A DNA stretch of 63,546 nt from Nitrososphaeria archaeon (GTDB taxonomy: Archaea; Thermoproteota; Nitrososphaeria; JACIWG01): the NCBI GenBank assembly GCA_026413865.1, contig JAOAKB010000007.1:1-63546 (forward strand). The letters are read 5' to 3'. The position numbers and the translations under genes are program-made. This document shows, piece by piece, positions 1 through 63,546 of this stretch. The notes beneath the pieces were generated by a model. That model worked only from the letters and a program-made list of their open reading frames with translations. It had not been told where the DNA came from and searched no databases. The number at the start of each line of letters is the position of its first letter. Position 1 is the stretch's first letter.

Positions 1-111
1 TGGATATTCTATTCCAGAAATGCTAAGTACTGAATTTATAGCAAGCTCAGCTTCTTCTAAACATCTTAAGACACGCTCCATATAGTCTATTATCATAGCC
101 CTACTTTTCAT
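1..111 (-). CDS. N-terminal fragment of an unidentified protein (runs off the window)
   Basis: An ATG at 109-111 on the minus strand opens a frame of 37 codons that continues past the left edge. The visible residues begin MKSRAMIIDYMERVLRCLEE and are predicted helical and amphipathic. I do not recognise the family, and 37 residues are too few for assignment. It would be transcribed away from the ECF gene to its right. Whether it is a real gene depends on the sequence beyond the edge. Confidence 0.45.
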   Translation of the reverse strand, partial: MKSRAMIIDYMERVLRCLEEAELAINSVLSISGIEYP

Positions 112-346
112 ATTATGACATCCTAACCGAATTTTGCATCATGAATATATCGATATCACATTCTTGTGTAAAATCACCTCGAGCTATACACCAAATAAGC
201 ATACTGAGATAGATTTTAGCTAAGAATCGTCTTTATCATATTTATGTATTCGTTAACAAGCTTCATATACTCATCTTTTATATCATCCAATCTAGCGCCA
301 CTATATTTTTCTTTGGACTATTAAGTTTTGGTTAAAGCTTAAATAG
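112..346. other. Intergenic region with a possible coding remnant
   Basis: There is no complete gene here. On the minus strand a short open frame ends with TAA at 216-218 and reads back to about 311 without an ATG. Its last residues (DEYMKLVNEYINMIKTILS) look protein-like, so it may be the decayed 3' end of a gene or chance. The right end carries a TATA-like CTTAAATA at 338-345, well placed for the ECF gene at 372. Confidence 0.4.
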
Positions 347-372
347 TATTACTTTTTAACCAAAAAGTAATA
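347..372 (+). promoter_or_regulatory. Perfect inverted repeat at the transcription start of the ECF-S/FmdE operon
   Basis: TATTACTTTTT (347-357) and its exact reverse complement AAAAAGTAATA (362-372) flank a 4-nt spacer. The right arm runs into the first base of the start codon at 372. A TATA-like box at 338-345 puts transcription start inside the repeat, so it is placed like a repressor operator on a leaderless transcript. An RNA hairpin at the 5' end is the alternative reading. No other copy was noticed in the window. Confidence 0.6.
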
Positions 373-908
373 TGCCAGTAAATAAAACAAAATATATGGC
401 TTTTATTGGAATATTTAGTGGACTTTGGGCTGCATTAAACTTAACAATAGGTCCCCTAGGCTTCACATTATTTAGACTTCCAATATTATGTGATGTCGCA
501 TCATATTTTCCACTTATAGTTACTGTATGGTTCCTCAGAAGATATGGTAGTGCAACTGGCGTTGGAATAATAGGTTCGCTTGTCACACTTTTTCTTAGAC
601 CAGGAGCAACTCAGATGATAGGGTTTGCTGTCTCCGCTATATTATTTGATTTACTTATGCTTTTCCTTAAGCATAACATTAGCTTTTTTAATATTAAAAA
701 TGTTTTAGGAGTTTCAATAATAACTTTGGTTTCAGCTTATGTTGCAGGATTTATTATAGGCGCATTTATTATGGTTGGAGGGGTAGTTTGGGCCCTGACT
801 GTTTGGGCACCACTGCATGCTGCAGGAGGATTTTTGAGTATTATTATTTCCTACCCTATTTTGGTTGCTCTTGAAAAAAGTAGGGTGAAGAATGTTGTTG
901 GAGCCTAG
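372..908 (+). CDS. ECF-type transporter substrate-binding (S) component
   Basis: This 178-residue protein is almost entirely membrane-embedded, with five to six hydrophobic segments and few charged residues. The length and pattern (GIFSGLWAALN near residue 12, a mid-protein glycine-rich helix pair, a basic C-terminus) match S components of energy-coupling factor vitamin or metal uptake systems. The substrate cannot be told from sequence. No EcfT or EcfA genes are in the window, so it would use a shared module encoded elsewhere. It overlaps the next gene by 17 nt, so the two are translationally linked. The ATG at 372 lies directly after a palindrome and about 30 nt after a TATA-like box, which fits a leaderless start. 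Confidence 0.7.
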   Translation: MPVNKTKYMAFIGIFSGLWAALNLTIGPLGFTLFRLPILCDVASYFPLIVTVWFLRRYGSATGVGIIGSLVTLFLRPGATQMIGFAVSAILFDLLMLFLKHNISFFNIKNVLGVSIITLVSAYVAGFIIGAFIMVGGVVWALTVWAPLHAAGGFLSIIISYPILVALEKSRVKNVVGA

Positions 909-1299
909 TAGGGAACAGATTGAGAAAGCAATTTCATATCATGGACATTATGGGCCCTTTCTCATGCTAGGGCTGAAGGCGTTTTTCTATGCCAGAAAGG
1001 TTCTTGGAAATGTTACCAGATGCGATATATATACTGTTAGAAGAAAACCGTATTTGTGCACTCTTGACGGTATTAAAGTAGTTTCAGATTGCCAGATAAA
1101 CATTTTTGATGGTAAAGACCTTCAACTTATATTTTATAATGGAGAGCAGAAGATGAAGATGAATCTTAAGGTAGAATGTTTTAACAGATACCTTAATAGA
1201 CCTTGGAATGAGCTCGAAAAATTGGCTGACGAAGTTTTAGAAAATGATATTACTTTACTCTTTGATATAGTTTTCCTGCCAACTTCAATAGGAGGATAA
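892..1299 (+). CDS. FmdE-like domain protein, probably partner of the ECF component
   Basis: This 135-residue protein resembles the N-terminal FmdE domain (first named from the tungsten formylmethanofuran dehydrogenase gene cluster). Hallmarks are YHGHYGPFLMLGLK near residue 16 and a CTLDGIKVVSDC segment near residue 56, where FmdE proteins have two cysteines around a DAIQ-like core. The usual GHxCP cysteine is missing (GHYGP here), and no C-terminal zinc ribbon is present, so this is a short variant. Its start lies inside the end of the ECF gene, which suggests a shared function. A role in metal or cofactor handling next to a transporter is inference. The formylmethanofuran dehydrogenase itself is not nearby. 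Confidence 0.65.
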   Translation: MLLEPSREQIEKAISYHGHYGPFLMLGLKAFFYARKVLGNVTRCDIYTVRRKPYLCTLDGIKVVSDCQINIFDGKDLQLIFYNGEQKMKMNLKVECFNRYLNRPWNELEKLADEVLENDITLLFDIVFLPTSIGG

Positions 1300-1332
1300 A
1301 ATTGTCTTAGAGCTAAGGTAATGTATTATATA

Positions 1333-2547
1333 TTAAACCTTTTTCGCTTCCTCTTTAACTGCCTTAGAAAGACGTTCTATACCAACCTTTATCTGCTCCT
1401 CATCTGGAAATGAAAAGTTTAGTCTCATTGTGTTCCATCCTGTGCCGTCTACAAAAAATGATGCACCTGGAACATATGCAACACCATACTTTTCTATAAC
1501 ATCAATCAACAATTTCTTCGTATTAATTTTTTCGTTAAGCCACCCAAATATGAACATTCCACCAACAGGATTAGTCCACACAGAATCTTCAGGCATCATT
1601 TCTTTTAAAAGACCATACATCAGTTCACATTTTTTCTTATATCTTTGTACAATTAACGGAATCCTTTTCTCGATCAAATTTGACTGTAAAGCATGTAATA
1701 TGATATATTGGTTAATTGAGGAAGAACATAGGTCTATAAATTGTTTTGCAAGTTCGTAAAAGTTGATTATACTCTTGTCTGCAACAACCCATCCTATGCG
1801 AACACCAGGAGCATAAATCTTGCTGAAAGTAGACATATAAATTACTCTACCTTCACTATCAATGCTCTTTAATCTTTTAAAATAAAATTGTTTAAAGATA
1901 ATTTGACTGTATGGATCATCTTCTAAAATTATGAAATCATATTTCGAAGCCAATTCGAGCAGATGCTTCCGTCTATCCATTGACATAGAAATTCCGGCAG
2001 GATTCTGGCATGTTGGGATAGTGTACAAAAATTTTGGCTTTAACCCATTTTCCCTTAACATTCTTAAAGACCTTTCAAGACATTCTAACTTCATACCATC
2101 TTGATCCATTGGAACACCTAGGTAATTAGGTCTCATAAGATTAAATGCTTGAACCGCTGCAATGTAAGTTGGAAGTTCTGTAATAATATAATCACGTTGA
2201 TTAATTAGAATCCTTGATGATATATCTAGGGCCTGTTGGCTTCCAGTAACAACGATTATTTCATCTTCTGAAGCCTTGATATCAAGTTTGTCTCTACAAA
2301 ATTTTGCTAGTTCGGTTTTTAATTCTGGTACGCCACTAGTAGGACTATATTGGAATGCTCTATCACCTAAAGAGGAGATGAATTCTATTGCAGAAACTAT
2401 CTCTTCTTTAGATGGTAATGATGCCGGGTCTGGAAGTCCGCCACCAAAGGATATTATATCCTTCCTTCTAGAATATTTGACCAGTTCCCTAACTTCAGAT
2501 GCCTTCATTCTATCAGTTCTACTTGCTAAAAATCTGTAAAAATCCAA
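1333..2547 (-). CDS. PLP-dependent aminotransferase, class I/II fold
   Basis: This 404-residue cytosolic enzyme belongs to the fold type I group that includes LysN, alpha-aminoadipate and aromatic aminotransferases. Visible signs are the N-terminal ISFGGGLPDPASLP segment (about 32-45), TGSQQALD (101-108) that binds the PLP phosphate, the TCQNPAG loop (179-185), the aspartate pair EDDPYSQ (209-215) and the Schiff-base lysine K243 in STFSKIYAPG. A C-terminal arginine in MRLNFSF would bind the substrate carboxylate. It is a full-length family member. The substrate is uncertain: branched-chain, aromatic or 2-aminoadipate are all possible. It lies downstream of the DHH gene on the same strand with a 51-nt gap containing AT-rich sequence, so it may have its own promoter. 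Confidence 0.85.
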   Translation of the reverse strand: MDFYRFLASRTDRMKASEVRELVKYSRRKDIISFGGGLPDPASLPSKEEIVSAIEFISSLGDRAFQYSPTSGVPELKTELAKFCRDKLDIKASEDEIIVVTGSQQALDISSRILINQRDYIITELPTYIAAVQAFNLMRPNYLGVPMDQDGMKLECLERSLRMLRENGLKPKFLYTIPTCQNPAGISMSMDRRKHLLELASKYDFIILEDDPYSQIIFKQFYFKRLKSIDSEGRVIYMSTFSKIYAPGVRIGWVVADKSIINFYELAKQFIDLCSSSINQYIILHALQSNLIEKRIPLIVQRYKKKCELMYGLLKEMMPEDSVWTNPVGGMFIFGWLNEKINTKKLLIDVIEKYGVAYVPGASFFVDGTGWNTMRLNFSFPDEEQIKVGIERLSKAVKEEAKKV

Positions 2548-2598
2548 TGCATCTTCACCAATAATTTATTAAAATTTTGTTAATAAAGTTTTCAAAAA

Positions 2599-3543
2599 TT
2601 ATTTGGGCAAATTGACAGAAACTTTAGCATTTAATTCATTTAGAAAATCCTGAAATCTTTCATAAGGCACTTCAGCTCCAGCTGCCTTTGCATGCCCTCC
2701 ACCAACCCCATCAAATTTTGAAACAATCTGAAGCAAAATCGAATTTAAATCTATGCTAAAGTGTGTCCTTAAACTCATTTCAACTTTTCCATGTTTAATT
2801 TCTCCCGCTAAACCCACACTAGCACAAGCATATGCTTTAGCATATATTGCAGCCTTACCAAGAGGACCATTAGGATTAAGAACGCATCCTATTTCCCCAA
2901 CTTTTAAAACATTGGCTTTAACATATTTTCTCATTTCTTCCTCATTTTGTGTTGCTTCAATTGCTAATTCAATTAGGGAATTTATTTCTGAAGGAGGAAC
3001 ATTTTTTGAAAGCTTTTCTAAAATTTCTAGCTTTTTATTATCATTCTTTCCTATGGCTTCAAGAGCTTGTATAAGTATACCAGTTTGAAAATAAAGTGTG
3101 CGCTTGTCCCAATTTAAAATTATATTTTCCACACCTTTAGTGTTATCCAAATAATCTCCAATTGCACCATAAACGGCTATACGACTAAATTCAGGATCAA
3201 TTAATTCTTGAAATTTGTAAAATGTTAGTTCGGATGTCGAACACTCTAATTCGTGCACTAATTCAATATTTGGCCCAAATTGTGACACAATTTTGCTAGA
3301 TAAAGGGTGGTGGTCAATATATGTCACATGCTTAAAATTGTTTAATAAATAACCCATCTTTTCAAATAATATTTCGTTAATTGCAATATCACATATTATA
3401 ACTGTTTCATCTGGATAAACCTTTTTTAATGAATCATAAAGTCTTATGGGATTACTTAAAACAACCTTTGATTCAGGAAACACTGATAGAGCCAGTGCTC
3501 CTGCACAGATGCCATCACAATCACCATGTGTAATTATATACAT
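2599..3543 (-). CDS. DHH/DHHA1 family phosphoesterase
   Basis: This 314-residue protein has the bipartite DHH phosphodiesterase architecture. Metal ligands are visible in THGDCDG (5-11), CDIA (51-54) and the name-giving YIDHHP (75-80). The C-terminal DHHA1 domain carries the GGGHAKAAGAEV motif around 277-288. Family members include RecJ-like nucleases, oligoribonucleases (NrnA) and cyclic dinucleotide phosphodiesterases. The compact size without an OB domain favours the NrnA or archaeal HAN/GAN-like group, but the substrate is not decided. It sits in a minus-strand run with endonuclease V upstream (42-nt gap), which loosely suggests nucleic acid maintenance. Confidence 0.85.
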   Translation of the reverse strand: MYIITHGDCDGICAGALALSVFPESKVVLSNPIRLYDSLKKVYPDETVIICDIAINEILFEKMGYLLNNFKHVTYIDHHPLSSKIVSQFGPNIELVHELECSTSELTFYKFQELIDPEFSRIAVYGAIGDYLDNTKGVENIILNWDKRTLYFQTGILIQALEAIGKNDNKKLEILEKLSKNVPPSEINSLIELAIEATQNEEEMRKYVKANVLKVGEIGCVLNPNGPLGKAAIYAKAYACASVGLAGEIKHGKVEMSLRTHFSIDLNSILLQIVSKFDGVGGGHAKAAGAEVPYERFQDFLNELNAKVSVNLPK

Positions 3544-3585
3544 TATTATCTCAGAAACAATAATATTTGCTATAGTAAATAAACA

Positions 3586-4227
3586 TTAAATTATCAACCT
3601 ATTTTTAACTTCGTTCGCATAAATATGAGCATGTTTTATTGGCTCAGGTATTTCATTGACAGTTAACTTTTTTACAATTTCAATAGCCGTCTGCAAAGAG
3701 ACTTTGTGTCCTACACTTATGTACACATTCGGCTTTAAACGATAACCTAACACTTCATTATTATCAACTATAAAGCCGTCTGCTCTTTCTTTACCAGTCA
3801 AATACGATTTTGCAACACCTATGGTTGGAATATTCAATAGTACACCCAAATGCGTTGCTTCACCAGCCCGCCTAGGATGACATTTGCCATGAGCATCAAC
3901 CAAAAATATGTTTGGCTTTATTGGGAGCCTCTTTATTGCACCAACCATCACCCTTATTTCTCTGAAAGCAAGGTATGTTGGAATATATGGCACATTAGCT
4001 TCTGAAACATAAAAATTTCTTTCTATGACATTCAATTTTTCAAAATCCAATACTACCACAGCTCCTATCGAATATTTTGATTTAAATGCAACATCAACTC
4101 CACCAACATATTTTATTGGCAGCTCAAAATCATCTTCTTCTAAAACCTTTTTTGCAATTAGCATTTGTATCCGACGGGCTTTTTCTAAATCTATTTTGGT
4201 TAATGACCTAGACATAATTTTTCCCAA
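3586..4227 (-). CDS. nfi: Endonuclease V (deoxyinosine 3' endonuclease)
   Basis: This 213-residue endonuclease V nicks DNA or RNA one nucleotide 3' of inosine, repairing deaminated adenine. The fold is RNase H-like. Catalytic aspartate D45 is in VGGVDVAF, the PYIPTYLAFRE wedge segment follows near residue 80, and VDAHGKCHPRRAG near 110 holds the second aspartate and the inosine pocket. Length fits archaeal enzymes. The start lies inside the preceding GNAT gene (28-nt overlap from the ATG at 4227, or 16 nt from the ATG at 4215), so the two are likely co-translated. Deamination repair fits a thermophile, and a family 4 uracil-DNA glycosylase occurs at 24.3 kb. Confidence 0.93.
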   Translation of the reverse strand: MGKIMSRSLTKIDLEKARRIQMLIAKKVLEEDDFELPIKYVGGVDVAFKSKYSIGAVVVLDFEKLNVIERNFYVSEANVPYIPTYLAFREIRVMVGAIKRLPIKPNIFLVDAHGKCHPRRAGEATHLGVLLNIPTIGVAKSYLTGKERADGFIVDNNEVLGYRLKPNVYISVGHKVSLQTAIEIVKKLTVNEIPEPIKHAHIYANEVKNRLII

Positions 4228-4745
4228 TCCCTTCTTAAAATACTATAAATGTATGTGTTATAATATCTTCCATTTCTATATAGCGAACATCTTAATTCAC
4301 CCTCCCTTATAAAACCATTATTTTCCAAAACCTTCTGAGAAGCAATATTTTCCACATGTGTTGTTGCTTGTATTCTTTCAACATTTTTACTTGAAAAAAG
4401 AAACTTGAGTAGCAGGTTTACTGCTTCTGTTGCATAACCTTTTCCTCTGTCTTCCTTAGAAAATATTTGAAAGCCTATTTCTAAAAGTTTAAGAAATGGG
4501 TGTACTGTATAGTATACTACAAAACCCAAAATTTTCTTGTCAACATTCCTTTCAATAACAAGCATTACCAAATCTTCTGACAATATAGGCGTCTTAAACC
4601 ATTTTTCAATTTCACCCCAACTTGTTAATTGAATAACATCATATTCTCCAATTGAATCAATGCTGTTAATCGTTCGATAAATATAATCGAGGTCACTTTG
4701 CTCTAGTACTCTTAATGAAACTTCAGAACCTTCAACTAGGACCAT
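4200..4745 (-). CDS. GNAT family N-acetyltransferase (RimJ/RimL type)
   Basis: The protein would transfer acetyl from acetyl-CoA to an N-terminal amine or a small molecule. RimJ/RimL features include the N-terminal VSLRVLEQSDLD, the central FQIFSKEDRGKGYATEAVNLL acetyl-CoA loop (motif A, R/Q-x-x-G-x-G/A), and HVENIASQKVLENNGFIREG typical of ribosomal-protein acetyltransferase relatives. An earlier ATG exists at 4766. I prefer the ATG at 4745 because a TATA-like tract near 4775-4793 would start transcription around 4759, and homologues begin near this residue. It overlaps endonuclease V downstream. The substrate is unknown. Confidence 0.85.
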   Translation of the reverse strand: MVLVEGSEVSLRVLEQSDLDYIYRTINSIDSIGEYDVIQLTSWGEIEKWFKTPILSEDLVMLVIERNVDKKILGFVVYYTVHPFLKLLEIGFQIFSKEDRGKGYATEAVNLLLKFLFSSKNVERIQATTHVENIASQKVLENNGFIREGELRCSLYRNGRYYNTYIYSILRRDWEKLCLGH

Positions 4746-4815
4746 GTAATATTCCCCTTCATACATTTAAAGGAAGATATAATATATATTCTAGTTTTGG
4801 CTGGAAAATTTTAAA

Positions 4816-5688
4816 CTATTTTACTAACTTTTTTCTATTTACAAGATAAACCCCAGATAAGACTAAGGTTGAACCAATAATGGTTCTATAACCGATTTCT
4901 TCACCCAAAATTATTGCACTAAATATTAGTGCAAGTAATGGAACAATTAGGCTTGAACTTGAAAGAGTGACAGCACTTTCATTTTTTAAGAGGAAAACCC
5001 ATATAGTCATTCCAATTCCAGAGGCGAAGACACCACTATAGAAGGTAACAAGAAAATAGTTTAAATTGAATACTTCAAATGGGTTCTCTAAAATGAGACT
5101 TAATGTTAGGGCAATTAAGGTTGCTATCCATGAGTTATAGAAATTTAAGTAAATTGGGTCAACATTTTCCAGTTTCATTTTATAGTAGACAGTGCTTACA
5201 GCCCAAAGAATTGCACCAAATATTATAAGGATTGATGAAAACGATCCTATCGAACCAATACCTTTTAGGAATAGAATAACTATACCGGAGAAGCCTAGAA
5301 ATATTCCTAAAAATTTAGTTAACGAGAAGACTTCATTTAAAATAAAAATTGATAAAAGAAAGACCCATATTGGTTGTGTGTAGGTCAAAACTGCACTAAT
5401 ACCACTAGATTCATAAATTAAGCCTATCGTAGTTAATGTGAAACCAAAGACTGAAGTCAAACAGTAAATTATAATATGCATGTTTGTTTGCGCGCCTTTT
5501 ATCCATTCAACCTTCTTTATAATGCAAAGAAGAAGTAAAAAAATTGTCGAAAACAGGAAACGGTGGAAATTGAATGTGAAAACTGGTGCCATTCCAAGCC
5601 CAATTTTCATAGCTGACCAATTTATTCCCCAAATAAAAACCATTATAGAAAAAAGGATTTTATTCCCAAATTTTAAAGTAGATGACAT
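4816..5688 (-). CDS. EamA/DMT family membrane transporter
   Basis: This 290-residue protein has ten hydrophobic segments arranged as two EamA repeats, the drug/metabolite transporter superfamily pattern. Repeat signals include FIWGINWSAMKIG at the N-terminus, SSGISAVLTYTQPIWVFLLS at the end of repeat one, and SASSLIVPLL/ILGEEIGYRTIIGSTLVLSGVYLV-like features in repeat two. Members export amino acids, metabolites or drugs, and the substrate cannot be inferred. It is transcribed divergently from the 2-oxoacid oxidoreductase operon, with about 88 bp between them. A second family member lies at 39.8 kb on the plus strand. Confidence 0.88.
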   Translation of the reverse strand: MSSTLKFGNKILFSIMVFIWGINWSAMKIGLGMAPVFTFNFHRFLFSTIFLLLLCIIKKVEWIKGAQTNMHIIIYCLTSVFGFTLTTIGLIYESSGISAVLTYTQPIWVFLLSIFILNEVFSLTKFLGIFLGFSGIVILFLKGIGSIGSFSSILIIFGAILWAVSTVYYKMKLENVDPIYLNFYNSWIATLIALTLSLILENPFEVFNLNYFLVTFYSGVFASGIGMTIWVFLLKNESAVTLSSSSLIVPLLALIFSAIILGEEIGYRTIIGSTLVLSGVYLVNRKKLVK

Positions 5689-5776
5689 AGTTTTGGTCAG
5701 CTATCAGTTAGGGCAATTCTAAACATATATAAATTTAAAAAATAATGTTTTTATATAATGGTAAAAAATTTTATGT

Positions 5777-6367
5777 TTGACCATTTTGTATAAAGAAAAT
5801 TTGTTAACAGAAATTAGAATACATGGTAGAGGAGGACAAGGCGTTGTCGCATGCGGGGAACTTATTGCATTGGCAGCACACTTTGACAATAAATTTTGTA
5901 GAGCCTTTCCCCTCTATGGAGCACAACGTAGAGGCGCACCTTTAACTTCATTTGTATCAATTGGTGATGAAAAGTATTCTACAAGAAGTCAAATACTTTC
6001 CCCTGATTATGTTATCATATTAGACATATTTTTACCTAGAAGTGTGAATGTGCTGAATGGATTAAGAGAAGGTGGTACCATAGTTTATAACACAAACATG
6101 AACATAGAGGAAGCATATGATTTTTTGGGCAAACCAAAAATTGGTAGATTAGCTGTTGTCGACGCCTCAAAAATTGCAGTAAACATAATTGGAAAACCCA
6201 TTCCAAGCACCGTCATGGCAGCCTCTTTTGCAAAAGTCAGTGAATTAATAAAGTTAGATTCTATCTTCGAAAGTATTAGGAGAAGATTTACTGGCTTATT
6301 GGTTGAAAAAAATATTTTGGCAGCAAAAATTGGATACGATAACACTATTGTTAAAAGGATGGTGTAA
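5777..6367 (+). CDS. porG: 2-oxoacid:ferredoxin oxidoreductase, gamma subunit
   Basis: The gamma subunit of the pyruvate/2-oxoacid:ferredoxin oxidoreductase family helps bind CoA. The signature IRIHGRGGQGVVACGELIA lies near the N-terminus, followed by RAFPLYGAQRRGAPLTSFV near 45-62, both diagnostic. It opens a plus-strand operon with the delta ferredoxin and the fused alpha-beta chain (gaps of 3 and 6 nt). Starts are all TTG: 5777, 5786 or 5804. A TATA-like tract at about 5749-5758 would start transcription near 5780, so the mRNA is essentially leaderless. An ATG at 5773 opens only a six-residue frame and cannot be the start. Confidence 0.92.
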   Translation: MTILYKENLLTEIRIHGRGGQGVVACGELIALAAHFDNKFCRAFPLYGAQRRGAPLTSFVSIGDEKYSTRSQILSPDYVIILDIFLPRSVNVLNGLREGGTIVYNTNMNIEEAYDFLGKPKIGRLAVVDASKIAVNIIGKPIPSTVMAASFAKVSELIKLDSIFESIRRRFTGLLVEKNILAAKIGYDNTIVKRMV

Positions 6368-6370
6368 TCT

Positions 6371-6637
6371 ATGGCTGAAAAAGAGTCTAAAGCATTTGTG
6401 CTTGGTGGCTTAAATGTAGGAGGGTGGTATGTTGGAGACTGGCGAACACAAAAGCCAATAATAGATTATGGTAAGTGTGTTAAATGCTGGATTTGTGAAA
6501 ATTTTTGTCCAGAAATTGCTATAACTAAATCAGAAAATGGGCCTCAAATAGACTTAAGGTTTTGTAAGGGTTGTGGAATTTGTGCAAACGAATGTCCTGT
6601 TAAGGCTATTGAAATGGTGGAAGAGTTTAGGAGGTGA
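6371..6637 (+). CDS. porD: 2-oxoacid:ferredoxin oxidoreductase, delta subunit (2x[4Fe-4S] ferredoxin)
   Basis: This 88-residue ferredoxin carries two CxxCxxCxxxCP clusters: CVKCWICENFCP near residue 36 and CKGCGICANECP near residue 66. It takes electrons from the thiamine-diphosphate active site and passes them to soluble ferredoxin. The N-terminal GGLNVGGWYVGDWRTQKPIIDYGKC resembles PorD/VorD subunits rather than free ferredoxins. It sits between the gamma and the catalytic genes, the standard archaeal G-D-A-B order. Confidence 0.93.
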   Translation: MAEKESKAFVLGGLNVGGWYVGDWRTQKPIIDYGKCVKCWICENFCPEIAITKSENGPQIDLRFCKGCGICANECPVKAIEMVEEFRR

Positions 6638-6643
6638 AATTTT

Positions 6644-8752
6644 ATGTCTTACTATGATGTTATGACAGGAAATAAGGCTATAGCCTGTGGTGTAAAGCTT
6701 GCGAGAGTAAAGGTTATTCCAATATATCCTATAACACCTCAAACTTCCATAAGCGAATATTTGGCCGAGTTTATTGCAAATGGAGAATTGGATGCAGAAT
6801 ATGTGCATACTGAGGGAGAACATTCTGCAATGGCTGTAGCAATAGGAGCTTCAATTTCTGGAAGCAGAGTTTTTACATCTACCTCTTCTCAAGGGCTCGC
6901 GTACATGCACGAGTGTGTGGCTCAAGCGCCTGGATTTAGAGCGCCTATTGTTATGGCTGTCGCAAATAGAAGGGTGGGATCCATTTGGTCACTTGGATCA
7001 GATTATACAGATGTTATGCCAGAAACAAACTTGGGATGGATCGTGTACTTTGTCGAAAGTAATCAGGAAGCCTTAGATACGTTAATTCAACTTTATAGGA
7101 TAGCTGAAGATTCAAGAGTACTTTTGCCTTCTATGCTTAATATGGATGGATTCTATCTTTCATTCAGCTATGAAAGAGTAAATGTTCCAGACCAAGAGAC
7201 TGTAGACAACTTTCTTCCAGAATATAGGCCAAAGTATGCTGTCAACCCTCTAATTTCAAAAGTTTATCCTAACGTTTTTCCTCCACCACCAGAAGGACTA
7301 ACAGCATATTCTAGAATGTATGAAGAGTTATTTGAACAGGCAAAAAAAGTAATTTATGAAATAGAAAATGAATTCTATAACGTTTTTGGTAGAAAATATG
7401 GTGGTCTTGTCGAGTGTTATCAATTAGATGATGCTGAATATGCTCTTATAACAGTAGGTTCAATGAGCACTGCTGCTAAAAGAGCTGTTGATAGACTTAG
7501 ATTAGAGGGATTTAAGGCAGGACTACTAAGGATAAGAGTCTATCGACCATTACCACTTAACAAATTACGTAAGTATTTGGATAATGTTAAATGTATAGGA
7601 ATTGTGGATAGGAGCGTTAATCATGGCACAAACAGGGGACCTATCTTCTGTGATACTAAGGCAACATTATATGGTGGAAGTGAAAAGAAAATTTACAATT
7701 TTATTTCCGGACTGGGTGGTGAGGACATATCTATAGAAGATTTCTTAAACATGTTCAAAATTTTAGCTAAAGAAGACACTAGTTGTGAAGTCTATTATTT
7801 TGAGCACCCAATTCCTAAACAGGATAAAAGAATAACACCCTCAGAAATTCCTGATGGTGAAAAAAGACTAATATTCTCTGGTGGAGAAGGCTGTCCAGGC
7901 TGTACGATACCAATTTTAATGAGGTACACTTTAGAAACTCTTGGACAAAATGTTGTATTTTCTTTCCCCCCACATTGTGCGGGAATAAGTTTTTCTTGTG
8001 GCGTTCTAAATGTTCCATATTATATTGCAAATTTTGCAGCAGGTGCAGCATATGCTACCGGCACCTACAGAACCTATAAGATAAAAAAGGTAGCCGATAA
8101 AATTATTTCAGCAGTTTGGGCGGGGGATGGAGGTACATACGATATAGGTTTTCAATCTCTTTCAGCGGCGGCTGAAAGAAATGAAAGTATCCTATTCATT
8201 TGCTACGATAACGAAGCCTACATGAATACTGGAGTCCAAAGAAGTGGGGCTACACCATATGGTGCTTATACCACGACAACACCTGTTGGAAAGATTTGGA
8301 AGGGTAAAGGTGAGAGGAGAAAGGATATGCCTTTGATAATGTCTATGCATAGGATACCGTACATTGCAACAGGTGCACCATCACATACTAATGATGTGAA
8401 AGTAAAGATAGGTAAGGCTAAAGATACAGTTTTAAATCAGAGAGGTTTAGCATATCTTCACCTGTTAAAGCCATGTCCTACTGGATGGTTTTTCGAAACT
8501 TCTAAGTCTATTGAGGTTTCAAGATTAGCTGTCTTAACTGGAATGTGGCCATTATATGAGATAGAGTATGGTAAATTGAGAGTAACATATAAGCCTTCAA
8601 AACTAAAACCTGTAAAAGACTATTTAAGCATACAAGGAAGGTACAAACATTTAACAGATAAAGAAATAGATATGATACAAAATGATGTTAACAAGTATTG
8701 GAACATGCTTCTAGAACTTGAGAAGCTGGAGAAACTACCTTGGTACCTTTAG
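6644..8752 (+). CDS. Fused alpha-beta chain of 2-oxoacid:ferredoxin oxidoreductase
   Basis: This 702-residue chain joins two subunits that are separate in most archaea. Residues 1 to about 390 are the alpha (PorA-like) part, with IPIYPITPQTSISEYL (about 24-39), HTEGEHSAM (57-65) and the C-terminal transketolase-like domain. From about 400 onward it is the beta (PorB-like) part: cluster cysteines in GGEGCPGC and PPHCAG, the thiamine-diphosphate motif GDGGTYDIGFQSL followed by NEAYMNTGVQ, and a late CPTGW. No stop or frameshift lies between the halves. It would decarboxylate a 2-oxoacid to acyl-CoA and reduce the delta ferredoxin. Pyruvate is likely, but a branched-chain or aryl substrate is not excluded. 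Confidence 0.93.
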   Translation: MSYYDVMTGNKAIACGVKLARVKVIPIYPITPQTSISEYLAEFIANGELDAEYVHTEGEHSAMAVAIGASISGSRVFTSTSSQGLAYMHECVAQAPGFRAPIVMAVANRRVGSIWSLGSDYTDVMPETNLGWIVYFVESNQEALDTLIQLYRIAEDSRVLLPSMLNMDGFYLSFSYERVNVPDQETVDNFLPEYRPKYAVNPLISKVYPNVFPPPPEGLTAYSRMYEELFEQAKKVIYEIENEFYNVFGRKYGGLVECYQLDDAEYALITVGSMSTAAKRAVDRLRLEGFKAGLLRIRVYRPLPLNKLRKYLDNVKCIGIVDRSVNHGTNRGPIFCDTKATLYGGSEKKIYNFISGLGGEDISIEDFLNMFKILAKEDTSCEVYYFEHPIPKQDKRITPSEIPDGEKRLIFSGGEGCPGCTIPILMRYTLETLGQNVVFSFPPHCAGISFSCGVLNVPYYIANFAAGAAYATGTYRTYKIKKVADKIISAVWAGDGGTYDIGFQSLSAAAERNESILFICYDNEAYMNTGVQRSGATPYGAYTTTTPVGKIWKGKGERRKDMPLIMSMHRIPYIATGAPSHTNDVKVKIGKAKDTVLNQRGLAYLHLLKPCPTGWFFETSKSIEVSRLAVLTGMWPLYEIEYGKLRVTYKPSKLKPVKDYLSIQGRYKHLTDKEIDMIQNDVNKYWNMLLELEKLEKLPWYL

Positions 8753-10156
8753 GTGCAAAGATTGATGGTTGAAAAAATTGTTGAAGAACTTGACCCCATA
8801 TTTAAACCAAAAACTATAGCTTTAATTGGAGCATCACGTGAAGAAAGAAAATGGGGGAATATAGTTTTAAAAAATCTTATTGGAAGAGGATATAAGGGGA
8901 AAGTATATCTGGTCAATCCTAACATTAAAGAAATATATGGCCTCAAATGCTATAATTCAATCTTAGACATTAACGATGATATAGAATGTGCGTACATTGC
9001 TATACCAGCAAATCTTGCCCAAAATGTATTGAAAGAGTGCGGTGAAAAGGGTGTTAAGGGAGCAATAATAATTTCTGGAGGCTTTAGTGAAATTGGAAAA
9101 AATGGGGAAGAGGTGGAAAAAGGCTTACTTGTCATTGCAAAAAGATATAGATTTAGAATATTAGGCCCGAATACTATGGGCGTGTATTCAGCTGCAATGA
9201 ACATGAACGCTACATTCACTTCTTTTGCGCCAAAACCTGGAAATATCGCATTTGTATCACAGAGTGGATATTTTGGAGGACAATTGTTTTCGGCTGCAAA
9301 TATGGAAGACATAGGGTTTAGCATATTTGCTAATGTAGGAAACCAGTGTGATATACAAGTGCATGAGGTAATAGAATATCTTTTTTATGAAGAAAATACG
9401 AAAGTAATAACATTATATGTTGAAGGCTTAGAGGATGGAAAAAGATTTATTGAAAAATGTTCAAGAGTGTCTAAACATAAGCCGATAGTAGTTTATAAGG
9501 CAGGTAAAAGCCCAATAGGTGCAAGAGCAACACTATCGCATACTGCATCATTAGCTGGAAACGATAAAATATACGATGTAGCATTCGAAAAGGCTGGAGC
9601 AATTAGAGTTTCAGAATCATACCACTTGTTTGAGTATGCGCATGCTTTAGAAACACAGCATGCAGCTAATGGAAATAGATTAGGCATAGTATCCTCAAGT
9701 GGAGGATTCTGTGTTTCATTATCAGATACAGCATATGAACTTGGACTAGAAATACCTACAATTGACATTGACACAAGAAAAGAAATAAAGAAAATTCTTA
9801 TGTCATATACAAGTGAACCATATAATCCAATAGATACCGCTGGAGATTTAAGAAACCAAATTTATCCTAAAATAGCTAAAATCCTTTTAGACAAAGAATA
9901 CATTGATATAGTAATTATTTCACCAACATTTGGCCTAATAGATACTGTAGAGGCATTAAAAGAGGAAACAGAGGCATTAATAGAATTTCTCCAACTTAAA
10001 AAAGAATATGATAAGCCGATAATATTTTCCTTAACAAATTTTTTAACACCCATTGTAAAACTTTTAAAAAGGTACAGGTTTCCAGTTTATCGTACACCTG
10101 AACAATGTGCAAGAGCAGCATATGCACTTTACATGTTTGGAAAAAGTAGAAGATAA
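8753..10156 (+). CDS. acdA: Acetate/acyl-CoA synthetase (ADP-forming), alpha chain
   Basis: This 467-residue protein is the alpha subunit of the NDP-forming acyl-CoA synthetase, which turns acyl-CoA plus ADP and phosphate into acid, CoA and ATP. It has a CoA-binding Rossmann domain (PKTIALIGASREERKWGN near 22) and succinyl-CoA-ligase-like domains. The histidine phosphorylated in the reaction is in ATLSHTASLAG near residue 262, and SSSGGFCVSLSD near 318 is the second CoA-ligase domain. The beta (ATP-grasp) subunit is not nearby. GTG at 8753 directly follows the stop of the fused oxidoreductase; ATG at 8765 is an alternative start. The arrangement suggests coupled oxidation and substrate-level phosphorylation. 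Confidence 0.9.
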   Translation: MQRLMVEKIVEELDPIFKPKTIALIGASREERKWGNIVLKNLIGRGYKGKVYLVNPNIKEIYGLKCYNSILDINDDIECAYIAIPANLAQNVLKECGEKGVKGAIIISGGFSEIGKNGEEVEKGLLVIAKRYRFRILGPNTMGVYSAAMNMNATFTSFAPKPGNIAFVSQSGYFGGQLFSAANMEDIGFSIFANVGNQCDIQVHEVIEYLFYEENTKVITLYVEGLEDGKRFIEKCSRVSKHKPIVVYKAGKSPIGARATLSHTASLAGNDKIYDVAFEKAGAIRVSESYHLFEYAHALETQHAANGNRLGIVSSSGGFCVSLSDTAYELGLEIPTIDIDTRKEIKKILMSYTSEPYNPIDTAGDLRNQIYPKIAKILLDKEYIDIVIISPTFGLIDTVEALKEETEALIEFLQLKKEYDKPIIFSLTNFLTPIVKLLKRYRFPVYRTPEQCARAAYALYMFGKSRR

Positions 10157-10162
10157 AAAAAT

Positions 10163-10378
10163 TCATTTTTTCTTTTTCTTTTCACCCACATAGTTCATAG
10201 GCTTACTGCAATGCAATGGAATAGGTTGAGAAAAATCACATGATTCACATTCGATTTTAACTACTCTCTTTTTAATAAAGCCTTCCTTAATAGGCCTCAT
10301 AGGAACACCATGATGGAGGGGAACAGGTTTTCTAAAACCACATACTTCGCACACAAATTCTGGTAACTGTTCACCCAT
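10163..10378 (-). CDS. Small double zinc-ribbon-like protein made of two repeats
   Basis: This 71-residue protein is built from two copies of one motif: CEVCGFRKPVPLHHGVPM near residue 10 and CESCDFSQPIPLHCSKPM near 44. The repeat can be written CxxCxFxxPxPLHxxxPM. Cys and His placement suggests one metal per repeat or one site shared between them. The C-terminus is a run of lysines. Small archaeal proteins of this type are annotated as hypothetical, and I do not assign a function. It lies convergent with acdA (6-nt gap). Upstream AT-rich DNA (10379-10440) could hold its promoter. Confidence 0.75.
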   Translation of the reverse strand: MGEQLPEFVCEVCGFRKPVPLHHGVPMRPIKEGFIKKRVVKIECESCDFSQPIPLHCSKPMNYVGEKKKKK

Positions 10379-10463
10379 GGTAACCGGTTAACATATGGAT
10401 ACTATAAAATATTTTAAAGTTAATTAATTAGATAAACTCACTATATGTTGGATGTGAGAGTAT

Positions 10464-11984
10464 TTGCATAGAGACCTTTTACTTGGTATAGATATTGGCA
10501 CCACAGCTGTTAGAGCGTTTGCATTCGATGAAAACGGAAAGATTGTTAAAGATTCAAAAATTGAGGTAAAGGTCAACCATCCAATGCCAAGTTGGGCGGA
10601 GCAAGATCCTGAAGAAATTTATGATTCAACCATAAAGGCAGTTCAGGCTGTAACAAAAGATATTGGAAAGCGTGTGAGGGCTATCGGCTTTTCAGGACAA
10701 ATGCATGGATTATGTTGCTTTGATAAATATGGAAAACCCTTAACCAAACTAATACCATGGGTGGATGTAAGAGCAGGAGAACAGGCGAAAAAACTTGAGA
10801 ACATGCTTGGAGCAGAAGAAATTTACAGGAGGACAGGGTGTCCACCATTATTTGTCTATATTGCTCCAAAAATACTCTGGATGAAAGAAAATCGTCCAGA
10901 AATTTTTTCAGAATGTAGAAAGATTTTAACTGCACAAGATTATGTTATCTTCAAACTTTTCGGAGACTACTACACTAACCCTTCACTAGCGTCTGGTTCG
11001 CAGTTGCTTAACATAAACTCTGTTAAATGGGATGAAAAGCTTCTAGAGACTGTGGGGATAACTGAAGATTATCTTCCAGCTTTAGTTGAAGGCGATAAAA
11101 TTTTTGATAGATTACCTTCCAAGGCAGCAATTCAGTTGGGTTTAGACGAAGGTGTGCCTGTTGCATTAGGAGCGTCTGATGGCGCTTTATCAAATGTTGG
11201 ACTAGGCGCTGTTAAAGAAGGAGTTTGTGCAGTAAATTTGGGTTCAAGTGGCGCAGTTAGATTAGTTTCTAAGTACCCAATATGGGATAATGGTAAGATG
11301 AGATTCTTCTGCTATTATATTGCTTCAAGACATTGGCTTTGTGGTGGAGCAGTAAACAATTGCGGAATTGTTTTAAGATGGTATAGGGACAATTTTGCAG
11401 ATAAAGAGAGGGAAAAAGCTTCAGAGTTGGGTGTAGATGTTTATAGATTATTGGATGAGGAAGCTGAAAAGGTTCGTGCTGGATGCGATGGCCTAATATT
11501 CTTACCTTTCATGTCAGGTGAAAGGTTTCCAATAAGAGACCCTTATGTTAGGGGAATGTTCTTCGGCTTAAGCCTTGGGCATGTAAAAGGACATGTTATA
11601 AGGTCTATGATGGAGGGGATAACATTTACTATAAAATGGATAGCTGACGCCCTAGAGGAGCATACAAGCATAAAAATTATTAAGATTAGTGGAGGAGGTG
11701 CAAGATCACCATTATGGAGACAAATAGTTAGTGACATTTTCGAGAAAAAAGTTGTTAAAACCAATGTTGAAGAAGCATCTGCATTGGGTGCAGCAATATT
11801 GGCAGGCATAGCTGTTGGAGATTATAAGAGTATGGAAGATGCTTCAGAGAAGCTTATAAAAGATGAAGAAACACATGAACCTAAAAGTGAAAACGTGAAA
11901 ATTTATAGACAATATTTCGAAATATTTAAAGACGCGTACAAAGGCTCAAGAGAATACTGTGAAAGACTTCTAAAGACATTATAA
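10464..11984 (+). CDS. xylB: FGGY carbohydrate kinase, xylulokinase-like
   Basis: This 506-residue kinase of the FGGY family phosphorylates a ketopentose or related sugar with ATP. It has the N-terminal phosphate loop LGIDIGTTAVRAFAFD, GFSGQMHGLCCFD typical of xylulokinases, the catalytic aspartate in GASDGALSNVG, and the FGGY signature region GMFFGLSLGHVKGHVIRSMM plus ISGGGARSPLWRQI adenine-binding segment. Length is normal. The TTG at 10464 is the only start that keeps the phosphate loop at the N-terminus, because an in-frame TGA lies at 10455. Mannonate dehydratase at 17.3 kb also points to sugar acid or pentose use. Gluconate-like substrates are possible. Confidence 0.87.
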   Translation: MHRDLLLGIDIGTTAVRAFAFDENGKIVKDSKIEVKVNHPMPSWAEQDPEEIYDSTIKAVQAVTKDIGKRVRAIGFSGQMHGLCCFDKYGKPLTKLIPWVDVRAGEQAKKLENMLGAEEIYRRTGCPPLFVYIAPKILWMKENRPEIFSECRKILTAQDYVIFKLFGDYYTNPSLASGSQLLNINSVKWDEKLLETVGITEDYLPALVEGDKIFDRLPSKAAIQLGLDEGVPVALGASDGALSNVGLGAVKEGVCAVNLGSSGAVRLVSKYPIWDNGKMRFFCYYIASRHWLCGGAVNNCGIVLRWYRDNFADKEREKASELGVDVYRLLDEEAEKVRAGCDGLIFLPFMSGERFPIRDPYVRGMFFGLSLGHVKGHVIRSMMEGITFTIKWIADALEEHTSIKIIKISGGGARSPLWRQIVSDIFEKKVVKTNVEEASALGAAILAGIAVGDYKSMEDASEKLIKDEETHEPKSENVKIYRQYFEIFKDAYKGSREYCERLLKTL

Positions 11985-12019
11985 AAATTTTTTATATCAT
12001 AAGATGAAAATAGTATCCT

Positions 12020-12403
12020 ATGGCTATAATAAATGTACCTTCAGGATTACTAAAAACAATAATTTTGAAGGAAGCATCAAGAGCACCACTTTCTGCAATA
12101 AAATTAATTGACAAGATGGCTGAAAGAACAGGTGGAATATGGAAACCAAGTCCAGGCTCAATATATTATTTAACAAACGAGCTTGAAACCAAAGGGCTTC
12201 TGAAAAAATTAAAGGTAGAAGAAGAAAAATATCCTAAGTACATAATAACTCAAAAGGGAAAAGAAGAACTTGAAAACATAATCACCTCTTCTAAAAAAGA
12301 TATACTGAAGATACTTACAATATTAAAACTGTATGCTGAAACAATAGAAGATCAACACCTTATACAAAATCTTGAGATAGTCTGTAAGAGTATACTGATT
12401 TAA
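12020..12403 (+). CDS. PadR family transcriptional regulator
   Basis: This 127-residue winged-helix protein has the PadR layout. KTIILKEASRAPLSAIKLID forms the first helices, PSPGSIYYLTNELETKGLL is the recognition helix region near 50, and the wing follows (EEEKYPKYIITQKGKEEL). A C-terminal helical segment would mediate dimerisation. PadR proteins usually repress a neighbouring transporter or stress gene. Here none is obvious: xylB lies 35 nt upstream on the same strand, and an RNA-like region follows. A TATA-like TTTTTTATAT at about 11988-11998 would give a short leader. Confidence 0.88.
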   Translation: MAIINVPSGLLKTIILKEASRAPLSAIKLIDKMAERTGGIWKPSPGSIYYLTNELETKGLLKKLKVEEEKYPKYIITQKGKEELENIITSSKKDILKILTILKLYAETIEDQHLIQNLEIVCKSILI

Positions 12404-12410
12404 AAAAATG

Positions 12411-12731
12411 AATTCTACTCTAGAAGAGGGCTCATGCGTCCTGTTTCCCTCAGAAACAGATTTCTTGTCCCCTCCCTTCCTACTCACCGTTTTTAACCGA
12501 AAGCTTCAGGTCAACCCATCCACTTTCGGTAGTCTAGTTGTCTAGACCACGGCTTGTAGTCCGTTTGAGGACTTGAAACCTATTTCCTTGGGAGGAAACG
12601 GCTTTGTTGAAGGCTACGGACAGGGGGTTCCCATCATCCACCTCCCGGGCGGAGGATGCATGCGCATGGCCTGTCTTTCGCCTTCAACTTGGCCGTTTGC
12701 CAAGGACGCACGAGCTCAGGCCTATACTCTA
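12411..12731 (-). ncRNA. Large GC-rich structured non-coding RNA of unidentified family
   Basis: About 300 nt with far higher GC than the flanks fold into many exact helices. A 13-bp terminal helix joins 12430-12442 to 12703-12715. Others are 12606-12614 with 12680-12688 (9 bp), 12619-12624 with 12670-12675, 12487-12492 with 12596-12601, 12497-12503 with 12523-12529, 12532-12537 with 12542-12547, and 12441-12447 with 12453-12459. Strand choice rests on mismatches: at least five sites are A-C on the plus strand but G-U on the minus strand. Seven Ts (minus, 12402-12408) follow as a likely terminator. I could not find the SRP helix 8 motif or the RNase P CR-I/CR-V motifs, so no family is given. 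Confidence 0.75.
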
Positions 12732-12838
12732 TTTTAGTAATTTTATTGTTTGAGGAAAAACTTTGTCAACTGTATTGTAAAATAAATTTAAGTAATTCTC
12801 ATGCTCCTTTACTCTAAAATATTATGGATTTTTGGATT

Positions 12839-13141
12839 TCATTTTAATATGGCTGATTTCTTATATTCTATTGATATATGCTTGTCTCTTCGTTCATCAA
12901 TCTTAATGACCATATAAACTCTTTTTGCACCCATTTCAAAAAGCGCTTCTTTAGCCTTTTCGAAGGCTTTAAAAATTTCTTCAGTCGTTTCAGCTTCAAC
13001 TGATGTTGACATGGCACCTACATCAACCTTTAAGCCAGCCTTCTTTAATTCTTCAACAGCTCTTTTCACATATTTGCTTAAGCTTGTACCTTCCCCAACA
13101 GGCATTATAGAAAGGTCAGCTACCACTGTCATACATATCAA
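12839..13141 (-). CDS. MTH1187-family thiamine-binding protein (YkoF/DUF77-like)
   Basis: This 100-residue protein matches the MTH1187/YBL001c family, ferredoxin-like fold proteins that bind thiamine or its pyrimidine moiety. It shows the N-terminal strand VVADLSIMPVGEGTSLSKYV, the segment KVDVGAMSTSVEAE, and the helix EIFKAFEKAKEALFEMGAKRVYMVIKIDER. Family length is normal. In bacteria related YkoF proteins sit with thiamine transport genes; here the neighbours are unrelated. The start could be this residue or the nearby M4. Its product may connect with ThiN at 42.6 kb, but that is inference. Confidence 0.85.
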   Translation of the reverse strand: MICMTVVADLSIMPVGEGTSLSKYVKRAVEELKKAGLKVDVGAMSTSVEAETTEEIFKAFEKAKEALFEMGAKRVYMVIKIDERRDKHISIEYKKSAILK

Positions 13142-13199
13142 CTATTAGCTTAGAAAAATAAAATTTTAAAATTTTTTATATAAATAATGAAGTTATGTT

Positions 13200-13946
13200 A
13201 TGGGGATAATGGTGCTTAATGAAAGAGAACTTTTACGATATGATAGACAAATAAGAATTGCTGGATTCGGTGTCGAAGGACAGATAAAATTAAAGAGGAG
13301 TAAGGTGCTTGTTGCAGGGTTGGGAGGATTAGGTGCTCCAGCAGCAATATATCTTGCAGCGGCTGGAATTGGAAAACTTTTAGTTATAGATAAGGAAAGA
13401 GTTGAACTTAGTAACCTAAACAGGCAGATCATACATTGGACAGAGGATGTGAATAAGACTAAGGTTAAATCAGCATTAGAAAAATTGTGCAAGATAAATC
13501 CTGAAATTGAGATAGAAGGTATAGTAGACGAAATAAACGAATTAAATGTTTACGAGCTTGTTAAAAAGGTGGATGTTGTTGTAGATGGCATGGACAACTT
13601 TAAAACAAGATTCCTTTTAAATGAGGCATGTGTTAAATTAGGTAAACCATTCATTCATGCAGCAGTTTATGGACTAGAGGGAAGACTTATGACAATATTT
13701 CCTGGAAAGGGACCATGTCTTAGATGCCTAATACCCATAGAGCCAGAAGAAGTGAAACCTTTTCCAGTACTGGGTCCAACACCAGCAATAATGGCTTCAA
13801 TGCAAGTCATGGAAGTAATAAAGGTCATAACTGGATTAGGTGAACCACTAGTAGGAAAACTACTTGTTTTTGATGGGACAAGTATGGATTTTATGAAAGT
13901 AACAATAGAGAGGTTACCAAACTGTAGTGTATGTAGTGGACACTAA
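13200..13946 (+). CDS. ThiF/MoeB/HesA-type E1-like adenylyltransferase
   Basis: This 248-residue protein adenylates the C-terminus of a ubiquitin-like sulfur carrier (ThiS, MoaD or SAMP type). The nucleotide loop is GLGGLGAPAAIYLAAAGIGK near 35-55, followed by VIDKERVELSNLNRQIIH with the arginine finger. D in VVVDGMDNFKTRF and HAAVYGLEGR are also conserved. Two zinc cysteine pairs occur, CLRC near 178 and CSVC at the C-terminus. Candidate starts are ATG 13200 and ATG 13209; a TATA-like box at about 13172-13186 fits either. No sulfur-carrier gene is adjacent. Target pathway (thiamine, molybdopterin or tRNA thiolation) is undecided. Confidence 0.9.
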   Translation: MGIMVLNERELLRYDRQIRIAGFGVEGQIKLKRSKVLVAGLGGLGAPAAIYLAAAGIGKLLVIDKERVELSNLNRQIIHWTEDVNKTKVKSALEKLCKINPEIEIEGIVDEINELNVYELVKKVDVVVDGMDNFKTRFLLNEACVKLGKPFIHAAVYGLEGRLMTIFPGKGPCLRCLIPIEPEEVKPFPVLGPTPAIMASMQVMEVIKVITGLGEPLVGKLLVFDGTSMDFMKVTIERLPNCSVCSGH

Positions 13947-14081
13947 TTAAAGGAAAAATAATTATTTAATATAAAATTTCAAGTAAGAAATTTTATATAA
14001 TCTTAAATACTTAGGCTTTGGCCATTTATAGTAAGAGTAAGGCTTAATGCTTTCTGGCATCAATTTGTTAAAAGTATTTAA

Positions 14082-14092
14082 AACAGTGTTAA
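14082..14092 (+). promoter_or_regulatory. Putative operator shared with the copper-export promoter, copy 1
   Basis: AACAGTGTTAA follows a TATA-like AGTATTTAAA and precedes the regulator's start codon by 10 nt. The same 11 bases occur in the same position in the HMA/CopA promoter (16951-16961, minus strand). The flanks also agree (AGTA before, CTA after at equal spacing). Position over the initiation site suggests repression, here autorepression. Confidence 0.65.
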
Positions 14093-14102
14093 CGCTAAGT
14101 TT

Positions 14103-14426
14103 ATGATGGCCAAGTCTAGATGTGAATCAGTTACAAGATATATTATACCTGCTGTAAGAGGACTTATTGCAAAAAGTCTAGTAGAAAAATATGGTTTTTC
14201 ACAATCTGATGCAGCGAGAATGCTGGGTATAACGCAGGCGGCTGTAAGCTACTATATAAGTTCAAAAAGAGGAAGCAAGGTCAGTAAAAAGCTTGAAGAA
14301 AATAGTATGGTTATGGAAATAATTATGTCAATGACCAAAAAGATAGCTGAAACAAAAGGTTCAGAGAAAGCAGATATAGACCTCTGTGAGATATGTAAGA
14401 TATTGGATGATTATGTGAATTTTTAG
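14103..14426 (+). CDS. HTH transcriptional regulator with C-terminal CxxC (COG2522-like)
   Basis: This 107-residue protein has a helix-turn-helix at about 28-52 (LVEKYGFSQSDAARMLGITQ then AAVSYYI) that resembles archaeal predicted regulators of the XRE/Trp-repressor-like group. The C-terminal DLCEICKIL puts a cysteine pair at C95 and C98, a plausible metal or redox sensor, and there is a further cysteine at residue 7. It converges with the CopA ATPase gene (about 150-nt gap). Its promoter shares an 11-bp element with the HMA-CopA promoter, so I infer it controls the copper genes and itself. Starts at 14103 and 14106 are both ATG. Copper as the ligand is inference. Confidence 0.8.
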   Translation: MMAKSRCESVTRYIIPAVRGLIAKSLVEKYGFSQSDAARMLGITQAAVSYYISSKRGSKVSKKLEENSMVMEIIMSMTKKIAETKGSEKADIDLCEICKILDDYVNF

Positions 14427-14574
14427 ACCATAGCAGTAATTCTAAAGGTTCAAGTAAAGCACCAATTACGAAGTCTCCACAAAATGTATAAGAACCATAA
14501 CAGAGAAACACAGTTCTCTTTAAGTCACCATAAACATAAGCCTAAAGCGTTTTAAATATGTCCAGGAATTTTGA

Positions 14575-16704
14575 TTAAAATTTTTCTAAAAATGAAGGTT
14601 TATAACTATTTAAGAGCAATGAATTTGAGACAACAGTTATTGAGCTTGAAGCCATAGCTATTGCAGCAAAAACTGGATTTAATAATATGTTGAAGAATGG
14701 ATAGAGTAGGCCGGCTGCAATAGGTATAAGCATTATATTATAGAAGAAAGCCCAGAAAAGGTTTTGCTTAATCTTTCTTACAGTAGCCTTGCTCAATTCT
14801 ATGCCTACAACAACATCTCTTATATCATCTTTAACAAGCACTATTCCTCCAGTCTCTTTTGCAATATCAGTACCACTTCCTATAGCAATTCCAATATCAG
14901 CAGCAGCCAATGCTGGTGCATCATTTATTCCATCTCCAACCATAACAACAACGTGTCCCTGGTTCTTTAAATCTTCTATAACCTTCACTTTATCAGCTGG
15001 CAGTACTTCTGCATAGATTTGCTCAATTCCTAACCTTTTGGCTATAGCTTCAGCAGTCCTTCTATTGTCTCCAGTTAACATTACAACCTCGATACCCATT
15101 TTTTTGATAGCAGAAATAGCTTCATAAGCATGGTCTTTTAAAGTATCTGCTATTGCAAGAATACCTAAAAGTTTCTTGTTAAAAGCCAATATAACTACAG
15201 TTTTCCCCTCATCTTCTAATCTTTTTAAAAGTTCTTCAATGCAGTCTATTGAAATATTATGATCAAGTATCAATTTCCTGTTTCCTAAAAGTATTTCGTT
15301 TCCATTATACAGTGCTATAACACCTTTTCCTGGTACTGCTTCAAAAGATTCAGGATATTGGAGATTTATGCCCCTCTCTTTAGCTGCCTCTATAATCGCT
15401 TGCCCTAATGGATGTTCTGAAACCCTTTCAGCTAAAGCAGCATACTCTAATATTATACTTTCATTTTCACTGTCTAAGGCAATGACATCTGTTACAGAAG
15501 GTTTTCCTTTGGTAAGAGTTCCAGTCTTATCAAATACAATAACATTTACTTTATGTGCTTTTTCAAGATATTCTCCACCCTTAATTAGTACCCCATACTG
15601 TGCACCTTTACTTGCACCTATCATTATCGCTGAGGGGGTAGCGATTCCTAAAGCACAAGGACATGCTATAACGAGAACAGAAATCATAATTGTTAATGAG
15701 AGCCCGAATGGTAAGCCTCCGATAGTATACCAAAATAGGAAAGATGCTACTGCAAGAGCAATAACCAGGGGCACAAAATATGATGATACAACATCAGCAA
15801 GCCTTTGAAGAGGCGCCTTGGAGACAATAGCTTCTTCAACCATTTTAACAATCTGTGCGAGGGAAGTGTCAGAACCTACTTTAGTGGCCCTAATTTTTAG
15901 AACACCAGTCTTATTTATAGAAGCACATATTACTTCATCACCAACCTTCTTATCAACAGGAAAACTTTCACCAGTCACAATAGATTGGTCGACTGAAGAA
16001 TAGCCTTCAACCACAATCCCGTCAACTGGAACCCTTTCACCGGGACGAACTACAACAATATCATCTACCTTAACCTCTTCAGCTGGAACCTCCTTTTCCA
16101 CATTATTTTCTATAACTCTAGCCATTTTGGGCTGAAGCTCAAGAAGCTTTCTTATTGATTCTGAAGCCTTACCCTTAACTGTATGTTCCATAGTCTTACC
16201 TAACAAGATAAAACCTATTATCAAGCCACTTTCAGTAAAATATACTTCAGAAATGCCAGTAGACGTTTTTGGAAATATTTGGGGGATCCATTCTAGAGTT
16301 TGGAATGTGTATATTGTGCTATATAGCCAGGCGGCTGTTGTACCAATAGCAATTAGGCTATCCATGTTAGCTTGTCTAGCAATTATAGCATCTCTTGTTC
16401 CAATGTAAAAGCGCCAACCTGCAATAAACTGGACAGGTGTTGCTAAAATAAAAAGCCAAAAATAGTTTGGAAAAATGTAGTTTATTGGATAAACATATTC
16501 AAGAAAAGCTACGATGGCGCCTATAGTTAAAGCGAATAAAGTCATTTTCTTTAAATGACTTAATTCTTTTTCAGGCTTAAGAAAAGTGTCTAAACAGCTT
16601 TGGCTACAAAAATAGTATATTATACCACCCTTTTCAACTTTAAATGGTGTTTTATTTTCATCAACATACATTCCGCAAACTGGATCCTTAGCCATAAGCT
16701 TCAA
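14575..16704 (-). CDS. copA: Copper-translocating P1B-type ATPase with N-terminal YHS domain
   Basis: This 709-residue membrane ATPase exports Cu(I). Instead of the usual HMA domain it begins with a YHS (TRASH-like) metal domain: C10, C33 and C37 in DPVCGM and YFCSQSC. Then come eight transmembrane segments, TGES (actuator, 244-247), the transport motif CPC (348-350), the phosphorylated D392 in DKTGTLTKG, HP in SEHPLGQA, and GDGINDAPALAAADI. The final helices carry N and M/SS motifs typical of P1B-1. The ATG overlaps the stop of the HMA gene by 4 nt, so both are one operon. The HMA function is supplied in trans by that neighbour. Confidence 0.95.
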   Translation of the reverse strand: MKLMAKDPVCGMYVDENKTPFKVEKGGIIYYFCSQSCLDTFLKPEKELSHLKKMTLFALTIGAIVAFLEYVYPINYIFPNYFWLFILATPVQFIAGWRFYIGTRDAIIARQANMDSLIAIGTTAAWLYSTIYTFQTLEWIPQIFPKTSTGISEVYFTESGLIIGFILLGKTMEHTVKGKASESIRKLLELQPKMARVIENNVEKEVPAEEVKVDDIVVVRPGERVPVDGIVVEGYSSVDQSIVTGESFPVDKKVGDEVICASINKTGVLKIRATKVGSDTSLAQIVKMVEEAIVSKAPLQRLADVVSSYFVPLVIALAVASFLFWYTIGGLPFGLSLTIMISVLVIACPCALGIATPSAIMIGASKGAQYGVLIKGGEYLEKAHKVNVIVFDKTGTLTKGKPSVTDVIALDSENESIILEYAALAERVSEHPLGQAIIEAAKERGINLQYPESFEAVPGKGVIALYNGNEILLGNRKLILDHNISIDCIEELLKRLEDEGKTVVILAFNKKLLGILAIADTLKDHAYEAISAIKKMGIEVVMLTGDNRRTAEAIAKRLGIEQIYAEVLPADKVKVIEDLKNQGHVVVMVGDGINDAPALAAADIGIAIGSGTDIAKETGGIVLVKDDIRDVVVGIELSKATVRKIKQNLFWAFFYNIMLIPIAAGLLYPFFNILLNPVFAAIAMASSSITVVSNSLLLNSYKPSFLEKF

Positions 16705-16943
16705 CTCCTGATTGCAGTTAAGTTAAAACCTGACTCTTCTACAGCCAACCTAACCTTTTTAACATCAATATCATTTTTGAAATAAATTATTAGTATGCCT
16801 GCAACGATATTAACTTTAGCTTCTACAACATTTTCAATCAACTTAACATTTTCAATCAAACGTTTAACACAAGGATAGCATAGTGGCCCTTCAAGAAATA
16901 TTGTTTTCCTTTTTAAAGCATCTAAAGACATTAGCACCACCAT
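16701..16943 (-). CDS. Stand-alone HMA-like metal chaperone
   Basis: A short protein of about 80 residues resembles a heavy-metal-associated (HMA) domain. GPLCYPCVKRLIENVKLIEN carries the CxxC metal site at the loop-helix junction, followed by VVEAKVNIVAGILIIYF and a final VRLAVEESGF helix, the usual beta-alpha-beta order. It would pass Cu(I) to the ATPase downstream, whose own HMA domain is missing. The frame extends to an ATG at 16997, but a TATA-like TAAATATAA near 16960-16968 and the shared operator lie inside that extension. I therefore start at ATG 16943; ATG 16931 is also possible. Confidence 0.82.
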   Translation of the reverse strand: MVVLMSLDALKRKTIFLEGPLCYPCVKRLIENVKLIENVVEAKVNIVAGILIIYFKNDIDVKKVRLAVEESGFNLTAIRS

Positions 16944-16950
16944 TATAGTC

Positions 16951-16961
16951 TTAACACTGTT
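16951..16961 (-). promoter_or_regulatory. Putative operator shared with the HTH regulator promoter, copy 2
   Basis: On the minus strand AACAGTGTTAA directly follows a TATA-like TAAATATAA and lies 7 nt before the HMA start. It matches the 14082-14092 copy exactly. It also lies between the HMA gene and the divergent YHS peptide gene at 17012, so one bound regulator could control both directions. Confidence 0.65.
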
Positions 16962-17011
16962 ATATTTACTTTTCGACAAAAAACATTTTAACAACATTAA
17001 TCAAAGGGTTT

Positions 17012-17170
17012 ATGATAAATATGGTAGTAGACGTTGTTTGTAAAATGGACGTAGACCCTAAAAAAACAAAGCACAAGACAGAATATAAAGGGACAACATA
17101 TTATTTCTGCTCAGAAAGCTGCCAAAAATCTTTCCAACAAAATCCTTCAAAATATTTGGCAAAGAAATAG
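17012..17170 (+). CDS. 52-residue stand-alone YHS metal-binding protein
   Basis: This short gene encodes a single YHS domain. Cysteines fall at C10 (VVCKM), C33 and C37 (YYFCSESC), exactly the spacing of the YHS domain at the N-terminus of the CopA ATPase, followed by the same kind of helix (QKSFQQNPSKYLA). It is divergent from the HMA-CopA operon across a shared 68-bp control region. It may act as a metal sponge or carrier for the exporter. ATG at 17012 or 17021 are both possible starts. The TAG stop is at 17168-17170. Confidence 0.85.
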   Translation: MINMVVDVVCKMDVDPKKTKHKTEYKGTTYYFCSESCQKSFQQNPSKYLAKK

Positions 17171-17343
17171 AAACATAATTCATGCTATCTCAAAATTAAA
17201 TTTAAAAAAGCTATGGATAATATTAGATTCAATATTCTTTTAATGCTAAATCTACTATTTATTACATTTTTAATTTCACCTTAACCGAACACACAATAGA
17301 ATTTGAATACAATATAAGAGCAAACTTCTATTCAGAGAATTAG
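17171..17343. other. AT-rich spacer with a tiny hydrophobic open frame
   Basis: Between the YHS gene and uxuA nothing recognisable is seen. A 23-codon plus-strand frame (17213-17284) starts with ATG and is strongly hydrophobic. The following sequence remains open in another frame to 17343. It could be a broken secreted peptide gene, but composition alone could produce it. Confidence 0.25.
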
Positions 17344-18387
17344 TTATACACTAGGCTTTAATTTTTGTAGTTGATAATAGCATTTTTCTACAGCCTCTGC
17401 TAATCCTTTCATATAGCCTAACGCTAAGATTTTACCCATCATATAATATCCTGGTTTCCCTCCAAAAACATCATCTGCTATCGTTTTTGGTGCATGGTCA
17501 GGTCTCATTGGTCCCTCAAACCCTACTTCATAGTATGCTTTCATGGCTTCAAACATATCTATATTACCTGATGGATCATCATGGAAAATTTCTTGGAAAC
17601 CACCAGGCTGGTACACAGTTCCTTTAACATTTCTAAAATGTGCAAAAAATATTTTCCCCTTTCTACCAAAATATCTTATTGCACTAGGAACATCTACACC
17701 CATTTCTGCAAAACAACCTTGACAAAAGCACATTCCTACATTTTTACTTGACACTAACTCAAATAGCTTATCAAAAGCTTCTATACTTCTCAAAATTCTT
17801 GGAAAACCTTGTATAGGAGATATTGGCGGGTCGTCAGGATGAAATGTTATTATCACGTTAGAGGATTCAGCTACGGGCACAACATTCTTTAAAAAGTATT
17901 CAAGACTTTTCCAAATATCTTCCTCCTTATAGGAACCAAATTTTACTGTTGGAGGAATATCTTTTACAAGCTCGTAATCAAAGGCTGTAGAGGTTGCACC
18001 ACCTCTTGTTGGTTTGTCTGTTTCTGTTCTCCATATCATGTTTGGTACAGGAGGCATGTGCTGTGGTTTTATCACCTTTATTCCAGCCTTTCCTATATGC
18101 TCTAAAGATTTACAGAAGGCTTCAAGCTGCTCTTCTTTACCTGGAAGCTTATAGATTATCTTCTGTATTGGGGGACCATCTTCTAAAACTTCAAGTTTTA
18201 AACCATATTTCTCAACATGTCTCTTTATTTGTATTAGGTCACCATATTCCCAGACTTCAGAATTTTGTGGTGTTGGTGGACCATGCCCTATAACATCCGT
18301 GCATCCAAGTTGCTTTACAAGAATCAAGTTTTTTGCATCATATACGTCTCCAAAAGGTAGGATTTCAGCAAACCTCATTCTAACCAT
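17344..18387 (-). CDS. uxuA: Mannonate dehydratase
   Basis: This 347-residue TIM-barrel enzyme dehydrates D-mannonate to 2-keto-3-deoxygluconate in hexuronate breakdown. Family signals are the N-terminal MRFAEILPFGD region, VIITFHPDDPPISPIQGFPR near 195 with metal and substrate ligands, the CFCQGCFAEMG segment with a cysteine ligand near 240, FAHFRNVKG near 268, FHDDPSGNIDM near 288 and MRPDHAP near 313 (histidine ligand). Length is typical. The other Uxu enzymes (isomerase, mannonate reductase) are not in the window. A 2-keto-3-deoxygluconate kinase or aldolase would be needed elsewhere. ATG at 18387 or 18378 are possible starts. Confidence 0.93.
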   Translation of the reverse strand: MVRMRFAEILPFGDVYDAKNLILVKQLGCTDVIGHGPPTPQNSEVWEYGDLIQIKRHVEKYGLKLEVLEDGPPIQKIIYKLPGKEEQLEAFCKSLEHIGKAGIKVIKPQHMPPVPNMIWRTETDKPTRGGATSTAFDYELVKDIPPTVKFGSYKEEDIWKSLEYFLKNVVPVAESSNVIITFHPDDPPISPIQGFPRILRSIEAFDKLFELVSSKNVGMCFCQGCFAEMGVDVPSAIRYFGRKGKIFFAHFRNVKGTVYQPGGFQEIFHDDPSGNIDMFEAMKAYYEVGFEGPMRPDHAPKTIADDVFGGKPGYYMMGKILALGYMKGLAEAVEKCYYQLQKLKPSV

Positions 18388-18479
18388 AAAACATTCATTC
18401 TATAGTGACTAGTTTATGAGAATATAAAGATTGCTGGCATACATATAATGGTTTAAACATTAAAACTAGTGACGCGAAT

Positions 18480-18998
18480 TTATTTTATGATAGTTATACT
18501 ACTGTAGAATTTTTCGATTTCTTCTGGTGTTAGGAAGTTGTCTTTGAGCCACATGGTTAATATCGCTTTTCGCCTACCTTCTATACTCTGCCCCCTAAAT
18601 AGTTGTGTTAGGAAGTTTATTCTTTCTTCTGGTGTGTTAAAGTATATTTTTCTGTTTTGTAGATTTTTGTTCGCAAAGAGGTCGAGGAGCCAAATTCTGC
18701 ATTCGCTTCTTCTTCCTGTGCCAGGTATATTGAATGTCAGACTTGGTTTAAATCTTTTTTCAAAATTTTTTTGCCAAAACTTTTCCAATCTTTTCAAGTT
18801 CCCTTCCTTAACCTTTTCCGGATGCCTAGCCTTATAAAGGTATGCTTCAATAGTGTTAACAGAAAAGCCTAGCTTTTCTGCAATCTTCTTTACTGGCATG
18901 CCACTATTATAACATTCTACAATAGTTCTCAGAGTAGGATTAAGAGTATTATTTACTTCTATTGGAGTCCTAGCCCGTCTATGCTTTAAGCCAAGCAT
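18480..18998 (-). CDS. Unrecognised protein with N-terminal helix-turn-helix
   Basis: I do not recognise this family. The 172-residue protein has a basic N-terminus, a clear helix-turn-helix at about 25-55 (LRTIVECYNSGMPVKKIAEK then LGFSVNTIEAYLYKARHP) of the Sigma-70 region 4/transposase type, then an Arg/Lys-rich helical linker. A C-terminal domain of about 90 residues follows (RRSECRIWLLDLFA, NTPEERINFLTQLFRG, GRRKAILTMWLKDN). A DNA-binding role is likely. The ATG at 18998 is preferred; a TTG precedes it. It lies alone between uxuA and a dehydrogenase, so context gives no function. Confidence 0.7.
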   Translation of the reverse strand: MLGLKHRRARTPIEVNNTLNPTLRTIVECYNSGMPVKKIAEKLGFSVNTIEAYLYKARHPEKVKEGNLKRLEKFWQKNFEKRFKPSLTFNIPGTGRRSECRIWLLDLFANKNLQNRKIYFNTPEERINFLTQLFRGQSIEGRRKAILTMWLKDNFLTPEEIEKFYSSITIIK

Positions 18999-19104
18999 CA
19001 ATCATCAGCCATAAAGCATGACCTAAATTACTCTAAAAATATTCCGGTTAGAGAATACTCATAAAACAAAATATGTAGAAACTATTATGTAAGAAAATTT
19101 TGTA

Positions 19105-20121
19105 CTAAGTTTTTAGCATACTTTTGCATCTTGCCCTTTCCAAAACACTCTTATTAACTAAATATTCTGGCACTTTACCCTCAAATAATTGAACTACTTG
19201 AAGTGCAGCTTTAAATCTTACCTCATGTAATGAGCTATTACTGTACCAAGCAGTATGTGGTGTTAATATCACATTTTCACATCTTTTTAATTCCTCTAAA
19301 AGCCCTTTTGAAGGAGGCTCCTCTTCAAGAACATCTAAGCCAGCATACAAGATTTTTCCACTCTTAATCGCATTCACTAATGCTTTTGTGTCAATAACCT
19401 TCCCCCTACACGTATTGATCACTATTACCCCATCCTTCATCATTGAAAGACTCTTTTCATTCAAAAGATGATATGTTTCCCTTGTTAATGGGACATGCAA
19501 TGTTATAGCATCAGATTCCTTCAAAAGTTCTTCAAAGCGTTTAGGAACAAAACCATCTTTAACAATATCATCATCTCTAACATATGGATCATAGACGAGG
19601 ACCTTTACATCAAATCCCTTTAACCTTTTAGCCACAAGCTTACCAATCTTTCCATATCCTATTATACCAACAGTTGAACCAGAAAATCTAGGTAGGGGGC
19701 CTAAAAGTTTCCAGTCCCATTTTCCTTCAAAAACAAAGTTGTCAAGATTTTTAAGACGCCTCCATGATGCAAGAAGCAATGCCATTGTATGATCTGCTAC
19801 GTCTGTGATATCATATATTACATTACATACTAGTACACCCGCTCTGGTGGCGGCTTCAATATCAATGTTATCAACTCCAACACCATATCTTACTACAATC
19901 TTAAGCTTATCAAGTGACTGGAAAACTTTTTCGGTAATAGGTGCATATTGATTAAGAAGTGCATCAGCATCCTTAGCAAACTTGACAACATCATCGTCAG
20001 TCTTTGAATGATATCTCTCTACTCTTGCCCCAATTTTTTCTAAAACCTCTGCTTCAATTTTAAAATCTGGATAATCCGAATCAGTGATGGCAATAAAAAC
20101 CTTTTTATCCAACTTTATCAC
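19105..20121 (-). CDS. D-2-hydroxyacid dehydrogenase, CtBP/SerA-like
   Basis: This NAD-dependent dehydrogenase of about 338 residues resembles C-terminal-binding-protein-type 2-hydroxyacid dehydrogenases and phosphoglycerate dehydrogenase without the ACT domain. It shows VVRYGVGVDNID, the Rossmann loop GIIGYGKIGKLVAKRLKGF, the catalytic arginine in INTCRGKVIDTKAL, the glutamate in LDVLEEEPP and the catalytic histidine in VILTPHTAWYS. The open frame reaches 20190, but a TATA-like TTTATAAATATA near 20146-20157 puts transcription start close to the GTG at 20121, which I choose. It is divergent from the small gene at 20206. The substrate is unknown. Confidence 0.87.
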   Translation of the reverse strand: MIKLDKKVFIAITDSDYPDFKIEAEVLEKIGARVERYHSKTDDDVVKFAKDADALLNQYAPITEKVFQSLDKLKIVVRYGVGVDNIDIEAATRAGVLVCNVIYDITDVADHTMALLLASWRRLKNLDNFVFEGKWDWKLLGPLPRFSGSTVGIIGYGKIGKLVAKRLKGFDVKVLVYDPYVRDDDIVKDGFVPKRFEELLKESDAITLHVPLTRETYHLLNEKSLSMMKDGVIVINTCRGKVIDTKALVNAIKSGKILYAGLDVLEEEPPSKGLLEELKRCENVILTPHTAWYSNSSLHEVRFKAALQVVQLFEGKVPEYLVNKSVLERARCKSMLKT

Positions 20122-20205
20122 TATAACGTATTCTTGAAATATATTTATAAAAATTTTTATAATTAAACAAATTTTTAAATAATCAAACAATATAGTACTT
20201 TTGGT

Positions 20206-20520
20206 ATGAAAAAAAGAATTTTCGTGAACAATATAAAAGCCAGAGAAATAGAAACTAAAATTCGACTTTTTGAGACTGCAGAATTATTTGGGTTAAAAGG
20301 AATATACATAAAAGATGCAGAGTCAGGTATTGAAGCCTTTGTCGAAGGAGATGTACTGAATATAAAAAATTTTCTATCTTACATAGGAAATATACATAAT
20401 TTAAGTCCAGTTAAGACTGAAGATTACTATGGCAATGTAATGTCGATTGAGGGATTCTATAGAATTTTGGTTTTAGAGCAATTAAACAAATTACTCAAGC
20501 TTTTTGAGCAAAAAGAATAG
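20206..20520 (+). CDS. Acylphosphatase-like protein lacking the usual catalytic loop
   Basis: This 104-residue protein shows the acylphosphatase fold pattern: strand MKKRIFVNNI, a helix, then GLKGIYIKDAESGIEAFVEGD, which matches the GLxGWVxNxxDGxVEAxxEG core, and NIKNFLSYIG for the second helix. The diagnostic GxVQGVGFR phosphate loop is replaced by IKAREIETKIRLF, so acyl-phosphate hydrolysis is doubtful. A C-terminal extension of about 35 residues (IEGFYRILVLEQLNKLLKLF) is helical. It may be a binding or regulatory relative, as seen for acylphosphatase-like domains in HypF. Neighbours give no further clue. Confidence 0.6.
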   Translation: MKKRIFVNNIKAREIETKIRLFETAELFGLKGIYIKDAESGIEAFVEGDVLNIKNFLSYIGNIHNLSPVKTEDYYGNVMSIEGFYRILVLEQLNKLLKLFEQKE

Positions 20521-20529
20521 GCATTTCAT

Positions 20530-21297
20530 TTATTCTATAATCTTCTTGAAGTTTACTGATGCAAGTGTAAACATTATTATGTTAAAGATAGCAATGGCTA
20601 CTATGTCAAGCCATAAATTGGTTAAATCACCACTTATTATTAAAGATCTTACTGCATCAACAACATAACTCATGGGATTTATTGTAGCAAAATATTGTAG
20701 GGCTTTAGGCATCATTGTGACAGGATATAGGGCGTTACTTGCAAAGAAAAGTGGCATTGTCAAAGCTTGACCGATACCCATGAACCTTTCTCTTGTTTTC
20801 ATAAAAGACGCCACAAGTATTGATATAGCTGCAAACCCACCACTTGAAAAAAATATTATTACAAGTGCTAGAACAAAATAGAATGGGTTAAGAATAAATT
20901 TTACACCAATAATTAAAGCTACTAGAATTATTATAAAAGTCTGAAATATTGCTCTTATACCTGAAGCCATAGCCCTTCCGATAACAGTCGCGTATCTTGG
21001 AGCAGGTGTAACAAGAAGTTTTTTTAATATACCCGATTCCCTTTCCCATACAATAGTTAATCCGTAAAAGATTGATATGAAAGTTGTGCTCTGGATTAAG
21101 ACACCCGGTGTTATAAAGTCAGTGTAGGGAATATTTCCAGTAGGTATAGCCCGGATACTCCCCATTATTGGACCATAGACAGCAAGCCATAGTATAGGTT
21201 GCACAGCCCTCGAATATATTTCAGTTCGGTCATGCTTAAGCCTTCTAAACTCAAGCTCTATCATAGAAGAAAATGTTCTAAAAAAATCTTTCAACAT
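20530..21297 (-). CDS. ABC-2 type transporter permease
   Basis: This 255-residue integral membrane protein has six hydrophobic segments and the ABC-2 signature VWERESGILKKLLVTPAPRY between the second and third, plus a late LFFASNALYPVTMMPKALQY region. It is the permease partner of the ATPase immediately upstream, and the two genes abut at 21297. Such pairs export drugs, lipids or glycans. The closest known type is the daunorubicin DrrAB group. No substrate gene is nearby except a glycosyltransferase on the opposite strand. Confidence 0.9.
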   Translation of the reverse strand: MLKDFFRTFSSMIELEFRRLKHDRTEIYSRAVQPILWLAVYGPIMGSIRAIPTGNIPYTDFITPGVLIQSTTFISIFYGLTIVWERESGILKKLLVTPAPRYATVIGRAMASGIRAIFQTFIIILVALIIGVKFILNPFYFVLALVIIFFSSGGFAAISILVASFMKTRERFMGIGQALTMPLFFASNALYPVTMMPKALQYFATINPMSYVVDAVRSLIISGDLTNLWLDIVAIAIFNIIMFTLASVNFKKIIE

Positions 21298-22295
21298 TAA
21301 CCCCTCCTTATCATTCTTCTAACATGCGTTACCTCACTTAATCTTCCACTAACATCAATTCTTGTCCCAGCATATTTGAGAAAAACATCGTCTAATGTAG
21401 GCTTGGTTATTGAAACCCTTCTAACAAAAATGTTCTTTTTATTGAAAAAGGTCATAATATGGGGAAGAATCATTTCAGCATCATTCACCACAAAAGTAAC
21501 ATCAGAATTTGAGACCACAACATCCTTTATGCCTTCAATCCCTTCTAATTCTCTTAACACATCTTCATGCAGGCCATTTTCTGACAATATAAAGTGTAAT
21601 ATTTCTCCACCAACAGAATGCTTAAGCTCTTCAGAAGTACCTATAGTCACAATCTTACCTCTATTAATGATAGCGATCAAGTCAGAATAAATTTCCGCTT
21701 CATCCATATAATGAGTATTAAAGAATATTGTTGTACCATAATCTTTTTTGAACATCTTTAACTTTTCCCAAACAACCTTTCTAGCTGAAGGGTCAAGCCC
21801 TATAGTAGGTTCATCAAGAAACAAGATTTTTGGCCTAACGAGAAGTGCGCATGCAATTTCAAGCCGCCGTATCATACCTCCAGAATACGTTTTAACAAGC
21901 CTATTAGAAACATCATGTAAGCCCATACTTTCCAACACACCATTAATAATATTATTTCTCTCTTCTTTTGGGATGCCATAAATTTTAGAATAAATTAAAA
22001 GATTTTCGTAGCCACTAATATCAGTCCAAACGCTCATTTCCTGTGGAACATAACTTATAAGTTTCCTAACCTGTGAACCTTCTTTTACAGTATCTAGACC
22101 AAAAACGTAAGCATGCCCTGAAGAAGGACCTATTTGTGTTGTCAAAATTCGCATAAGAGTTGTCTTACCTGCACCATTAGGGCCTAAAAGTGCAAATATG
22201 GATCCTGATTCAATTTCTAAGCTTACTCCATCGAGAGCTCTAAAGTTTTTATTAAAAATCTTGACAACATCTCTCACATCAACAGCCTTCTCCAA
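21297..22295 (-). CDS. ABC transporter ATPase, DrrA/CcmA type
   Basis: This 332-residue ATPase powers the ABC-2 permease. It has Walker A GPNGAGKTTLM near 34, the Q-loop in ISYVPQEMSVW, the signature YSGGMIRRLEIACALL, Walker B ILFLDEPTIGLDP and the H-loop FFNTHYMDEAE. The roughly 100-residue C-terminal extension with KPTLDDVFLKYAGTRID is characteristic of daunorubicin-resistance type ATPases. The stop overlaps the permease start by one base, so expression is coupled. A divergent promoter region of about 100 bp separates it from the glycosyltransferase at 22397. Confidence 0.93.
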   Translation of the reverse strand: MEKAVDVRDVVKIFNKNFRALDGVSLEIESGSIFALLGPNGAGKTTLMRILTTQIGPSSGHAYVFGLDTVKEGSQVRKLISYVPQEMSVWTDISGYENLLIYSKIYGIPKEERNNIINGVLESMGLHDVSNRLVKTYSGGMIRRLEIACALLVRPKILFLDEPTIGLDPSARKVVWEKLKMFKKDYGTTIFFNTHYMDEAEIYSDLIAIINRGKIVTIGTSEELKHSVGGEILHFILSENGLHEDVLRELEGIEGIKDVVVSNSDVTFVVNDAEMILPHIMTFFNKKNIFVRRVSITKPTLDDVFLKYAGTRIDVSGRLSEVTHVRRMIRRG

Positions 22296-22396
22296 AAAGG
22301 TCGCCTTTATATAATATGGGTGGCCTCATACTATAATATTATAAAGTTTTTGGAAAATGATTTATACATGATAATTTTATTAAAATATGATGTAAG

Positions 22397-23635
22397 TTGA
22401 GGATTGCATTCTTTGTATGGGAATATCCACCTAGACTTGTAGGAGGACTTGGAACATATGCTGAATATATAACACGAGAATTTGTTGAATTAGGCCATGA
22501 TGTTACTGTCTTCACGCTTAATCCTGGAAATTTAAAAACAAGAGAAATATTGAAAGGAGTAGAGATTCATCGGCCACTTATAGCCGATGCAAGTAACGTT
22601 TTTCCATTTATTGTTACAGAAGACTTGAAAAGATGGGGAACAAGCATCAAATTTTTTAATGACATCTTTATTTACAATGTACTAAGTGCTACCAAATTTA
22701 TTAATGAGCTTGTGAGAAAAGATAATATACACTATGATATTGTATGTGTTCATGATTGGTTAAGTAGTATTGCAGGAATGATTATCAAAAATGAGACAAA
22801 AATACCTGTAGTTTTCCACGTTCATAGTACAGAGTGGGGTAGAAGTGGTGGCCAAGGTTCAACTGTTGTATCACACATCGAACATTCCATGGCAGAAGTT
22901 GCAGACCATATAATTACAGTCAGCTATGCAATGAGAGATGACCTTATAAGACATGGTTGGAAAGCACCAAAGATTAGTGTTGTATGGAATGGTGTAGACC
23001 CGGAAAGATATGACCCTGAAAAATATAATCCAGAAGATATTAGAAGATTGAGAGAAAAATACGGAGTAATAGAAGATGGACAAATGATACTATTTTTAGG
23101 CAGGCTAACATGGGTTAAAGGGATAAGGAATCTAATCCAAGCCATGCCTATTGTATTGGAAGAATACCCTAAAGCTAAACTTATAATACTCGGTAAAGGC
23201 GAAGAAGAGAAAGACATTATAGAGACAGCAAAAAGATTAAGAATAAATAATAATATAGTATGCAACTTTGAATTTGTTCCAGAAGATGAGAGAATATTAC
23301 ATTATGCTGCAGCGGACGTTTGCGTCTTCCCTTCAATATATGAGCCTTTTGGTATTGTCAGTTTAGAGGCCATGGCTATGAGAAAGCCTGTGGTTGTTGG
23401 TGCGCGTGGAGTTGTAGGCTTCAGGGAACAGGTTATAGCTTCGGGGCCGGAACAAAATGGTATACATGTTAATGGCGAGGATCCCGCTGATATCGCTTGG
23501 GGTATAAAGGAAGTTTTAAGAGACCCTCAGAGGGCGAAAGTTTGGGGAGATAATGGTAGAAAGAGAGTGCAACAATATTTTACTTGGAGGAAGGCTGCTG
23601 AAGAAACAATTGAAATATATTCATCACTTACCTAA
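22397..23635 (+). CDS. Glycosyltransferase, glycogen-synthase-like (GT4/GT5)
   Basis: This 412-residue GT-B enzyme has FVWEYPPRLVGGLGTYAEYI at the N-terminus, the glycine-rich acceptor loop seen in archaeal glycogen synthases, and CVHDWLSSIAG near 110. LFLGRLTWVKGIRNLIQAMP near 238 and the donor-site EPFGIVSLEAMAMRKPVV near 320 with the ExxxxxE pair follow. The start is TTG at 22397, the only one that begins exactly at RIAFFVWEY; two ATGs just upstream reach a stop at once. It probably makes glycogen or another glucan, but cell-surface glycan synthesis is possible. Confidence 0.88.
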   Translation: MRIAFFVWEYPPRLVGGLGTYAEYITREFVELGHDVTVFTLNPGNLKTREILKGVEIHRPLIADASNVFPFIVTEDLKRWGTSIKFFNDIFIYNVLSATKFINELVRKDNIHYDIVCVHDWLSSIAGMIIKNETKIPVVFHVHSTEWGRSGGQGSTVVSHIEHSMAEVADHIITVSYAMRDDLIRHGWKAPKISVVWNGVDPERYDPEKYNPEDIRRLREKYGVIEDGQMILFLGRLTWVKGIRNLIQAMPIVLEEYPKAKLIILGKGEEEKDIIETAKRLRINNNIVCNFEFVPEDERILHYAAADVCVFPSIYEPFGIVSLEAMAMRKPVVVGARGVVGFREQVIASGPEQNGIHVNGEDPADIAWGIKEVLRDPQRAKVWGDNGRKRVQQYFTWRKAAEETIEIYSSLT

Positions 23636-23673
23636 TTTTATTTTCTCAAAAATGACGACAGACATATTATAAT

Positions 23674-24324
23674 TTGGTGAAGTTTTTGAAAGAAACTATT
23701 ACTGAAAAGGATAAAGTACTAATTTTCTGTTATTTTCTGGCTACAATAATTCTAGGCGTCTTTATAGATGCTTTTCAATTGAATAGGATTGAAACGTTTT
23801 TCGTAGCCCAATTTCAGAATATTATACTTTATACTATACCAGTACAGGTTTTTGTTGTAATAACTTATTTAGGTGATCTAAGATTCTTGATTATCCTCAC
23901 GATATTGTATCTTGCTTATTCCTACTACAAGTTAAGAAAGATGGATAATGCTTTTAAACTATTAGCCTTTCTATTAATCGTAACATTATTTACACTTATT
24001 TTAAAGGAATTTTTTAGACGAGAAAGGCCATTCTTATATTCAACAGATGTGGCATTATATACCTATGATAATGACTACTCTTATCCTTCAGGACACGTTT
24101 CTAGATCATTAGGTGCGTACACTATTATTTTTGGCAAATCTAAAACGGGAAGTATAATAACCACACTTTTAACTACACTAATTTCTTTAAGTAGAATCAT
24201 TCTTGGAGCACACTATTTTACTGATATAATTGGAGCAACCTTTCTCTCCTTATTTTCCTTAAAGATTACCAGCTTCATTAACATTCTCAATAAAAGACTT
24301 AGAAATATTAAAAATAATATTTAA
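23674..24324 (+). CDS. PAP2-family membrane phosphatase
   Basis: This 216-residue membrane protein has five to six hydrophobic helices and the three-part PAP2 signature: KEFFRRERPF near 110, YSYPSGHVSRS near 132, and SRIILGAHYFTDIIGA near 166. The histidines in PSGH and in the third motif form the active site. It would dephosphorylate a lipid phosphate or pyrophosphate, such as a polyprenyl diphosphate carrier, on the outer face. TTG 23674 or GTG 23677 is the start. It follows the glycosyltransferase by 38 nt and may be co-transcribed, consistent with glycan carrier recycling. Confidence 0.88.
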   Translation: MVKFLKETITEKDKVLIFCYFLATIILGVFIDAFQLNRIETFFVAQFQNIILYTIPVQVFVVITYLGDLRFLIILTILYLAYSYYKLRKMDNAFKLLAFLLIVTLFTLILKEFFRRERPFLYSTDVALYTYDNDYSYPSGHVSRSLGAYTIIFGKSKTGSIITTLLTTLISLSRIILGAHYFTDIIGATFLSLFSLKITSFINILNKRLRNIKNNI

Positions 24325-24346
24325 TTTCTTAAGAGCATAACTCTAT

Positions 24347-24943
24347 TTGGCGAAATTAATGAATAATGAAATAAATGCGATTGCAGAAGAAGTGAAAAAT
24401 TGTACAAAGTGTCCACTATATGAGACAAGAAAAAATGCCGTTCCAGGAGAGGGTGACTCCTCTACAAAGATAATGTTTGTTGGAGAGGCGCCTGGATTTT
24501 ATGAAGATGTACAAGGGAGACCTTTTGTAGGTGCAGCTGGAAAACTTCTTACAGAATTAATTGAAAACATACTTTGTATACCAAGACCTTCTGTATTTAT
24601 TACTAATATTGTCAAGTGTAGGCCGCCTGAGAATAGGGATCCACTTCCAAATGAGATTGAAACTTGTTCGCCTTATCTTGATAGACAAATAATGTTAATT
24701 AAGCCTAAGGTTCTTGTAACATTAGGAAGACATTCAAGCAGCTATATATTGAGTAAAGCGGGTATAAAGATTAAGGGAATAACTGATGTTAGAGGAAGAA
24801 TTTTCAGCCTTTTCATGTTCGATATCCTATTAAATGTTATGCCAACATTACATCCTGCCGCTGCACTATATAATCCGCAGTTAAAAGTTCAAATTGAAGA
24901 AGATTTTAGAAAATTAAAAAATTTTGTTAACACAAGTTTGTAA
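24347..24943 (+). CDS. Family 4 uracil-DNA glycosylase ([4Fe-4S])
   Basis: This 198-residue enzyme removes uracil from DNA. Cluster cysteines C19, C22, C91 and C107 are all present, with the spacing of archaeal type 4 enzymes. Motif A is GEAPGFYEDVQGRPFVG near 47 and motif B is the late LHPAAAL near 167. The family is common in thermophiles. The start may be TTG 24347 or ATG 24359. It lies 22 nt after the PAP2 gene. Together with endonuclease V it covers both deaminated cytosine and adenine. Confidence 0.95.
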   Translation: MAKLMNNEINAIAEEVKNCTKCPLYETRKNAVPGEGDSSTKIMFVGEAPGFYEDVQGRPFVGAAGKLLTELIENILCIPRPSVFITNIVKCRPPENRDPLPNEIETCSPYLDRQIMLIKPKVLVTLGRHSSSYILSKAGIKIKGITDVRGRIFSLFMFDILLNVMPTLHPAAALYNPQLKVQIEEDFRKLKNFVNTSL

Positions 24944-24946
24944 GAA

Positions 24947-26053
24947 TCAAATTTCTATACCCAAAAGGCTCTTTGCAATAGTCCCTATTATGTATGTTGA
25001 TAGTGTAGCCAACAATGTTATTGCTATCGTTTCTATAGCCTTCCTTTTTATGCTTGTACCTGAAACAACTGCTACGAATGTAGAAGCTAAAGTTAATATT
25101 ACTATTGTCAGAGTTATAGAAAGTAATATTGCATAGAATCCGGAAAGGCCTAAAAAGAATGGGACTATTGGAGCTAAGGCGCCTATAAAATAGTATATTG
25201 CAGCATTTTTTGCAGCAAGCTTGGGATCTTCTAAAGCTATTTCAGGTGAACCTATCTTTGATATAATGTAAAGCTTTTTAACAAGACCTTCTTCTGACCT
25301 AAGAATTTGGGATAATCTTTCTAATATTGTTTCATCTGATGTCAATGATTTGATATCGTCTAAAATATCGTTTACAATATTATCCTTATCGATACTACTT
25401 CTAATATCAACTTCTTCAACTTTACTATTATATATAACCTTTTCAGACTTCGAAGACACATAAGCGCCGGTACTCATTGAAAATGTGCCAGAAATTGCAG
25501 AAATTAGGCCAGCTAGCCCTATTAAAATTGGGTTTGGCAAAAATGATGCAATACCTATAACTGCAGCCTCAATTTCAACAAGCGCATCAAGCAATCCATA
25601 AAGTGCATCTTTTAAGCCTTCTATTTCACGCTTGTATCCTATAGTCTGTTTCAAAAATTCTATCTCGTGAAACATTTCATCTTTGAGAAGAATTAAAAAT
25701 TCTCCTTTATATTCAACTAAATTAGGGTCAGTAAACAATTGATAATATTCCCTTACAGCTTTCATTTCATTTAATTCAAACATTTTTAGAGTAAGTTTAA
25801 ATCCTATTATAGAGATTAAAAATTTCATAAAGTAAAGCTTGAGCTTAAGAGCTAAAGAAGGCTTTAATTCTACACCATATAGGTTTTTTGAAAGAGTAGC
25901 CCAAAGTTTTGCATGCGAATGTTCCATTGCTGAAAGGTTATTGAAGAAAGAAGATTGTGCCTTAACCTTTTTTGCAATATCTGCATATATTATTGATGAA
26001 ATTATTTCATCTTCCCAAAAATTTCTAAACCGCACTTTATAAGAAGTATTCAT
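24947..26053 (-). CDS. Ferritin-like VIT1/CCC1 membrane iron or manganese transporter
   Basis: This 368-residue protein joins an N-terminal ferritin-like (erythrin) helical domain of about 150 residues to a C-terminal VIT1/CCC1 membrane domain. The first part has glutamate and histidine positions on long helices (FWEDEIISSIIYADIAKKV, AMEHSHAKLW, EFLILLKDEMFHEIEFL), which fit a diiron site. The second has ALVEIEAAVIGIASFLPNPI and AISGTFSMSTGAYVSSKSE, the VIT transport core, and three further helices. Such proteins move Fe(II) or Mn(II) across the membrane, coupled to oxidation. It converges with the uracil-DNA glycosylase gene, 3 nt apart. ATG start at 26053. Confidence 0.88.
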   Translation of the reverse strand: MNTSYKVRFRNFWEDEIISSIIYADIAKKVKAQSSFFNNLSAMEHSHAKLWATLSKNLYGVELKPSLALKLKLYFMKFLISIIGFKLTLKMFELNEMKAVREYYQLFTDPNLVEYKGEFLILLKDEMFHEIEFLKQTIGYKREIEGLKDALYGLLDALVEIEAAVIGIASFLPNPILIGLAGLISAISGTFSMSTGAYVSSKSEKVIYNSKVEEVDIRSSIDKDNIVNDILDDIKSLTSDETILERLSQILRSEEGLVKKLYIISKIGSPEIALEDPKLAAKNAAIYYFIGALAPIVPFFLGLSGFYAILLSITLTIVILTLASTFVAVVSGTSIKRKAIETIAITLLATLSTYIIGTIAKSLLGIEI

Positions 26054-26146
26054 ACATACTTTCGAAAATTAAATGTATTTAAAAATTTAATTTTTTTATA
26101 AAAAAGATTAATAAATATCATATAGACCATATACGCGATTAAAGAA

Positions 26147-26785
26147 TTGATTCAACTTACAGACCTAATAGACTTTTTAATACACTTGGACCAAGGTTTA
26201 GCTTACATAATACAAGAATTTGGAATTTGGACATACATAATACTTTTTCTAATCATATTTTGCGAGACAGGCTTAGTTATGTTCCCATTTTTGCCAGGAG
26301 ATTCCCTTCTCTTTCTATCTGGCACTTTTGCTTCGAAAAGATTGTTTATAATAGAAATACTTTACTTCATATATATTACTGCTGCTGTCTTAGGCGACAC
26401 AGTAAATTATTGGATAGGACACTTTATTGGACCAAAGGTTTTTACTAAAGAAAAAAGCAGATTTTTTAACAAAAGACATTTGAGCAGAGCACATGATTTT
26501 TATGAAAAACATGGAGGAAAGACAATTGTATTAGCAAGATTCATTCCTATCATTAGAACATTTGCACCATTTGTTGCAGGCATAGGAAAAATGAGTTATA
26601 AAAAGTTCATAATCTATAATATAATGGGAGGAATTTTATGGGTAACTATATTCCTTTTTGGAGGATACCTTTTTGGAAATCTCCAATTTGTTAAAGATAA
26701 CTTAACCTCAATTATATATATGATAATTATCATATCACTTTTACCAGCATTAATTGAAGCTCTAAAACAGAAGAGTAGAAAATGA
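26147..26785 (+). CDS. DedA-family membrane protein
   Basis: This 212-residue DedA/SNARE-associated protein has the family hallmarks ETGLVMFPFLPGDSLLFLSG near 40, GDTVNYWIGHFIGPKVF near 85, and ARFIPIIRTFAPFVAGIGKM near 125, with five to six hydrophobic segments. DedA proteins act as phospholipid or polyprenyl-phosphate flippases and support membrane potential. The start is TTG at 26147; no ATG is in frame upstream. It is divergent from the ferritin-VIT gene (93-bp gap). Confidence 0.92.
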   Translation: MIQLTDLIDFLIHLDQGLAYIIQEFGIWTYIILFLIIFCETGLVMFPFLPGDSLLFLSGTFASKRLFIIEILYFIYITAAVLGDTVNYWIGHFIGPKVFTKEKSRFFNKRHLSRAHDFYEKHGGKTIVLARFIPIIRTFAPFVAGIGKMSYKKFIIYNIMGGILWVTIFLFGGYLFGNLQFVKDNLTSIIYMIIIISLLPALIEALKQKSRK

Positions 26786-26886
26786 TGGAATCTAATCTAA
26801 AGACATTGTTTTCAAATTTTAGTAAAAAGGATAACAAAGTTAAGTAACCTTTAAATCGAATTCATTTTAGAATAGCATGACATTAA

Positions 26887-27585
26887 ATGGTTTTAAAAAA
26901 CGAAGTTGTCGTTAAAACAGAAAATTTATGGAAAATTTATAAGAGTGGACAATTAGAATATCCTGCACTTAGAGGAGTCTCTATAGAAATTTTAAGAGGA
27001 GAATTTGCTGCAATAGTAGGACCTTCTGGAAGTGGAAAAACTACTTTACTAAATTTAATTGGAACACTTGATTCAATAACTAGAGGAGAAGTATACCTTA
27101 ATGGAACACCTGTATCCAAAATGAAAGGAAACCAACTTGCCAACTTTAGAAACAAAACGCTAGGCTTTGTTTTTCAAACATACAATCTTGTACCATACCT
27201 AAATGTTTTAGAAAATGTTGAACTTCCACTAATAGCTTCAAACATACCACGTTCTAAAAGACATGAGAAGGCTAGAAAAATTCTTGAACAACTTGGTTTA
27301 GGAGAAAAATTGAATAAAATGCCTAATGAATTGAGTGGTGGTGAGCAACAGAGAGTTGCAATAGCAAGGGCATTAGTTAATGATCCATCTTTAATCCTTG
27401 CAGATGAACCAACAGGAAATCTCGACTCTAAAACAGCACAGGTTGTTGCTTCAATCCTAAAGAATGTATGCTATTCTGGTGTAACAGTTATTATGGTCAC
27501 CCATAATCTTGAAATTACAAAATTATGTAATAGAATTATTTATTTAAGGGATGGAGTTGTAGAGAAGGAGGTTGTACAAAATTGA
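26887..27585 (+). CDS. ABC exporter ATPase, MacB/LolD type
   Basis: This 232-residue ATPase opens a three-gene export operon. It shows VGPSGSGKTTLLNLIGTLD (Walker A), the Q-loop in GFVFQTYNLVPYLNV, the ELSGGEQQRVAIARALV signature, Walker B LILADEPTGNLDS and H-loop VTHNLE. This is the MacB/LolD group that drives mechanotransmission permeases. Its end overlaps the next gene by 4 nt. The ATG at 26887 is used; an ATG at 26877 opens a 12-codon frame that ends quickly. Confidence 0.94.
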   Translation: MVLKNEVVVKTENLWKIYKSGQLEYPALRGVSIEILRGEFAAIVGPSGSGKTTLLNLIGTLDSITRGEVYLNGTPVSKMKGNQLANFRNKTLGFVFQTYNLVPYLNVLENVELPLIASNIPRSKRHEKARKILEQLGLGEKLNKMPNELSGGEQQRVAIARALVNDPSLILADEPTGNLDSKTAQVVASILKNVCYSGVTVIMVTHNLEITKLCNRIIYLRDGVVEKEVVQN

Positions 27586-29486
27586 AAAAAGAAAAAATCC
27601 CAATAATTATACTTATTTTAATAAGCCTACCATTTGTTAAAGCCAACGCCCAACAAACACATTTCAGTTTTATTGGAGCAGTATGGGGTACAAGTCTTAA
27701 TCCTGTTGAAGCTGAACCAGGTGATTTGAATGTCCCTTTAACCATTTCGGTCCAATATTTTGGATATTATGTGGCAACTAGCATTCATGCAGAATTAGTT
27801 GTCTCAAATGAATTTTCCAATGCTATTGACGAAAATGAGCCTAAAGCCGTAGCAGTAAATATAGCACCCAACTCAATATTTACTCTAACATATTACTTGA
27901 ATATTGCACCAAATGCGTCAGTTGGAAAATATATTTTACCTTTACGAATAATGTGGAATACGACTTGGGAATACAATATGATTGAAGAAATTAATGTTAC
28001 ATTAAATTTGAAAGGCAAAGTTAAATTAAACTTTCAATCTGAAAACCTTTATTTAGAGTCTGGAAAATTTAATGATGTAGCTATTATTGTAAAAAATTAT
28101 GGAACTGGAGAAGCTAAAAATTTAAATATAAACATTGGAGGACCAGCTCAGACAATTATTCTAGAGAATTCAAAAACAGTAGATAAGCTAGAACCTAATT
28201 CAGAAATAAGTTTTAGAATCAAGGTTTTTGTTGCCGCCAACTTAGCAAATCAGCCTATTTCATTAGCCTTAACTGGAAATTATAAGGACCCATATTCTAA
28301 TCTAAAAAGTTTTACTCAAAATATAGGATTTATTGTTAAACCTATTAAGGCAGCAGAATTTAGAATAGCCACAAAAGAAACATATTTGAAAGTTGGAGAA
28401 GTTAATACAGTTAGAATTTCAGTAGAAAATTTTGGAGACACAACATTAAATAATATTACAATAGGGATTACTTCATCACCACCATTAAATCTGATTGAAA
28501 GTGATGGTAAGATATTTTTAGGAACATTAAAGGTAAATGAAAGATTGGATACAAGCCTAAAATTGTATGTTACTCCAACATCACAGACCACCTCAACTTT
28601 AACATTAACAATAACATATTATGATACTGCCGGAAACTTAAAAAGTGAAAACAGATATGTCACATTTTTATTAAATGCTACAACAAAAGTTTCACCAATT
28701 TCTATAAAAGTTAATCCAACAACCTTAATTGCTGGAAAAATAAACAGCATAGAAATTACACTAACAAACGAAAGAACAACTATAGTAAAAGATGTTTCTG
28801 TAACATTTTCATTCACAACAAGCCAAATAACATGGCTTACTCCAGACATATTTCAAACTGAAAAAATATTGCCAGGAGAAAGCATAGTCATAAAGGCAAA
28901 AGCATACAATCCTCCAACATCAATAACATCAACAATTTTACAAGCAATAGTAAAATATTATGATGAGAGTGGTACATTCTATCAGGAAAGTAGAAATATT
29001 GGAATGCTTTCTCAAGGAATAATAGAGCTAAAAACAGTTGATATAGCGACACTGCCAGAACAACCTGCACCTGGACAAATATTTTCTGCAACAATAACAA
29101 TAACTAATGTAGGAACAATAGCAGCCTCATCTGTTACAGCAGTACCTCAACTTCCTGAAGGCTTTAGAATGTTTGGTTCAAAATCAGTGTTTATTGGAGA
29201 CGTTCAGGTTAATACACCAACAACATTCACACTAAGTATACAAGCTTTAAATAGGACAAAACCTCAAACTTATCAGATACCAATTATAATAACATACTAT
29301 GACAATTTAAGAAATCAGCATAATATGACTCTAAACCTTACAATTAACATACAAGAAAAAAATATTACTCAAACAACAACATCAAGACCAAACAACATAT
29401 ATTTAACATCTTGGACATTACCAACAATTTTGGGAATAGTATTATTTGTAATAGGATATATAATTGGAAAGAGGTTTAAAAAGTGA
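27582..29486 (+). CDS. Secreted, membrane-anchored CARDB-like protein of a MacB-type exporter
   Basis: This 634-residue protein has an N-terminal signal (KIPIIILILISLPFVKANAQQ), several beta-rich Ig-like modules of about 110-120 residues and a C-terminal anchor (LPTILGIVLFVIGYIIGKRFKK). Repeated elements such as VRISVENFGDTTLNNITIGI and ATITITNVGTIAASSVTAV match CARDB/NEW3-type archaeal surface domains (COG1361). It sits between ATPase and permease, overlapping the first by 4 nt and abutting the second, the place held by the MacA-like adaptor in bacteria. I infer an extracytoplasmic partner of the exporter. The start is TTG at 27582. Confidence 0.82.
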   Translation: MKKEKIPIIILILISLPFVKANAQQTHFSFIGAVWGTSLNPVEAEPGDLNVPLTISVQYFGYYVATSIHAELVVSNEFSNAIDENEPKAVAVNIAPNSIFTLTYYLNIAPNASVGKYILPLRIMWNTTWEYNMIEEINVTLNLKGKVKLNFQSENLYLESGKFNDVAIIVKNYGTGEAKNLNINIGGPAQTIILENSKTVDKLEPNSEISFRIKVFVAANLANQPISLALTGNYKDPYSNLKSFTQNIGFIVKPIKAAEFRIATKETYLKVGEVNTVRISVENFGDTTLNNITIGITSSPPLNLIESDGKIFLGTLKVNERLDTSLKLYVTPTSQTTSTLTLTITYYDTAGNLKSENRYVTFLLNATTKVSPISIKVNPTTLIAGKINSIEITLTNERTTIVKDVSVTFSFTTSQITWLTPDIFQTEKILPGESIVIKAKAYNPPTSITSTILQAIVKYYDESGTFYQESRNIGMLSQGIIELKTVDIATLPEQPAPGQIFSATITITNVGTIAASSVTAVPQLPEGFRMFGSKSVFIGDVQVNTPTTFTLSIQALNRTKPQTYQIPIIITYYDNLRNQHNMTLNLTINIQEKNITQTTTSRPNNIYLTSWTLPTILGIVLFVIGYIIGKRFKK

Positions 29487-30719
29487 ATGAGAATAGAAGA
29501 CATACTATGGCTTGGATACAAAAGTTTAAAGACAAGAAAAGTAAGAGGTGCACTCACTATATTAAGTGTAGTAATTGGAGTAGCTAGCATTATAGGTCTT
29601 GTTGCACAAACAGCAGGAATACAGGCAAGTGTTTTGAAAACATTGCAAGCTCTAGGCCCAACAACCTTGCTCATAACACCAGCTAGAACAACAACTTTAA
29701 CCCAGGCCGATGTTGCTAGAATAATGTCAATTCCAGGAGTAGAAAATATAGTTCCAGTAGTAAGCGCCCAAATGCGACTAGCAAAAGCTAACGAGATGGT
29801 TCAGGTTAGTATTATTGGCGTTGATAGTATAGGCTTACAGACACTTTTAGGAGAAATAAAACTATTAGATGGCGAAATATATTCCCCATCTGCTACACCC
29901 TTAGCGGTTGTTGGAAATAGTATAGCATTTTCCAGCACACAACAGACACAAGAAGTTTATGTTGGACAACCAATTATACTTGAACAGCAACTTGGCACAT
30001 CATCAAGAAGAATAACACTGCAGGTTACTGGAGTTTTAGACAAATATGGAGCAAGCGCATTTCTTTCAATAGACAACTCTATCTTTGTACCAATAGAGTA
30101 TGCCATGAATATATTTAATCGAAGGACATACAGTTATATTATTGTTAAGGCAAATAGTGTAGAAAATGTGAATACTGTCTCAGAATACTTAACAACCATA
30201 TATGGTCGTGGAATAAACATCTTAAATGTACAACAGATAACACAAGCTGTGTCAACGATCATAGGTTTCTTTAGTGTACTTTTAGGTTCAGTTGCAGCAA
30301 TTTCACTCTCAGTAGCAGGGCTTGGAATAATGAACATAATGCTTGTATCGGTATATGAAAGGACAAAAGAAATTGGCTTACTTAAAGCAATAGGATTTAA
30401 AGATAGAAACATATTAATAATATTTCTTTCTGAAGCACTAATAATAGGGATTATTGGTGGAATTCTTGGATTAGTTGCTGGCGCAGCAGCTTCACAAATT
30501 GTTCCAACATTAATTAGCACATACTTTACATCATCAGCTTCAACAAGCGGCGCAATTGGAGCACAAGGAATAGCATCATTTACCTACACACCTATAATAT
30601 CATTAGATTTGGTTGGCATAGCATTATTAACAGCAATTTCTGTCAGCGTATTTTCAGGATTATATCCTGCATGGAGGGCGTCAAAAATGGAGCCTATAAA
30701 AGCACTTAGATATGAATAA
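29487..30719 (+). CDS. ABC exporter permease, MacB/FtsX type
   Basis: This 410-residue permease has one N-terminal transmembrane helix (RGALTILSVVIGVASIIGLVA), a periplasm-like extracellular domain of about 200 residues with the MacB_PCD pattern (TLTQADVARIMSIPGVENIVP), and three C-terminal helices of the FtsX domain (SLSVAGLGIMNIMLVSVYER then TKEIGLLKAIGF). It ends at the usual SGLYPAWRASKMEPIKALRYE. It completes the operon that begins at 26887. Substrate candidates are peptides, lipids or lipoproteins. Confidence 0.94.
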   Translation: MRIEDILWLGYKSLKTRKVRGALTILSVVIGVASIIGLVAQTAGIQASVLKTLQALGPTTLLITPARTTTLTQADVARIMSIPGVENIVPVVSAQMRLAKANEMVQVSIIGVDSIGLQTLLGEIKLLDGEIYSPSATPLAVVGNSIAFSSTQQTQEVYVGQPIILEQQLGTSSRRITLQVTGVLDKYGASAFLSIDNSIFVPIEYAMNIFNRRTYSYIIVKANSVENVNTVSEYLTTIYGRGINILNVQQITQAVSTIIGFFSVLLGSVAAISLSVAGLGIMNIMLVSVYERTKEIGLLKAIGFKDRNILIIFLSEALIIGIIGGILGLVAGAAASQIVPTLISTYFTSSASTSGAIGAQGIASFTYTPIISLDLVGIALLTAISVSVFSGLYPAWRASKMEPIKALRYE

Positions 30720-30741
30720 AAATGGAAAAGGGGTAAAGAAT

Positions 30742-31407
30742 TTATAATTTTTTATAGCATAGCCACCAGTCGAAGCACTCAAATTCGCCAGACTTAGCTC
30801 TTTCAAACCTTTCTTTAGCAGCTTTAACATCTTTTGGAGGGGGTATTATCACCTTGTCACCTATCAATTCATTATTAGGCCAGTTAGCGGGCATAGCAAC
30901 ATTATTTTTATCAGATAATTGTATTGCTTCCACGATCCTTAAAATTTCATCAATGTTTCTACCCAGTTCTTGAGGATAATAAAGTATTACACGTATTTTT
31001 GATTCTGGGTCAACTACAAAAACAGCCCTTACCGTGTTTGTACCCTTTCCTGGATGAATTAAGCCAAGTTTTTTTGCAACATCACCTGTGTCAGCAATTA
31101 TAGGAAACTCAATTTCGACACCAAGCTTTTCTCTAATCCATTCCTCCCACTTAATATGAGAAAAAACTTGGTCAACGCTTAAGCCAATTAGTTCACAATT
31201 CAATGCCTTAAATTTACTATATCTTTTTTGGAAAGCTACAAACTCCGTAGTGCAGACAGGTGTAAAGTCAGCAGGATGACTGAATAGGACAAACCATTTA
31301 CCTGCGAAAGCCTTAGGAAGTTCCATAACACCATGCGTTGTTTGCACTTTCATTTCTGGAAAATTTTCGCCTAAAAGAGGTAATCTGATTTCGGACAATA
31401 TAATCAC
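30742..31407 (-). CDS. Peroxiredoxin, archaeal Prx6-like with C-terminal cysteine pair
   Basis: This 221-residue thiol peroxidase reduces peroxides. The peroxidatic cysteine is C52 in [13 protein letters not shown]. Two late cysteines, C211 and C217 in [12 protein letters not shown], match the C207/C213 arrangement described for the Aeropyrum pernix thioredoxin peroxidase. A conserved arginine region lies at [13 protein letters not shown]. The start is GTG 31407 or TTG 31398; no ATG is in frame. It is divergent from an Lrp-type regulator across only 53 bp, which suggests joint control. Confidence 0.93.
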
Positions 31408-31460
31408 CTATTAAGACAATATAGTAAAAATTTATAAATATTTGGTTCGAAAGTCAAACT
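31408..31460. promoter_or_regulatory. Compact divergent promoter between peroxiredoxin and Lrp genes
   Basis: These 53 bp serve both genes. Their centre is the perfect palindrome ATTTATAAAT (31430-31439), which can act as a TATA box in either direction, about 25 nt from each start codon. Both transcripts would be leaderless or nearly so. Any regulator bound here would affect both genes. Confidence 0.55.
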
Positions 31461-31877
31461 ATGGATAAAGTTGACGAAATAATAATAGAAAGTCTGTTGA
31501 AGAACGCGAGAACATCTAAGGTAGAGTTAGCAAGAAGACTTAAGATTACAGAGGCAGCTATAAGAAAGAGGTTAAAAAAGCTTGAAAGTTATGGCATAAT
31601 ATTAGGTTATAAGGCAATAGTTGATTATCAGAAGATAGGATATACTGCTTCTTTGACTGGAATTGATACTGTTCCCGAAAAGCTATGGAAAGTTATTGAA
31701 AAGCTGAAAATGTTTAATGAGATTAAATCAGTAATGTTAACTAGTGGAGACCATATGATATTGGCTGAAATTGTTACAGATAAAATAGATAAGTTAGGGG
31801 AAGTACATAGAAGAATTGAGGAGCTGGATGGCGTTGTAAGAGTATGTCCAGCAATATTAATTAAAAGTATCAAATAA
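31461..31877 (+). CDS. Lrp/AsnC family transcriptional regulator
   Basis: This 138-residue regulator has an N-terminal helix-turn-helix (LLKNARTSKVELARRLKITE then AAIRKRLKKLES, about 13-44) and a C-terminal RAM ligand-binding domain (MILAEIVTDKIDKLGEVHRR, LDGVVRVCPAILIKS). It is slightly shorter than typical Lrp proteins but complete. Its position opposite a peroxiredoxin suggests that it controls that gene and its own. The single cysteine near the end could be redox-relevant, but this is speculative. Confidence 0.92.
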   Translation: MDKVDEIIIESLLKNARTSKVELARRLKITEAAIRKRLKKLESYGIILGYKAIVDYQKIGYTASLTGIDTVPEKLWKVIEKLKMFNEIKSVMLTSGDHMILAEIVTDKIDKLGEVHRRIEELDGVVRVCPAILIKSIK

Positions 31878-32070
31878 CATACAATGGTTATTCTATTATT
31901 TAGTTACAATTGTGTACAAAAGTAGCTTATTTTCAAAAAGTTATGATAAGAGCATTTGGGCTAAATTTATTGCTGATAGTGGCTAAATCTGTTTAAAATG
32001 ATTAATGAATACATTGAAAAATTATTAAAAAATTAATTAAGCTACTATCTTTAATTCTTGTGGGGAAATA

Positions 32071-32814
32071 ATGGATTTAAGTCTATTAGCTTCTTTAAAG
32101 CCTACAATAAAGATTTTTTATGATGATCCCTATCTAAAAGTTTGTGAATCAAATGTGATTAAGTTTATTCGTGAAGGGGGCAAAGGATATATTGTTTTGG
32201 ATAAAACAATATTTCATCCACAAGGTGGAGGACAGCCAAGTGATATTGGCCTAATCGTTGGAAAATTAGGTAAAATGGATGTTAAAAAGGTCATGGAAAA
32301 GGGAAATGTTATAATTCATTGGGGCAAGGTTGAAGGAAACTTTGTTGAAAATGAGATTGTTAACTGCAAGTTAAGCTGGCCTGAAAGATACTATAATATG
32401 AAAGTTCATACTGCGGGACACATACTTGACTATGCACTTTTAAATGTGTGGAATAAGCCTGTTAGTACTGTTTCAGCAAACCATGGCCCAAATGCTTTCA
32501 TAGAATATGAGGGAAGTTTTTTAAAAAATTTCGATAAAAATAAGATTATAGAAGTGGCTAATACTATAGTAAATGAGGGTAAGAATGTTAAGTCATATTA
32601 TGTTAGAAAAGAAATGATTGAAAAGGCTATTTTTAATGCCCCAAATTTGGGACGAATACCTGATCTAGAAAATTATAGGATAGTTGAAATTGAAAATGTA
32701 AATGCTATGCCATGTGGGGGAACACATGTGGCTAACACAAAAGAAATTGGAGAAATTAAAATTGATAGAATAGAAGAAGGTACAGGTACATTTAAAATAT
32801 TTTATTCAGTTTAA
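32071..32814 (+). CDS. alaX: Alanyl-tRNA editing protein AlaX
   Basis: This 247-residue free-standing editing domain hydrolyses mischarged Ser-tRNA(Ala). Zinc ligands are H113 and H117 in VHTAGH and C215 and H219 in MPCGGTH. The PHPQGGGQPSD-like loop (FHPQGGGQPSD near 49) is the substrate pocket. The presence of an N-terminal glycine-rich barrel without the long C-terminal domain makes it an AlaX-M type. It is a single gene with its own promoter in the 193-bp gap upstream. Confidence 0.93.
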   Translation: MDLSLLASLKPTIKIFYDDPYLKVCESNVIKFIREGGKGYIVLDKTIFHPQGGGQPSDIGLIVGKLGKMDVKKVMEKGNVIIHWGKVEGNFVENEIVNCKLSWPERYYNMKVHTAGHILDYALLNVWNKPVSTVSANHGPNAFIEYEGSFLKNFDKNKIIEVANTIVNEGKNVKSYYVRKEMIEKAIFNAPNLGRIPDLENYRIVEIENVNAMPCGGTHVANTKEIGEIKIDRIEEGTGTFKIFYSV

Positions 32815-32836
32815 AAAAAATATTAGGAAATAGCCT

Positions 32837-33286
32837 TTATTCTATACCCCACTTTTTAGTAACCTTAACTATTAGAAAGATTACAAATGCAACAATTATG
32901 AATGTTATTAGAGCAACTAAAAAGTCTCCAACACCAAAAAGCTGACCTTTCCAGTTTGGATCAAGAGGGTTGCCTTGCGCATCTAAAGCTGTTGGTGGTA
33001 CTGGAATCTTGTATGTTGCTAAGTTTCCTAGTCCAGGCAGTACAAGGCCTATTAGCGGCATTAGCAGGTCCTTAACAAGTGCTTGAACAAGAGCGCCGAG
33101 ATAGAGGCCCATAATGAAGGCTACAGCTAATCCTAAAACCTTATACTTTGATAAAAAGTCTACGAATTCGTTCCAAAGACCTTTTGGAGGTGGAGGGGGT
33201 GGGGGGGCTGGTTTTGGTTCAAGTAGAGCCTTTATCTCTTTTAAAACTGCTAATATTTCATCATCTACTTTTTTAGACATAGACAT
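32837..33286 (-). CDS. mscL: MscL-type large-conductance mechanosensitive channel with proline-rich linker
   Basis: This 149-residue channel releases solutes under membrane tension. GLWNEFVDFLSKYKVLGLAV is the MscL N-terminal helix and first transmembrane segment, with LVKDLLMPLIGLVLPG after it. GVGDFLVALITFIIVAFVIF is the second. Unusual is the leader: about 22 residues (KKVDDEILAVLKEIKALL), then a run of PAPPPPPPP, before the channel proper. The frame extends to 33382, but a TATA-like TTTAAATAG near 33305 and the ATG at 33286 mark the real start. MscL is uncommon in archaea, so acquisition from bacteria is possible. The C-terminal helix is absent. Confidence 0.85.
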   Translation of the reverse strand: MSMSKKVDDEILAVLKEIKALLEPKPAPPPPPPPKGLWNEFVDFLSKYKVLGLAVAFIMGLYLGALVQALVKDLLMPLIGLVLPGLGNLATYKIPVPPTALDAQGNPLDPNWKGQLFGVGDFLVALITFIIVAFVIFLIVKVTKKWGIE

Positions 33287-33376
33287 TAAATACAATTTAT
33301 GACTATTTAAACAATATAAACATAGAAAATTATATGAATAAGTAATAACTATTAATTTGTTGATTAGTGAAATCTT

Positions 33377-33994
33377 ATGCATGTGGTTGGATTAGATTTG
33401 TCTGGCTCTACTAAAAGAGGAAGTGGAATATGCTTGATTCATAACTGTAACGTTAAAACATTTGTTCTTTATTCTGATAAAGAAATTTTAGAAAAAATTA
33501 TTTCATCAAACGCTAGAGTTATTGCAGTAGATGCACCCCTATCCTTACCAAAAGGCAGAAAGAGTTTAGATGATAAAAATGGACCACATTTAAGAGAATG
33601 TGACAAGGAACTTTTACGCAGAAAGATAAAATTTTTTCCATTAACTTTAGGAGCTATGAGAAAACTAACTGAACGAGGAATCAGATTAAAAGAATTACTT
33701 AAAGAAAAAGGCTATGAAGTTATTGAGGTATACCCTGGTGGTGCACAAGATATATGGAAATTTCCAAGAAAGAATAAAAATTTAGAAGAATTGAGAAAAA
33801 ATCTTGAAAGCATTGGACTCAAGGGAGATTTTGAGAAAATGGGTCATGATGAACTTGATGCTGTTACTGCAGCTTTAGTTGGAATTCTATACCTACTTGG
33901 AGGACATGATGAATATGGCGACAGAAGTGAAGGTACAATAATTATGCCTAAAAACGGTTCTTTAGAAATTTTAAAAACATATTTTAAAACCTAA
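33377..33994 (+). CDS. DUF429 family protein (predicted RNase H-fold nuclease)
   Basis: This 205-residue protein starts with MHVVGLDLSGSTKRGSGICL, the DUF429 first strand with its aspartate, then VIAVDAPLSLPKG near 53 and GHDELDAVTAALVG near 155 with further acidic residues. The set suggests an RNase H-like catalytic core with divalent metals. The family is uncharacterised; COG2410 calls it a predicted nuclease. It is divergent from mscL. A strong hairpin lies 4 nt beyond its stop. Confidence 0.85.
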   Translation: MHVVGLDLSGSTKRGSGICLIHNCNVKTFVLYSDKEILEKIISSNARVIAVDAPLSLPKGRKSLDDKNGPHLRECDKELLRRKIKFFPLTLGAMRKLTERGIRLKELLKEKGYEVIEVYPGGAQDIWKFPRKNKNLEELRKNLESIGLKGDFEKMGHDELDAVTAALVGILYLLGGHDEYGDRSEGTIIMPKNGSLEILKTYFKT

Positions 33995-33997
33995 TTT

Positions 33998-34035
33998 CCC
34001 GATAAAAGGGCCCACAGGTTGGACCCTTTATCGGG
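33998..34035 (-). ncRNA. Strong GC-rich hairpin, possible small RNA or terminator
   Basis: CCCGATAAA (33998-34006) pairs with TTTATCGGG (34027-34035). Inside, GGG/CCC and CCA/TGG continue the stem around a 5-nt loop, with a bulged A. The one internal mismatch is C-A on the plus strand but U-G on the minus strand, favouring a minus-strand RNA. On that strand a TATA-like CTTTATACAC (about 34057-34066) lies 27 nt upstream and T-rich DNA follows. It could instead simply end the DUF429 transcript. Confidence 0.45.
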
Positions 34036-34178
34036 TGAGCCAAGAACCCAAGAAGGTGTATAAAGCACAAAAATTGTGTATATTTAAATTTTACTGAATT
34101 TTTATAAAATTTATAAATAATTACATAATAAATACAATATCTTTATATACATGTATCAAGTATAATGGTCTGAGTGTT

Positions 34179-34445
34179 ATGGCAAAAATATTAGTTTTTC
34201 ATTTCACAGAAAAAGGGAGACTGCCTAAGCTGAGTAAAAAGGAGTTAGATGAGATTGTTAAAAAGTTTCATAAAGTTTTGATCGATTACCCTGATGTAAA
34301 ATTTAATGGTACATTTGTTGACGAAAATGGTATGGGGATATGTGATTGGGAGGCTCCTAATGTGGAGGTTGTGAAAGAGGTTATTAAAAAGGCTTTAGGG
34401 GCACCACCTGTTGACCCAGTTATTGAAGTGAAGAGAGTACTCTAG
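34179..34445 (+). CDS. DUF4242 family small protein
   Basis: This 88-residue protein matches DUF4242, a ferredoxin-like fold family that includes a nickel-binding member in Streptomyces (SCO4226). Characteristic is the middle FVDENGMGICDWEAPNVEVV followed by a helix and the ending PVDPVIEVKRVL. A single cysteine lies in GICDW. The function in archaea is unknown. It has its own TATA-like region upstream (34138-34150) and converges with the GH94-like gene. Confidence 0.8.
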   Translation: MAKILVFHFTEKGRLPKLSKKELDEIVKKFHKVLIDYPDVKFNGTFVDENGMGICDWEAPNVEVVKEVIKKALGAPPVDPVIEVKRVL

Positions 34446-34457
34446 TATCATAACTGT

Positions 34458-37187
34458 TCAATCCCTCTTTTCTTTTTTTAAGATAATTTTCCATCTTATT
34501 CCATCTTCTACAGTTTCACCTTCAATTATTACTTTTCCATCTTTTAATATTACATCTTTTTCAGCACTATTTACTTCAACTAAAAATATTTTGTTAAGTT
34601 CTTCTTTTGACAATTTAATTTCTATCTTATACCTTCCTTTTACTAGTGGATTATACCATCCACTATACCCTTCTAAAGATTTTTTAAAACCTATTAGCGG
34701 AGATTCTATAGAATAATCTTGTTTTGGTATAGAAGGGTCAATTGTAACACCTTCTTTGGTGAATTCTATATTGATTAATTTCATTAAACTGTATAGTGGC
34801 CACGCATGCGAATGCATGTTCATTATTGGAAAGTCTGTCCAGTTTAGGCCGCTGAGTCCATATGGACTCTTTTTATTTTCAGGATTTTCATTAAAATATG
34901 TTGCACCAGGATATTTTGAATAAATAGAGTTGTATGTGTCAGGTCCACTCCATATCCCATACCATATACTGGGATATGTTTCTGCATGCATTGCAAGAGA
35001 ATTCTTTTTCCATTCATCCCATGCAGAAGGATTACCTGTTTTGGCTAATGCCCATATTAAGGTTCCATTTATCGAATACCATATTCCACCATTTGTCGCA
35101 ACGCCAGGAAGAGACTTAGTACTCTCAATACACTTGCTTAGTAGAATGGCGCCTACTGGAGAGGGTTTTCTAACAAGTTCCTCAACGTTTTTGAGGAGCA
35201 TATTTAGCTTTTCTCCGTCAATAATTTCAGAGATTATAGCCCAAGGTTGTGGTTCAAGCCATAATCTATCTTCACCAACCCACCCGAGTCTTTCTGAGAG
35301 CCATGCCCGTTTAAACCATTTTCCTGTCCACTGTTCAAATACAGCATTTTTTAGAGCATCTGCAAGCTTTTTTACATCATTAGCTACACTATACTTTCCA
35401 ATCATATCAAGAACTTCTGCATATTTTTTAAGAACATAAACTGCCATAGCAGAATTAAGGACACTCTCACCATCCTTTTTAACTTCATTTAATTCTTCTT
35501 CTGGAACATATTCTACAACGATGCCATCGTTCCAATCACCGTTACTTAAACGAAGTAAACCATGCTTACCTCTACCAATTTTATTAACAAGGTATCTATA
35601 AGCTAGATCCAGTATATTATATACGATTTCTTCTTTTGAAATACCTTTAGAATTTGGGTACATTCTAACCTTTTCCTCTAAAAAGGCAGTGTCTTTTGTG
35701 GCAAGAATGTATTCAGTAGTAGCCCATAAAAGCCATAATTGTAGATCACTTGGTTTAAAGAGTGAAGGCATGATTGCACCATGCCCAGTAATTGCATATG
35801 GTATTTCTCCTGTAGGTTGAACCTCCTTTAATGTATACCTTATGATTTCTTTTGCAATATGTGGGTCAGTAAATATTAGTGGAAGTAGGTGTTGTAATGG
35901 ATCTCGAGCGGCACCCTGAAATCCTACAATATATTGATATACACTACCTTGAGAGAGTATATGTTCTTTGAAGAATGTGTCAAAAGTTAGATTACTTCTA
36001 AGGTAATAGTGATGCCATAAAAGTTCCCTATCAACCCAAGATTCGTCTGAAACAAATTTAATTCTTCTTTTATCCCATTCTATAGAAGATTTTTGCCATA
36101 GATCTTTTAAACCAGCCTCATACTTTTTTATCAGATAATCAAGATTACATCCTTCAGGCAAATAGCCGTATGCAAAATAAAGTGTACACTTTTCGTGAGG
36201 AGCCAAAGTAAATCTTTTTTCTAACATTAGAGCACAATGCTCTACTTTTTCTGGCTCAAACTCTATTTTATATCTTAAACCATCTGGATGAAATACGCCA
36301 CCATCACCAAAAAATTTCTTTGCATCAACAATAAGATTGTCTACAGACCCATTAAGGGATACTAGAAAAACTGGTGGAGGAGTCAAGTCTTCAAACCCAA
36401 TTTCTTTAGAAGGAAACTTTATTTTTCCACCTAAAATTTTCTTAGCAATAGTAGAAGCCAAAATCTGTAACATAAACCACTTTATTTTATCAGAAATAGA
36501 ATAGCCCTTAAAAATGGACTTAACAATCATACCCTTTCCATTTAGTTGCTCAATCTTTTGTCTAAACCTCTTTGAAAATTCTCTTCTAAAATCTACAACA
36601 TAACCTAGATCTTTCTTTATTGCAGCATATATAGTATGACGAAATGACAATTGATATAGTTGGTAGCCCCAATATTCAATCCACCTTAAGCTTTTAGGAG
36701 TACCAGACTTATTTTCTATTGTAACTTGTGAAATTAGTATAGGATCGTCGCCATATGGTGCAAAGATTATTTGATCCACATTATAATTTTTGGATGATAT
36801 GATTTTTCTAAAATATCCAACACCAAAAATACGTTTAAATTCAGAGTAGCCATTGTAAAAAGTGCATATGCATTCATCATCACTTACAAGGTAGCCAAAT
36901 CCGCCTGCATACTGAAAATTATCAGGATGATAATCGTTTAAGATTTTTGGTCCACCCTCATCTTGTCTAACTTGCACATACCCAAAATTTGATGCAATAG
37001 CCACAAGCCTATCATTACCTATTTGATGGAAGTGTTCAATAGGATTCCTTAACCTAGTGTTTGTAAAAGTTTTTGCTCTTTCATCTACTAGTTGATTGCA
37101 TTGATAATCGTATGCAGGTAAACCATGTTCATCATAAAACCAGTTTCCAAAATATCCTGAACCATATGCTTTACCATTCATCAACAA
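34458..37187 (-). CDS. GH94-like glycoside phosphorylase (cellobiose/chitobiose phosphorylase family)
   Basis: This 909-residue protein follows GH94 architecture: an N-terminal beta-sandwich (GSGYFGNWFYDEHGLPAYDY; NTRLRNPIEHFHQIGNDRLV), a linker, an (alpha/alpha)6 barrel with FQGAARDPLQHLLPLIFTDP and the candidate catalytic aspartate in SNGDWNDGI, and a C-terminal sandwich. GH94 enzymes split beta-glucosides with phosphate to yield glucose-1-phosphate. The exact sugar cannot be inferred, and some members act on other glycans. No signal peptide is present, so it acts inside the cell on imported oligosaccharide. The ATG at 37181 is a better start than the TTG at 37187. No sugar importer is adjacent. 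Confidence 0.82.
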   Translation of the reverse strand: MLMNGKAYGSGYFGNWFYDEHGLPAYDYQCNQLVDERAKTFTNTRLRNPIEHFHQIGNDRLVAIASNFGYVQVRQDEGGPKILNDYHPDNFQYAGGFGYLVSDDECICTFYNGYSEFKRIFGVGYFRKIISSKNYNVDQIIFAPYGDDPILISQVTIENKSGTPKSLRWIEYWGYQLYQLSFRHTIYAAIKKDLGYVVDFRREFSKRFRQKIEQLNGKGMIVKSIFKGYSISDKIKWFMLQILASTIAKKILGGKIKFPSKEIGFEDLTPPPVFLVSLNGSVDNLIVDAKKFFGDGGVFHPDGLRYKIEFEPEKVEHCALMLEKRFTLAPHEKCTLYFAYGYLPEGCNLDYLIKKYEAGLKDLWQKSSIEWDKRRIKFVSDESWVDRELLWHHYYLRSNLTFDTFFKEHILSQGSVYQYIVGFQGAARDPLQHLLPLIFTDPHIAKEIIRYTLKEVQPTGEIPYAITGHGAIMPSLFKPSDLQLWLLWATTEYILATKDTAFLEEKVRMYPNSKGISKEEIVYNILDLAYRYLVNKIGRGKHGLLRLSNGDWNDGIVVEYVPEEELNEVKKDGESVLNSAMAVYVLKKYAEVLDMIGKYSVANDVKKLADALKNAVFEQWTGKWFKRAWLSERLGWVGEDRLWLEPQPWAIISEIIDGEKLNMLLKNVEELVRKPSPVGAILLSKCIESTKSLPGVATNGGIWYSINGTLIWALAKTGNPSAWDEWKKNSLAMHAETYPSIWYGIWSGPDTYNSIYSKYPGATYFNENPENKKSPYGLSGLNWTDFPIMNMHSHAWPLYSLMKLINIEFTKEGVTIDPSIPKQDYSIESPLIGFKKSLEGYSGWYNPLVKGRYKIEIKLSKEELNKIFLVEVNSAEKDVILKDGKVIIEGETVEDGIRWKIILKKEKRD

Positions 37188-37279
37188 TTTTTCTCTTATT
37201 TTCGTATATTAAAACATTTACAAATTAAAATTTAATAAAATGTTATTAGCGACTGCAACCAATTGTTCAAGAAACAAAG

Positions 37280-38392
37280 CTAAGATAACAGTTGCACATT
37301 CCCTATTCTAACATTCTTCAAATATCTTTTCGCTATTTCATAGCATTCACTAGCATGTTTACTTCTAGTTGTTGGAAGGTCATATAACATATACTGTGGA
37401 TAGAACGCTAACAATGTGTATGGAATATTTGGATCTAGTTCTGAAAGAAATTTTGAAATTTTTTCAACTTCAAAAGAATCAATATATCCTGGTACTAGGA
37501 GAGTGCTTGCAGTTAATAGTGGAACTTCTGGACGAAGATGATAATATTTTTGGAAAATTTGTTTAAAGTTTTCTAATACCTGATCATTTGACACACCACA
37601 TAAAACATTGTGTAATATTGGATCCCAAGCTTTTATATCAAATTTGATTATACCACCAGTTTTTAGGGAGAGTTCAGCAGCTTTTTTCGCAAGATCCCTA
37701 TTCATATAGCCATTTGTTTCCCAACATATTCTTAAAATATTGCCTTTTTCAACTGATTTTTCAAGCGCTATTTCACTTACTCTTATTGCATGCAAAATTT
37801 GGGGAGAAGGATCCCCACCAAAATAGCATATGCATGAAACTTTCTTATCAACCTTTGATGCAAGCTCTTCTGCACTAACTGTAGGCTGCCTTTTAGATGC
37901 AAGCCGCCTATAATGCCAATTTTGACAATATAGACAATCAAAAGAGCAAGCACCATAGAAAACGGCTAAATTTTTGTACCCAATTTCTGCTGAAGGCATG
38001 TTAGCATATTTTGGAAAACCTAAACCTGTACATCCTGGACAGAACCATTCTGCAACACAGTTTGTTGGTAATGGGTCATAATACCATTCTAGTATACCCT
38101 TTGATGAAGTTCCACCATATCTCACTAATTTACCATCCACATTCTCAACTAGGCCACAGTATCCAATTTTTCCCTTCGAAATTCTACAATTGTTAGCGCA
38201 TAAGGCACATAATATGCCATCTTTATCCTTTGGCACAGTAGTTGGAAGACCAAACAGTTTACGACTTTTTGCGTGAACATTTTGAGAAAAACATAGGGCT
38301 TCTTCAGGCCTATTTCGAATACAGTCAAGACACAACCCTATTTCTTTAGAAATTGTTTCAGAAAATCTGTCACATAATTTACATTTGCTCAA
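37280..38392 (-). CDS. Radical SAM protein, AmrS/PflA-like, with N-terminal cysteine clusters
   Basis: This 370-residue protein has the radical SAM cluster C149-x3-C153-x2-C156 in GACSFDCLYCQNW, and CYFGGDPSPQ downstream as the SAM-binding GGE-like motif. Before it, LCALCANNCRISKGKIGYCG (about 61-80) and an N-terminal CKLCDRF plus CLDC give four cysteine pairs, probably zinc or extra Fe-S sites. The layout resembles COG1180 activating-enzyme relatives such as the AmmeMemoRadiSam protein AmrS. The substrate is unknown, and no Memo or AMMECR1 gene is adjacent. It lies downstream of the MFS gene on the same strand. Confidence 0.85.
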   Translation of the reverse strand: MSKCKLCDRFSETISKEIGLCLDCIRNRPEEALCFSQNVHAKSRKLFGLPTTVPKDKDGILCALCANNCRISKGKIGYCGLVENVDGKLVRYGGTSSKGILEWYYDPLPTNCVAEWFCPGCTGLGFPKYANMPSAEIGYKNLAVFYGACSFDCLYCQNWHYRRLASKRQPTVSAEELASKVDKKVSCICYFGGDPSPQILHAIRVSEIALEKSVEKGNILRICWETNGYMNRDLAKKAAELSLKTGGIIKFDIKAWDPILHNVLCGVSNDQVLENFKQIFQKYYHLRPEVPLLTASTLLVPGYIDSFEVEKISKFLSELDPNIPYTLLAFYPQYMLYDLPTTRSKHASECYEIAKRYLKNVRIGNVQLLS

Positions 38393-38475
38393 ATGGTACC
38401 ATTATTACTTTAACAATTGCATTTTATAATCTTTCTTTTAATTAATGAGACAATCTATTAGGTTCTTTACCTAGT

Positions 38476-39678
38476 TCAAATCTTGCCAATAAAGTGTCTC
38501 ATTTTTATTACCAAAATTGCTAAACCTACTGTTCCCAAAAAACCCATTAGAGTAAAAGCTTGTAAGAATGAGTAATGGTCAATAACATATCCTATTACAG
38601 CCGTCCATAAAGAGACAATAGAAAAGAGTAGAGTAAAATGTATACCTACTATCAAATCTCTTGAAGCCCCTTCAGTCAAATTAACAAGATAAGACTGTAT
38701 TAATGAAGTAAACGAGAAACAGAAGAAGCCTACGAAGAAAAGATGTATAGCAAGTATTATGCTGGCATAAGAATGTAGTGCAAGCAAAACAACACTTGTT
38801 ACAGCAAATAATGTGGAAAAAATTATGGTTTTCATATAACCTTTCCTTGCACCTATTCTACCCAACATTATAGGGCCTAAAACACCTCCAACAAGCTCAA
38901 TAGTATAGAATATACTCCTATTCACATCATCTAAATTGATCCATTTAGCTAAATATATTGGAGTATAGGTTGTTATCATTATAATGTCTATTGCAGCAGC
39001 AATAAATACTTGAGCAAAAAGTATAGATAGAACACCTTCTGTTTTAAGTATTTTAATAATATCTTGTTTTAACGAACCTTCTTTAACATTAGTTGAAAAT
39101 TTTTTATCACCATTTAAAAATATGATTAAAAGAACACCTACAATTAGAGAAGGCAACGAGAACACTATAAGGGAGATTCTCCAAGTAAATAAAATAGCGA
39201 GTAAAGTGATAAATATTGGGCCTATAATGTTCCCTATATAAGCGAGACCATAATACATGCCCAGAGCCCAACCAATCTTTCTTTGTTCAAATTTTGTTGA
39301 CAAAATGGCAGTACCCATAGGATGAGTCGGTGCAGTCCCAATATTTGAGACAATTCTTCCGACAAGAAAGTCAATAATACCCCTTGAGATACTAGTAAGA
39401 AATGTTCCTATAGATAAAAGAATATTGCCAACGCCAAGTATTATGTGTCTAGCAAATCTTCTACTAAGCACACTAGGAGCAAGCTGAAGCAAACCTCCAA
39501 TCATAGAAGAAATAGCTATAGCTAGACCAAATTCAGTGTAACTTAATTTTAGCTCACTAACTATTGTAGGATATAATACGGACATTCCTACAAAGATATG
39601 CTGCATCATATGGGAAAGCGTTGTTATGGCAAGAGCTCTATTTGCTGAAACAGTCTTCTGTTTTAATGGAGACTCCAA
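38476..39678 (-). CDS. Major facilitator superfamily transporter
   Basis: This 400-residue protein has twelve hydrophobic segments in two halves, with the MFS loop 2-3 motif (VLSRRFARHIILGVG) and a related loop in the second half (LGRIGARKGYMKTII). The substrate is unknown. The start is a TTG at 39678. A Shine-Dalgarno-like AGGAGGT lies upstream but is better spaced for an ATG at 39688 that opens only a 16-codon frame in another phase. An indel or start-site error here is possible. It is divergent from the EamA gene at 39801. Confidence 0.85.
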   Translation of the reverse strand: MESPLKQKTVSANRALAITTLSHMMQHIFVGMSVLYPTIVSELKLSYTEFGLAIAISSMIGGLLQLAPSVLSRRFARHIILGVGNILLSIGTFLTSISRGIIDFLVGRIVSNIGTAPTHPMGTAILSTKFEQRKIGWALGMYYGLAYIGNIIGPIFITLLAILFTWRISLIVFSLPSLIVGVLLIIFLNGDKKFSTNVKEGSLKQDIIKILKTEGVLSILFAQVFIAAAIDIIMITTYTPIYLAKWINLDDVNRSIFYTIELVGGVLGPIMLGRIGARKGYMKTIIFSTLFAVTSVVLLALHSYASIILAIHLFFVGFFCFSFTSLIQSYLVNLTEGASRDLIVGIHFTLLFSIVSLWTAVIGYVIDHYSFLQAFTLMGFLGTVGLAILVIKMRHFIGKI

Positions 39679-39800
39679 GTCTTGTCATCAGTACCTCCTT
39701 ATTTCAATAAAATAAATTTTTTATTTTTTCTTAAAGTAGTTTCCACAATATATAAAATTTTAAAATATAATGGTTATATATGTTTAATTTTTAAGCTTAC

Positions 39801-40670
39801 ATGAAGATGATAGAACTCGTACTAGGGCTTTCTGCATCATTCTTCCTGGCACTAGGCATTGTTGAAGCAAGAAGAGGGTTAGAAAATTCACATTATGAAG
39901 CATGTATCCTTATCATAACCGTAGTTGGATTCATAATCTTTGTGCCAGTAACATTTCTTACAACAGATTTTAATAAAATAAATTTTGAAGGCAGTCTAAT
40001 GTTTCTTTTAGCAGGAATACTTAATCCCGGCCTATCAAGAATATTCTTTTACAAAAGTGTTGAAAAAGTTGGTGCAGTTCTAACATCTTCTATCACACCA
40101 TCATCACCAATTATAAGCGCTATATTCGCAGTCATTATATTAAATGAGGAACCTTGGATAGGGCTCTGGTTAAGCATCGCATGCATTGTTGTAGGGTCAA
40201 TATTAATTGAAATTGGATCTCATGGAAAAAATTTTAACATAAAAACTGGAACATGGCTAATATTGCCTGTTCTCGCATCATTGGCTACAGGATTAAATGA
40301 TGTTGTTAGAAAACAAGCATTAACTTTATTAAGCCAGCCTCTTTTTGGAACAACATTAGCTTATGTGGCAACATTATCATTATACATGACAGCATTTTCG
40401 TTAACAGGAAAAATATCGTCATTGATTAGTAGAAATAATTTTAAACTGTTTTGGAAAAGTGGCATATTTCTGGCACTTGGACAACTTTCCAGCTTTCACG
40501 CATTAAATTTTGGAAAAGTTTTGACTGTAGCACCACTAATATACACACAACCTCTTTTCGTTTTCTTTTTAACGATAACAACTTTAAAAAAGATAGAAAA
40601 TATGACATGGAAACCTCTTATTGGATCAATTGTAATGATTTTAGGAATAATTTTGCTTTCAATACGATAA
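39801..40670 (+). CDS. EamA/DMT family membrane transporter
   Basis: This 289-residue protein has ten hydrophobic segments in two EamA repeats: LSASFFLALGIVEARRGLEN first, VGAVLTSSITPSSPIISAIF and VIILNEEPWIGLWLSIACIV closing repeat one, and VLTVAPLIYTQPLFVFFLTI near the end of repeat two. It is a putative metabolite or drug exporter with no substrate evidence. It differs clearly from the family member at 4.8 kb. Both this gene and the divergent MFS gene could share the AT-rich 120-bp promoter region. Confidence 0.87.
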   Translation: MKMIELVLGLSASFFLALGIVEARRGLENSHYEACILIITVVGFIIFVPVTFLTTDFNKINFEGSLMFLLAGILNPGLSRIFFYKSVEKVGAVLTSSITPSSPIISAIFAVIILNEEPWIGLWLSIACIVVGSILIEIGSHGKNFNIKTGTWLILPVLASLATGLNDVVRKQALTLLSQPLFGTTLAYVATLSLYMTAFSLTGKISSLISRNNFKLFWKSGIFLALGQLSSFHALNFGKVLTVAPLIYTQPLFVFFLTITTLKKIENMTWKPLIGSIVMILGIILLSIR

Positions 40671-40743
40671 AATTTTTTTTATCTACACTGTCAATTTATG
40701 AAACTGTACATAATATTTGCTATAGTAAAGTCTATAAGAGATA

Positions 40744-41130
40744 TTAATAACATGCTATAGCATCTATTTCAACATCAATATCAGCTGGTGGAATAGCCTG
40801 TACAGTGGTCCTTGCAGGAGGATTCGTTTTAAAATATTCCTTATATACTTCATTCATTTTTGGAAAATCGTTCATATCTTTTAAGTACACGTTAACCTTC
40901 ACAACATTTTCTAAGGTCAAACCCGCTGCCTCAAGTATATTCTTGATATTTTCTAGAACTTGTCTCGTCTGCTCCTTTATATCCCCAACTATCTTTTTCC
41001 CAGTTTTAGGGTCAATCGGACCTTGTCCTGAAATGAATAGAAAGTTTCCAGCCTTTATAGCTTGAGAGTATGGGCCTATAGGAGTGGGAGCACGTTCTGT
41101 TCTTATAACATCTTTACCCATTTTTATCAA
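40744..41130 (-). CDS. ridA: RidA family enamine/imine deaminase
   Basis: This 128-residue protein is a complete RidA (YjgF/YER057c/UK114) member. It detoxifies reactive 2-aminoacrylate released by PLP enzymes. Signature parts are [20 protein letters not shown] at the N-terminus and [20 protein letters not shown] near the C-terminus, with the catalytic arginine in PPARTTV. It forms a trimer in known structures. It is a single gene, convergent with the EamA gene. Confidence 0.95.
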
Positions 41131-41246
41131 CTTAGAATTAAATTTTTTATAATATAAGGTTTTAGCTTACAATTGAATTAGTAGATGGTTTAACAATTTT
41201 TAGAATAGATTATAAAGGCGCCAATTGACAATCTTGGAGAGAGAAT

Positions 41247-41489
41247 ATGTCTTTGGAAGATAAAATTGTTGTTGAAGTCCTTAAAAGTGAAAAGCCCTTA
41301 CGTGTACCTGCAGAAGTTCAAGAAGAATTAAAGGGCGCTGTTAGTGGAAAATTGCTTGCATCAATGAAAAAAGAAAAAGTATTTTGTCCTGTAGAAAAGA
41401 TTGAAAAACCTTTCCTTGTCTGTTTTACATGTAAAAATTTTCACAGTAGAGTAAAGGGTAAGGTTTATTGTAATGGAAATAAAGATTAA
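41247..41489 (+). CDS. Small cysteine-containing protein of unknown function
   Basis: I do not recognise this 80-residue protein. Its first 45 residues look helical (VVEVLKSEKPLRVPAEVQEE), and it has four cysteines: one in VFCPVEK near 47, two in VCFTCKNFHSRVKG near 58, and one in YCNG near the end. The layout suggests a zinc-bound C-terminal domain of ribbon type. It precedes the AIR-synthase-like gene by 55 nt on the same strand, so it may be in the same transcript. Confidence 0.7.
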   Translation: MSLEDKIVVEVLKSEKPLRVPAEVQEELKGAVSGKLLASMKKEKVFCPVEKIEKPFLVCFTCKNFHSRVKGKVYCNGNKD

Positions 41490-41544
41490 TTATAAATCGT
41501 TTATAAATAAATTTATAATATCAAGGCTAAAACCTAAATAACTG

Positions 41545-42603
41545 ATGTTAAAAAAGAAAACTTTACCAAGAATAGGAAAACTTAGCCCTGAATTATTTAA
41601 TGAGATAATATTTCCAAAAACTGGAGCACCTGATAATAGACTAATAGTAGGGCCAAAGCATGGATTTGATGCAGCAATATTGGATGTAGACAACCAGGTC
41701 ATGGTTATTGCAGAAGACCCTACTTTTGGAGTTCCCTCATGGGGATGGAGACATTTTGGTTGGGGTATCGTGAATATTTGTGCCAGTGATGTAGCTGTTT
41801 TCGGCGTTAAGCCAAAGTATATGACCATATGCCTACTTCTCCCAATTGATACACCACGAGAAGTTTTGGAAGAAATTTGGGACGCAATACATTCTGAATG
41901 TATAAGACTTGACATAACAATTGTAGGAGGACATACAGGAGTATATGGTGGTATTTCATATCCTCTAAATGGAGGATGCACAGTTTGGGGATTTGCCCCT
42001 AAAGACAAGTATGTCACACCAGGAGGAGCAAATATAGGGGATAAACTTCTTATCACCAAAGGCGCTGCTATCGAGGCTACAGCAATACTTGCACTTCAGT
42101 ATCCTAAAAGGCTTTCAAGAATATTTGGAAACAATTTTGTGAAAAAAGCGCAGGAATTATATTGGCAGATGTCTGTTATCGAAGACGCTTTGACCGCCTT
42201 TAATGCGGGAGGAGTTACAGCTATGCACGATGCTACTGAAGGAGGAGTTCTAGGTGGAGTATATGAAATTGCGGAGGCAAGTAATGTGGGAGTCAAAGTT
42301 TACTTGGACAAGATTAAGGTTTTGGAGGAAACAAAAAAGATTTGTGAATTTTTTAAAATTGACCCATACACGTCAATAAGTGAGGGAACACTCGTATTAA
42401 CAGTTAAACCAAATATGGTTGATAACATTATAAGTGAATTAGAGAAAAAGAATATAGAGGCTATGGTCGTCGGAGAAATTGTTAATTTAAAGGATGGAAG
42501 GAAAGTAATCTTAGAAGAAGGGAAGGAGATTGAACTTAAGTTTCCAGAAGAAGACCCCTTCTGGAAAGCTTTTTTTGAAACTCTTGAAAAACCTGATTCG
42601 TGA
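41545..42603 (+). CDS. AIR synthase/HypE-like ATP-dependent enzyme
   Basis: This 352-residue protein belongs to the PurM/HypE/ThiL/SelD superfamily, whose members activate oxygens with ATP. The N-terminal GPKHGFDAAILDV and WGIVNICASDVAVFGVKPKY (ASDVA is the classical nucleotide site) and the glycine-rich VGGHTGVYGGISY are visible, with DATEGGVLGGVYEIAE in the C-terminal half. It is close in length to HypE, but no other Hyp genes are present, so the substrate is open. Its stop overlaps the ThiN gene start, so a thiamine-related phosphorylation is possible. Confidence 0.82.
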   Translation: MLKKKTLPRIGKLSPELFNEIIFPKTGAPDNRLIVGPKHGFDAAILDVDNQVMVIAEDPTFGVPSWGWRHFGWGIVNICASDVAVFGVKPKYMTICLLLPIDTPREVLEEIWDAIHSECIRLDITIVGGHTGVYGGISYPLNGGCTVWGFAPKDKYVTPGGANIGDKLLITKGAAIEATAILALQYPKRLSRIFGNNFVKKAQELYWQMSVIEDALTAFNAGGVTAMHDATEGGVLGGVYEIAEASNVGVKVYLDKIKVLEETKKICEFFKIDPYTSISEGTLVLTVKPNMVDNIISELEKKNIEAMVVGEIVNLKDGRKVILEEGKEIELKFPEEDPFWKAFFETLEKPDS

Positions 42604-43202
42604 TGCCAATGAGCTTAAGAGAATTAGAAATGGATAGAGTTCTGGGAAACCTAGTTAGAGCAGTACATATACTTGAGTCCAGTGAACACTTTGGCTTATT
42701 GATTCCGGAAGTTAGAGTTAATATAGTGTATGCAATGGAAGACGCTGCTAGGCCAGAAGAAGTTGCAGGAATAGATGGTAGAATAACACTTGTAAAAGGT
42801 AGAGTGAAGGCTGCAGGATATCCTAGGTTTGGTGCATCAGACCATATGGCAAGATTAATAATTGAAGTAATGAAATATGATAAAAGTTATAGGGCGGGAA
42901 TAAACTTTTCATGGACACCAAAAATATCAAAAATTTTGCAAAATTATTCGATGGAAAAGAACTGGGATTATGTTGGAATAGATAGGGCAATGGAGCCTGA
43001 GGAAGTAAGGTTAGAGGAGGGGAAAAGCATGCCTTGGAAAATAAGTGAACTAGTAAGAAAATGTGGAGGAAAGGTTCCAAGACTCTTTTATGAGGGAGCT
43101 GGTTTAGGCAAAGAACCTCTATCAGTACTACTTGGAAAAGATGCAGTAGAAGTTGCAAAAGAATGTGTAGAAATAGCTAAAAGGTATGCGTCAATATTAT
43201 AA
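42603..43202 (+). CDS. thiN: Stand-alone ThiN (thiamine-phosphate synthase) domain protein
   Basis: This 199-residue protein is a ThiN domain, the archaeal alternative to ThiE, which joins HMP-PP and THZ-P to thiamine monophosphate. Diagnostic are VRVNIVYAMEDAARPEEVAG and GRITLVKGRVKAAGYPRFGA followed by SDHMARLI. Usually ThiN is fused to ThiD; here it is free, with an N-terminal helix and the C-terminal VPRLFYEGAGLGKEPLSVLL. Free forms are also reported as regulators (ThiR) when joined to an HTH, which is absent here. The ATG at 42603 shares bases with the stop of the AIR-synthase-like gene (TGATG); GTG 42600 also opens the frame. Confidence 0.85.
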   Translation: MPMSLRELEMDRVLGNLVRAVHILESSEHFGLLIPEVRVNIVYAMEDAARPEEVAGIDGRITLVKGRVKAAGYPRFGASDHMARLIIEVMKYDKSYRAGINFSWTPKISKILQNYSMEKNWDYVGIDRAMEPEEVRLEEGKSMPWKISELVRKCGGKVPRLFYEGAGLGKEPLSVLLGKDAVEVAKECVEIAKRYASIL

Positions 43203-43206
43203 ATTA

Positions 43207-43644
43207 TTATTTTTCCTTTTGAAAATGCGAAAATTCTTCATTCCATTTTCTACATATATAGTATGCGATTCTCCAGAATCCTATTGCTGGAGGCTTATTT
43301 GGGATATCAAATATTTGTATTTGATAAACTTTTAATGTTCTCTTTAGACGATCATCCCATACTGGTGCATTCCGTTGTATAAAGCCCAATTTTACAAGAT
43401 TTTTTAATACTGTACCATATAGGTTTCTTCTACTATACTTAAACGGCATGTTATTGTATAATATTTCTTTATTTTCTAGTCTTCTTGCGAAATTGTTTAA
43501 TGCATTTTTTGTTAGTCTCCCATTATTTTCTTTCATATAATCAAGTAATAGTTTTGCTGCAATCCTACTCTTTCTGTTAGGGAACAATATTTCTAGCACA
43601 CTTTTTGAGTTTATCACATTTTCTTCAGAGATGTTTAATCGCAT
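43207..43644 (-). CDS. Unrecognised helical, probably winged-helix protein
   Basis: This 145-residue basic protein is not familiar. It appears mostly helical, with NRKSRIAAKLLLDYMKENNG (about 23-42) and FKYSRRNLYGTVLKNLVKLG (68-87) spaced like helices of a winged helix, then a possible wing (FIQRNAPVWDDRLKRTLKVY). It ends in a Trp- and Lys-rich segment. DNA or RNA binding is plausible. It lies downstream of the GTPase gene on the same strand (37-nt gap) and converges with thiN (4-nt gap). Function unknown. Confidence 0.65.
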   Translation of the reverse strand: MRLNISEENVINSKSVLEILFPNRKSRIAAKLLLDYMKENNGRLTKNALNNFARRLENKEILYNNMPFKYSRRNLYGTVLKNLVKLGFIQRNAPVWDDRLKRTLKVYQIQIFDIPNKPPAIGFWRIAYYICRKWNEEFSHFQKEK

Positions 43645-43681
43645 TCTATCGATACTCTATTCTGTTATAAAATAAGCTTTT

Positions 43682-45262
43682 CTACACACTATATGCCTCC
43701 ACTATTTTACCGATACCCCTTGTACGCCCTTCTCTGAACATAAAAGTTTCATTCTTTTCCAAATATTCAGGTCTTATTTGGAACTCGAATGTTGCTTCAG
43801 ATATGTCACCTGTTCTTAAAAGTTCTTTATCCATACTAATAATTTTTGCTGTCTGCCTTATAGTATGGGCATGTATTACTGGAGAGTAGCCTACTCTTAT
43901 TGTTGTTGGATGATGCAATATTTTTATTATAGCCTTAAAGGCTTTTATTGGTTTTGGAGAAGATTTTTTATCTAATATTACTAGCCCACGTCTTATCTTC
44001 TCAAATTCTATATCTGGTATAGCGAAGGTTACACTTTGTCCAGCAAAAGCTCTATTCACAAAAACTCTATTTATTTGTATCCCCTTTATTTTAACTTTCT
44101 TGAACGATGGTTTTTCTTCAAATGGACCAATAAATATTTCATCTTCTACAGATACTGTACCTTCTTCTATTAGACCACTAACAACTGTACCAACACCTGT
44201 AACATTAAATATTTCATCAACATAAAATTTTAGGGGCTTTTCAGAATAATCTTTCCATGAGATTCTTGGCGGTATTATGTTAAGGAATGTTTTAAGCTCT
44301 TTAAGGCCTTCTCCTTTTGTATTTGATATTAGGAAAATTGGAACTATTCTTCCACTTCTAATGTGTCTTGCTGCAACAACAATATCATCGTCATTTCTTA
44401 TCATAAGAGGAATTTGATTAATTCCTGGAAGCTTTAAAATCCTGTGTATGTCGTTTAATGTTTCTTTAAGCTTTGGTTCTGGGGCAAGATCTATCTTTGT
44501 AACACACACTATTACTGGTATCTTTAATGCAAGAGAAATGCCTAGATGTTCCTTAAATGTTCCAACGGTTCCAGCGTTTGCTGCAACAACAAGCATAGCA
44601 TAGTCTGGAAGATTGCCCATTATACCCTTTAATGTTGTTCGAAGATATTTTTCGTGTCCTGCCAAGTCTATTAGGTTAATTATTTTGGAAGATCTAAGAT
44701 ATATTTCACTTTCACTATAGTTTAGTAGTTTGGAGTTTATGTCTTCACCCTTCTCGTTAAAGCCTAATATATGTGTGTTTACTGCAGAAGTTCTTCGCAT
44801 TTTTATTTCATGAATATATCTAACTACTTTGCTCATCGCTAAACCGTTACCATCATCCAAAATATTGTGGACTAGCGTACTTTTGAGCGTAGATTTTCCA
44901 GCATCAACATTACCTAAAAGAACAATTGAAATGTTTAAAGGTAATGTTTCTGCAATCCTTCTAACAAGAAGCTCATAAACTGTTCCCCTCTGCCCAGCCA
45001 CGGTTCTAACTACTTTATATGATGCATTAATTTTTTTACAAACTCTTTCAAAGTTTTTGAATGTTATTTCAGACTCTTGTGACGTGAGACCAAGAAGCTC
45101 GCCTTCGTCTGAGACACCGAGTTCGTAGAAGGCTTCTCCTCCACCCTCATTTAAACGGTAATTCAATTGCGTGGCCAGCTCATTCAATCTTTCTTCATCG
45201 TCAACAATAAGTTTAAGCTTATACTCAATATTTCCTTCACTATTCTCTGAATCTATCAGCAT
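43682..45262 (-). CDS. GTPBP1-like translational GTPase
   Basis: This 526-residue protein is an archaeal member of the GTPBP1/2 family, EF-Tu-related GTPases. After an N-terminal domain of about 110 residues come G1 LLGNVDAGKSTLKSTLV, the switch regions, G3 DLAGHEKYLRTTLKGIMG, G4 VTKIDLAPEPK and G5 FLISNTKGEGLKEL. Domains II and III follow (GVGTVVSGLIEEGTVSVEDE; QIRPEYLEKNETFMFREGRTR). In eukaryotes the family assists ribosome rescue and mRNA decay; the archaeal role is not settled. ATG start at 45262. Confidence 0.9.
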   Translation of the reverse strand: MLIDSENSEGNIEYKLKLIVDDEERLNELATQLNYRLNEGGGEAFYELGVSDEGELLGLTSQESEITFKNFERVCKKINASYKVVRTVAGQRGTVYELLVRRIAETLPLNISIVLLGNVDAGKSTLKSTLVHNILDDGNGLAMSKVVRYIHEIKMRRTSAVNTHILGFNEKGEDINSKLLNYSESEIYLRSSKIINLIDLAGHEKYLRTTLKGIMGNLPDYAMLVVAANAGTVGTFKEHLGISLALKIPVIVCVTKIDLAPEPKLKETLNDIHRILKLPGINQIPLMIRNDDDIVVAARHIRSGRIVPIFLISNTKGEGLKELKTFLNIIPPRISWKDYSEKPLKFYVDEIFNVTGVGTVVSGLIEEGTVSVEDEIFIGPFEEKPSFKKVKIKGIQINRVFVNRAFAGQSVTFAIPDIEFEKIRRGLVILDKKSSPKPIKAFKAIIKILHHPTTIRVGYSPVIHAHTIRQTAKIISMDKELLRTGDISEATFEFQIRPEYLEKNETFMFREGRTRGIGKIVEAYSV

Positions 45263-45361
45263 TTATTCAAGCATACTATCCTTTGGCTACTAATAAGTTT
45301 ATCGAACCTATTTTTTATAAAATTTCAAAATCCTATCATTTAAATATTAATATTTTCGTAC

Positions 45362-46591
45362 TTGGAAAGCAGACCACTAATGTTTGAAGACTTTAAGGAC
45401 ATACCAGTAGATGCAAAATATCTTATTTTCGCAAGCTTCTTGCCAGCAGTTGCTTATGGCGCATTTTATGTTGACCTATCATATTTTCTTACCACAATAC
45501 AAGGCTTACCCGATTTTTTCATGGGATCTGTTATCATGATCATGGGTATATCAATGGTCATAACAAGCATACCTTTAGGAATTTTAGCTGACAAGTATGG
45601 TAGAAAAAAATTTCTAGTTTTAGGAAACATCCTTGCAAGTTTAACAATTGCAGTTTTTGCACTTACAACGAACACCAACATTCTAATTTTAGGTGCAATT
45701 ATAGAAGGTGTTTCAGAATCAGCGTTTACAGCTTCATTTGGCGCCTTAATGTCTGAAAAGACAGGAGACTTGAAAAGAACTTCTGCATTTTCACTTCTTG
45801 CATTTGTTAATAATATTGGATTTAGTTTAGGAACATTTATTATACCATTTATTTATTTACTAGAAGATTTTGGATTAGATGAAAAAGAAGCACATATTCT
45901 ACTTTTTGTAACTCTTGCCTTAATTAGTTTTTTAGCAACATTTATTTTTATGAAGGTTAAAGAGAAAAAAAATTTTAGAAATATTGAGAAAAAGTCTTGG
46001 GTGCCTAAAAAATCTTTAAACGTACTCTTAAAATATACATTAACTGGTGCTATTCTAGCTTTCGGAGCAGGATTATTTGTGCCACTTATGGCAAGATGGT
46101 TTTATCTCAAATATGGTATAACCGATGCATACAGTGGACCAATACTTGGAATATCAAACCTATTTATGGGCTTCACAAACCTTGCAGTTCCATCACTTGC
46201 AAGAAGAATGGGAGTTGTTAACGCTATTGTAGCAACACAAAGTGCATCAACAATATTTATGCTGTCGATACCATTTTCTCCAACATATGTTATAGCAAGT
46301 GTAGTGTACATAGTTAGAACATTTCTCATGAACATGGCAAATCCACTTCAACAGTCACTTATCATGGGGCTTGTGGCAGAAGATGAGAGGGGAGCAGCAT
46401 CAGGTATAAGTTCGTCTCTGTGGAGATTGCCTAACTCGATAAGCGCAACCTTTGGAGCTATGCTTATGGGCGAAGGATACCTGAATGAACCCTTTTATGT
46501 AGCAACAATACTATACATAATTTCGATATTATTGTTTTGGATTTTGTTTAGAAAAATTAAATTACCTGAGGAAATGGTTAATATGCAATAA
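45362..46591 (+). CDS. Major facilitator superfamily transporter
   Basis: This 409-residue protein has twelve hydrophobic segments and the loop 2-3 motif GILADKYGRKKFLVLGNILA, plus LARRMGVVNAIVATQSA in the second half. The late GLVAEDERGAASGISSSLWR is typical of archaeal multidrug or sugar-type MFS. Substrate unknown. TTG at 45362 is the first start; ATG at 45380 follows an acceptable distance from a TATA-like tract near 45340. It is divergent from the GTPBP1-like gene. Confidence 0.9.
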   Translation: MESRPLMFEDFKDIPVDAKYLIFASFLPAVAYGAFYVDLSYFLTTIQGLPDFFMGSVIMIMGISMVITSIPLGILADKYGRKKFLVLGNILASLTIAVFALTTNTNILILGAIIEGVSESAFTASFGALMSEKTGDLKRTSAFSLLAFVNNIGFSLGTFIIPFIYLLEDFGLDEKEAHILLFVTLALISFLATFIFMKVKEKKNFRNIEKKSWVPKKSLNVLLKYTLTGAILAFGAGLFVPLMARWFYLKYGITDAYSGPILGISNLFMGFTNLAVPSLARRMGVVNAIVATQSASTIFMLSIPFSPTYVIASVVYIVRTFLMNMANPLQQSLIMGLVAEDERGAASGISSSLWRLPNSISATFGAMLMGEGYLNEPFYVATILYIISILLFWILFRKIKLPEEMVNMQ

Positions 46592-46593
46592 TT

Positions 46594-47631
46594 TTAATCT
46601 CGTCTAGCATATAAAAAAAATGTTATACCACCTATTAAAGCTTCCAGCCACATCATTATGACTCTTATCATCATTGTTGCGGCAACACTAATACTTAATG
46701 GAATACCTGCTAACGTGTATAAGCCAGACATTATTGTTTCAACGATACCAACCATTCCGGGCACACCTACTGGAATTAATTGTACAGTTATACCTATAGT
46801 ATACACAGCCACAATGAGAATAAATGATAATGGATAATTTAATGATTGAAAAACAAAGTATGCTACAGCTACATCAAAGATCCAGAAAAGTACCGCGAAA
46901 ATTAATGATAAAATTAGAGAGAGCCTATTATATCCTAATATTTTTAGAGAATTTTCAAACTCTACAAAAGCTTTTTGTAGAGAATCCTTTAACTTTAAAG
47001 GATTCTTTTTATAGACTATTTTTTCTAGCAGTGCAGCTATTTTAAGAGCAATTTTAATTGTAATCTTTGGCCTAAACCATAACATGACCAGAAGAAAAAA
47101 CCCAAAACTTATCAAAGTGGAAATAAACACAAGAATACTTGACAAGTAAGCTGGAAGACTATAGGCTATAAGGAAATAAATAAAGCCTAGAATTGAGCCA
47201 AGCATAAATGGTATAAAACACAATATTCTATGTATAAATACTGTTGCAGCTGCATTCCCATAACCACTATTAGTTTCTTTAACAACATACCATATTCTAA
47301 ATACTTCTCCACTAAGTGATGCTGTAGGAATCATTATATTAAAGAAAACGCTGATCCAAACACTTTCAAAAGCTTTTACAAACGTTAATCTAATGCCAGA
47401 AGACTTTAACAAGATTAACCAAGATATGGTGTAAAGTATAACACCAACAAACATGGATAGAAAGCCTAGAAGAAAGTTTGTTTTATCAGAAAGCAATATA
47501 ACTTCTAAAACAGAGAAGAAATCAGAAAGCAGTATAAAAATTGCGAGTATAAGTAGACCAATAGATAATAACATGGCATGTCTTCTAGTAAATTTTGGCC
47601 TACTTTCAACAGCAACACTTTCAGAGACCAT
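46594..47631 (-). CDS. UPF0104/LPG-synthase-like flippase domain protein
   Basis: This 345-residue protein has eight to nine hydrophobic segments and belongs to the lysylphosphatidylglycerol synthase TM region family (UPF0104), also called AglD-associated. Motif-like parts are FESVWISVFFNIMIPTASLS near 88, SGEVFRIWYVVKE near 108, and PVGVPGMVGIVETIMSGLYT near 285. In haloarchaea relatives take part in glycan or lipid transfer. It converges with the MFS gene (2-nt gap) and is divergent from etfB. Confidence 0.85.
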   Translation of the reverse strand: MVSESVAVESRPKFTRRHAMLLSIGLLILAIFILLSDFFSVLEVILLSDKTNFLLGFLSMFVGVILYTISWLILLKSSGIRLTFVKAFESVWISVFFNIMIPTASLSGEVFRIWYVVKETNSGYGNAAATVFIHRILCFIPFMLGSILGFIYFLIAYSLPAYLSSILVFISTLISFGFFLLVMLWFRPKITIKIALKIAALLEKIVYKKNPLKLKDSLQKAFVEFENSLKILGYNRLSLILSLIFAVLFWIFDVAVAYFVFQSLNYPLSFILIVAVYTIGITVQLIPVGVPGMVGIVETIMSGLYTLAGIPLSISVAATMMIRVIMMWLEALIGGITFFLYARRD

Positions 47632-47711
47632 CCAACTTGGAAAAAACTTTATGATATATAAAGAAAACTTGGAGAAATTTTAAATAACATTTTTTAGAAG
47701 ATGTTGACAAT

Positions 47712-48509
47712 ATGGCTTTAAAAATAATCGTTCTCATAAAACAGGTACCTGATATTGAGAAGGTTAGATTTGATGTGGAAACTGGAAGAATAGACAGAAG
47801 TTCGGCTCCAGCTGAAATAAACCCATTTGATTTGAACGCGCTTGAAGCTGCTGTTCAGATTAAGGAGAAAGTTGGAGGACACATAATTGGATTGAGCATG
47901 GGACCTCCTCAAGCTGTAAGCGCTTTAAAGGATGCAATGGCAAGAGGAGCGGATGAAGCAATATTATTAGAGGATAAGATGTTTGCTGGAGCGGACACGT
48001 GGGCTACATCCTATACACTTGCGGCTGCCATCAAAAAAATTGGAGTATACGACCTAATTTTATGTGGTGAAAAGACTGTAGATGGAGATACGGGACAAGT
48101 GGGTGCTGAAGTTGCTGAACAACTTAACATTCCACATGTATATTATGTGTCTAGAATAGTTGATTTTAATGAAAAGAATATTACCGTAGTTTCTGAAATG
48201 GATGATGCATCATATACTATAGAGGCAGCATATCCTGTCCTAATTAGTGTAACTAAGGATGTGAATAAGCCGAGGTTGCCCACATTAAAAGACAAGCTTA
48301 GGGCTATGAAGAGTGAGGTTAAAGTTTGGCATGCTTCAGACTTAGATGGTTTCGTTGACTTAAATTGTGTAGGATACTTTGGTTCACCAACAAACGTTCA
48401 TAAGGTTGTGATACCACAGGAAAGGTATAGAGCAGGAAAGATTTTCAGAAACTTGGATGAGGGTTTAGAGGACATTTTGAATTTGCTTAGGGATAAGAGG
48501 TTGATTTAG
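47712..48509 (+). CDS. etfB: Electron transfer flavoprotein, beta subunit
   Basis: This 265-residue EtfB/FixA protein binds AMP or a second FAD. It begins IIVLIKQVPDIEKVRFDVET and has NPFDLNALEAAVQIKEKVGG, the GADEAILLEDKMFAGADTWA segment and the signature CGEKTVDGDTGQVGAEVAEQ. It pairs with etfA 2 nt downstream and with a FAD oxidase. The order EtfB-EtfA-oxidase matches the lactate dehydrogenase/Etf cluster of acetogens. A TATA-like sequence lies near 47670-47685. Confidence 0.94.
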   Translation: MALKIIVLIKQVPDIEKVRFDVETGRIDRSSAPAEINPFDLNALEAAVQIKEKVGGHIIGLSMGPPQAVSALKDAMARGADEAILLEDKMFAGADTWATSYTLAAAIKKIGVYDLILCGEKTVDGDTGQVGAEVAEQLNIPHVYYVSRIVDFNEKNITVVSEMDDASYTIEAAYPVLISVTKDVNKPRLPTLKDKLRAMKSEVKVWHASDLDGFVDLNCVGYFGSPTNVHKVVIPQERYRAGKIFRNLDEGLEDILNLLRDKRLI

Positions 48510-48511
48510 GT

Positions 48512-49513
48512 ATGGAAAAATCTTATAAGAATAAAATTTTTGTTTTGACAGAATTTAGAGGAGAAAAATTTCATCCTATTTCCTTTGAACTCTTAGGTAA
48601 AGGTAAAGAAATTGCTGAAAAACTAGAGGGCGAACTTTGCGCAATCGTCATGGGAAACCATGTAAGCAGAGATTCTTGCAACGCTCTTATATATTATGGT
48701 GCTGAAAGAGTCTTCCTATATGACAGCCAGTTATTTTCTGAACCAAATGTTATTAACTTTAAGCATAATCTTGTTAAACTGGTCCAGGAAGAGAAACCTG
48801 ACATAATATTAATTGGTGCAACACATTTTGGGAGGTCTCTAGCTCCAAGAGTTGCTGCAGCCCTTAAAACAGGATTAACTGCAGACTGTATTGATCTAGA
48901 AGTTGATGAAAAGGGTGAACTTATACAGATTAGGCCAGCATTTACTGGAAACATTCTTGCACACATAAAGACTAAAACTAAGCCTGTGATGACAACGGTA
49001 AGGTATAAGGTCATGAACGTAGGAAAGATGGATTTAGAAAGAAGAGGTTCAATTATAGTTAGAGAAGCTGAAGAACCAATAGAAAGAAACGTTAAATTTG
49101 TTGGAAAATATGGTGTGAGAAAACTGAACATTGCTGATGCAGAGGTTATCGTTTCTGGAGGAAGAGGTTTAGGGTCTCCAGAAGGCTTTAATCTCCTAAA
49201 AGAGCTTGCTGACCTACTAGGAGGAGTTGTAGGCTCTAGCAGGACACCGGTTGATGAAGGATGGATTGGTAAAGAGCATCAGGTTGGGTTCAGTGGAAAT
49301 ACTGTTAAACCCAAGCTTTACATTGCATGCGGAATATCTGGATCACCGCAACATCTTGCTGGAATGAAGGATTCTGAGACAATTATTGCAATAAATGTTG
49401 ATCCTTCTGCGCCAATATTTAAGGTCGCGGACTATGGTATAGTTGGAGACCTCTACCAAATCATACCACTTATGATAAAAGAGATAAAAGCTAGAAAGGT
49501 GAATAAAAGTTGA
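48512..49513 (+). CDS. etfA: Electron transfer flavoprotein, alpha subunit
   Basis: This 333-residue EtfA/FixB carries the FAD domain: VSGGRGLGSPEGFNLLKELA near 211, VVGSSRTPVDEGWIGKEHQV near 236, and GISGSPQHLAGMKDSETIIA near 270, with INVDPSAPIFKVADYGIVGD near the end. It lacks the N-terminal ferredoxin domain present in LctC of Acetobacterium, so flavin-based bifurcation cannot be claimed. Its end overlaps the start of the oxidase gene by 4 nt. Confidence 0.95.
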   Translation: MEKSYKNKIFVLTEFRGEKFHPISFELLGKGKEIAEKLEGELCAIVMGNHVSRDSCNALIYYGAERVFLYDSQLFSEPNVINFKHNLVKLVQEEKPDIILIGATHFGRSLAPRVAAALKTGLTADCIDLEVDEKGELIQIRPAFTGNILAHIKTKTKPVMTTVRYKVMNVGKMDLERRGSIIVREAEEPIERNVKFVGKYGVRKLNIADAEVIVSGGRGLGSPEGFNLLKELADLLGGVVGSSRTPVDEGWIGKEHQVGFSGNTVKPKLYIACGISGSPQHLAGMKDSETIIAINVDPSAPIFKVADYGIVGDLYQIIPLMIKEIKARKVNKS

Positions 49514-50874
49514 TGGAAGAAATTGTTAGAAGACTAGTGGATATAGTTGGAAAAGAAGCGGTTATCGACAAAAGAGAGCTTATGGAAAGTTACCTATTTG
49601 ATGAGACATGCTTGCCCGTAAGACCAAAACCTGCATCAAACTGCATACTGGTTAGACCAAGCACAAGCGAACAGATTTCAGAAATACTAAAGCTTGCAAA
49701 CGAAAAAAAGGTTCCAGTATACCCGAGGGGGGGTGGAACAGGACTTGTTGGAGGAGCAATACCGACAAGAGATGGTATAATAGTTTCATTAGAGAGACTA
49801 GATTCAATTGAAGTTGACAAGGAAAATTTGATGGCGACAGTGGGTGCTGGAGTAACATTGGGCAAACTACTTAAGGCAGCCGATGAAGCAGGACTCTCAT
49901 TTCCACCGCATCCTGGTGATGAGGGAGCGCAGATAGGTGGGCTAATTGTATGTAATGCTGGTGGAGCTAGAGCTGTTAAACATGGTATAATGAGAAACTT
50001 TGTTAAAGGGCTGGAGGTAGTGCTTCCTACTGGTGAAATAGTAAACTTTGGAGGAAAGCTATTAAAAGATAATATGGGCTACAGCCTCTTAAATCTAATT
50101 ATAGGCAGTGAGGGAACATTGGGAATTGTTACAAAGGCAGTGATAAAGCTTACTCCAAAGGCACCATACACACTAACAGTGCTTCTACCATTTAATACAA
50201 GACATGATGCATTAAACACTGTTCCAAAAATATTGTATGCTGGAATAACTCCACTAGCATTAGAGTATGTAGAAAATGAGGTAATGCGTATATCTGCTGA
50301 ACATTTAGGTGAAAAATGGAATGTTGAAGGAAACGTTTTTCTTATAGCAATATTGTCAGGAGAAGAAAATGCAGTCTATTCGGAGGCAGAAAGGATTTCT
50401 CAAATATGTATAGAAAATAGGGGACTTGAGCCAATGGTTGCAGAAAGACGTGATGAACAGGAAGCAATTCTTAAAATTAGAAGCAACATATTTACAGCAC
50501 TCAAGAAAGATTACATGGACATATTTGATACAACAGTACCCATTTCAGCCATTGGAAAATTAGCAGACGAAATAGACAAGATAGCTGAAAAATATAATGC
50601 ATACATTCCAGTATACGGACATGCAGCAGACGGAAACGTACACTCGCATGCTATGAAAAAGGATGCTGAAAAATATGAGCGAATAAAAAGCGAAATATAT
50701 GAGGCAGCTTTGAAACTAGGTGGAGTTATTACAGGAGAGCATGGTATAGGTAAGATAAGGGTTAAGGAGCTTTCAAAACTAGTGCATCCAAAAAGCTTAG
50801 AAATTATGAAGGGAATAAAGAAACTATTTGATCCAAACAATATACTCAATCCTTCAACGGTAGTAGAAATATAA
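49510..50874 (+). CDS. GlcD/LctD-type FAD-linked 2-hydroxyacid dehydrogenase
   Basis: This 454-residue flavoprotein has the PCMH FAD domain (VYPRGGGTGLVGGAIPTRDG near 74; PPHPGDEGAQIGGLIVCNAG near 133; GSEGTLGIVTKAV near 200) and a C-terminal domain with the histidine set YGHAADGNVHSHAM and GEHGIGKIRVKEL. It oxidises D-lactate, glycolate or a related acid. Co-transcription with etfBA (4-nt overlap) shows that electrons go to the Etf. No lactate permease is adjacent. Stereospecificity is undecided. Confidence 0.93.
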   Translation: MMEEIVRRLVDIVGKEAVIDKRELMESYLFDETCLPVRPKPASNCILVRPSTSEQISEILKLANEKKVPVYPRGGGTGLVGGAIPTRDGIIVSLERLDSIEVDKENLMATVGAGVTLGKLLKAADEAGLSFPPHPGDEGAQIGGLIVCNAGGARAVKHGIMRNFVKGLEVVLPTGEIVNFGGKLLKDNMGYSLLNLIIGSEGTLGIVTKAVIKLTPKAPYTLTVLLPFNTRHDALNTVPKILYAGITPLALEYVENEVMRISAEHLGEKWNVEGNVFLIAILSGEENAVYSEAERISQICIENRGLEPMVAERRDEQEAILKIRSNIFTALKKDYMDIFDTTVPISAIGKLADEIDKIAEKYNAYIPVYGHAADGNVHSHAMKKDAEKYERIKSEIYEAALKLGGVITGEHGIGKIRVKELSKLVHPKSLEIMKGIKKLFDPNNILNPSTVVEI

Positions 50875-50989
50875 GAAAATTAATTTTAATAGCATTAACA
50901 TAAAAGGATTATATTTGAGAAAACAATTTATTGATGTACATAGAATAGAATGAGCATTGGAAAAAGAAAAACTATTATAAAATTTAAAT

Positions 50990-51014
50990 AGTAGTACTTA
51001 TAAGTAGTACTTAT
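50990..51014 (+). promoter_or_regulatory. Tandem 12-nt repeats and palindrome at the vapB promoter
   Basis: AGTAGTACTTAT occurs at 50990-51001 and again at 51003-51014, with a 13-nt period. Between them TACTTATAAGTA (50995-51006) is a perfect 12-bp palindrome. A TATA-like AAATTTAAATA lies just upstream at about 50979-50989, and the vapB start codon at 51013 falls in the second copy. This is typical of an operator for antitoxin autorepression by VapB dimers. Confidence 0.65.
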
Positions 51015-51243
51015 GGTTGAGGAAATTATTTTGAAAGTAACTCGTAAAGGGCAGATAACAATACCTAGACAATATAGGGATATTCTTGGAATAAAAGAAG
51101 GAGACTTAGTATGCATGCAACTTAATGATAATAAGGTGATTATATCTAAGATAGGGATCCCTGAACCTGGTCAGCCTATAGGAGAAAAAAAGTTTAAGGA
51201 AATAATTGGCCAGTTGGAGGAAGAAAGAAGTAGATGGCTTTAG
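51013..51243 (+). CDS. vapB: VapB-type antitoxin, AbrB/SpoVT fold
   Basis: This 76-residue antitoxin has the swapped-hairpin AbrB DNA-binding domain: ILKVTRKGQITIPRQYRDIL then GIKEGDLVCMQLNDNKVIIS. A C-terminal tail (FKEIIGQLEEERSRWL) would wrap the toxin. It overlaps vapC by 10 nt, so the toxin is translationally coupled. Tandem repeats over the promoter fit autoregulation. Confidence 0.92.
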   Translation: MVEEIILKVTRKGQITIPRQYRDILGIKEGDLVCMQLNDNKVIISKIGIPEPGQPIGEKKFKEIIGQLEEERSRWL

Positions 51244-51629
51244 TAATTGATACTAGATTTTTAATAGCGCATACAATTCCTCCTTCTGAAGATGAAAGAA
51301 TTTTAATAAGAGATTTTATGAAAAAGCTTGCTAAGGAGGAGTTATTTATTCCTTCAATAGTTGTAGTAGAGTTCTTAAAAATTGTGGGTTCAGTGATTGG
51401 GGAAGATGCAGCAAGAATAAGGATAAGATTATGGACTGGTGGAGGGGCAAAGATTGTACCAATAGATGAGGAAATGGCTTTTGAGGCTGGTAAAATTGCT
51501 CTAAGATATAAGCATATTCCCTTAGCTGATACTATTATATGTGCTGTAGCAAAACAATTTAACGGAAAGATAGTTTCAGATGACCCACACTTTAATACAC
51601 TAGATGTTAAAACAGTATGGTATAGATAA
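51234..51629 (+). CDS. vapC: VapC-type PIN-domain ribonuclease toxin
   Basis: This 131-residue PIN-domain toxin has all acidic active-site positions: D in VIDTRFLIA, E in SIVVVEFLK, D in PLADTIICAVAKQF and D in KIVSDDPHF. It would cleave RNA when freed from VapB. Size is normal and the frame is intact, so the pair is probably functional. It lies downstream of the Etf operon and upstream (convergent) of rad50, a stable-looking location with no sign of a mobile element. Confidence 0.93.
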   Translation: MALVIDTRFLIAHTIPPSEDERILIRDFMKKLAKEELFIPSIVVVEFLKIVGSVIGEDAARIRIRLWTGGGAKIVPIDEEMAFEAGKIALRYKHIPLADTIICAVAKQFNGKIVSDDPHFNTLDVKTVWYR

Positions 51630-51741
51630 AAGCTATTATTCAATGTATAATTGATTATACAGACTAGCATTGTTTATTAATCTAAAACAAATTTATTTAC
51701 ATGATATTGTATTATGTTTTAGCAAAGTTTGTTTAATGGCT

Positions 51742-54084
51742 TCAAACCTTTTTAATAATACTTCCTTTTGGCGTTTCTTCAACAATTAGCCTCTGTTCGA
51801 ATTCTTCCTTAACCTGTTCTATATGTGTTATAATAAATATTTGTTCAAACACATTTTTAAGTTCCTTTATCCCGTCTATCAATGCTTTCATATTTTCCTG
51901 ATCTAATGGACCGAAGCCTTCATCAACAATCAAAATATTTGGCATACTCTTTCCCTTATATGACGATATTGCTTTCATTGTCGCAAGTCTTATTGCAAAC
52001 CCTAAAATTGTTCTTTCACCTTGGGAAAAATCTTTTATTGACCTAAATGTACTGTCAAGCTTCGACCTATCTCTCGCTCTAACTTCAACATCACCTTCAC
52101 TTGTTAGGCTAATATCAATTTCATACCTTCCACCCTTGAACCTAGAGATAAAGTCTGAAAGGTTCATTTGAACATGTTTAACGAACTCGTCTAAGAATAC
52201 TGTCGGAAAGGCGTCATTCTTAAAGACTTGTTCTTTAATTATAGTGAAAATTTCTTTTCTCTTTAAAAGTTCTTTTTCGTCCTCTTGTTTTTTCTTAAGC
52301 TGCTTTTCTTTTTCCTCAATCTCCTTTAATTTTGTTTTTAACTGTCCTAGTTCAGATTCCCTTTTTCCTTTACTTTCATAAAGATTTCTTATTTCTCGCT
52401 CCTTTTCTTCTATCAACAGTGCTATCTCATGTATTTTTGTTTCTAAATTATTTTTCTCCTTTTCTAAAGGTAAAAGACTTTCTATTTCGTCTTTTAAACC
52501 TTTTTGAGTTAAAATGTTTTCTTCATATTTTTCGTACAAGGACAATGCTTTATTCAATTCTTCCCTTTCTTTATTTGCCCTATTCTGGATTTGAACAAGT
52601 TTTTGTACACTTATGCTAGTTAAGTCTACTTTAATTTCCATAGCATTCTTTTCAAGCAACCCTTTTATTTCATCCAATTCTAGTTTAAGTTTGTTTAAAC
52701 TTCCTTTTGGATCATTTACATATTCCTGAGGAACCCCTTTTATAAGTGATTCAAACCGTTTGTAGGCTTCAGAAGAGCGGCCGTATTCTTTTATTATCTC
52801 ATCAATTTTCTTCTTTAATAATTCCGCCTCCTTTGACAATTCCAAAGCCTTTGAATTGATTTTTTCGACAATTTCAGGATATTCTTTTATTTCATCTTCA
52901 ATTTCTTTAATCAATTCTATTCGCCTTTCTTCATTTAATTCTGTTTTACAAAGTGGACATTTTACACTTTCCTGTAAATCTTTAATGTAAAGTTTTGAAG
53001 CACTATTTTTTGTTTCAAGCTCCATCCTAATTTTTTTGCAATCTTCTATCCCCTTCTCTATCTCACTAACCTTTATTTTCAGAGACTCTTCATCCTTTTT
53101 TATATCTTCAGGTTTTCTATATTCATCTAATATCTTTACTATTTCTATTAAATTTCTAATGTACACTTCTCTTGTATTTCTTTTATCTAGAAGATCTAGC
53201 ATAGCGCCTACTTTTTGCAGTTTTGCATCAATATCATGTATTTGGCGCACTATATCATCTTTTTTTAACCCACCAGCAGTCCTTTCAAATTCCCTTATTT
53301 CTTTATCCAGTTTCTCTTTCTGTTCTTTTAAAAGTTGAAGTTTAGCTAGCGAACCTTGTAGACCATCTAATGCTTTTTGCAAACTTTCTCTTTTTGTTAC
53401 GAGTCCACTTTTTTCTATTTCCTTCTCCTTTAACATTAATTCCAATTTTTTGATCTCTTCTTCCATTTCAGGAATCCTTTTTTCAATATTAGGCTTCTCT
53501 TTAACATCTTTTTCAAGAGTAATTTTTTCTATACCAATTTGCTGAATCCTACTTTCTATACTTTTTATTTCATCACCCGCCTTCTCATAAGCCTTCTTGA
53601 AATCTATTCCAAGAAAATTTAAAAAAAGTTCTCTTCTCTCCCTTGGTTTTCTTTCGCTTAATGTTTCAACCTCCCCTTGAGCTATAACTACTGTATTCAA
53701 GAACGTTCTTACATCCATTCCAAAAAGTCTTTCTATTTCACGCTGAATTTCCCTATATTTTGAAATCTTTTTCCTTTCAATTGTGTCAGTAAATATTGAC
53801 TTTGTGCTTCCATCTGAATATTGTCTTAAAATAATGTACCTTTTTCCTTCATGTTCGAATTCTATACCAATCTTTGCAACCTTATTTTCTAGAGAATAGT
53901 CTTTAAGACTCCTTCCATTAAATTCATTATAGAAAGCTAAAACTGGTATAGTGACAAAGGCTGTTGTTTTTCCAGCACCGTTTGGACCTGTTATTAAAGT
54001 TAGATTATAATCTTCTAAATACAATTCTAGCTTGGGAAAGGTTTTTAGGTTTTCTGCAAAAATTTTTTCAAGCTTCATTTTCAC
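51742..54084 (-). CDS. rad50: DNA double-strand break repair ATPase Rad50
   Basis: This 780-residue SMC-like ATPase has Walker A ITGPNGAGKTTAFVTIP (31-47), long coiled coils, the zinc-hook CPLCKTEL near the middle (about residue 375), a signature FSQGERTILGFAIRLATM and Walker B NILIVDEGFGPLDQ. It is about 100 residues shorter than the Pyrococcus protein, mainly in the coils. With Mre11 it tethers and processes DNA ends. The last gene of the five-gene operon; its ATG overlaps the mre11 stop by 4 nt. Confidence 0.96.
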   Translation of the reverse strand: MKMKLEKIFAENLKTFPKLELYLEDYNLTLITGPNGAGKTTAFVTIPVLAFYNEFNGRSLKDYSLENKVAKIGIEFEHEGKRYIILRQYSDGSTKSIFTDTIERKKISKYREIQREIERLFGMDVRTFLNTVVIAQGEVETLSERKPRERRELFLNFLGIDFKKAYEKAGDEIKSIESRIQQIGIEKITLEKDVKEKPNIEKRIPEMEEEIKKLELMLKEKEIEKSGLVTKRESLQKALDGLQGSLAKLQLLKEQKEKLDKEIREFERTAGGLKKDDIVRQIHDIDAKLQKVGAMLDLLDKRNTREVYIRNLIEIVKILDEYRKPEDIKKDEESLKIKVSEIEKGIEDCKKIRMELETKNSASKLYIKDLQESVKCPLCKTELNEERRIELIKEIEDEIKEYPEIVEKINSKALELSKEAELLKKKIDEIIKEYGRSSEAYKRFESLIKGVPQEYVNDPKGSLNKLKLELDEIKGLLEKNAMEIKVDLTSISVQKLVQIQNRANKEREELNKALSLYEKYEENILTQKGLKDEIESLLPLEKEKNNLETKIHEIALLIEEKEREIRNLYESKGKRESELGQLKTKLKEIEEKEKQLKKKQEDEKELLKRKEIFTIIKEQVFKNDAFPTVFLDEFVKHVQMNLSDFISRFKGGRYEIDISLTSEGDVEVRARDRSKLDSTFRSIKDFSQGERTILGFAIRLATMKAISSYKGKSMPNILIVDEGFGPLDQENMKALIDGIKELKNVFEQIFIITHIEQVKEEFEQRLIVEETPKGSIIKKV

Positions 54085-55376
54085 ATAACCTCCTTCAATA
54101 TTTTTAATGACTCTTTAAGAACTTGTTTTTTCAGTTGTGAATCAATTTGAAGACTTTCGATGTACCTTTTTAGCGCTTCCTCTACCGGCATATTCGTAGT
54201 CTTTAAGCTTATTTGCTCAGTCTGTTCCGTGATTATTTCAAATTTTATGTCAAGATAGCCTTTTTCTAAAAGCATCTCCCTAATCTTGTATTCGTTTAAC
54301 ATCTTTCTCTGTATATCAGAAATTTTTATGAAAACCTTTACACAAGGTGGCAAACTTTTGTCTTTTATCAGACACTTTGCAGAAATATTTTCAACCACTT
54401 CTCCAAGATTCTGTGGCAACGGCATAATTTTGGGGTTCGAATAATTCAGGTGTACAACACAAAGGTCTCGCGTTTTTATAGTTATTGGTTTAGGCACAAG
54501 TTTTCCGTTATCGTCAGAAACAAATATTACACCTTTATCGCTTCTACTAACTTCCCTACCATCTATATATGATGATTCGTCAAATGTTAGCCTAAATATT
54601 GATCCACTATACCAGCATTTTTCTGACCCTATCTGTTGCATCACATGAAAGTGACCTAAAGCTATATAATCGAATGGAAGCCGACATATTTCATTAACTT
54701 CGTAAACTATTTCGTATTTTGAGCCTAAAAAGACTCTTTCTGAACCGGGTATTGCACCCATTATCGGAACATGTGCTATGAGAATATGGTAATCTGCTTG
54801 TACACTATTTTTTAGTTCATTAACCTTCTTCAAGCTCTCTTCCTTCAAACTCCTTATGAAATCCTGCCTTTTTTCGATCCTAGACTTTTCGAATGCTTCC
54901 TTTATATCCTGAACCTCCTTAAACTCCAGATCGCTTGGATAATATGGTAATGCTGTAAAGGATATCTTCTTACCATTTTTTGAATTTATAACAATATTCT
55001 CTATCCTACTTAGATAATGGAAGTACTCTTCTTGTTTGGAGGACAAAAGTATATTATATGTTTTCAGAAGCTCTGAAGAATCTTCCGTGTAAGGCCTATC
55101 ATGGTTGCCTCTGACTATAATGGTGTGTATTCTATTTTCTAAAAGCTGCTTTAGGAACTTAGAAAAGTAATATGATGAGTTTCCAGAAGGAATTATTCTA
55201 TTAAATACGTCACCAGCGATGATAACAGCGTCAACTTCATTCTGTATGGCAATATCCTTGATCTGGTCAAGAGAATAAAGAATATCATTGAATCTTTCAG
55301 TAGCAGCTTTCATACTATACTGTGAAAATATATCTTCACCAATATGAAGATCTGCAGTATGTAATATTTTGACCAA
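54081..55376 (-). CDS. mre11: DNA double-strand break repair nuclease Mre11
   Basis: This 431-residue nuclease has the five metallophosphoesterase motifs: LHTADLHIGED at the N-terminus, IIAGDVFNR near 54, IVRGNHDRPY near 91, LIAHVPIMGA near 198 and LGHFHVM near 239. The C-terminal helices that clamp the Rad50 coils end the protein (LQIDSQLKKQVLKESLKILK). It is downstream of herA with a single-base gap. Confidence 0.96.
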   Translation of the reverse strand: MVKILHTADLHIGEDIFSQYSMKAATERFNDILYSLDQIKDIAIQNEVDAVIIAGDVFNRIIPSGNSSYYFSKFLKQLLENRIHTIIVRGNHDRPYTEDSSELLKTYNILLSSKQEEYFHYLSRIENIVINSKNGKKISFTALPYYPSDLEFKEVQDIKEAFEKSRIEKRQDFIRSLKEESLKKVNELKNSVQADYHILIAHVPIMGAIPGSERVFLGSKYEIVYEVNEICRLPFDYIALGHFHVMQQIGSEKCWYSGSIFRLTFDESSYIDGREVSRSDKGVIFVSDDNGKLVPKPITIKTRDLCVVHLNYSNPKIMPLPQNLGEVVENISAKCLIKDKSLPPCVKVFIKISDIQRKMLNEYKIREMLLEKGYLDIKFEIITEQTEQISLKTTNMPVEEALKRYIESLQIDSQLKKQVLKESLKILKEVM

Positions 55377-55377
55377 T

Positions 55378-57015
55378 TTAATCTTCCTCCAAAAACCTTC
55401 TCACATAATCGCTATTTAATTTAGGCTTAAATTTTTTTTCATACTCTTCTCTTACCTTTTTAATGATATTATTGTAGTCGACTACCTTTATGACCGCAGG
55501 ATATTTTAATGCACTTCCATAGACAAGAAATTCTTGCCTTCTTAGTGCACTAACAAGAGGCTTAAAAAGTTGTGTAAGTTTCAAGCTTGATGTTGCTACA
55601 TCCACGTCTCTTTCTATGCTTGTAGCTCCGACAAAAAAGTTCCATATCATTCCAAAAACGTTTTCATCAATTTGGGAAGGTGTTTGGTCTATTATACCCA
55701 AAACAATTCCTCTCTTCCTTAATTCCCTAGCTATTAATCCAAGTGGACTACTTTCCCTTACTCCCGGATTTAAAAACTTATGCGCTTCCTCAACAAATAT
55801 TACAATCCTATTCTTTATTCCCTCACTTATACTCTTGCCCACATAGGCTTCCCTTAACCTTCTTGAAATATAGTTTACAATGAACATATAAAGTGCTTCG
55901 AGATCACCATATTTTCCAAATGATACTACAACATTCTTTCCATTTTCTAGCTCATGTAAAAGCTCTTGACATGTATCCTCTGTTTCTGAAAACTGTGGTA
56001 AGTTTTTGAATATTGAAAGTCTTCGTGAGAGAGCTCTTAAGCTTGTTATAGTCTGTGGATCGAACTTATCTTTAAGTTCTTGATTTGTGTAGTTGTTAAA
56101 GTTTATAATAGCATCAAACCAGGTTTCATCAATTTCTTGAAGCTTATCTTTAAGCGATTGGAGGTTTAATGCTCCAACACCCGATATTTTTAGCAACTCA
56201 CTTAATGCTATAATGTCCTCAACTTCAATTTGGTTTTTCTTTATCTTAAATTCTCTAGCCAAGGTACCACTCTTAAACTCTTTCTCAATTTCTTCTACAA
56301 GTTCATGGTCAACACAATAGACTTTAAATTCTTCTGGAAAACATTGTGCTACACCAGGCGCTAGAATCGTTTGAGTTGGTGTCTTCAATTTTAACCCATA
56401 TTCGGAATGCATATCAAATATTAGTTGTGTGGTAGGTATATCATCACCATTTAATATAGAGTTTTTTGAGTATAATAGTATGTATGCTGCTAACAAGTTT
56501 CCTAGTACACTCTTTCCAGTTCCAGACTTTCCAAATATTCCGAACGAATTTTGAACCATAACACTAACGTCTAAGGGAACATTATATTCTGATGGTCTAA
56601 CCGTTCCTAGAGGATACCTTTTTTGCCAATCTATTTTACCATAAAATGTTTCTGCAGTACCTTCAGCCAAAAGCTTACACTTTGCAAGATAGTCTGGGAT
56701 TGTTAGAGACTCGTCAACACTACCTCCTGAAGCACATGCTATGGGTATACAGTTAACCTTAGATGTTAAAAGTGTATCAGAAAGTAGACGTTTTGTAAAC
56801 AGCGGTTTTCTTGCCATGTTTACTGCTATAGCCGTGTCACGTGAATCAGCAATAACATCATTTACTATCATAAGATAGTGGCCTCTCTCACCTTCCGCAA
56901 CAAGACAGTATCCAACTTCAATTTCCTCATGCAACTTATTTTGTAGTTGAACTAAAACGCCCTCAGAATATGAACCACCAGCAACAAACCCAACGGTATC
57001 GCTTTCATTACTCAA
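55378..57015 (-). CDS. herA: HerA bipolar DNA helicase/translocase
   Basis: This 545-residue hexameric ATPase of the HerA/FtsK family works with NurA in end resection. An N-terminal HAS-barrel (about 1-100, VGFVAGGSYSEGVLVQLQNK) precedes Walker A GIFGKSGTGKSVLGNLLAAY near 155-175. The Walker B-like IFDMHSEYG, VIFVEEAHKFLNPG, the arginine-finger region LGLIARELRKRGIVLGIIDQ and sensor TPSQIDENVFG follow. Its start overlaps the stop of the small HAS-barrel gene by 8 nt. Confidence 0.96.
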   Translation of the reverse strand: MSNESDTVGFVAGGSYSEGVLVQLQNKLHEEIEVGYCLVAEGERGHYLMIVNDVIADSRDTAIAVNMARKPLFTKRLLSDTLLTSKVNCIPIACASGGSVDESLTIPDYLAKCKLLAEGTAETFYGKIDWQKRYPLGTVRPSEYNVPLDVSVMVQNSFGIFGKSGTGKSVLGNLLAAYILLYSKNSILNGDDIPTTQLIFDMHSEYGLKLKTPTQTILAPGVAQCFPEEFKVYCVDHELVEEIEKEFKSGTLAREFKIKKNQIEVEDIIALSELLKISGVGALNLQSLKDKLQEIDETWFDAIINFNNYTNQELKDKFDPQTITSLRALSRRLSIFKNLPQFSETEDTCQELLHELENGKNVVVSFGKYGDLEALYMFIVNYISRRLREAYVGKSISEGIKNRIVIFVEEAHKFLNPGVRESSPLGLIARELRKRGIVLGIIDQTPSQIDENVFGMIWNFFVGATSIERDVDVATSSLKLTQLFKPLVSALRRQEFLVYGSALKYPAVIKVVDYNNIIKKVREEYEKKFKPKLNSDYVRRFLEED

Positions 57016-57613
57016 TAATGTTCACCACCAAACAAATAAGCTCATCCTCACCCCTAAGATGAAGCATCTTCACTGCACCCTTTAAGAACTCGAAAAATTC
57101 GTTCTCACCCAATAGTGCTTTAACTATTCTAAGATGACTTAAAACAGCTTCAACACCATCTTCACCATAAATCAGATGTAAATAATCGCATGGAATTTTA
57201 AGAAATTCTCTTACATCATCCGGATGCATATTATAAATTTGTGCATGAACTATTGCATGATGCAAATTTGAGGCATGAACAAATTTTCCATCAAAAAATT
57301 CTCCAACAATCACAGCCTCATACGAATTATAAACTCTATCCTTCAATTCAGGCAACGTCCTATCAATTTCTTCCGGCCCAATCTTAAGCCTAGAAGGCCT
57401 TGTAGAGCCAGTTCCAACAATCACAAGTTTAGTATTTGTAACAACCCCAACCAACAAGCTTTCACCATTACTAACAACAACAAACGTTCCCCTTTCAACA
57501 GACTGCATTATAGAATTTCTATAAAGTTCAAACTCCAGCCTCTTATATGTTGAAGAAATAACTTCTCCTATAGAATTTTCTATCAGAAAGTAGTTTCCTT
57601 TAAGCGCACACAT
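57008..57613 (-). CDS. Extra stand-alone HAS-barrel-like protein of the resection operon
   Basis: This 201-residue protein lies between nurA and herA and is not one of the canonical four. Its first 110 residues (IGEVISSTYKRLEFELYRNS; ERGTFVVVSNGESLLVGVVT; EAVIVGEFFDGKFVHAS) look like a HAS-barrel, the beta domain at the N-terminus of HerA. The rest (NMHPDDVREFLKIPCDYLHL; VEAVLSHLRIVKALLGENEF) is helical. It has no ATPase motif. It may be an accessory subunit or a divergent copy of the HerA barrel that mediates NurA contact. It overlaps both neighbours (1 nt and 8 nt), so it is surely co-expressed. Confidence 0.78.
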   Translation of the reverse strand: MCALKGNYFLIENSIGEVISSTYKRLEFELYRNSIMQSVERGTFVVVSNGESLLVGVVTNTKLVIVGTGSTRPSRLKIGPEEIDRTLPELKDRVYNSYEAVIVGEFFDGKFVHASNLHHAIVHAQIYNMHPDDVREFLKIPCDYLHLIYGEDGVEAVLSHLRIVKALLGENEFFEFLKGAVKMLHLRGEDELICLVVNIIE

Positions 57614-58851
57614 TATACAATCCCCCTAACCTTTAACTCACTCTTCTTAGAAAACTTTAATTCAAGATTATATCCATATTTATTGCAAAGTTCTAAGACC
57701 TTATTGTACACGATTTCGTGAACTGCACTCCTGTCCCTTCCAGATAGTACAGCAAGCTCATGTGCCCTAGATAATGTTAAAGGATATCCTCCAGAAAGAA
57801 TAGAGTCAGCAACAACAGCCTTATGTATCAAGTTAACCATATCCTCGTTTTCTTCAAGAAACATTTTAGGAAACTCAACCCTCAACACACTTTCATCAAC
57901 TCTAACATAAAATGCTATAAGGTCGATGTTCAACTTTTCTGCAGATTCGGCGATCACAGGATTAAGTGGCCTAAAATATGGAGTTCTAGAATAATTTTTG
58001 GTTAGAACATTGTAAAGAAAATATTTATCATAAAACGTTTTAAACAACATTTCTTGATCTGAAAATCTATTACAAGTAGAGCATTTGATGTCTTTACATA
58101 ATGTACATTTCAGTCCACAGTTTACAAGCCCTCTATCAAGGCTAAAGTATACTGCCACAGGAATTATATTAAATTCACTAAGCTTTTTAAGATAATTTTT
58201 TAATGAATTAAGAATAAGCTTCCTTCTTTCAATAGTATAGTTTCTGGCATATGATATGGAAAGGGATTCGTCAAGAAATAGTATAAATGGCATATGTTCA
58301 GAAAACTTTTCTTCCAAAAGTTTTAAAGTTAGGTCCCAGTTCCAAATCTGATAATGTTCATCTTCAAAAAGTTTCAGCCCACCATTTTCAAAATAAAGTT
58401 CATCTCCAACTTTAATGTCATCTATAATTTCTTCAAAATGCTTACCATACTTTCTCAAAAATATTGCAACTTGGGTATAAGCATATAATAGATTTAGATG
58501 AAGGTTATGTCTAATTGTACTCGCATCAGATGCACCAACACCAATATCGTTCAAAACTTTATTCACCCATTCAATATTTCTATTCTTATTTTCATTTGGA
58601 CCATCTTCTAAAACAATTTGTCCTTTAAACCATAAATCATCTTCTAAAGGATAAGCAATACTTCCTAAATTACTTATACAACTTATGTCATTAGAGATAA
58701 TTGTTCTAATTTCCTTTGGATCAAGATTAAATGGATTATATGGCTCAAACTTTTCACTTAAATTCTTGTATCCAGAAAGACTTTCAAAAATCTTTTTCTC
58801 CTTTAAAGTCAACTTTTGACTTAGCCTTTGAATAGAAAGTTCCTGAAGCAT
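57613..58851 (-). CDS. nurA: NurA 5'-3' nuclease with extra cysteine cluster
   Basis: This 412-residue nuclease pairs with HerA. The NurA domain has ILFLDESLSISYARN near 190 with D194, FYVRVDESVLRVEFPKM, and GGYPLTLSRAHELAVLSGRD with the late histidine. Two features are unusual: an N-terminal region of about 180 residues before the first motif, and a five-cysteine cluster C245, C249, C252, C257, C260 (CGLKCTLCKDIKCSTC) that could hold zinc or an Fe-S cluster. It heads the operon in the order NurA, HAS-barrel, HerA, Mre11, Rad50. Confidence 0.92.
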   Translation of the reverse strand: MLQELSIQRLSQKLTLKEKKIFESLSGYKNLSEKFEPYNPFNLDPKEIRTIISNDISCISNLGSIAYPLEDDLWFKGQIVLEDGPNENKNRNIEWVNKVLNDIGVGASDASTIRHNLHLNLLYAYTQVAIFLRKYGKHFEEIIDDIKVGDELYFENGGLKLFEDEHYQIWNWDLTLKLLEEKFSEHMPFILFLDESLSISYARNYTIERRKLILNSLKNYLKKLSEFNIIPVAVYFSLDRGLVNCGLKCTLCKDIKCSTCNRFSDQEMLFKTFYDKYFLYNVLTKNYSRTPYFRPLNPVIAESAEKLNIDLIAFYVRVDESVLRVEFPKMFLEENEDMVNLIHKAVVADSILSGGYPLTLSRAHELAVLSGRDRSAVHEIVYNKVLELCNKYGYNLELKFSKKSELKVRGIV

Positions 58852-58911
58852 ACACTATTATTTACTAGGATAAGCTTATAAAAGTTTAAACCCATTTCTA
58901 CTGAAAACAAA

Positions 58912-60018
58912 TCAAAAGAGAGAACCTTTTCTCAAATATCCTATAATACTTTTTACAAAAATATAGGCAATAAAAACCTGTCTTATAATTGCAGACCACT
59001 GGACAGGACTCTCTATACTCCAAGGATTGTTGAAATTGAACATTGGAGTAAACCACCAAAGCAAAATCATAACATTAAAAATGTGTGAAAACATGTATGG
59101 AACATAATTTTTGCAAGAAAGTGCAAAAAAAGGCATTAACATAATCATGTACTGTGGTGGAAACTTAAAACTCGATATTACAAAGGCTGTTAAAACAAGC
59201 CAACACTTATCTACAACATCAACCTTTTCAAGATAATATATTAAATAGGCGAGTATAAACATTAACCCTGCTGAAACACCCTTATTATATTGCTGAAAAA
59301 TTGCAAGCCAACTATCTTCAACAATCCATTCAGCTTGATAAACATAGGGGTAAAGGAAACCGTCAAACTTTACAACCATAAAGTAAATGTTGGGGATAAG
59401 CCAACCCAAAAATGTACAAAAAGTAAAAATTATTTTATCCTTTTTCTCCTTTATGTTTTGTAGCATGTAGGGGAAGGCTAAAATAGGTATTAGCCGGGCA
59501 GCAGCACCTAAACCTAAAAAGATACCAGAATATCTAAAATTCTTCTTCAACAACAAAAGTAGTGAGAGAAGTAAAAAGAATACTCCAAACCAGTCAAAGC
59601 TGTATATGCTATAAAATATGAAAGTTGGAGTGAAAACAGTATACAAGCATATTTTATACACGTCAATATTCCTTTCAACACCAATCCTATAAACTATGTA
59701 AAGACTTCCAAGCATACAAGCAAAGGAGACTAGAGCAAAAACCAAATAATAGCCATAGACATTCCCAGTTAATGTTGCAACATAAAGAACGAGCCCAGAA
59801 AGTGCAGGATATTCAAGATCATATTCAATATAAGGTATCTTTCCCATTCTAATATCATACCTATTCCAGAGAACATCTATAATATCACTATAATATTTAG
59901 GCATCAAAGTAGGAAAATGAATCCAAAAACTTAGAATAAAAAAAGTTATCGCAGAAGATAAAAGAATCACCAATTCCTTATCCTTTAAACCTAAGACATT
60001 ATCCATTAATATTCTCAC
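58912..60018 (-). CDS. GT-C-like polytopic membrane glycosyltransferase (GT87/DUF2029-like)
   Basis: This 368-residue protein has ten or more hydrophobic segments. The first outer loop carries RMGKIPYIEYDLEYPALSGL, where acidic residues in YxDxEYPP-like context are typical of GT-C polyprenyl-phosphate-sugar mannosyltransferases (GT87, DUF2029). A later SGIFLGLGAAARLIPILAFP segment is also common to this family. The sugar donor and acceptor are unknown. It is upstream of nurA on the same strand, 60 nt apart, but functionally unrelated. Confidence 0.82.
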   Translation of the reverse strand: MRILMDNVLGLKDKELVILLSSAITFFILSFWIHFPTLMPKYYSDIIDVLWNRYDIRMGKIPYIEYDLEYPALSGLVLYVATLTGNVYGYYLVFALVSFACMLGSLYIVYRIGVERNIDVYKICLYTVFTPTFIFYSIYSFDWFGVFFLLLSLLLLLKKNFRYSGIFLGLGAAARLIPILAFPYMLQNIKEKKDKIIFTFCTFLGWLIPNIYFMVVKFDGFLYPYVYQAEWIVEDSWLAIFQQYNKGVSAGLMFILAYLIYYLEKVDVVDKCWLVLTAFVISSFKFPPQYMIMLMPFFALSCKNYVPYMFSHIFNVMILLWWFTPMFNFNNPWSIESPVQWSAIIRQVFIAYIFVKSIIGYLRKGSLF

Positions 60019-60394
60019 AATTTTATAATTTATTTAAAGATTTCTTAACTGTAAATTAAATAAAATTTTCTACGATTGATAGCATTATACCATGGTTGTA
60101 GCATTCTTTACAGTAGTTTATAGAAAATTTTATGATTTAAGAATCGATGATTTAAACCCTATATTGAAGTTTTATATCAATGTTAGTTACCTTAACTACA
60201 AAAATTATAATTTATCAACTTCATTTACTAATTCATCTAACAGGGGATCAATATTCTTGTCAAAATCTAGAGAGTAAACAAATTAAAAAAGTTTCTATAA
60301 TTTTGTACTACAAGTACTTACTAAAAAATTTTTTTATTATACAAAATTAAGTGAACGCAATTTAAATATGATAACACAAACATTAATTTATAGC
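60019..60394. other. Intergenic region without a convincing gene
   Basis: A plus-strand frame of 61 codons (60092-60277) exists but has no family features and unusual composition. On the minus strand a frame ending at about 60205 encodes a protein-like tail (FDKNIDPLLDELVNEVDKL) but has a stop upstream and no start codon, so it may be a remnant. The right part is very AT-rich and may hold the terminator of the radical SAM gene. Confidence 0.4.
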
Positions 60395-61417
60395 TTATGA
60401 TAGATTCCTATAAAATTCTATAGGTTTAAGCTCATTAAATTTGCAACCTTTTTCGACCATATGTTTTCTTATATCCAAGCATAAATGACATTTAGAAATG
60501 TAACCTTCAACATTTTCTTTGTAACCAAAATCTTTTACACCCATTTCATATAATATTTTAATGTCTTTTGCTAAGGCTTTAATTATTGGAAGTTCATTCA
60601 AAAATAAACCATTAAATAGTGTTTCAAAATCTTTTAAATTTCCCAAAGATATTCCACCACAATATCCTGGAACATAATTTCCATAATTGTCTATATGAAT
60701 ATGCCAATCTCTAGTAAGTTCATGATAGCATGATTGGCCAAAGAAATATTTTGCAGGATACTTTCTAAAAAGCATGTCTAGTTTGTATACTGCGCGTCCC
60801 ATAGGCAAGAGTTCTATATAGTGTACCCATGTTGGGCCAGCCTTTTTCAAGAATTCTTCGAATGAAAGTGTTGCTTTAATATTTAGCTTTTTGAATAACA
60901 TTCTATAATATTCCTGATAAACCATAAGATTCTGTCTAAAGATTTCATAACCAATATTTATTGTTCTCTCTGTTCTTTCAAATGGAATATATTCTAAAAG
61001 GAATGGGTTAACGCTAACTAGCACACCATCTAAGCCAAAATTTTTTAATTCAATAAGACGATCTCTAACAATATTATCATCGGTGGACCAGAAACAATTT
61101 GTCTCAACAAAAACAGATGGAATATCATATTTTCTAGCAATTTTTACAGCATTAACTAAGAGATTATAGTTTAGAAAAGGTTCTCCTCCAGTAAAATGTA
61201 ATCCAACATTAACACCCACATTCTTTGGATCGAATGAGCTTGAAACTATTGTTTCTGATAACATATAAATTGTGTGCTCAAGCTGTTCTAAACTTATCCA
61301 ATCACTTGACCAATATGGTGAAGAAGCATACATACAATGTTTACAGATACTGGTACATTTGTAAGATAAAATTATGCCAGCCGATTTAGGCCTTGGTATT
61401 AGAAGCTTATCCATCAA
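60395..61417 (-). CDS. Radical SAM enzyme with C-terminal auxiliary cysteine region
   Basis: This 340-residue enzyme has the radical SAM cluster C21-x3-C25-x2-C28 (CTSICKHC) and the SAM-binding GLHFTGGEPFLNYNLL. The C-terminal half carries CYHELTRDWHIHIDNYGNYV, GYCGGISLGNL and CHLCLDIRKHMVEKGC, a SPASM/twitch-like set for an auxiliary Fe-S cluster. Such enzymes often modify peptides or proteins, but no precursor peptide gene was found in the flanks. It is divergent from the DUF4910-like peptidase gene with 61 bp between, which suggests joint control. Confidence 0.85.
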   Translation of the reverse strand: MMDKLLIPRPKSAGIILSYKCTSICKHCMYASSPYWSSDWISLEQLEHTIYMLSETIVSSSFDPKNVGVNVGLHFTGGEPFLNYNLLVNAVKIARKYDIPSVFVETNCFWSTDDNIVRDRLIELKNFGLDGVLVSVNPFLLEYIPFERTERTINIGYEIFRQNLMVYQEYYRMLFKKLNIKATLSFEEFLKKAGPTWVHYIELLPMGRAVYKLDMLFRKYPAKYFFGQSCYHELTRDWHIHIDNYGNYVPGYCGGISLGNLKDFETLFNGLFLNELPIIKALAKDIKILYEMGVKDFGYKENVEGYISKCHLCLDIRKHMVEKGCKFNELKPIEFYRNLS

Positions 61418-61478
61418 ACCTTTATTTTAAATAGACTAAAATAAATATTATTATATTCTCTTTATGTAAGCTAAATGA

Positions 61479-63509
61479 ATGATAAGAGAAACTTTCGAAA
61501 CCATTTGGAAAGAGTATTCAGGTGAAAGGGCTAAAAATTTTGTTAGCGAAATAATAAATTTTCACCGAATACAGGGAAGCCCAGGATATAGGAAAGCGGC
61601 AGAATATGTATGCAACCTTCTAAAAGAAAATGGGTTAGAATGTGAAATATTAAAGTTTCCAGCTACAGAAAATGAAACATTCTGGAATTACGGGTCCTTC
61701 CAAGAAAGTTATGTAGAGGATGCAAAACTTTTTCTTATAAAAGAAGATGGTGAAGAAAAGGTTGCTGACTATTCGGTTAATAGGTTTTCTATAATACAGC
61801 GTAGTGCACCGACACCAGAAGAGGGAATAGTTGCAGACTTAATTGTTTTAGGAAAAGGGGATACTGAAAAGGAGTATAAGAATATTGATGTAAAGGGGAA
61901 AGTTGTTTTTGCTTCAGGAGATTTAAATGACGTATATTTCCTAGCTGTCGAAAAGGGGGGTGCGATCGGAATAGTTACTGATAGAATGAGAGAATGGCCT
62001 CCTGTTAGAAGGAAAATGGATTTACCTGATGCGCTACAATACTGTAGCTTCTGGTGGCATAAGGGTAAGAGGAAATGTTTTGGATTTGTTGTTTCTCCAA
62101 GAACTGGAGCTAGAATAAGGGAACTTGCTGAAAAAAGAAGGTTAAAGGTTAGGGCTGTGGTTAAAAGTAGAATATATGATGGATCTTTTGAGGTTGTTTC
62201 TGCAAAAATTAGAGGAGAAGAGGATAGGGAAATTATTGTTATTGCACATTTATGCCATCCTCAACCTTCTGCAAACGATAATGCATCAGGTGTGGCTGCA
62301 GCAATTGAGTCAGCACTCGTTTTAAATAGATTGATTGCTGAAGGAAAACTTAATAGACCAAGGAAGACAATAAGATTCTTGTTTGTTCCAGAAATAACTG
62401 GAACAGTAGCATTCTTGAACATGAATAAGGAACATTTAGACAAGTTTGTTGCGGGAGTAAACCTTGATATGATTGGAGAAGATCAGAGAATTTGTGAAAG
62501 CATTTTAATGATTGATAGTACACCATATTCCCTTCCAAGCTTTATCAATCCCTATATAGAATACTTGTTCGATTTTATTCCAAAAAGGATATCCTCGTTT
62601 TCAGAAAGAGACCACTTTCCTTCAATAAGATATGAGTTCATAAACTTTTCTGGAGGAAGCGATCACGAAGTATTGTCTGACCCGAGTATTGGAATACCTA
62701 CAGTATCTTTCACTAACTGGCCTGACAAATATTATCACACCTCAGAAGATACGTTAGATAAGGTTGACCCGAACATGCTACTACATGTTGGAGCCACAGC
62801 TAGCACCTTAGCATATACTATAGCAAACTTTTGTAAAAAAGATTATGAATTTCTAGCACTATTGATTGAAAGATATTGTGAAATGAAAATAGATAATGTT
62901 ATAGAGAAAACCATTTACGATATCTCTAATATTAATGAGAGCAAGATTAGAGAATGTGCTGGAGAAAAAATTTCTTTTCTAAAAGAAAGTGGAGAATTTT
63001 GGAGAAAATGGCTTTTGAATGCAATAGAAGCTTTAGACAAACTAGATGAAAAAAACAATCTTAAAGAACTATGTGAATATTATGAAAAAAAGTTTACAGA
63101 ATTCTTGAGAATAAAGGAAGAATTATTTAACGAATACCTTAAACGGCTATCGCCAAATATCCAAATAAAAATTGGACAAGATAGAAGAAAGAGTAGGATA
63201 GAGAAAGAGGCTGAAAAGATTGTACCAAAAAGAAAATATCCAGGCCCAATAGACATAAAACTAAAAATAGACAACTTAAATGATAAACTAAAGAAGAAAA
63301 TTCATACGTTAATGAAAGTTCGTGGCTGGAGAACATGCTCTATCCTAGCACTATTTTGGGCAGATGGAAAAAGAAGTGTTTTAGAAATATGGGAAATGCT
63401 GAAAATAGAGTATGGGCATGTGAATTTGAAAGACTTGATTGAATGGTTTCATCTACTTGAAAAAATGGAGTTTGTTACATTAGAAAAACATGATTTAAAA
63501 AATAGTTAG
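61479..63509 (+). CDS. DUF4910-like aminopeptidase with PA insert and C-terminal winged helix
   Basis: This 676-residue protein has an M28-like zinc peptidase fold. Hallmark is IAHLCHPQPSANDNASG (255-271), the DUF4910 form of the metal site with H257/H260 and D267. Further ligands are in FLFVPEITGT near 303, NLDMIGED near 329 and YYHTSEDTLDKVD near 422. A PA-like insert lies at about 100-230. After 460 the protein is long, helical and charged. The last 50 residues (SILALFWADGKRSVLEIWEM) form a winged-helix-like domain, so binding of DNA or a protein partner is possible. No signal peptide, so it acts inside the cell. It is divergent from the radical SAM gene. Confidence 0.82.
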   Translation: MIRETFETIWKEYSGERAKNFVSEIINFHRIQGSPGYRKAAEYVCNLLKENGLECEILKFPATENETFWNYGSFQESYVEDAKLFLIKEDGEEKVADYSVNRFSIIQRSAPTPEEGIVADLIVLGKGDTEKEYKNIDVKGKVVFASGDLNDVYFLAVEKGGAIGIVTDRMREWPPVRRKMDLPDALQYCSFWWHKGKRKCFGFVVSPRTGARIRELAEKRRLKVRAVVKSRIYDGSFEVVSAKIRGEEDREIIVIAHLCHPQPSANDNASGVAAAIESALVLNRLIAEGKLNRPRKTIRFLFVPEITGTVAFLNMNKEHLDKFVAGVNLDMIGEDQRICESILMIDSTPYSLPSFINPYIEYLFDFIPKRISSFSERDHFPSIRYEFINFSGGSDHEVLSDPSIGIPTVSFTNWPDKYYHTSEDTLDKVDPNMLLHVGATASTLAYTIANFCKKDYEFLALLIERYCEMKIDNVIEKTIYDISNINESKIRECAGEKISFLKESGEFWRKWLLNAIEALDKLDEKNNLKELCEYYEKKFTEFLRIKEELFNEYLKRLSPNIQIKIGQDRRKSRIEKEAEKIVPKRKYPGPIDIKLKIDNLNDKLKKKIHTLMKVRGWRTCSILALFWADGKRSVLEIWEMLKIEYGHVNLKDLIEWFHLLEKMEFVTLEKHDLKNS

Positions 63510-63546
63510 AGTTAGAATAAAGCTTTCAATTCTCTTTATGAGATTC

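Follow-up and report, generated by a model that had tools for sequence, protein, structure and literature searches.

We conclude, from comparison across related genomes, that positions 12425-12719 on the minus strand of the window (the whole 63,546-nucleotide stretch of DNA analysed, from a Nitrososphaeria archaeon) constitute a real structured noncoding RNA gene with a predicted transcript, and that this gene very probably represents a family not previously described. The gene and its immediate surroundings are as follows.

12425-12719, minus strand: structured noncoding RNA; the extent is approximate, with the 5' start taken from the distance to a TATA-like box and the 3' end from the limit of sequence conservation.
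12741-12746, minus strand: TATA-like box ATAAAA, invariant, starting 29-30 nt upstream of an AGCTC that borders the closing helix P1 in 5/5 genomes.
12020-12403, plus strand: gene of a PadR-family regulator, in convergent orientation to the RNA in 5/5 genomes; context, outside the RNA.
12839-13141, minus strand: gene of the Thiamine-binding-protein family, upstream of the RNA in the genus but replaced in the other-genus genome (G004); context.

A GC-rich noncoding RNA gene apparently restricted to one family

GC content reaches a peak of 0.535 over 12500-12699, against approximately 0.28-0.40 in the flanks, and is 53.1% for the RNA itself. The minus strand of this island folds with a z-score of -9.03, so that an initial annotation of the window, which had described a GC-rich structured RNA amid AT-rich DNA, is borne out. 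Insertions and deletions of one or two nucleotides separate the homologues in a five-sequence alignment (A3), which argues against a coding explanation.

When 100 related genomes were searched at the DNA level, one copy each turned up in three genomes of the same genus and in one genome of a second genus (G004), all in the same family. Identity over the RNA is 93.8, 92.8, and 92.1% within the genus and 69.0% for G004. A sixth DNA match (L006, in G095) lies in apparent coding sequence and was judged to be chance, and two 18-mer matches in bacterial MAGs (L053 and L056) show no agreement with the covariance model beyond the 18-mer itself. That model, R1, finds the RNA in 5/5 genomes of the family, as a single copy in each. 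Neither 395 further genomes of the class nor 397 others sampled from the phylum (a set partly overlapping that of the class) gave a full-length match to it, and laxer filters applied to 32 genomes of other families likewise returned no full-length match. As far as tested, the RNA appears restricted to its family, on the strength of a model that was built on five sequences and would miss very distant relatives; such a restriction disfavours a universal housekeeping role.

In a genome from a different family of the class (G013, L061:1226-1610), a GC-rich island of approximately 380 nt lies between two coding regions and is helix-closed by CTTGAGCCC/GGGCTCAAG. R1 scores 20 bits there, to arm A (described below) only, and the remainder does not align; the fold has a z-score of -3.95 on the minus strand, and a search of three further genomes from its family turned up no relative of the island. 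It may be another unannotated structured RNA.

Conserved secondary structure

Comparison of the five sequences shows that the predicted secondary structure is conserved, with P1 opening into two long arms. Its elements, all on the minus strand, are listed here.

12703-12715, minus strand: P1 closing helix (helix 1), 5' strand, 13 bp; all cells (100%) are paired, with a double change in one pair and a one-sided change in three.
12430-12442, minus strand: P1 closing helix, 3' strand, pairing with 12703-12715.
12594-12701, minus strand: arm A, a rod of stacked helices 2-5, with 9 pairs changed on both sides.
12643-12650, minus strand: arm A apical 8-nt loop, GCCCGGGA, with AUCCGGAG as the G004 version; in both, a 6-nt palindrome between two purines.
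12446-12593, minus strand: arm B, a rod with a terminal three-way junction, helices 6-12, with 11 pairs changed on both sides.
12531-12548, minus strand: arm B hairpin with a GCAA/ACAA tetraloop (loop at 12538-12541); helix 10, 100% paired, with both-side changes.
12496-12530, minus strand: arm B hairpin whose loop, GAUGGGUUGACCUGAAG, hardly varies; the loop contains a tandem G-A motif, with a GAUG/CUGA core resembling that of a C/D box.
12490-12496, minus strand: invariant UUAAAAA at the arm B junction, from the five-sequence alignment.

The consensus from alignment A3 contains 100 pairs in 12 helices. The 13-bp terminal helix that the initial annotation had placed at 12430-12442 and 12703-12715 proved exact, as all 13 pairs form in 5/5 sequences, and where at least six internal helices had been claimed the consensus has eleven besides P1. 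Across the alignment, 95.8% of cells are paired, compared with 38-46% when partners are slid by one to three columns, and double changes affect 21 pairs, compared with 1-3 in the slid controls. Because the consensus fold was derived from the same five sequences, a less circular test was added. When the fold of the window copy alone is imposed on G004, 84 of 104 pairs are kept and 20 show double changes; when the same substitutions are instead placed randomly on the window sequence, over 2000 trials, 66.6 +/- 3.4 pairs are kept (maximum 78) with 6.6 double changes (maximum 14). Both observed values exceed all 2000 simulated controls. The G004 copy folded independently has a z-score of -7.2 and shares 78 pairs with the fold of the window copy. 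Compensatory changes, which had been proposed as a check on relatives, are therefore present, with the covariation resting mainly on the divergent G004 copy, as four of the five sequences are nearly alike. An alternative fold possible in the genus, with local hairpins in the basal part of arm B, is missing from G004, which keeps the long helix.

Putative expression signals and the convergent PadR gene

The ATAAAA box is positioned as expected of an archaeal TATA box, with a putative transcription start at the edge of P1. The seven Ts that the initial annotation saw following the RNA are indeed present (12402-12408), but they do not form a conserved terminator, since congeners have only T-rich tracts and G004 has no T run.

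The PadR gene is the sole neighbour kept in 5/5 genomes, and its end lies a few tens of nucleotides from the 3' end of the RNA; the protein is 81-92% identical within the genus and 64% in G004. This constancy speaks for a regulatory RNA whose target would be the convergent PadR gene or other mRNAs, through antisense pairing or an effect at the 3' end. We nevertheless regard such a role as unlikely. There is no overlap between the RNA and the PadR coding sequence, the fold of the RNA is extensively double-stranded and offers no long conserved single-stranded guide, antisense action needs no such large fold, and in other families no such RNA accompanies the PadR homologues. More generally, riboswitch, leader, and antisense roles are all disfavoured by the large conserved double-stranded arms, by the scarcity of unpaired conserved stretches, by the lack of any single strand of guide length, and by the absence of a same-strand downstream gene before the convergent PadR gene. 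We favour instead, on balance, a putative function as a stable structural RNA of a ribonucleoprotein (RNP) over one as a regulator.

Two observations concern neighbouring genes in other settings. On contig C20 of genome G019, a PadR-like gene and an RNase P RNA gene (37739-37951 and 38079-38365) lie approximately 130 nt apart. In the window itself, an open reading frame of 71 aa at 10163-10378 on the minus strand, flanked by a CoA-ligase-like gene and an FGGY kinase gene, encodes paired CxxC motifs (zinc-ribbon-like) and has no Pfam match.

Candidate sites for protein binding and dimerization

Within the arm B loop GAUGGGUUGACCUGAAG, GAU and UGA allow G-A, A-G, and U-U pairing of the kind found in C/D box cores. 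L7Ae, a protein that all archaea possess and that associates with numerous noncoding RNAs (PMC5539422), is the first candidate protein for this site because of the GAUG/CUGA core, and L7Ae-family genes are present in 5/5 genomes. The strands flanking the loop are symmetrical, however, without the 3-nt bulge of a standard kink-turn, so the loop is not a standard kink-turn and binding of L7Ae is open to doubt; we put it forward tentatively, as something that may occur.

The same GAUG/CUGA core, together with the L7Ae genes, could suggest a guide RNA of H/ACA or C/D type with an enlarged body. This is very unlikely. The C-like box is only about 8 nt from the D-like box, which leaves too little room for a guide, no ANA box was seen at the RNA's 3' end in the five sequences, and no Rfam guide-RNA family matches above chance. 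A C/D box guide in particular was rejected on the spacing between boxes, where approximately 10 nt would be needed, and on the missing 3-nt bulge.

The core of the arm A apical loop reads CCCGGG in the genus and UCCGGA in G004, and is self-complementary in both. Two copies of the RNA might therefore pair through this loop into a kissing dimer, a proposal we consider somewhat doubtful: the changes from G-A to A-G and from C-G to U-A would also fit an intramolecular pair closing a CCGG tetraloop.

Strand, known RNA families, and mobile elements

The alternative that the conserved element belongs to the plus strand, within the 3' UTR of the PadR gene, draws on a plus-strand z-score of -6.1, better than shuffled sequence, but a structured RNA invariably has a reverse complement that folds reasonably well. 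Support for the minus strand comes from its folding z-score (-9.03 vs -6.14), from the R1 score (360 bits, compared with 50 bits for a partial match on the opposite strand), from the presence of G-U in some sequence at 23 of 100 paired column pairs while A-C occurs at only 7 of 100, and from the TATA-like box upstream. These four lines of evidence support the minus-strand assignment made at the outset and leave a plus-strand element highly improbable.

A cmscan of the window against all 4227 families of Rfam 15 gave no match at gathering score, and at E-values up to 10 the window copy and the G004 copy drew only chance-level matches to snoRNA, miRNA, and cis-element families. The Rfam search proposed by the initial annotation thus matched no family, RF00373 and RF01857 included. 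The window contains no tRNA or tmRNA. That annotation had left two choices, an RNase P RNA that had diverged or an RNA not described before, and the second is the one that stands. A diverged or second-copy RNase P RNA or signal recognition particle (SRP) RNA would have fitting size, GC richness, and a terminal closing helix, and neither RNA is matched in the window's own assembly (1.45 Mb in 102 contigs, 77% complete); taken alone, this absence would have favoured a diverged RNase P RNA. However, among relatives that carry the new RNA, RNase P RNA is encoded at other loci in three of four (G002, G003, and G004, with E-values of 1e-56 to 1e-62) and SRP RNA at separate loci in all four (G001-G004). 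The proposed check for other copies was accordingly positive in the relatives and negative in the incomplete home assembly, where absence is most simply explained by incompleteness. Because both RNAs lie elsewhere in the genomes of the same relatives, the idea of a single-copy diverged RNase P or SRP RNA is refuted, and we assign the whole alternative a very small probability.

Comparison of architecture agrees. Archaeal RNase P RNA (RF00373) is likewise about 300 nt with a long closing helix, but the new RNA does not match its model, and no long-range pairing of at least 4 bp between unpaired stretches was found conserved in all five sequences, so there is no P4-like pseudoknot. Archaeal SRP RNA (RF01857), also approximately 300 nt and closed by its ends, has one domain with a terminal three-way junction and two hairpins, one with a GNRA-type loop; here too the new RNA does not match the model, and the true SRP RNA is elsewhere in relatives. 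Separately, genome G002 contains, besides its strong RNase P RNA match, a second and weaker one (contig C6:4875-5163, 81 bits, below the cut-off), which is either contamination or a second copy.

Flanking copies of TACTCTA had been noted as either chance or a target duplication; they are chance, since the window has 18 occurrences of the heptamer where 10.5 are expected (shuffles reach 18), including a third one at 12810, and the relatives lack both flanking copies, though the RNA holds the same position there. A mobile element or intron remnant with these repeats as its target duplication is thus refuted, its probability negligible, by the fixed position beside PadR in one copy in each of 5/5 genomes, by the repeats being lacking in relatives and frequent in the window, and by a search of phage DNA, plasmid DNA, and viral contigs that found nothing above chance 17-mers.

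Discussion

Large structured noncoding RNAs are rare, and those of known function have fundamental tasks in catalysis, targeting, and translation. Among GC-rich intergenic islands of AT-rich hyperthermophiles, the hgc RNAs (HgcC, HgcE, HgcF, and HgcG) came from screens of GC content. The RNA described here resembles them in being a GC-rich intergenic island in an AT-rich archaeon, found by composition alone and folding stably, but it has no Rfam match, belongs to another lineage, and has a two-arm architecture of approximately 300 nt.

We infer that the RNA is probably a free-standing, trans-acting structured molecule, about 300 nt in length, which an archaeal promoter of its own would express from the minus strand and which would serve as a scaffold. 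In this mechanism, transcription from that promoter would release the RNA to act in trans as a structural or RNP scaffold, a protein, with L7Ae as first candidate, would bind arm B, and the apical loop of arm A might pair with a second copy of the RNA to give a kissing dimer.

Such a mode has parallels among large bacterial RNAs. OLE RNA has a protein partner in YbxF/OapC, which recognizes kink-turns (PMC9723947), and can dimerize as RNA alone (PMC12286853); like the new RNA it is large and ornate, of unclear function, and found in extremophile hosts, and the suggested likeness in mode, a kink-turn protein plus a dimer, is for the new RNA a proposal only. Unlike the new RNA, which does not match the OLE model, it is approximately 600 nt and bacterial. 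GOLLD and ROOL are large structured RNAs assembled through RNA-RNA contacts that include kissing loops, with intermolecular covariation (PMC12286853). Pairing by kissing loops may also occur in the new RNA, but GOLLD and ROOL are much larger and bacterial, and the new RNA has no Rfam match. A lineage-specific RNA machine of unknown class, dimerizing through arm A and binding proteins through arm B in the style of OLE, with a function carried out by no known RNA, is conceivable, though we think it rather improbable.

The claim of novelty concerns the family to which the RNA belongs; large orphan RNAs in general are already known. The family combines a fold supported by covariation, a promoter-like element, and strict single-copy conservation, yet it has no Rfam relative and no relative in several hundred other genomes sampled from the class and the phylum. 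It is thus a candidate new class of RNA, approximately 300 nt long and encoded as a separate gene in this archaeon and its close relatives, in which the conserved arm B loop and the arm A palindrome provide concrete sites at which questions of protein binding and dimerization may be asked.
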